DNA of 20,318 nucleotides from a virus. The stretch is taken from positions 1-20,318 of the IMG/VR virus record IMGVR_UViG_3300033571_013147. One strand, 5' to 3'. Below, in pieces: positions 1 through 20,318 of this stretch; the first letter of the stretch is position 1, and each line of letters opens with the position of its first letter. The notes under the pieces were generated by a model. The model saw nothing but the letters and a program-made list of their open reading frames with translations. It had not been told where the DNA came from and did not search any database. Both the position numbers and the translations under genes were made by a program.

Positions 1-249
1 CGTGACCTCGTGGTGCACTCCGGGAAGGCAGAGTTCGACCCGGAGACGCGTACGTGGTCGACCCCTCCGTTCGTCGTTCGTGAGGCGAAGAAGAAGATCA
101 CCGTGAGGTTACATCCGGCTGACGCGGCGGATCTGTTCGACGATGCACAGCACTATTCTAACGCGGACATGTTCGAGTGGGATCTTCAGTATCTGGTCTC
201 GAGTGCTCGCGCGACGGTGTACCAGATGAAGAAGCAGTTGGGCTGGTGA
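1..249 (+). CDS. Hypothetical protein, 5'-truncated by the window edge
   Basis: The frame is open from base 1 to a TGA at 247-249, so the true start is probably outside the window; GTG codons at 10 and 13 are internal candidates. About 82 residues are visible. I do not recognise the family. It is mixed and charged, with a KKK patch near residue 32 and a mostly helical-looking C-terminal half rich in Asp, Tyr and Gln. It lies upstream of, and in the same direction as, the early genes, and ends 11 bases before the -35 of the first copy of the repeated promoter. It therefore belongs to a preceding early transcript. No signal peptide or membrane segment is visible in what remains. Confidence 0.6.
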   Translation, partial: RDLVVHSGKAEFDPETRTWSTPPFVVREAKKKITVRLHPADAADLFDDAQHYSNADMFEWDLQYLVSSARATVYQMKKQLGW

Positions 250-260
250 CAACAAACCAC

Positions 261-298
261 TTGACAACATTGCTCTGATCTGCTTTACTTTGTGTATG
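261..298 (+). promoter_or_regulatory. Early promoter, copy 1 of a three-copy module
   Basis: TTGACA (261-266), 17-base spacer, TTTACT (284-289). CACTTGACAA and GATCTGCTTTACTTTGT are identical in the copies at 1800 and 20171(-). The predicted +1 is A296, which is also the first base of an ATG (296-298). It drives the gene block from 329 onward. The -35 is perfect, the -10 matches four of six consensus positions, and the spacer is ideal for a sigma-A/sigma-70-type factor. Confidence 0.85.
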
Positions 299-328
299 GG
301 CAAGAACACAACCACCAAGGAGACCACA

Positions 329-616
329 ATGATCACCAAGGCAGCAATCGCGAAATGGGCAGCGGAGAACCGCGTGCCGGGATTCGAGGACGTGTACAAG
401 TTCGTCGAGCGTCACGTCTGGGACATCACGTCGTACAACAGCCTGTGCTACGTGGGTATCCCGGCTGTGATCCCGACCAAGGCAGCCGCCTGTGACGAAC
501 TCGCCACTTTCTGGTCGCAGTACGCAAACAACGGCAATAATCGAAGCCAGTTCAATCAGCAGGTCGTCTACGTTGCCCGTCACCTCCAGCAGTATTACAC
601 GGAGAAGGGACAGTGA
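329..616 (+). CDS. Hypothetical early protein
   Basis: 95 residues from ATG 329, chosen because AAGGAG lies at 317-322 with a six-base spacer. A second in-frame ATG at 296, coinciding with the predicted transcription start, would add 11 residues (MGKNTTTKETT). I do not recognise the family. It is a small soluble protein, aromatic and Gln/Asn rich in the C-terminal half, with no membrane segment or cysteine cluster (two isolated Cys). First gene of the early block; its stop overlaps the next gene's GTG (GTGA), indicating translational coupling. Function unknown; early expression is inferred from the promoter. Confidence 0.8.
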   Translation: MITKAAIAKWAAENRVPGFEDVYKFVERHVWDITSYNSLCYVGIPAVIPTKAAACDELATFWSQYANNGNNRSQFNQQVVYVARHLQQYYTEKGQ

Positions 617-873
617 GCGTGTTCCACTGCGAGAACTGTGGCACGCACAGCAACTGGAACAACGAGACCTGCATGCTGTGCGGACTCGACTGTATCAGCG
701 ACACCAGTATCCAGACCGGGCTGGCGGAACTGCTTGAGCACGAAGGCGACAAGTTCGGGATCGTGAACGTGAGAACGTTCGAGGAAGATGGAATCATGAG
801 CCTGAACTACGGGCTTGTGCTGACCATGAGTGACCATTCTGAGTACCAGATCACCATCAACAAATCCAGATAG
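613..873 (+). CDS. Small zinc-finger (C-x2-C-x10-C-x2-C) protein
   Basis: 86 residues from a GTG that overlaps the upstream stop by four bases; GGAGAAGGGA just upstream serves as ribosome site. The N-terminus has Cys6-x2-Cys9-x10-Cys20-x2-Cys23, the spacing of RanBP2-type or rubredoxin-knuckle zinc ribbons, with an extra Cys27. The rest (about 30-86) is a small acidic alpha/beta region without recognisable motif. Zinc binding is inferred from the cysteine spacing; the partner (DNA, RNA or protein) cannot be told. Part of the early operon, between an unknown gene and a secreted protein. Confidence 0.75.
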   Translation: MSVFHCENCGTHSNWNNETCMLCGLDCISDTSIQTGLAELLEHEGDKFGIVNVRTFEEDGIMSLNYGLVLTMSDHSEYQITINKSR

Positions 874-882
874 GAGAGAAAG

Positions 883-1404
883 ATGGCAGCATACTTTGAC
901 AGGCGGATCACGCACTACAAGCAGCGACGAGACAGCGCCATGTTTCGTGGTTTTATCGCTGGGCTGGCAATCGGCGGAATCATCGTAGCATTGGTCACGT
1001 TCGCTGCCGATGCGGACGCAAAAACTGACAGGCTACCACCAGCGTGGCGCACTTGGCTCGAGGTGTGCAGCCGCGAACAGCCCAAGCCCGGACGGTTCGA
1101 TGTCACGAAATGGTCGACACCGAACTGGCACCAGACACACAACCACAGTTTCCCGGGCGGTTGTGGTATGACCCTACAGAACTACGCTGATGTGAGGCGC
1201 AAGCACTGGGCAAAGACCATGGACAAGGCGACCCCTGCCCAGCAGTTGTGGGCTTGTCACTTTCTCTTTTGGAAATACGCTCGCATTGGTCAGGCTCTGA
1301 CCGGGTCGTACGATGGTGGACAGCGTTACGGCTCCACCGTGTGGGACGTCCACACCGACATGGGGTGGTACGGGTTCGAGCGCGACGGCAAGACTTGGCA
1401 ATAA
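883..1404 (+). CDS. Secreted or membrane-anchored protein, possible Rpf/transglycosylase-like domain
   Basis: 173 residues from ATG 883, with GGAGAG ahead. Residues about 21-42 form a hydrophobic segment preceded by Arg/Lys and followed by ADADA-KT, which reads as a signal peptide or uncleaved anchor, so the rest would sit outside the membrane. The exterior part begins with a Trp-rich stretch and Cys, then GGCGMT and ATPAQQ, an order that recalls Rpf/lysozyme-like transglycosylases (W..CE....GG.....AT..QQ). The catalytic Glu that normally follows the Cys is not in place (VCSRE instead of CES), so the assignment is weak and it may be inactive or a different fold. In an early operon it could act at the envelope, for example in superinfection exclusion; that is speculation. 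Confidence 0.7.
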   Translation: MAAYFDRRITHYKQRRDSAMFRGFIAGLAIGGIIVALVTFAADADAKTDRLPPAWRTWLEVCSREQPKPGRFDVTKWSTPNWHQTHNHSFPGGCGMTLQNYADVRRKHWAKTMDKATPAQQLWACHFLFWKYARIGQALTGSYDGGQRYGSTVWDVHTDMGWYGFERDGKTWQ

Positions 1405-1432
1405 CGCCAATAGACACGAGGAGAACAGAATC

Positions 1433-1744
1433 ATGAAGAAGGCAAAGAAGCATTTCAACCCCGGAGACCTGCGCGTCATGCGTAAGGGCACGGGACTGAC
1501 ACAGCAGGTGGTTGCTGCGCGGATGGGTGTGGAGGCTTCCACGGTGAGCATGATCGAAACCGGGAAGAACTCGAACCCGATCACGATCGCGCTGTACCTG
1601 CGGGTTCTCGAGTCGGCGCGTGACGCGGACGTGACGGGCTGGACGAAGAAGCAATACTCGCTCGATTACGTAGTTGTGGCTGCTGGAGCTGGTGCTGTGT
1701 TTGGCGCTTTGGTGCTCGCTTGCGCCACTGCGCTGTTCGTTTAG
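1433..1744 (+). CDS. XRE-family HTH protein with C-terminal membrane helix
   Basis: 103 residues from ATG 1433 (GAGGAG at 1418-1423). Residues 13-61 form a Cro/C1-type HTH (LTQQVVAARMGVEASTVSMI includes the turn and recognition helix, followed by ETGK). Residues about 79-102 are a continuous hydrophobic Ala/Val/Gly segment ending at the C-terminus, which reads as a single membrane helix with the DNA-binding domain on the cytoplasmic side. Upstream frame extension exists but lacks a ribosome site. It is followed directly by a terminator and then by promoter copy 2. By family it is expected to bind DNA; the tether suggests it either senses the membrane or holds DNA there. It is a candidate regulator of the repeated promoter. 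Confidence 0.85.
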   Translation: MKKAKKHFNPGDLRVMRKGTGLTQQVVAARMGVEASTVSMIETGKNSNPITIALYLRVLESARDADVTGWTKKQYSLDYVVVAAGAGAVFGALVLACATALFV

Positions 1745-1753
1745 GTCGACCTT

Positions 1754-1779
1754 GACGCCCCGCCTTTGCGCGGGGCGTC
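1754..1779 (+). terminator. Intrinsic terminator after the HTH gene
   Basis: Perfect 10-bp GC-rich stem, GACGCCCCGC and GCGGGGCGTC, with a six-base loop (CTTTGC), followed by TCTGTGTTT. Ten bases after the HTH stop codon and 20 bases before the next promoter's -35. It closes the first early transcript. Confidence 0.85.
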
Positions 1780-1799
1780 TCTGTGTTTACACACATCAC

Positions 1800-1837
1800 T
1801 TGACAAGATCCTCTCGATCTGCTTTACTTTGTTTATG
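1800..1837 (+). promoter_or_regulatory. Early promoter, copy 2 of a three-copy module
   Basis: TTGACA (1800-1805), 17-base spacer, TTTACT (1823-1828); predicted +1 is A1835, first base of an ATG. Shares CACTTGACAA and GATCTGCTTTACTTTGT with the other two copies. Drives the 1868-2700 genes. Confidence 0.85.
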
Positions 1838-1867
1838 AGCAAGACGTTCACCACCAAGGAGACCCAG

Positions 1868-2056
1868 ATGGACATCACCCAGTACACCAGCGAAGAGATC
1901 GCAGCCGTCGGGCGCTACATGCGCGAGTTCGACCCCGGTTTTGTCGAGCAACTCGAAGAGGACGACGCCAACCTCACCGACGAGAACATCGGAGAGCAGA
2001 TGCTCGAGTGCGACATCGACGAGTTCGAAGAGATCCTCGACAGCATCACCTTCTAA
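1868..2056 (+). CDS. Very acidic small early protein
   Basis: 62 residues from ATG 1868, with AAGGAG seven bases ahead; an in-frame ATG at 1835, at the predicted +1, would add MSKTFTTKETQ. By hand count about 20 Asp/Glu against two Arg and no Lys, giving a net charge near -18. No cysteine cluster or membrane segment. I do not recognise the family. Strongly acidic small early phage proteins are sometimes DNA mimics that block restriction or other DNA-binding proteins (Ocr and ArdA are known cases), but here only composition and context support that. First gene after the second early promoter. Confidence 0.8.
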   Translation: MDITQYTSEEIAAVGRYMREFDPGFVEQLEEDDANLTDENIGEQMLECDIDEFEEILDSITF

Positions 2057-2084
2057 CCGACCAACCAACGAGGAGAAAACCACC

Positions 2085-2363
2085 ATGAAGACCATCAGCG
2101 CAACAGCAACCAAGCGCATCACACGCCGAAAGTTCGGCAACACCGGGCGCGTCATCACTATCGCAGACAAAGGTGATGTGATCAGCATCAACGTGAGCGA
2201 CACACACATGCCAGACGGCAGTGTGAAGCGTGTGTTCACCGTCTACCCCGATGGTATGTCAATGGGATACGCCATCACCAGCGACGAACTCGAGTTCGAC
2301 CAAAGCGAAGCAGACAAGAACGTCACCAGTGCACGCCAATACCGCATCAACGTCCAGATCTGA
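2085..2363 (+). CDS. Hypothetical early protein
   Basis: 92 residues from ATG 2085, chosen because AGGAG lies at 2071-2075 with nine bases spacing; the longer upstream frame overlaps the preceding gene and has no ribosome site. The N-terminal 20 residues are basic and Thr rich (KRITRRK), followed by a predicted beta-rich stretch with alternating hydrophobic residues and a more acidic C-terminal end. No recognisable family, cysteine cluster or membrane segment. Sits in the short early operon between the acidic protein and a zinc protein. Confidence 0.8.
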   Translation: MKTISATATKRITRRKFGNTGRVITIADKGDVISINVSDTHMPDGSVKRVFTVYPDGMSMGYAITSDELEFDQSEADKNVTSARQYRINVQI

Positions 2364-2379
2364 CAAGGAGACAAGCATC

Positions 2380-2700
2380 ATGACCAGCACCACCGACAAC
2401 ACCTGCCCTGACTGTAACGGCACAGGTAATCACGAGACACCGACTGGAAACACCGGTTTCCTCGTCGCAACGCACGAGGTTCACACCTGCGAGACGTGCC
2501 ACGGTTACGGCAAGACCGAGATCGTCGTCTCTTTCACTCCCGACGAAGCGCGACTGATGCAGGAAGCGATGTACTGCTGGGCGCACGTCCTTCGCGATAG
2601 CGCCGACGAGTGCGCCGACTCGACTGAGTTTGCGGACTCCTCGATCGCCCTGCGCGACAAGGCGGGGCGCTGCGTCGCGCTAGCCCCCCGCTTCATCTAA
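2380..2700 (+). CDS. Small CxxCxGxG zinc-binding protein
   Basis: 106 residues from ATG 2380 (AAGGAG at 2365-2370). Cys9-x2-Cys12-x-Gly-x-Gly and Cys37-x2-Cys40-x-Gly-x-Gly are two half-sites of a DnaJ-type zinc knuckle, separated by a 24-residue loop. The C-terminal half is helical with alanine and several further Cys/His. DnaJ cysteine-rich domains bind unfolded protein, but phages carry many short proteins with this motif whose role is unknown, and no J domain is present here. Last gene of the early operon; the terminator follows 11 bases after its stop. Confidence 0.8.
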   Translation: MTSTTDNTCPDCNGTGNHETPTGNTGFLVATHEVHTCETCHGYGKTEIVVSFTPDEARLMQEAMYCWAHVLRDSADECADSTEFADSSIALRDKAGRCVALAPRFI

Positions 2701-2711
2701 AACCACAAACC

Positions 2712-2743
2712 AGCCCGACCCGGTCAGCACGACGGGTCGGGCT
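2712..2743. terminator. Bidirectional terminator between convergent operons
   Basis: 11-bp perfect stem AGCCCGACCCG / CGGGTCGGGCT with a 10-base loop. It lies between the last rightward early gene (stop at 2700) and the last leftward late gene (stop at 2753), with T-containing sequence (TCGCTGTGTCT) on the right side and only a weak T-run (TGGTTTGTGGTTTT) on the other strand. Position and symmetry suggest it serves both transcripts. Confidence 0.85.
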
Positions 2744-2752
2744 TCGCTGTGT

Positions 2753-4315
2753 CTAAGGCACCTGCACGATCTCAACAGGCGATTCGACCGCGTCACTTAG
2801 ACGAATACGGTGCTGAGCCACAAGCCCGTGGCGTGGGTGCATCACCATCATGTGCTGCGACGGACTCGACGCCCCACCTCGTCCGATGCTCAGGTTCGTT
2901 TGACCAACCCATGGTCCAGACCAGATCCGCACCAGATCGCTCGAAAGGCTGATCTGGGCAGGACGATGAAAATGCCCAGACAACTGGAGCACAGGACGAA
3001 CGCCAGTCGACACCATCGCAGTAAGGCTGTTACGCATGCCGGTAACAACTGGCACACCGATAAGACCGCCGCCCTTGTCCTGCTCGCCATGGGTCAGCAG
3101 CACAGTACCACCACAGGTCTGGAAATACACAGCCCTACGAGCCTCAGAGTCGTAATAGGAGATTCCACCACGATCTTCTGACTGTTCGATGATCGCTCGA
3201 GTCATCTCGTAAGTCAGATAATCGTAGTTCAATGACGCAGGTAACGAACCGGCTGACCTGCCACCGTGTTGTCCATGGTTACCTACCACGCTGACCACTG
3301 CGATCTGCTCCACGTTGAACTGCCTAGCGCGATTTGCAATGTGAAGCAACGCGGCAGACCACAACCGGCTGAGCCGCACGACCTGTTCGCCTGCGTCCAT
3401 CGCGAGATGCCACGCGCTCTGTCCCTTGAACACATCCTCGCCCTCTACAAAGTCACCACCCTGTGCGATCCAGAGCGTGCCTAGCGGGTTCGAGTTCGCG
3501 GTGTTCTCGATCAGAGCGTCGACCGCTTCGAGGTAACGCTCGAGCCTGTCCTCGAAAATCTCCGGCGAATACGCGCCACCTGGCACCTCGTCAGGGTCAA
3601 CAAACATGCCGAACTGCATGTCGCTCACGTGCAGGATCACGTCTACCTTGCTGCGATCCGTGCGCACCTTAGCCGGAGCGAGTCGCGGCGGAGCCTCAAC
3701 CGCCACCATCTCTGCCGCTTCCTCGATCGTGGCTCGCAACTCCGCCAGTTCCGCGCTGCCCTTCTCGAGATCGCGAATCCGGCGCTGCAACATGGTCACT
3801 TTCGGGCTTCTGGTCTGCTGAATCTCACTGACTCGAAGGTCGCGCCTGTTCAACGTGCGGCGCACAGTCTCCGGCGTGCAATCGATCAACGCAGAGAACC
3901 GTTCCATCCCGACCAGCGAAATGAAACCGACCAGTTCGTCATCAGTCGCGCGGTCGAGCAACTCGCCAGACAAAGACCTCCGTGCGTCCTGTTGCCATTT
4001 CGATTTGATTCCGAACTCGCGCATCCATCTGCGAGCCGTCTTGTCAGACACCCCACGAGACGCACAGAAAGCCACCAGAGAGCCTTCTTCTTCCAAGGCG
4101 GCTTCTAATGCCTCTGAACTGTCGAAAGGACAAGAAGATGGCCTTCCTAGGCGCTCGGAACGTGTCGACGCCCCCAACTCGTGCGCCCAACGTCTGAGCG
4201 TATTCTCAGAGCGCCCAAGGTGACGTGCCAAACCACTCAAAGAGCGATGCTCAACAAGCGCGTCTTCGAACTCTTCCTTCGACCCGAACGGGTTAGGCAC
4301 ACGCGGAGCAGCCAC
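2753..4315 (-). CDS. Calcineurin-like metallophosphoesterase with N-terminal tandem HTH domains
   Basis: 520 residues from GTG 4315, with a strong GGGAGGTGG ahead. Residues about 21-48, 78-103 and 124-162 each look like helix-turn-helix units (for example SLSGLARHLGRSENTLRRW and a similar second one), followed by a coiled coil at about 173-205. The C-terminal 300 residues carry the metallophosphoesterase motifs: SDMQFG (D232, Q234 in place of the usual His), GGDFVEG (D288), GNHG (345-348), THGE (H409) and GHFH (H448, H450). Family members are metal-dependent phosphodiesterases or nucleases. The HTH array suggests the activity is delivered to specific DNA. Last gene of the late operon, 14 bases after the endolysin stop. 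It could serve DNA processing at packaging or lysis; the substrate is unknown. Confidence 0.9.
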   Translation of the reverse strand: MAAPRVPNPFGSKEEFEDALVEHRSLSGLARHLGRSENTLRRWAHELGASTRSERLGRPSSCPFDSSEALEAALEEEGSLVAFCASRGVSDKTARRWMREFGIKSKWQQDARRSLSGELLDRATDDELVGFISLVGMERFSALIDCTPETVRRTLNRRDLRVSEIQQTRSPKVTMLQRRIRDLEKGSAELAELRATIEEAAEMVAVEAPPRLAPAKVRTDRSKVDVILHVSDMQFGMFVDPDEVPGGAYSPEIFEDRLERYLEAVDALIENTANSNPLGTLWIAQGGDFVEGEDVFKGQSAWHLAMDAGEQVVRLSRLWSAALLHIANRARQFNVEQIAVVSVVGNHGQHGGRSAGSLPASLNYDYLTYEMTRAIIEQSEDRGGISYYDSEARRAVYFQTCGGTVLLTHGEQDKGGGLIGVPVVTGMRNSLTAMVSTGVRPVLQLSGHFHRPAQISLSSDLVRIWSGPWVGQTNLSIGRGGASSPSQHMMVMHPRHGLVAQHRIRLSDAVESPVEIVQVP

Positions 4316-4329
4316 AAGCCACCTCCCGA

Positions 4330-5037
4330 TTAGGAAACGCGAATCACCACATGAGGCGGCTTCACGTCACGCGACCTGCGCCACAAACCACCGCCATCAT
4401 CCTGCGAGCCAACCACACCAGAAGACGTGTTGCCCTCTACGGTTCCCGCGACTCCAGACCAGATATTAGCGCGACTCGTCATCACACCAATGTGCTGATG
4501 CACGTTGCTGTCCCATTGCCAAGCCGCCACATCACCGGCGTGACCAGAACGCCACGACACCACCCGCAAGCCATAACGACCCTCGTGAGCAGCCGCGACC
4601 CAATCCGGCACGTACGCCTCAGAACGACCACGCACAAACGCAGCCCACGACTTCCAACCAGCACACCGAAATGCCCACGACACCGTAGCCGCACACCAAG
4701 GCCATGCGCCGGGCTTCAACTCGCTACCGATCTTTTGGATCTCGCGGATATACGGACCAGCGTTATTGCCCTGAGTTTCGAGTGCTCCCTCGACAGCGAT
4801 CATGCACCACATCGCACGCTCGCCAAGGTCACCCGGAAGCCAACGCCCAATAACCAACAACGTGCGAGGAGACACATCCCCAGTCGGGGCAATACTGTGC
4901 TTGCGCTGAATACGACGCGTCAACTCAACAGCAGGCGCACCAAAGTTCCTGTTGATGTTGAACCCAACAGGGATCTCGATCCCAGCCTGCCGCGCATAAC
5001 CGCGCAACGCTCGCTTTACTGCTTCGTTTCGAGTCAC
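4330..5037 (-). CDS. Endolysin: peptidoglycan-binding-like N-terminus plus CHAP amidase/peptidase
   Basis: 235 residues from GTG 5037, overlapping the holin stop by four bases (GTGA). Residues about 1-68 resemble a PG_binding_1 repeat (ELTRRIQRKHSI followed by PTGDVSPRTL). The C-terminal part is a CHAP domain: GNNAGPYI, then PWCAATVSWAF with catalytic Cys115, HIGVM with His182 and VEGNTSSG with Glu201/Asn203 as the polar third residue. CHAP endolysins cleave peptide or amide bonds in the cell wall at the end of infection. No signal peptide is visible, so export would depend on the holin encoded just upstream. The metallophosphoesterase follows downstream. Confidence 0.93.
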   Translation of the reverse strand: MTRNEAVKRALRGYARQAGIEIPVGFNINRNFGAPAVELTRRIQRKHSIAPTGDVSPRTLLVIGRWLPGDLGERAMWCMIAVEGALETQGNNAGPYIREIQKIGSELKPGAWPWCAATVSWAFRCAGWKSWAAFVRGRSEAYVPDWVAAAHEGRYGLRVVSWRSGHAGDVAAWQWDSNVHQHIGVMTSRANIWSGVAGTVEGNTSSGVVGSQDDGGGLWRRSRDVKPPHVVIRVS

Positions 5038-5213
5038 GACAACCGCGTATCCGTCTTGATGTAACCAGCCGCGAACGTGATCAGCGTCACAATCGCGATC
5101 TGCACCACCTCAGGCAACTCGACACCAGCAAACACGTCGAGACCCCACACCAGAATCGTCACAACAGCAGCCGCAATAGCAGCACTGGTGACCTTCGGAT
5201 TCACACCAGCCAT
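5034..5213 (-). CDS. Holin, small two-helix membrane protein
   Basis: 59 residues from ATG 5213, chosen because GGAGAAGG lies directly upstream; the longer open frame runs into the neighbouring gene. Two hydrophobic segments, about residues 9-29 and 36-52, are separated by a short acidic turn, with a charged C-terminal tail (KTDTRLS). It starts with NPKVT, as many actinophage holins do. Its stop overlaps the endolysin start, and its start lies two bases after the upstream gene's stop. Expected to form holes in the cytoplasmic membrane and time release of the endolysin. Confidence 0.82.
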   Translation of the reverse strand: MAGVNPKVTSAAIAAAVVTILVWGLDVFAGVELPEVVQIAIVTLITFAAGYIKTDTRLS

Positions 5214-5214
5214 G

Positions 5215-5445
5215 TTACACCTTCTCCAAAATGAAAGCGACAACCGCGCTGATCGCAGCCGCCATACCAGCAACACCAAACACAATACGCGCCGTAGTGT
5301 GCTTCTGATCATCAGCACCATCACGCTCAGCGTTAGCCATCTCCAACGTGCGTAGCCTACCGTTCAAATCAGACCGATACCCATGCACCTCTCCGCGCAG
5401 TTCCTCTAGAGCGCGATATAGGCGGTCAACGTCGGCTGCAGTCAT
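5215..5445 (-). CDS. Small membrane protein of the lysis cassette (holin accessory or second holin)
   Basis: 76 residues from ATG 5445. The first 50 residues are charged and heptad-like (LYRALEELRGEV and later LRTLEMANAERD), suggesting a coiled coil; residues about 53-72 are one membrane helix, with a short EKV tail. This layout resembles XhlA-like haemolysin/holin partners. It lies between the last tail gene and the holin, so a role in lysis is the natural reading. An alternative is an antiholin. The ribosome site is weak, suggesting coupling to the preceding gene, whose stop is four bases upstream. Confidence 0.72.
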   Translation of the reverse strand: MTAADVDRLYRALEELRGEVHGYRSDLNGRLRTLEMANAERDGADDQKHTTARIVFGVAGMAAAISAVVAFILEKV

Positions 5446-5449
5446 GACG

Positions 5450-6112
5450 CTATGCGACGCCCTGCACCGTAATGGAACGAAGGCTTGCAGTCAGCACGCC
5501 AGAAGTAGCGGTACGGTAGTTCATGGTGAAGGTATTCGTACCGGGAGTCAGACCTGTGACTACGAAAGACCGGCTAACGGTAGTCCCCCACGATGCGTTG
5601 TACTGATCGTTTGAGGCAGCAATCAAATCCGCTGCCGCTAGTGTTGTCGCGCCACTTACAGCAAAAGATACATAGACCGTTCTTAGCGCCGTGTTGTGCT
5701 GCAGTGTTGCGCCAAACTGAACAAGCGCTGATGTGCCAGTTACAAGGGTAACTGCCGGATTCGTCCCACCGCTTGTAAGAGTGGGCGTATACGATGCCGA
5801 ACTGGTCGTCCCGCTTGTATTGGTTGTCGCGGAAACAGGCGTGACACAAACCCACACGGAACCGCTATAGATCGTCTGAACACCGGTCGGCGTAGCAGCG
5901 TACGAGTCGCCAGATGCGCTTGGAACCGTTGGCGCGGTTAGGTACGCTTGCATTCCTTCGCTCGGAGCCGTGATAGCAGCATCTCGAGCGGCTTCGTTTG
6001 TGTAAATGCCGTAACGAGCGTTGAGATCGATCACGTCGTTTACGATGACGTTGTGCGCTGCTGCAGTGTAAACGTCGCCAGTGCTGACGGTTGCTGGAAC
6101 GTTGTAAGCCAT
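5450..6112 (-). CDS. Minor tail protein, beta-rich, tail tip or fibre
   Basis: 220 residues from ATG 6112. The N-terminus (VSTGDVYTAAAHNVIVNDV) matches a motif common at the start of phage tail proteins and is similar to the start of the 387-residue protein two genes upstream. The middle is Ser/Thr/Ala/Gly rich and the C-terminal 80 residues read as a beta-sandwich (GLTPGTNTFTMNYR). No enzymatic motif is visible. It is the last structural gene before lysis. Likely a tail-tip decoration or receptor-contact protein; the exact position is inferred from gene order. Confidence 0.8.
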   Translation of the reverse strand: MAYNVPATVSTGDVYTAAAHNVIVNDVIDLNARYGIYTNEAARDAAITAPSEGMQAYLTAPTVPSASGDSYAATPTGVQTIYSGSVWVCVTPVSATTNTSGTTSSASYTPTLTSGGTNPAVTLVTGTSALVQFGATLQHNTALRTVYVSFAVSGATTLAAADLIAASNDQYNASWGTTVSRSFVVTGLTPGTNTFTMNYRTATSGVLTASLRSITVQGVA

Positions 6113-6127
6113 TGAACCCCAGTGCAG

Positions 6128-7450
6128 TTAGAAACCAAAAACAGCAGACGCATTCCCGAACTCGCTGGGAGAAGCATCTGTACCTATCGGAAGCGTACCA
6201 AACCGCAAATACTCACTTCCCCTTTCGGAAAGCGCATACGCAGTTCGATGTGCCAAACCAGCCTCAGTTATCTCATGAGTGATCTGTTCAATGTGATAAT
6301 CAAGCGTGCCAACGAATGAACCAATACCACCGAACGTTGACACCCCGAAAGTGAAAGGGTCGTATTGAACTGGAGCCGTAACACGATCACCAATGTCGAG
6401 TGTCATCTGAAGCAGGATAGTAGCGTCATCCTGATTGTCGATCTGCAACTCGATAGGTGGCTGAGGCACCGATTGAGATCCAACAAGCCACAAGGCCAGA
6501 GCGTCGGCAGTGTCATTGTCAACAATGTAGGGAGATGCCACACTCGAGCCGTCGGCGAGTCCATAAATGTTCACGCTGTTGGCATCTGTGCTGGTCGCCG
6601 TGTAAACGTCAGTTCGTGCACTGTCCTGTCGCGTCACGCTCTGACGGTTCACGATCCTGTCGAGATCGAGACCAGAACCGTACCGCACCAGTTCTGTTTG
6701 GAACGTTGCCACACTGTCTTCCTCGTAACGAGCATGCCTATCACGATACTGTGCGACGCCGTCACCTCGCACCACGAACACGCCGCGCTCAGCCTCGAGC
6801 AACTCCTCAATGATCGAAAGCGCTGTCGTGTTGTCGTAATCGGTCAGGGCGAGCGGGTCGCCACCACTGACGTCGAGGTCGCGCTTTGTTGGATCGGTAA
6901 AACCAGCCGCGTCAAGAACATACCCAATTGCCGTAGATGTCGAGTCAACACCTTCAGCAGCCGCCTCTACAGCGGTGAACGTTGGTGTAACTCGAGACAA
7001 CCAAATAAACAGGTCAACTGCGTTTACGCGACAGCGTTTCGATTCGGAATCCCACTCCGCGCTGCGAATGAACCCGTAAAAGAGCGAGTATGTGGTCGCT
7101 CCGTACGTGGCAGTGATACGAACTGGTCGCATCGGCGCGAACCCTGGAGTCTCACCAGCGATCGGCGACACACCACTAGGAGCGTTCGGATTGTAAAAGT
7201 CCGGGTTTGACGGGTTGTATAGTGTGAAATCAGCCTCACCAGCCTGCATGCCCTTCAGCACGTCGTTCCTGCCGCGCTTGATTCGGATCTCTTCAACATC
7301 AAACGACACATCATCGTACGCACCCGCGAAGTCGCCAGAGGTAGGGTCGAACAGGGTTGCACCGCCATCTAGTGCTGAGATGTCGAGTTTGAAGAACGCC
7401 GACACTGCGGAGTTCCACGCGACCTCAACCTTGAACGACGCAGCAGGCAA
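6128..7450 (-). CDS. Minor tail protein, probable tail hub/baseplate component
   Basis: 440 residues starting with TTG at 7450; GGAG lies nine bases upstream and no ATG or GTG occurs in the first codons, so TTG is preferred. The N-terminal part has the pattern of actinophage minor tail proteins: IRIKRGRNDVLKGMQAGEAD, then FTLYNPSNPDFYNPN, then a pro-val-arg strand and LFYGFI, before AVDLFIWLSR. These proteins form the hub below the tape measure. The remainder is alpha/beta without recognised enzyme motif. It lies between a fibre-like protein and a second small tail protein. Confidence 0.85.
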   Translation of the reverse strand: MPAASFKVEVAWNSAVSAFFKLDISALDGGATLFDPTSGDFAGAYDDVSFDVEEIRIKRGRNDVLKGMQAGEADFTLYNPSNPDFYNPNAPSGVSPIAGETPGFAPMRPVRITATYGATTYSLFYGFIRSAEWDSESKRCRVNAVDLFIWLSRVTPTFTAVEAAAEGVDSTSTAIGYVLDAAGFTDPTKRDLDVSGGDPLALTDYDNTTALSIIEELLEAERGVFVVRGDGVAQYRDRHARYEEDSVATFQTELVRYGSGLDLDRIVNRQSVTRQDSARTDVYTATSTDANSVNIYGLADGSSVASPYIVDNDTADALALWLVGSQSVPQPPIELQIDNQDDATILLQMTLDIGDRVTAPVQYDPFTFGVSTFGGIGSFVGTLDYHIEQITHEITEAGLAHRTAYALSERGSEYLRFGTLPIGTDASPSEFGNASAVFGF

Positions 7451-7453
7451 CCG

Positions 7454-8617
7454 TTACAACTCCGCGCTAAGGGCTACGCGAGCAGATGCGTTGCTCGTCC
7501 GCACCCAACCGTTACGGCCTGCTGTGTTGCTTGCGCTGACGGAAAGAGTGATCGACGTCGTTCCCGCCTCTTGGTAGGCGAGAGTTGTCACGGTGCCGTT
7601 GGCTCCCTGCGACAGCCATGTGTAGTACCCCGCCCCAGTAATGATATCGAGTACGGGACCCGAGCGCATAGCGGGGAAACTGATGACTCCGTAGCCGTTC
7701 GACCCGTCGTACCAATGCGGATTGAATACGGCAACATTGTTGCCCGATGCAACGGTGTAGAAATACCGCTGGCAGCGGCGCAGATCATCCGTGTACGGCA
7801 GGAACTCAAAAGGCGTGCTGACCGAGCCGGTCTCCAACTGAACACCCGTAACCTGCCAGTAGTTGCTTGTTGCCGATGCGAGGTTCGTCTGACCAACAGC
7901 ACGATTCGCGTTAGTGACGGCACCCCACGTTGTGGCAAGCGTGCCCGACGTGTAGGTCGATCCTTCTGCGAGGTGGAGGATCAGCGTCAGCGAAGCCGCG
8001 TTGTCATTGTCGTTGACACCGGTCGTGTCAGCCGGAAACGTCAGCGTTTTCTGTTCCCACGTACCGCTCGCGCTTACAGTGTACGACTTAGAGACCGACC
8101 GAGTGTTATCCTCGTCGTAGAGTTCCGCGATGTACGTGCCCGTCACGTTGCTCTTCACCCAGAACGTAAGGGTGAGTGCCTGCGCGCCGGTTGTACCCTT
8201 CGCGACGCGCTGGACGTCAAACCCTTCCAACGACTGCTGAATGCGGAGAAGATCACCCGCTGCAGGCGAAGCGTCGGCCGTCGTGCAAAGCATCTTCAAC
8301 GAGCGCCGCAAACCTGTACCCGTAGGCGCGTCATTCTCAATGCTTTGCGTCCACGTGCCGAGCGTTCCCGCGTACGTTACCCACCGATCAGCCGTGTAAT
8401 GCGCGTACGCGTTGCTGATTGAAGCCGTGCTCGTTCCGCGTTGGCTAATTTGCATAGCGCCATTGTAGAGCAGGTTCCTGAATGGGTAAGCGCTTTGTGC
8501 GTTAGTCAGGTCGAGGTTGTTCTTCAAGTCGTTCATGCCAGCATATGTCGAGCCGTCGCCATCTGCGCGAAGGATCTGTCCAGCGGTGAACGTTGGAATG
8601 GTGGTGTACGTTGCCAT
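7454..8617 (-). CDS. Tail fibre or receptor-binding protein with carbohydrate-binding-like domain
   Basis: 387 residues from ATG 8617 (AGGAGCAAA ahead). The N-terminus (FTAGQILRADGDGSTYAGMN) is the short phage tail attachment motif. Residues about 46-60 contain RNLLYNGAMQISQRGTS, a signature of many phage tail proteins that opens a jelly-roll domain like CBM_4_9. Later, VTGVQLETGSVSTPFEFLPY ends that domain, and the RRCQRYFY segment leads to a C-terminal beta-rich domain. It probably binds host surface sugars. It directly follows the tape measure gene, ahead of the hub-like protein, which is an unusual position for a fibre. Confidence 0.88.
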   Translation of the reverse strand: MATYTTIPTFTAGQILRADGDGSTYAGMNDLKNNLDLTNAQSAYPFRNLLYNGAMQISQRGTSTASISNAYAHYTADRWVTYAGTLGTWTQSIENDAPTGTGLRRSLKMLCTTADASPAAGDLLRIQQSLEGFDVQRVAKGTTGAQALTLTFWVKSNVTGTYIAELYDEDNTRSVSKSYTVSASGTWEQKTLTFPADTTGVNDNDNAASLTLILHLAEGSTYTSGTLATTWGAVTNANRAVGQTNLASATSNYWQVTGVQLETGSVSTPFEFLPYTDDLRRCQRYFYTVASGNNVAVFNPHWYDGSNGYGVISFPAMRSGPVLDIITGAGYYTWLSQGANGTVTTLAYQEAGTTSITLSVSASNTAGRNGWVRTSNASARVALSAEL

Positions 8618-8624
8618 TTTGCTC

Positions 8625-11600
8625 CTATACCTGCCCGAATCCTACCACACGGTCGAGTTCTGGCTTCAGTTTGCGTGCGAAATCCTTGGCGCTGAACTCG
8701 TTACCGTTGACTGTTACATTGACCACCGTGGTGCCGCCTCCGTTGATGCGATCAGCACCGGCAAGAGCAGCAGCGAGAGAACGCTGGGCACGAGGGTTCG
8801 ACAATGGAATGACCGCTTCTGGTCCGGCTTCACCAGCGACGAACGTGGCACGCTTCAAAACACCACCCATCGCAAGCCCGTAATCCGCTCGCTTTGGCAC
8901 TGGGTGGTCTTCGCGCCATGAAGCCATCATCGCGTCGATCTGCTTTGCGGTGTACTTCTTCTTGCCGTCCTTGTTCTTTGCGTTCTCGAGCGAGTTGCGA
9001 TATGCGACACGCCGCTTGTCCCACGCAGCGGAAGCATCATCGAAACGCTTTTTGTTCCCAGCCGCAATCTCACCGGTAGCAATCGCAGACGGACTAACCA
9101 CAGTAGGAGTGTCGAGACCAATACCTCCGTACGCTGCCAACTGGGTGATCTGCGCGAACACAGCAGCGAGTTGCTGGCTGAACATGGTCGCGAACTCAGT
9201 GCCAAGAAGCGAGCCGGTCTCGCCACCAACGATTGCGCTCAGTCGCGTTCGGAACTCTTCGGCGTTGATGATCCCACGGTCGAACAGTTCCTTCAGGTTG
9301 TTGATGTCTTCGTCGTACGACTTCTCTTTTTGCGTCATGCTCTCTTCGAGCATGCGAGCCTCTTCATCGAGGAGCCAATCGTCCAACTCTTGCTGTGCCT
9401 GCTTCTTGCCCTCATCAGACTCTGCATTCGCCACAGCGTCCTCGAGCCTCTGCTTGTCACGCTCTCGAGCAGTTTTGTCTTGTTGTGCACGAATCTGAAC
9501 CAGCGTCATTCCGGAGGTAAGCGTGCCGGTGCTGGTCATCCCAGCGATGGACGCAGCCGACACGCGCCCAAGCATCCCACCAAGCCCCGACGTCAGGCTG
9601 CCAAGGTTGTCGCGTGCTGAACGAACTGCGTCTTCGAGCACAACACGAAAACCCTTGACGAGGCTTGCTTTCTTATTCTTGATTCCCCATAACACACCAT
9701 CGACCAGCGGCTCGCCAATCTCGTTGGCAGTGACTTTCGACGGGCTTGCAATGCCAAGGATCTTTTTAGCCCATTCGATTGGATCTTTGACAGCGCGGAG
9801 CAAAACGTCTTTGACCTTGTACGCTGCGTTCGAAATGCCGGAAGAGATGCCATTGACGATTGACGCCCCCAGTTGGAAAGCCGATGTGATGACATCGGCG
9901 GCAGCGTTCACAATCACATTGGCAATGTACAACTTGATGAGTTTTTGCAAGATTCCAGGGAGGTACGCCCATGCTTTTTGCAAACCGGTGAGCACGGCAC
10001 TGCCCATGGTGGAAGCGGCTGTGCCGATAAGCGTGCGAGCATTTTCGATCGTGCTGGCTACCCTTAGGATGCCGGTGAGGAACGCACCGACGAACTTGTC
10101 TTGCATGAACTTGACGGGCATCTCCAGCGCGTAAAGCACAAAACGTGAGAACCTAGCAAACGCGCCGATCGCTCCGTCCACGAGAATGAAAATCGCGTTG
10201 AGCACTGAGTGAGCACCACCTCCGAACTCTTCACCCATGCGATTCGCTGGAGCGATGACGTACTTTTCGATTGTGTCACCAATCTTGAACAGCGCCCTAC
10301 TGATCGGTAATAGCAACTTGCTACCAGTGTCTTCGAGGAACCACGCCAAGCCAGAGATAACAGACCTGATTTTGGTTGCCATTAGGAAGATACCGCCGAT
10401 GATTTTTTCGATCATTGGTCCGATAGACTTGAACAGTCCTTCGAAAATGCCAACAAGCACGGTGTTTTGGATGAATGACTGGAAGCGGTAGGTAAGCGCG
10501 GTCAACTGGTTGAAAAACGAACGGCGAATGCCAGTCAACATGTCGTTCAATCCAAACACCGCTTGCACTCCGAACCGTCGCACCAGATTGGCGACAGCAC
10601 CAAGCGCGTCGTCAGCCAAACGCACGATCGAAGGCAAAACAACATCAGCCAGTTTTAGGATCGGTCTGCCAAAGAACTTGACAAACGCCGCCCCAATCTT
10701 GATCACCTTGCCAGCCGGGAACACAGCGAGCGCGAGCGCCAAACCGGTCTTCCAGTGTTTCAACCAAAACTCTGGGTCGAGAATCGAAATGATCATGTCG
10801 GCAAGGATCAACGTTCCAGCGTCAGCCAGTGGACCAGAGTTAGCAACCGCGTACTTGGCGAACGTTTGGATCATCTTGTTGACGGCTTCATTGGTGATTT
10901 TGATGCCGGACGAAATGCCGTTGCCGATTGCTTCACCAACGACTGACCAGTCGACACCACTCATTGCTGTTGAGATGTTTTTGGTTAGTGCCTCTAGCGC
11001 GTCCTTGCTAAGATTGAGTACGAACTCTGCTTTGCCCTTCAAACCATCCGCATCGCGAAATGCGTTTACAAACTCAATAATCAGATCCTTCGCTTTGGTA
11101 ACGTACTTTGTCGCAGATGCAGCAATCGCAGGTAGATACTTCACCGCGATGTTGGACAATGACACGATGACCGGGGTAAGCGCCACACCGACCTGTTCGA
11201 ATGCGTTCTCGAGAGCGACCCCGATCTTCTCTTGTGCACCTGCGGCTGTGTTGCCATAAGCCTCAGCCTGCCCCGCGAACTTCTTGCGAAGTGCCGCGAT
11301 CGCCTCTTCCTTGGTGGCATTCTTGTCAATGATGATGCCGTACCGCTTCAACGAAGAAACACTGCCAGCGTTGACCTTGTTGACCAACTTCGCAGCCGCA
11401 CCAAGATCCATCTGTGCGCCACGCGCGATATCAGTGACTAGCGCCAAGTCCTTCTGGCTCTTTGCCACATTGCCGCTCGAACGAACAAGCGCTGAAAACG
11501 CGTCCTGCAGATCCTCATCATCGAACGCGCTCATCATCGACAGCGACTGCACCGTGTCGTCGATTTGCTGGCGCACCTGCACGGTGTTCTTGCCCAGCGT

Positions 11601-11861
11601 GGTCAACTGCGCCGCTAGTCGCGCATTCGACGCCTCAGCCTCAGCAGCAGCCTTCCCAGCCTTCACAAGACCAAGTCCGATGCCAGCAACACCAGCAATA
11701 GCAGCAGCAGCGGTCGCGCCACCAAGCAGCAACATGCCCTTGCCAGCGCCGCGACCAATGCGCTTGCCAAAATCATCGCCAGAACGAGCGGAACGACGGA
11801 ATGCACGCTCGAGACTGCGTGCATCTCCGGTGATCGCAACTTCGATTTTGCGTGTCGCCAT
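8625..11861 (-). CDS. Tail tape measure protein
   Basis: 1078 residues from ATG 11861, which abuts the TAA of the frameshifted chaperone frame. It starts with a small beta-rich segment, then a hydrophobic Gly/Ala stretch (about 41-67), then long helical regions with several hydrophobic patches, a coiled-coil region rich in Gln/Glu/Lys in the last third, and the FVAGEAGPEAVIPLS motif near the C-terminus, typical of siphovirus tape measures. It sets tail length and is ejected ahead of DNA. At about 1.5 angstrom per residue, the tail would be near 160 nm (inference). Longest gene of the window. No lysozyme or peptidase insert is apparent. Confidence 0.96.
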   Translation of the reverse strand: MATRKIEVAITGDARSLERAFRRSARSGDDFGKRIGRGAGKGMLLLGGATAAAAIAGVAGIGLGLVKAGKAAAEAEASNARLAAQLTTLGKNTVQVRQQIDDTVQSLSMMSAFDDEDLQDAFSALVRSSGNVAKSQKDLALVTDIARGAQMDLGAAAKLVNKVNAGSVSSLKRYGIIIDKNATKEEAIAALRKKFAGQAEAYGNTAAGAQEKIGVALENAFEQVGVALTPVIVSLSNIAVKYLPAIAASATKYVTKAKDLIIEFVNAFRDADGLKGKAEFVLNLSKDALEALTKNISTAMSGVDWSVVGEAIGNGISSGIKITNEAVNKMIQTFAKYAVANSGPLADAGTLILADMIISILDPEFWLKHWKTGLALALAVFPAGKVIKIGAAFVKFFGRPILKLADVVLPSIVRLADDALGAVANLVRRFGVQAVFGLNDMLTGIRRSFFNQLTALTYRFQSFIQNTVLVGIFEGLFKSIGPMIEKIIGGIFLMATKIRSVISGLAWFLEDTGSKLLLPISRALFKIGDTIEKYVIAPANRMGEEFGGGAHSVLNAIFILVDGAIGAFARFSRFVLYALEMPVKFMQDKFVGAFLTGILRVASTIENARTLIGTAASTMGSAVLTGLQKAWAYLPGILQKLIKLYIANVIVNAAADVITSAFQLGASIVNGISSGISNAAYKVKDVLLRAVKDPIEWAKKILGIASPSKVTANEIGEPLVDGVLWGIKNKKASLVKGFRVVLEDAVRSARDNLGSLTSGLGGMLGRVSAASIAGMTSTGTLTSGMTLVQIRAQQDKTARERDKQRLEDAVANAESDEGKKQAQQELDDWLLDEEARMLEESMTQKEKSYDEDINNLKELFDRGIINAEEFRTRLSAIVGGETGSLLGTEFATMFSQQLAAVFAQITQLAAYGGIGLDTPTVVSPSAIATGEIAAGNKKRFDDASAAWDKRRVAYRNSLENAKNKDGKKKYTAKQIDAMMASWREDHPVPKRADYGLAMGGVLKRATFVAGEAGPEAVIPLSNPRAQRSLAAALAGADRINGGGTTVVNVTVNGNEFSAKDFARKLKPELDRVVGFGQV

Positions 11862-12080
11862 TTACTTGCTCATCTGTTTCATGTCGGCTGCTATTGCTTC
11901 GACCTCGTCAGGCGTGAGATCTTGCATCTCCCACGGTTTTAGTCCGTAGATTCGTCCAATGGCTGGGTGCCACCATCCTCGAGGATCATCGCCGGAGTCT
12001 CCTCGTCTACTCCGGCGAGAGTAGGGTCTTCGTCGTCGCTCTCTGTCATGATAGCACCAACATCGAGATCGAGCAGGTCG
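11862..12080 (-). other. -1 frame extension of the tail assembly chaperone (probable programmed frameshift)
   Basis: The -1 frame relative to the chaperone is open from 12080 to a TAA at 11862-11864, which abuts the tape measure ATG. Its end encodes WWHPAIGRIYGLKPWEM and then LTPDEVEAI, the pattern of the T domain of G/GT-type chaperones in other siphoviruses. No good start codon with ribosome site exists for separate translation. The fused product would arise between 12080 and the zero-frame stop at 11939. No canonical X XXY YYZ heptamer is visible; C CCU at 12026-12023 is a weak candidate. Confidence 0.72.
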
Positions 12081-12292
12081 TCACGGCTGATCTTGTGACC
12101 GGCACGCTGTGCGCACACCACCGCAAGGCTGATGACGATGTCCGGGTCGCCAGTGGCAAGTGCATCTTCAAAGTCGCCCGGGCGAAGCCCGGTCTCGTTC
12201 TTGATCATGCCCAACTCGCGGTAGGTGAACGACTCCGGGACTGGGTACTTTCGCTTTACCTGCCCGGGAATGTCAATGGTGATGTAGTTCAC
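11939..12292 (-). CDS. Tail assembly chaperone (G-like, zero-frame product)
   Basis: 117 residues from GTG 12292, overlapping the upstream stop (GTGA), with GAGGA ahead. Size, acidic C-terminus (many Asp/Glu after residue 75) and place between the tail tube/gp10 genes and the tape measure fit the G-type chaperone that coats the tape measure during tail assembly. The helical segment around FEDALATGDPDIVISLAVVC resembles the core of these proteins. A -1 frame extension follows, as expected for G/GT pairs. The name is by position and pattern; sequence similarity within this family is low. Confidence 0.8.
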   Translation of the reverse strand: MNYITIDIPGQVKRKYPVPESFTYRELGMIKNETGLRPGDFEDALATGDPDIVISLAVVCAQRAGHKISRDDLLDLDVGAIMTESDDEDPTLAGVDEETPAMILEDGGTQPLDESTD

Positions 12293-12720
12293 AAGGTTCC
12301 TCCTCGTCCTAGCCCGTTTTGGCTCGTTACTCTGTCGAGCATGTCCTCGAGAGCCTCGAAGACCTCGCCCTGTTTTGCTTCTAGTGCTGGCAAGAGGAAC
12401 GGCCTTCGAGCCTTCACCCTGCCGGACACCCCGAACTCGTAGATCCCCGGGTATTTGTATCCACGCTTTTGTGCCCGGTTCTCAACAATCGCAGTCGCGC
12501 CACGCACGCGTGGTCTGATTGCGTTTTTCAGTCTACCAGATTCGATCAAGGCATCTCGTTCTACACGCAACTTTGCTTCGTCGCTGACGATCTTGGCAAC
12601 GTCCTGCAACTCGCGCTGCAGATCGCGCCGAAGGTCTTTGCTGACCTTGCCAAAGTCGCGAACTAGTTGATCTAGCCCTTGTACTGCAACGGTAGCGCCA
12701 GCGTAGCGGCGTCCCGCCAT
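12289..12720 (-). CDS. HK97 gp10-like head-tail joining protein
   Basis: 143 residues from ATG 12720, starting just after the tail tube stop. It has the HK97 gp10 family pattern: GLDQLVRDFGKVSKDLRR helix, then EAKLRVERDALIESGRLKNA, then a beta part ending YKYPGIYEFG and RRPFLLPALE, and a C-terminal helix. Family members join head and tail. They are usually encoded before the tail tube gene, whereas here it follows it. Highly basic N-terminal half. Confidence in the family is good; the exact role is by analogy. Confidence 0.85.
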   Translation of the reverse strand: MAGRRYAGATVAVQGLDQLVRDFGKVSKDLRRDLQRELQDVAKIVSDEAKLRVERDALIESGRLKNAIRPRVRGATAIVENRAQKRGYKYPGIYEFGVSGRVKARRPFLLPALEAKQGEVFEALEDMLDRVTSQNGLGRGGTL

Positions 12721-12721
12721 C

Positions 12722-13744
12722 TTACGTGGCGTTCTCGCTCGAGACCACCGTCAGCGTCATCGGCTGGTTCGTGCCGTCGTCCAGTGCCTGAATCTCGACG
12801 TCCAGCATGACGATATCGGGACCAGCAATAGTCGGAGTAGCGGACGTGATCATCGCCTTGGGGATCGTTACCGTGGTGGACGGGTACGTGGAGCCAGTGA
12901 TAGCCGTGGTACCAGTCCATTGACCGATCACATTGGTCAGCAGCGTGCCAGCACGGTACTTCGTCACAAGATCATCCGTAGCCCACGTAGAGCCAGAATC
13001 AGCGCCGAACTCGAGAGAGATAGTGGCGGTGATCTCATCCAGCGCGTTGATGATCGGGCGTGACTTCAGCGTGGTGCTGTTGATCTGGTAACGCTCGACG
13101 TCGTAGCCGTGCGTCACGCTGACCTCGTACGAGCGGATCGGCACCGTGGTGCCGTTGATCGAGAACGAGCCACCAGCGTAGGTCAGCGGCTCACTGCTGC
13201 TGCTGTACGTGGCAGAAGTGACGGCGCTGGAGGACGGAGCATAGTCGCGACCGTCGACGGTGGCGCTCATGGTGAGAATACCGTCGACCTCGTTGGACAG
13301 GCTGAACTCCGTGATGAAGCAGCCGGTGGCGTCCATGCGACGAACGGTGCCGCCGACGTCTGCGACTCCGGTCTGCACGGTCATGCTCGAGCCGGAAGCG
13401 GGATCGCCCAACTGCATCGTGTACGTGTACGCGGTCGTACCGGTCTTGATGCTGCCGATCGCTCGCGAGTCACCCATCGCCTTGATGAGCCAGTAAATCG
13501 GCGTGCCACCGTTGGAGTAGATCTCCGTGTCGATGCTGCCGTTGACGCCCTTCTTGTTGACGACCTGACGGTCGCTTCGCATGACGCGGAGACCAGAGCG
13601 AAGCCCTGCTGCCATCATGTGCTCGACCTGCAACTCCAGACCAACGCTGGTTGCTTCGAGCGTGTACGCCGGGGTTACGCTGGTGCCGTAGGTGGTCTCG
13701 AGACCGAACATGACCTGCGACCCCATGCCGCTGCCGATTGCCAT
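12722..13744 (-). CDS. Major tail tube protein
   Basis: 340 residues from ATG 13744, overlapping the upstream stop by one base (TGATG). The start GSQVMFGLETTYGTSVTPAY is characteristic of phage tail tube proteins of this type, followed by a long beta-rich, Ser/Thr/Gly-rich chain (GVNGSIDTEIYSNG, EITATISLEFG, IVMLDVEIQALDDG). It is long for a tube protein and may include an extra Ig-like or second tube domain after about residue 180. It polymerises in rings around the tape measure. Position before chaperone and tape measure agrees. Confidence 0.9.
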   Translation of the reverse strand: MAIGSGMGSQVMFGLETTYGTSVTPAYTLEATSVGLELQVEHMMAAGLRSGLRVMRSDRQVVNKKGVNGSIDTEIYSNGGTPIYWLIKAMGDSRAIGSIKTGTTAYTYTMQLGDPASGSSMTVQTGVADVGGTVRRMDATGCFITEFSLSNEVDGILTMSATVDGRDYAPSSSAVTSATYSSSSEPLTYAGGSFSINGTTVPIRSYEVSVTHGYDVERYQINSTTLKSRPIINALDEITATISLEFGADSGSTWATDDLVTKYRAGTLLTNVIGQWTGTTAITGSTYPSTTVTIPKAMITSATPTIAGPDIVMLDVEIQALDDGTNQPMTLTVVSSENAT

Positions 13745-13977
13745 CAGATGGACTCCTTCTGCTTCTTACTGGTTGCCTTGGTTGGCTTGGTCGTTGGGGT
13801 GTCTGTGTCCACGGTCTCTTCGTTTTCTGCGTACTCCCAGACGGAGCACTCGCCTACCAACCGGCGAGCGATCCTCTCGTCGACTTCGACAGGCTCCAAG
13901 CGAGTGGCTTCGAGCGTGCCGCCCTCGATGAGAGGAACGATCACATGCTGGACACTTCCATTGTACACGATTTTCAT
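13744..13977 (-). CDS. Small conserved-position protein of the head-tail region
   Basis: 77 residues from ATG 13977, two bases after the previous stop. First 50 residues are compact (MKIVYNGSVQHVIVPL and later EPVEVDERIARRLVGE), and the end is a disordered Thr/Lys-rich tail. Proteins of this size with a MKI(V/T)Y..G.....V.......G.PVEV....A..L pattern occur beside tail tube genes in actinophages; their role is not established. No membrane segment. Could be a minor head-tail or tube accessory protein. Confidence 0.75.
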   Translation of the reverse strand: MKIVYNGSVQHVIVPLIEGGTLEATRLEPVEVDERIARRLVGECSVWEYAENEETVDTDTPTTKPTKATSKKQKESI

Positions 13978-13979
13978 GG

Positions 13980-14411
13980 TCAGATTCTCGCTTGGACGCG
14001 GATTGTTACTGTCATAAGAGCAAGCCTGCTCTGTTCACTGGTGATCGGCTCGAGTTTGTATTCTGCGATCTGTGAGACAAGCACTGTGTTACTGCATGCC
14101 GGATCTGCACGCACTGCATCTTCGATTTCGGCAAGAATAACCAAACAACGCTCGTCTGCTTGCTGTTGCTGTCGACCTTCGCGCACGATTCCAACGTGCA
14201 CGGTCTGGTCAAAGTTCTCGTATTTCAGCCCGTTAGCGCCACCAACAGTTCGGTACTCTTGGGTCGCGGTCACTTCTCCAAGCAAAACGTGCTCGCGTGT
14301 CAGCGCCCCGGTTGGCATGCCGTAAGCGATCTGTACACCCGTAAGACCAGCGCGTGCCTGCAACTTAGCGATGAGAGCGGCACGATAAACACTGATCCTC
14401 GAGGTCGCCAT
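13980..14411 (-). CDS. Tail terminator protein (probable)
   Basis: 143 residues from ATG 14411, overlapping the connector stop (TAATG). The layout is that of tail terminators: an N-terminal helix (YRAALIAKLQARAGLTGVQI) leading to AYGMP, a beta strand at VLLGEV, an ENFDQTVHVGIV strand, a helix at CLVILAEIEDAVRADP and closing strands. Such proteins cap the finished tail and join it to the head. Assigned by pattern and by position between connector and tail tube; motif-level support only. Confidence 0.65.
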   Translation of the reverse strand: MATSRISVYRAALIAKLQARAGLTGVQIAYGMPTGALTREHVLLGEVTATQEYRTVGGANGLKYENFDQTVHVGIVREGRQQQQADERCLVILAEIEDAVRADPACSNTVLVSQIAEYKLEPITSEQSRLALMTVTIRVQARI

Positions 14412-15061
14412 TAGAACGCGCTCGTGTGTCGCCTGTACGGAGCCAACAGAGAAAGTGCGGCTGTTGGGATCGTGAATGTGATCGTGCGGTTAGGCGAGAT
14501 TCCCATGTCGGGATCACTTAGTTCGGTGTTGAACCCGAACGCGTCGACGCGACGGTCGATGTTGCTGGCAACTGTGATGATGGCGGCTCGCTGCACGTCC
14601 TCTGGCACAGTCTCGAATCCCCAATGTCGCGATGTGATACGAACCTTGGTATGCCCAAAGTTGCGCGTGTACTCGCTGTTGTGAAGATCGATAGTGTTGT
14701 TGAATCTAATCGACTCGAAAGTCCAACGCCTGCCTACCGGCTCTGCGATCCACTCCGTGTTTTTTGTCAGAGTCTCTTCCTCTGGCAGATCTGGGTGAAT
14801 GATGACGTCGGTGTTGGTCAACGCATGGATGTCATAAGGATCGATATCGAGCCAGTACGCTCCGTAATCGAGTCTAAAATCTCGTTGCACTTGACTCGCC
14901 AGCGAGACCTCGCATACGAACTCGCGCTGCACTGCACTGATGATCGCGCGGCTTGCCTGCGTGATGATTGTGCTGATGAGCGAATCGCGTGTCGTGTCGG
15001 CTGCTGGAAGTTCGAGTTCAGCCCTGACCTGCGCTAGCGTTACGAGGTCTACGGCAGCCAC
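14411..15061 (-). CDS. Head-tail connector/adaptor (gp6-like)
   Basis: 216 residues from GTG 15061, three bases after the upstream TAG. The N-terminus DLVTLAQVRAELELPAADTT with a following RDSLISTIITQASRAI helix is the typical start of phage head-tail adaptors that form a ring under the portal. A central beta-rich insertion (about 60-150) makes it longer than the usual 100-residue form, and AAIITVASNIDRRV then resumes the helical fold. Position after the capsid gene agrees. Confidence 0.85.
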   Translation of the reverse strand: MAAVDLVTLAQVRAELELPAADTTRDSLISTIITQASRAIISAVQREFVCEVSLASQVQRDFRLDYGAYWLDIDPYDIHALTNTDVIIHPDLPEEETLTKNTEWIAEPVGRRWTFESIRFNNTIDLHNSEYTRNFGHTKVRITSRHWGFETVPEDVQRAAIITVASNIDRRVDAFGFNTELSDPDMGISPNRTITFTIPTAALSLLAPYRRHTSAF

Positions 15062-15064
15062 TTG

Positions 15065-15262
15065 CTAGCGCTTCTCCTTGCTGCGCTTTGCAGCAGGTCG
15101 CTTTTCGGCGGCAGCCACTGGGATCTCGCCGGTTGCGCCGATCTTGCGGAGTTCTTCGTTGACCTCTGCCACTCCGTTGGCGTTGCCGCGCTTCTCGTAT
15201 CCGGCTCGCTCGTTTAGTAGAGCCTTGATGTGTGCGCTGCGCTGTTCGTTGCTCATTGGCAT
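15065..15262 (-). CDS. Small basic protein between capsid and connector genes
   Basis: 65 residues from ATG 15262 (GAGGAGAAGG ahead); a second ATG lies at 15256. Helical: residues 5-45 contain ALLNERAGYEKRGNANGVAE and VNEELRKIGA, a pattern shared with small proteins at this place in many actinophages; the tail is Lys/Ala rich. Role unknown, perhaps a minor head protein or assembly factor. It follows a hairpin after the capsid gene, so its expression relative to capsid is likely reduced. Confidence 0.8.
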   Translation of the reverse strand: MPMSNEQRSAHIKALLNERAGYEKRGNANGVAEVNEELRKIGATGEIPVAAAEKRPAAKRSKEKR

Positions 15263-15285
15263 GTTGCCTTCTCCTCAGTAGGGGA

Positions 15286-15325
15286 GCGAACCCCACCACA
15301 GCGAGGAGTCTGTGGTGGGGTTCGC
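15286..15325 (-). terminator. Perfect 16-bp hairpin after the major capsid gene (attenuator or mRNA stabiliser)
   Basis: GCGAACCCCACCACAG and its exact complement enclose an eight-base loop (ACTCCTCG on the transcript strand). It begins seven bases after the capsid stop codon. No U-run follows on the leftward transcript, so it may be a partial terminator, an RNase barrier protecting capsid mRNA, or both. The loop contains CTCCTC, complementary to GAGGAG in the ribosome site of the next gene. Confidence 0.85.
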
Positions 15326-15331
15326 AGTGTG

Positions 15332-16636
15332 CTACAGAACCTCGTTGAGACCGGTTCCGGTGATCTTGCAGATGCCCTCCGGGTAGCGACCGCTGAGGAA
15401 GGCGGAGTAGCCGAACAACTGCAGGCGCACCTCGAGGGTGTCCGACAGCGGAGCGTCCAGCACGCGGAACCGCGTCTGTCCCTCCATCACGCGGAGGTCA
15501 GGCGCGTGGATGACGAGGATCGCGTCCTCGTCCGTGCCCGAACCAAGCGTGGTCGGCATGTTGGCGTCGATCACGACCGGGAGACCGGCGATGGTGCCGA
15601 CGACGCCCGTGTCCTGCGTGCCGACAGCCTGCATGAGACCGCCCTGCTGGAACAGCGGGGACGACGTCGACAGACCAGCCGCGAGGAAGGCGGCACGGCG
15701 CGGGTGCATCACGATATGGGTCGGGAACTGATACCGACCCGATGCGACCTCCTCGATCGCCTTGTAGATCTTCGGAAGGAAGTCTGCGGCGGTCGGGGTG
15801 GACGACGTGAGCGTGACAGAGTTGATGCTGCTGACGTTCAGCAGACCGGTGTGCTCGCTCGAAGCGGACAGACCGTTGATCAACTGGCGGTCGAACTCAG
15901 TCACGTACGCACCAGCGAGGTCGGACGCGATGACCGAATCGAACGCCGGGTCGGAGCGGTCGAGCAACTGCTGCGAGATGTCGACCTGACCGGCGATCGT
16001 GCGGACGTTGGTCGTCAACTGCGACGTGACCAGATCCTGTTCCGTGACGGAGCCACCTTCGGTCTGGACGCCGACGGCACCGCCGGTCGTGACGCGCGGA
16101 ACGGTGAACGACGTGCCACTTGCCGGGAGCGGAGCCTTCGGCAGGTTGTTGAGCAGCGGACCACCGGCACGCGCGAGCGGCGCGGCAAGCGCGGACAGGT
16201 ACACTGGGGGGATGTAACCTGCGCCGCCACCGGCAGCGGTCATGTCGCGGCTCTCCGTCTCCATCTTGTGACGGTTGAGGCGGTCGGACGCGTCGCGGTC
16301 GTTGCGAGCGTAGATCAGGTCGCGGAAGAACGAGTTCGTTCCGTCGGGGCGGTAGGTTGCCTCTTCGCGCGTGACGCGAGGGGCGCTGCGGTGCTCAGCG
16401 GCGTCGTCGTCGTCGTCGGTGGCGAGGACGGGAGAGTTGCGCCGCGCCTGCTCGATGCTCTCGACCTGCGCCACGATCTTCTGGCGGCGCTCGACCTCAG
16501 CCTCTGCCTTGGCTGCACGACCTTCTGCGTCGGCGATGGTCTCGTCGTCGGCGGTGGCGACCGCAGCGACTGCGTTCTCGAACTCGTCGAGGGACGCATT
16601 CAGCGCCTCGCGAGCCTGCTTGATGGAATCACTCAT
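15332..16636 (-). CDS. Major capsid protein, HK97 fold, with N-terminal scaffold-like domain
   Basis: 434 residues from ATG 16636, chosen over an upstream frame start because GGAAGGAA lies about ten bases ahead and the start overlaps the protease stop by eight bases, a usual arrangement. The first 95 residues are a coiled-coil, charged delta-type scaffold domain ending in a run of Asp; the HK97-fold body follows with GGGAGYIPPVYLSALAAPLA, FTVPRV, the E-loop region, IVMHPRRAAFLAA, and LFGYSAFLSGRYPEGICKI at the end. No separate scaffold gene is present, in line with this domain, which the protease would remove on maturation. Confidence 0.96.
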   Translation of the reverse strand: MSDSIKQAREALNASLDEFENAVAAVATADDETIADAEGRAAKAEAEVERRQKIVAQVESIEQARRNSPVLATDDDDDAAEHRSAPRVTREEATYRPDGTNSFFRDLIYARNDRDASDRLNRHKMETESRDMTAAGGGAGYIPPVYLSALAAPLARAGGPLLNNLPKAPLPASGTSFTVPRVTTGGAVGVQTEGGSVTEQDLVTSQLTTNVRTIAGQVDISQQLLDRSDPAFDSVIASDLAGAYVTEFDRQLINGLSASSEHTGLLNVSSINSVTLTSSTPTAADFLPKIYKAIEEVASGRYQFPTHIVMHPRRAAFLAAGLSTSSPLFQQGGLMQAVGTQDTGVVGTIAGLPVVIDANMPTTLGSGTDEDAILVIHAPDLRVMEGQTRFRVLDAPLSDTLEVRLQLFGYSAFLSGRYPEGICKITGTGLNEVL

Positions 16637-18239
16637 GGGTTCCCAGTTCCTTCCGGTATCGTTGGAGTTTGGCGTGCCAGATGGCACTGACCTGTCGCAC
16701 GTCCCGTCCCAGATGATTCTGCGGCTCTGTTCCGCCCTCCTCTACAGGAGCGACGTGGGTGGCCTCTGGGATTTCTCCAAGACGACCCTTGTTTCGTGCA
16801 TCTTCAAGGATAGCAGACTTGGTAGAGGGATATGCTGGTATGGAAACAACACTGACCTCGTAGATGTCTCGAACCTGGCGGATCGTGCGAATCGGCACGC
16901 CGTTGCTGTCGTCGAACTCGTCATCTTCGACGGTGAACGCGAAAGACATCTGGTCGACGGTTCCGTTGGCGAGTTTTGCAGCGACTCGAGCGACATCTGG
17001 GTCTCGCATGTCGACACGCGCCCAAACGCGCAGCCCATGGTCGTCTTCTGTCAGTTCAAGCGAGCCGTTCGCAGTGCGAGCAAGGACGCTAGCGGTGTCA
17101 TGATCGAACAGGAGCCTGACGTCGCCGTTGCGCTGTAGGGCGTTGGCGAATGCTCCACGCTGGATCTTCTCGCGGAAGCCACCAAGGTCATCGCTTAGAT
17201 GCGGTTCGAATACAGCAGCGTATCCAACCAACGTGCGGTAGTGAGCGCCTGCGCCGCTCTTGCGAAGTTCGAACTTCGAAGAAGGAGCAAGTTCTCGCAT
17301 GTCAGCGTAGACTGCTTCCATATTGTCGGCTTCGGACTCGCCTTCGACTGGATCCACCGTGTCGTCTTCTTCCATTTTTTCACCTTCGCTTGCTGCTGTC
17401 GCAGGTGCTGTTGCGTCTGGAATGATCCAGAACTTGCATACAGCGTCCGGTTCAACCAAATCTGTAGGTGCCAACAGTTCGCAGACGCCGCCACCGTTGA
17501 AGAACGCGCATTGCGAGCACATCAGACCTTCGTTTTTGAACACGTTGTCCGAAGGCTCGATGTAATGGACTCCGCCTTCGCCGATGCCCTTGTCAAAGTA
17601 CCCGAAGACCTCGACTACTTCTTCCAGCGCTTCGTAGATCGCCTTCTGTCGAGGAGTTGCCCAAGAACTATCGTCGCGGTACTCTAGGCTGCGTGTGTCT
17701 CCTTCGGTCGCGCGATCCATTTCAGCCACTTTCCGAGCAGCCCATCTTGCACCGGGCGCTCCGTTGGTTGAGTCGATGCCCCACAGCAGAGCGGCAACGT
17801 ACCCGGGCGTCTCCTCGCCAGCCTTTGAATCGGACTCCGTCCAGTCGGTCTGGTGCCTTGCCCACCACCACGGCATGCGCCTGACCTTTGACTCGCTGAG
17901 TGGCTCGCGTGCTGCCATGCGACGCGCGTCTCTGATTGTCGCAGGCACGAGACCATCTCCGCCCTTTCCATCCTCGTACAGACGCAATCCCTTTTTGGCA
18001 GCGGCTGCCATGGCAGCGGTCGGTGTCAGATCGACATCTCCTATTGCACGCACAAAAGCGACATGATCGTCGGCTGCTCCATTGATGTCGATGTCGCCAA
18101 TCGCGATGCCCTGTGCCAGCGCTTTCTTCACAGCGTCAGCCTCACTCTGGTCAGAGTCTGGGTCGTAGGTGTAACAAGTTCCACCTTCGCCCCACTTCTT
18201 GCCCGGTTCGCCTTCACTTTGGCAGTCTTGTACTGGCAT
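16629..18239 (-). CDS. Multidomain prohead protease with N-terminal extension and four-cysteine cluster
   Basis: 536 residues from ATG 18239, just after the portal stop. Residues about 335-478 are the HK97-type (U35) prohead protease: RTLVGYAAVFEP, LFDHD with His380, QMSFAFTV with Ser432, and IYEVSVVSIPAYP. This part cleaves the capsid scaffold domain. The first 300 residues are additional: KKWGEGGTCYTY (residues 14-25), a helical domain about 60-175 (LTPTAAMAAAAKKGLRL, RMPWWWARHQTDW, ETPGYVAALLWG) found in other phage head proteins, and a Cys cluster 241-268 (C-x2-C-x8-C-x14-C) resembling HiPIP iron-sulphur proteins. An acidic linker (280-310) joins it to the protease. Length is about twice the usual. 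Confidence 0.93.
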   Translation of the reverse strand: MPVQDCQSEGEPGKKWGEGGTCYTYDPDSDQSEADAVKKALAQGIAIGDIDINGAADDHVAFVRAIGDVDLTPTAAMAAAAKKGLRLYEDGKGGDGLVPATIRDARRMAAREPLSESKVRRMPWWWARHQTDWTESDSKAGEETPGYVAALLWGIDSTNGAPGARWAARKVAEMDRATEGDTRSLEYRDDSSWATPRQKAIYEALEEVVEVFGYFDKGIGEGGVHYIEPSDNVFKNEGLMCSQCAFFNGGGVCELLAPTDLVEPDAVCKFWIIPDATAPATAASEGEKMEEDDTVDPVEGESEADNMEAVYADMRELAPSSKFELRKSGAGAHYRTLVGYAAVFEPHLSDDLGGFREKIQRGAFANALQRNGDVRLLFDHDTASVLARTANGSLELTEDDHGLRVWARVDMRDPDVARVAAKLANGTVDQMSFAFTVEDDEFDDSNGVPIRTIRQVRDIYEVSVVSIPAYPSTKSAILEDARNKGRLGEIPEATHVAPVEEGGTEPQNHLGRDVRQVSAIWHAKLQRYRKELGTHE

Positions 18240-18241
18240 AC

Positions 18242-19435
18242 TTACTCACCTACCCGTGGTGTGTTTGGCGCTCCGCCCACAGGAGTCTGCTGGACATCGT
18301 CACCGTCTGGTACCGGCGGTCGCCCCTCCAACTCGCGAATCTCATTCGCAGACATCCACCCAGCCTGCCTTGCTGCCACGTACGACGTGTACCGCTGTGC
18401 GAGATCTGCTCGCAAGATCGAGTCGACAACGAAGAACGGGCGCATGCTGGTACCACCGAACAGATCCAGATCGTGCCCGATTCCTTGCTCGATTCGTCGG
18501 ATACGCGGCAAAAGCGTGTAGTTCAAGAATCGAATGCTCTCTTGTTCAGCGGTAGATCCAGTCGGCTGCCCAAGCCCAAGCATATGAGCAGGAACGCGGT
18601 AAATGCGAGCGATGTCTTCGACCCCCATCTTGGTCTGTTCAACAAAAGCCGCGTCCTGCATGTTGATGGGAATCTTGTCGAGTTCGGCACCAGCGGCAAG
18701 AATCGCAGGCGAATGCGAATTGCCAAGTCCGCCATGGCTGTTGCGCCACGTCTCGAGCATCTGACGCGCCTGCTGTTGCCCTACCTGACCGGGAACCTTG
18801 ATCACAAGCCCCGGGCTGGCATCGTTGCTGAAGAACCTACCAGTGAACTCGATCATCGCCATAGCGTTGGCGATGACATGCCTGTGCTGCGTGATCGGTG
18901 ACATCCCAACAAGCGCTCCAGCGGGAGCGTATCCGGGGATGTGAATGACCTCGTTCTTGGTCAGCGTTCTGACTTCGCTGGTGGAAAGGTAAAACTCGAA
19001 CTCGCGTGCACCAGTCTTTTCGTTTCGCTTCACGAACACTGAGTTTGGATCAAGAACGATCAACTCGACTACGCGACCAGCACTGTTTTTGATTTTTTGG
19101 AGGTAAGCGTTGCCGTTGGTTTCGATGCTACCAGCGATTTGCGAGTAGAACTCTGTCGGACTCTGCTCGGAGTTTGGTCGGTGGTGCAACAACGTGTGCT
19201 GCCACGAGTCGGTGATCGGCACGACGTCGTCGCGCACTTCGACAGGCAACATACCGATGGTCTCGCTGACTAGGCGGATCGCTGAACTGAGGGCTGGTAG
19301 TCCCATCGCGGCTTCGTTTGTTACCGCTCTTCCTGTGAACGATGAAACGTTCGACCCTGGAATCGGGATAGCGCTGCTTCCGAACTCGCCCATGCGGATC
19401 TGTACGGAGCCGCTGTGCCTGCTGCGGATGATCAA
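18242..19435 (-). CDS. Portal protein, HK97 family
   Basis: 397 residues from TTG 19435, which overlaps the preceding stop (TTGA); an internal ATG at 19393 is an alternative but lacks a ribosome site. The pattern is that of Phage_portal: ALSSAIRLVSETIGMLPVEV, then WQHTLLHHRPNSEQSPTEFY, NGNAYLQKI, VIHIPGYAP, and RIYRVPAHMLGLG before a C-terminal helix and MSANEIRELEGRPPVPDGD. It forms the dodecameric ring through which DNA enters and leaves the head. It precedes protease and capsid, the usual order. Confidence 0.95.
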   Translation of the reverse strand: MIIRSRHSGSVQIRMGEFGSSAIPIPGSNVSSFTGRAVTNEAAMGLPALSSAIRLVSETIGMLPVEVRDDVVPITDSWQHTLLHHRPNSEQSPTEFYSQIAGSIETNGNAYLQKIKNSAGRVVELIVLDPNSVFVKRNEKTGAREFEFYLSTSEVRTLTKNEVIHIPGYAPAGALVGMSPITQHRHVIANAMAMIEFTGRFFSNDASPGLVIKVPGQVGQQQARQMLETWRNSHGGLGNSHSPAILAAGAELDKIPINMQDAAFVEQTKMGVEDIARIYRVPAHMLGLGQPTGSTAEQESIRFLNYTLLPRIRRIEQGIGHDLDLFGGTSMRPFFVVDSILRADLAQRYTSYVAARQAGWMSANEIRELEGRPPVPDGDDVQQTPVGGAPNTPRVGE

Positions 19436-19644
19436 TCGAACACCTGAATAAATGCGACGCGCTCGACTGGTACGAGCACGTGACCTTCGAGGTCGTAGGT
19501 TGCGTTTTCGTTTTCGATCACTGCTGCTGCCTCAAGCAGGTAGTGGCTTCGTCCGATTCTTCCCATGAAAACGCCCTCCACGCTTGGCTGATCGTTGGTT
19601 AGGTGGATTCGCGCCATTTTGCGCTTTCTACGAAGCCCGAACAT
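19432..19644 (-). CDS. Small protein at the start of the late operon
   Basis: 70 residues from ATG 19644, supported by GAGGAG six bases ahead and a promoter whose predicted +1 lies about 20 bases upstream. Basic N-terminus (GLRRKRKMARIHL), then a compact beta-looking body (GVFMGRIGRSHYLLEAAAVI) ending in VLVPVERVAFIQVF. Unrecognised; the body looks like a small beta-barrel. First gene of the head operon and translationally coupled to the portal. A second ATG (MARIHL) is possible. Could be a minor head protein or an expression leader. Confidence 0.8.
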   Translation of the reverse strand: MFGLRRKRKMARIHLTNDQPSVEGVFMGRIGRSHYLLEAAAVIENENATYDLEGHVLVPVERVAFIQVFD

Positions 19645-19670
19645 GAACGTCTCCTCGTGTGGTTGCTGTC

Positions 19671-19699
19671 AGTATATCACCAAGGTGTGGGCGTGTTGA
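19671..19699 (-). promoter_or_regulatory. Putative late promoter of the structural operon
   Basis: On the leftward strand TGATATACT provides an extended -10 (TATACT at 19676-19671 preceded by TGA). With 17 bases spacing, TCAACA (19699-19694) is a -35 matching four of six positions. The +1 would lie near 19664, 20 bases before the first late ATG. No other promoter of this quality was noticed in the 15-kb structural operon. Confidence 0.65.
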
Positions 19700-19713
19700 T
19701 GTGTTCAAACACA
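19700..19713. repeat. Inverted repeat next to the late promoter (operator candidate)
   Basis: TGTGTT-CA-AACACA, six-base arms around a two-base centre, abutting the -35 of the putative late promoter. It lies between the upstream terminator and the promoter. Size and position fit an operator, but no second copy was noticed in the window. Confidence 0.5.
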
Positions 19714-19716
19714 GGT

Positions 19717-19744
19717 GCGCCCCCGTCTTCGAGACCGGGGGCGC
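19717..19744 (-). terminator. Terminator after the conserved small gene
   Basis: GCGCCCCC / GGGGGCGC stem continued by G-C and TCT/AGA pairs around a single-base bulge, with a three-base loop. It follows the stop at 19756 by about 11 bases on the leftward strand, and separates that gene from the late operon. The T-run afterwards is weak (TGTGTTTG). Confidence 0.8.
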
Positions 19745-19755
19745 GTAACGTGCTC

Positions 19756-20100
19756 CTAGAACGAAAAGTCGTGATAATGGGAGCGGTGACCGATCGAGAG
19801 GTTTCCGAACGACCCGTCCTTCTTGACCTTGAACTCGCTGATCCGTGCGTCCGGGCAGCGCTCGTAGCGGTAGGTCTGGGCGTCGCTCATGCCGTTGTTG
19901 TCGGTGCGGATTGCTTTGTCACGCTGCACGAGTACTGCGCTGATCTGACCCTTGCGCTTGCCGGTCTTGAAGCGCTTGATGTCGACGATAGTGCACGCAG
20001 TGCGATCTGTGTACCAGCAAACGGTTGCTCCCATTCCGATTTCCGGCTCCGGGTTAGCACTGCCCAGCATGATATTGCTGATGAGGCTGTTGGTATGCAT
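19756..20100 (-). CDS. Conserved phage protein of unknown function
   Basis: 114 residues from ATG 20100, with AAGGAG ahead; an in-frame ATG at 20136, at the predicted +1, would add MGTNNTNTKETP. The sequence has a pattern I associate with small phage proteins of unknown role: IGMGATVCWYTDRTACTIVD, then a Lys-rich turn, RTDNNGMSDAQTY, and the end YHDFSF. It looks like a small beta-barrel. It carries its own early-type promoter and terminator, so it is a single-gene unit set between the late operon and whatever lies beyond the right edge. Confidence 0.85.
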   Translation of the reverse strand: MHTNSLISNIMLGSANPEPEIGMGATVCWYTDRTACTIVDIKRFKTGKRKGQISAVLVQRDKAIRTDNNGMSDAQTYRYERCPDARISEFKVKKDGSFGNLSIGHRSHYHDFSF

Positions 20101-20133
20101 GGGAGTCTCCTTTGTGTTGGTGTTGTTCGTTCC

Positions 20134-20171
20134 CATACACAAAGTAAAGCAGATCAAGACACACTTGTCAA
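20134..20171 (-). promoter_or_regulatory. Early promoter, copy 3 of a three-copy module
   Basis: Leftward: TTGACA (20171-20166), 17-base spacer, TTTACT (20148-20143), predicted +1 A20136, which begins an ATG. Same CACTTGACAA and GATCTGCTTTACTTTGT blocks as the copies at 261 and 1800, but on the other strand. Confidence 0.85.
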
Positions 20172-20185
20172 GTGGTCATGTGCAA

Positions 20186-20317
20186 CTACGAGACGTCAAT
20201 CAGGCTATTGCCGTCTTGATCGACACTGTAGAGCGTTTCGATCTTCAACTCGTCGCGCCGCCTGTAGTAATCCTGCGCCTGCTGCCTGCGATACGCGTCA
20301 CGCCAGATACTGCGATG
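20186..20317 (-). CDS. Hypothetical protein, C-terminal end only
   Basis: An open leftward frame enters from the right edge and ends with TAG at 20188-20186, giving 43 visible residues. The piece is charged: WRDAYRRQQAQDYYRRRDEL, then a short strand-like end IETLYSVDQDGNSLIDVS. I do not recognise it. Its stop lies 15 bases upstream of the -35 of promoter copy 3, and the direction matches the next gene. The terminase genes, absent from the window, would be expected somewhere in this direction, but nothing here identifies it as terminase. Confidence 0.5.
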   Translation of the reverse strand, partial: HRSIWRDAYRRQQAQDYYRRRDELKIETLYSVDQDGNSLIDVS

Positions 20318-20318
20318 C

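Follow-up and report, generated by a model that had tools for sequence, protein, structure and literature searches.

Can a phage messenger open directly on a start codon that shares its reading frame with a second start, led by a Shine-Dalgarno (SD) sequence, a few codons downstream? This question is raised by a promoter-leader module that stands three times in the stretch of DNA analysed here (the window), a 20,318-base virus record that is a fragment from an uncultured virus of bacteria and carries a tailed-phage gene set (portal, protease, capsid, tail, tape measure, endolysin, and exonuclease). The modules occupy 261-331 (+), 1800-1870 (+), and 20171-20098 (-), and the order from 5' to 3' is the same in 3/3: TTGACA-N17-TTTACT (with TG-C before the hexamer)-N6-ATG, an A/C-rich stretch, and AAGGAG-N6-ATG. 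The first and second ATG are called AUG1 and AUG2 below.

261-289, plus strand: module 1 promoter, read directly as TTGACA (261-266), TG (281-282) within the N17 spacer, and -10 TTTACT (284-289); in register in modules 2 and 3, and alike in geometry in L214 (see below)
296-298, plus strand: module 1 AUG1, at the predicted +1, 6 nt after the -10 (putative transcription start)
317-322, plus strand: module 1 Shine-Dalgarno AAGGAG, 6 nt before AUG2
329-616, plus strand: module 1 SD-led ORF, 95 aa (106 aa counted from AUG1 at 296), with no PHROG match
1754-1779, plus strand: terminator-like hairpin upstream of module 2
1800-1828, plus strand: module 2 promoter, TTGACA-N17-TTTACT with extended -10 TGC
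1835-1837, plus strand: module 2 AUG1, at the predicted +1
1856-1861, plus strand: module 2 Shine-Dalgarno AAGGAG
1868-2056, plus strand: module 2 SD-led ORF, 62 aa (73 aa counted from AUG1)
20143-20171, minus strand: module 3 promoter, TTGACA-N17-TTTACT with extended -10 TGC
20134-20136, minus strand: module 3 AUG1, at the predicted +1
20107-20112, minus strand: module 3 Shine-Dalgarno AAGGAG
19756-20100, minus strand: module 3 SD-led ORF, 114 aa (126 aa from AUG1), between the terminase and a 70-aa gene
19717-19744, minus strand: hairpin GCGCCCCCGGTCTCGAAGACGGGGGCGC, 3' of the module 3 gene, read by eye and absent from the terminator scan list
19671-19699, minus strand: fourth promoter, TCAACA-N17-TATACT with TG extension and no ATG at +1, which supports TTTACT as the module -10

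We consider it moderately probable that the module is a portable dual-initiation cassette, leaderless and SD-led in one frame, which would serve small accessory genes from a predicted start site and with two predicted isoforms. The AUG pair itself, which the original prediction had described as in frame and free of stops in all three modules, was confirmed on re-reading. The two codons lie 33, 33, and 36 nt apart (modules 1, 2, and 3) in the leaders ATGGGCAAGAACACAACCACCAAGGAGACCACA-ATG (296-331, +), ATGAGCAAGACGTTCACCACCAAGGAGACCCAG-ATG (1835-1870, +), and ATGGGAACGAACAACACCAACACAAAGGAGACTCCC-ATG (20136-20098, -), with the extension peptides MGKNTTTKETT, MSKTFTTKETQ, and MGTNNTNTKETP. AUG1 stands exactly 6 nt 3' of TTTACT in 3/3 modules, with the extended -10 TG and with TTGACA 17 nt upstream, and only promoter sequence, with no SD, lies before it. 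The window holds 5 copies of AAGGAGAC against 0.66 expected.

The best-surviving alternative, which we rate as rather unlikely, is that only the SD-led start is used. The ATG at +1 would then be part of a copied promoter/start-site block (TTTACTTTGTNTATG), or transcription would start at G298, and the frame would be inherited from one ancestral module. With TTTACT as the -10 the +1 falls on A296, and with the overlapping TACTTT, 2 nt downstream, on G298. TTTACT does not have the A that is usual at -11, and TACTTT carries both the A and the T favoured by sigma factors. However, the fourth promoter of the window (TATACT) and those of another phage, L214 (TG-G-TA[T/C]ACT-N6-ATG), are in register with TTTACT and not with TACTTT; by this comparison A296 is the likelier +1.

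By themselves the three modules give weak support to the in-frame claim, as the copies are related and A/C-rich leaders are seldom closed. Each independent leader has a chance of 1/3 of being in frame, and 90% of in-frame leaders of module composition, or 78% at genome composition, would be open. The -35-side spacer has diverged among the copies (7-9/14 identities), whereas TGC-TTTACT-TTGTNT-ATG is almost invariant across all three, so the ATG is conserved as part of a larger block and its conservation is inseparable from that of the promoter, as expected if only the SD-led start is used. Given this relatedness, the copies carry only about two independent 1/3 events, and their evidential content is an ancestral leader frame plus one length change by a multiple of three. 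Both window lengths, 33 and 36, are nevertheless in frame. The Thr-Lys-Glu-Thr reading that the original prediction saw in every leader is present in all copies but adds no evidence, because AAGGAG placed 6 nt before ATG necessarily reads Lys-Glu; a conserved peptide was ruled out on this ground, and ACCACCAAGGAGACC is often the SD context in actinophages. Codon-usage log-odds favour frame 0 in the three leaders (8.3, 9.9, and 7.8 bits; other frames negative), with p ~0.015 each for the variable part alone (permutation), and the non-modular SD leader p92 is likewise codon-like (7.8 bits). Folding of the three leader mRNAs gave no unusually stable structure (z 0.8, 0.2, 0.15). It is only when other phages are added that the in-frame claim exceeds chance.

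Comparable leaders were sought in IMG/VR by a frame-blind scan (TTGACA-N14-TG-N-TNTANT-N6-ATG-N(10-34)-AGGAG), which matched at least 119 loci. Among the loci listed, the clearest analogues are L214 and G030, the latter being the record of L225. In L214, TG-G-TA[T/C]ACT-N6-RTG is found at 6/6 promoters (ATG or GTG at +1). Five of these six have an SD-led start 33, 33, 36, 27, and 27 nt away (+34, +34, +37, +28, +28), always in frame and open (5/5), and the sixth is without an SD start. The SD-start spacing varies (5, 5, 6, 6, and 8 nt); the SD therefore does not dictate the phase. The extension peptides are others again (MDRATTTKENT among them). G030 has nine promoter sites of the TG-N-T[T/C]TAAT type, with ATG or GTG exactly at +1 in five. 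Two of those five are followed by an SD-led start, 30 and 36 nt away, both in frame and open, and the remaining three have no SD start and open an ORF of 58-192 aa from +1, as expected of leaderless genes. One further G030 leader has ACC at +1 and only an SD start, yet that start is a multiple of 3 away. The same record (L249-L251) holds genes beginning MET (ATGGAGACC/ATC), and the near-identical TTGACA...TTTAAT promoters before them look like a leaderless promoter set used throughout the phage.

Taken together, L214 and G030 have seven leaders that combine ATG or GTG at +1 with an SD-led start, and 7/7 keep the frame without a stop, at four lengths (27, 30, 33, and 36) and several SD spacings, which argues against use of the SD-led start alone. 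So does the +1 codon being the sole recognised start of the SD-less genes in both phages. These genes too are driven by the same promoters, which makes leaderless use of the +1 codon plausible. If each distinct length per phage is counted once (window 33, 36; L214 27, 33, 36; G030 30, 36), 7/7 are in frame, or (1/3)^7 = 0.0005 under a free frame, a value that is indicative only as L214 and G030 were singled out as analogues after seeing the scan. The dual-start reading of the original prediction is supported by these leaders; a special function of the long form is unsupported, with the extension unconserved beyond the SD-coded residues.

The wider comparison is less uniform. Among the matches listed, 90 distinct sites have an SD-led start, with frames 0/1/2 at 42/19/29 and 32 of the 42 in-frame leaders open. 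Once related leaders are collapsed the in-frame excess among these matches is not significant (16/34, p = 0.067), so there is no proof of a general in-frame rule across phages. A universal rule was rejected on counter-examples among related leaders: 30 nt in L185 against 29 nt in L151, 27 nt in L240 against 28 nt in L189/L234, and 42 nt in L172 against 43 nt in L199, with a stop before the SD. Frame retention across leaders, proposed originally as the comparison on which the claim would stand or fall, thus holds throughout the seven leaders of L214 and G030 and fails in these three sets. In many other phages, among the matches listed, the +1 ATG is in another frame or meets a stop, which also speaks for the SD-led start alone. 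Four of the records listed exceed 60% GC (L172, L199, L214, and L225), and frames are mixed in the other two, L172 and L199. The L157 family has mostly a 10-codon +1 ORF that ends before the SD; in L157, L183, L193, L200, and L210 the +1 ATG opens a short conserved ORF (MDGAVP...), which in 4/5 stops just short of the next gene's SD. A family of leaders from low-GC phages among L130-L248 (e.g., L178, L187, L198, L242, L245) has an 8-codon ORF opened by the +1 ATG, ending TAATG on the SD-led start of a gene whose product begins MATR, apparently a leaderless, translation-coupled leader peptide.

A second alternative is that the first AUG is regulatory: ribosomes from AUG1 would pass over the SD and, by occlusion or activation, control how the second start is used, the AUG1 product being incidental. 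The SD is indeed part of the first reading frame, with ~20 nt between it and the mRNA 5' end, and some out-of-frame leaders of other phages have a +1 ORF that stops exactly at, or overlaps, the second start (TAATG or ATGA) in the manner typical of coupled genes. Re-initiation coupling, however, needs a stop near the second start, whereas the frame runs through in the window, L214, and G030, and the leaders fold with no unusual stability; we regard this explanation as improbable. That function lies with the extended form, the internal SD being a minor or relict site, is very improbable. The first frame does stay open across the gene with codon-like usage, and G030 has purely leaderless-looking genes, but AAGGAG keeps its ideal 6-nt spacing in 3/3 modules while the intervening peptide is unconserved, and the 70-aa gene and other genes of the window phage have SD-led starts.

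The relatives found for the window phage do not carry the module. Exact-pattern scans of IMG/VR and 84,980 genomes found no module homologue, three exact-pattern matches proving unrelated on inspection by eye, and the window DNA had no match among named phages. The tail protein led to relatives at 68% identity (L089, L091) and at about 48% (L090, L093, L094); the module is absent from relatives found via the portal protein and via the tail protein, and a scan with the capsid protein found no relative. No homologous leader of the window phage was found outside its record in the collections searched, and the test within its own lineage consists of the three copies. The module 1 protein has a single match, apparently by chance, and leader likeness to Corynebacterium phage PSonyx and Mycobacterium phages is limited to a shared A/C-rich SD context, without the module promoter and +1 ATG. 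Capsid and tail relatives suggest an actinobacterial affinity of the host. In the relative L091, four small genes start TANNNT-N6-ATG, a leaderless-gene geometry, with no SD evident just upstream.

Several features of the surrounding genes may also be recorded. The fourth promoter drives the 70-aa gene (19644-19432) via a 20-nt SD leader. A shared CTGTGTTT-NN-ACACATCA follows terminator-like hairpins right before the next promoter (1780-1799, +; 19715-19695, -), which suggests a common terminator-promoter joint. A 103-aa protein (1433-1744, +) has a repressor-like helix-turn-helix N-terminus by PHROG matches and a hydrophobic C-terminal segment resembling a membrane anchor. An exonuclease-like protein (2753-4315, -; PHROG 284) weakly matches HNH endonuclease and transposase families in its N-terminal part.

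How would such a dual-initiation cassette work? A host sigma-70-type promoter (TTGACA-N17, TG-extended T[A/T]TACT) would be placed so that the mRNA begins on the A of ATG. The messenger would open with a leaderless AUG, followed ~11-12 codons later, in the same frame, by an SD and its AUG, and ribosomes could enter at the 5' end by the leaderless route or at the SD. Because the starts share a frame with no stop between them, both routes would make the same protein, the leaderless-start form carrying an 11-12-residue extension rich in Thr, Asn, and Lys. Expression might thereby be independent of any single initiation route, and no out-of-frame 5' ORF would run across the real start. If the host translates leaderless mRNA as mycobacteria do, the +1 ATG would serve as a start, and a +1 ORF in a different frame could disturb initiation at the SD-led one. 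The start at A296, leaderless initiation, the two isoforms, and the benefit are what we infer from sequence. The extension is probably tolerated rather than functional, since extension peptides are unconserved between phages.

A broader version of this proposal is that a standard cassette is in use in several phage lineages: the geometry of the promoter would place a leaderless AUG at +1, and selection would hold the SD start in its frame, so that accessory proteins are made under either 70S leaderless or 30S SD-led initiation. We hold this to be possible, if somewhat short of probable. If true, such cassettes would follow one simple rule of design (promoter, +1 AUG, SD start, one frame) and would be a natural case of the leaderless and SD-led modes of initiation serving one protein on one messenger, and annotated starts would be misplaced in many phage genomes.

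Among known systems, phage morons are inserted accessory genes that have a promoter and a terminator of their own. Module 3 and its 114-aa gene are an insertion, because the homologue of the 70-aa gene comes almost directly after the terminase in G003 (matched parts about 40 nt apart) and adjoins it in G026. The gene is thus missing at the syntenic place in relatives, and module 3 has its own promoter sequence and a following hairpin that may be a terminator (19744-19717, seen by eye and missed by the terminator scan). The definition of morons, however, includes no dual start, and modules 1 and 2 stand at the head of multi-gene runs. Like the modules, the SAS and ESAS elements of cluster K mycobacteriophages (PMC3203893) recur shortly before the start of numerous phage genes. 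SAS are linked to translation starts, and ESAS have 17-bp inverted repeats in addition, whereas the module consists of a promoter and a leader whose ATG is at +1; the inverted-repeat pairs listed for the window include none that is local to the modules. In Shigella, one gene gives two proteins, VirF30 and VirF21 (PMC5101355), from two in-frame starts, one of them leaderless. There a gene-internal promoter gives the leaderless messenger and the shorter form, whereas in the modules, with one promoter, the leaderless start would give the longer form. A further parallel is found in mycobacteria, which translate messengers beginning with ATG or GTG (PMC4633059), and in which upstream in-frame RTGs at +1 extend annotated genes (Shell et al., 2015, PMC4633059). 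The modules are alike in having ATG at the predicted mRNA 5' end, in frame upstream of a downstream start as is sometimes the case in mycobacteria. The mycobacterial +1 RTG mainly corrects an annotated start, whereas in the modules the predicted messenger that opens on the +1 ATG also carries, further on and in frame with it, a strong SD-led start, and the arrangement is repeated as a cassette ahead of unrelated genes.
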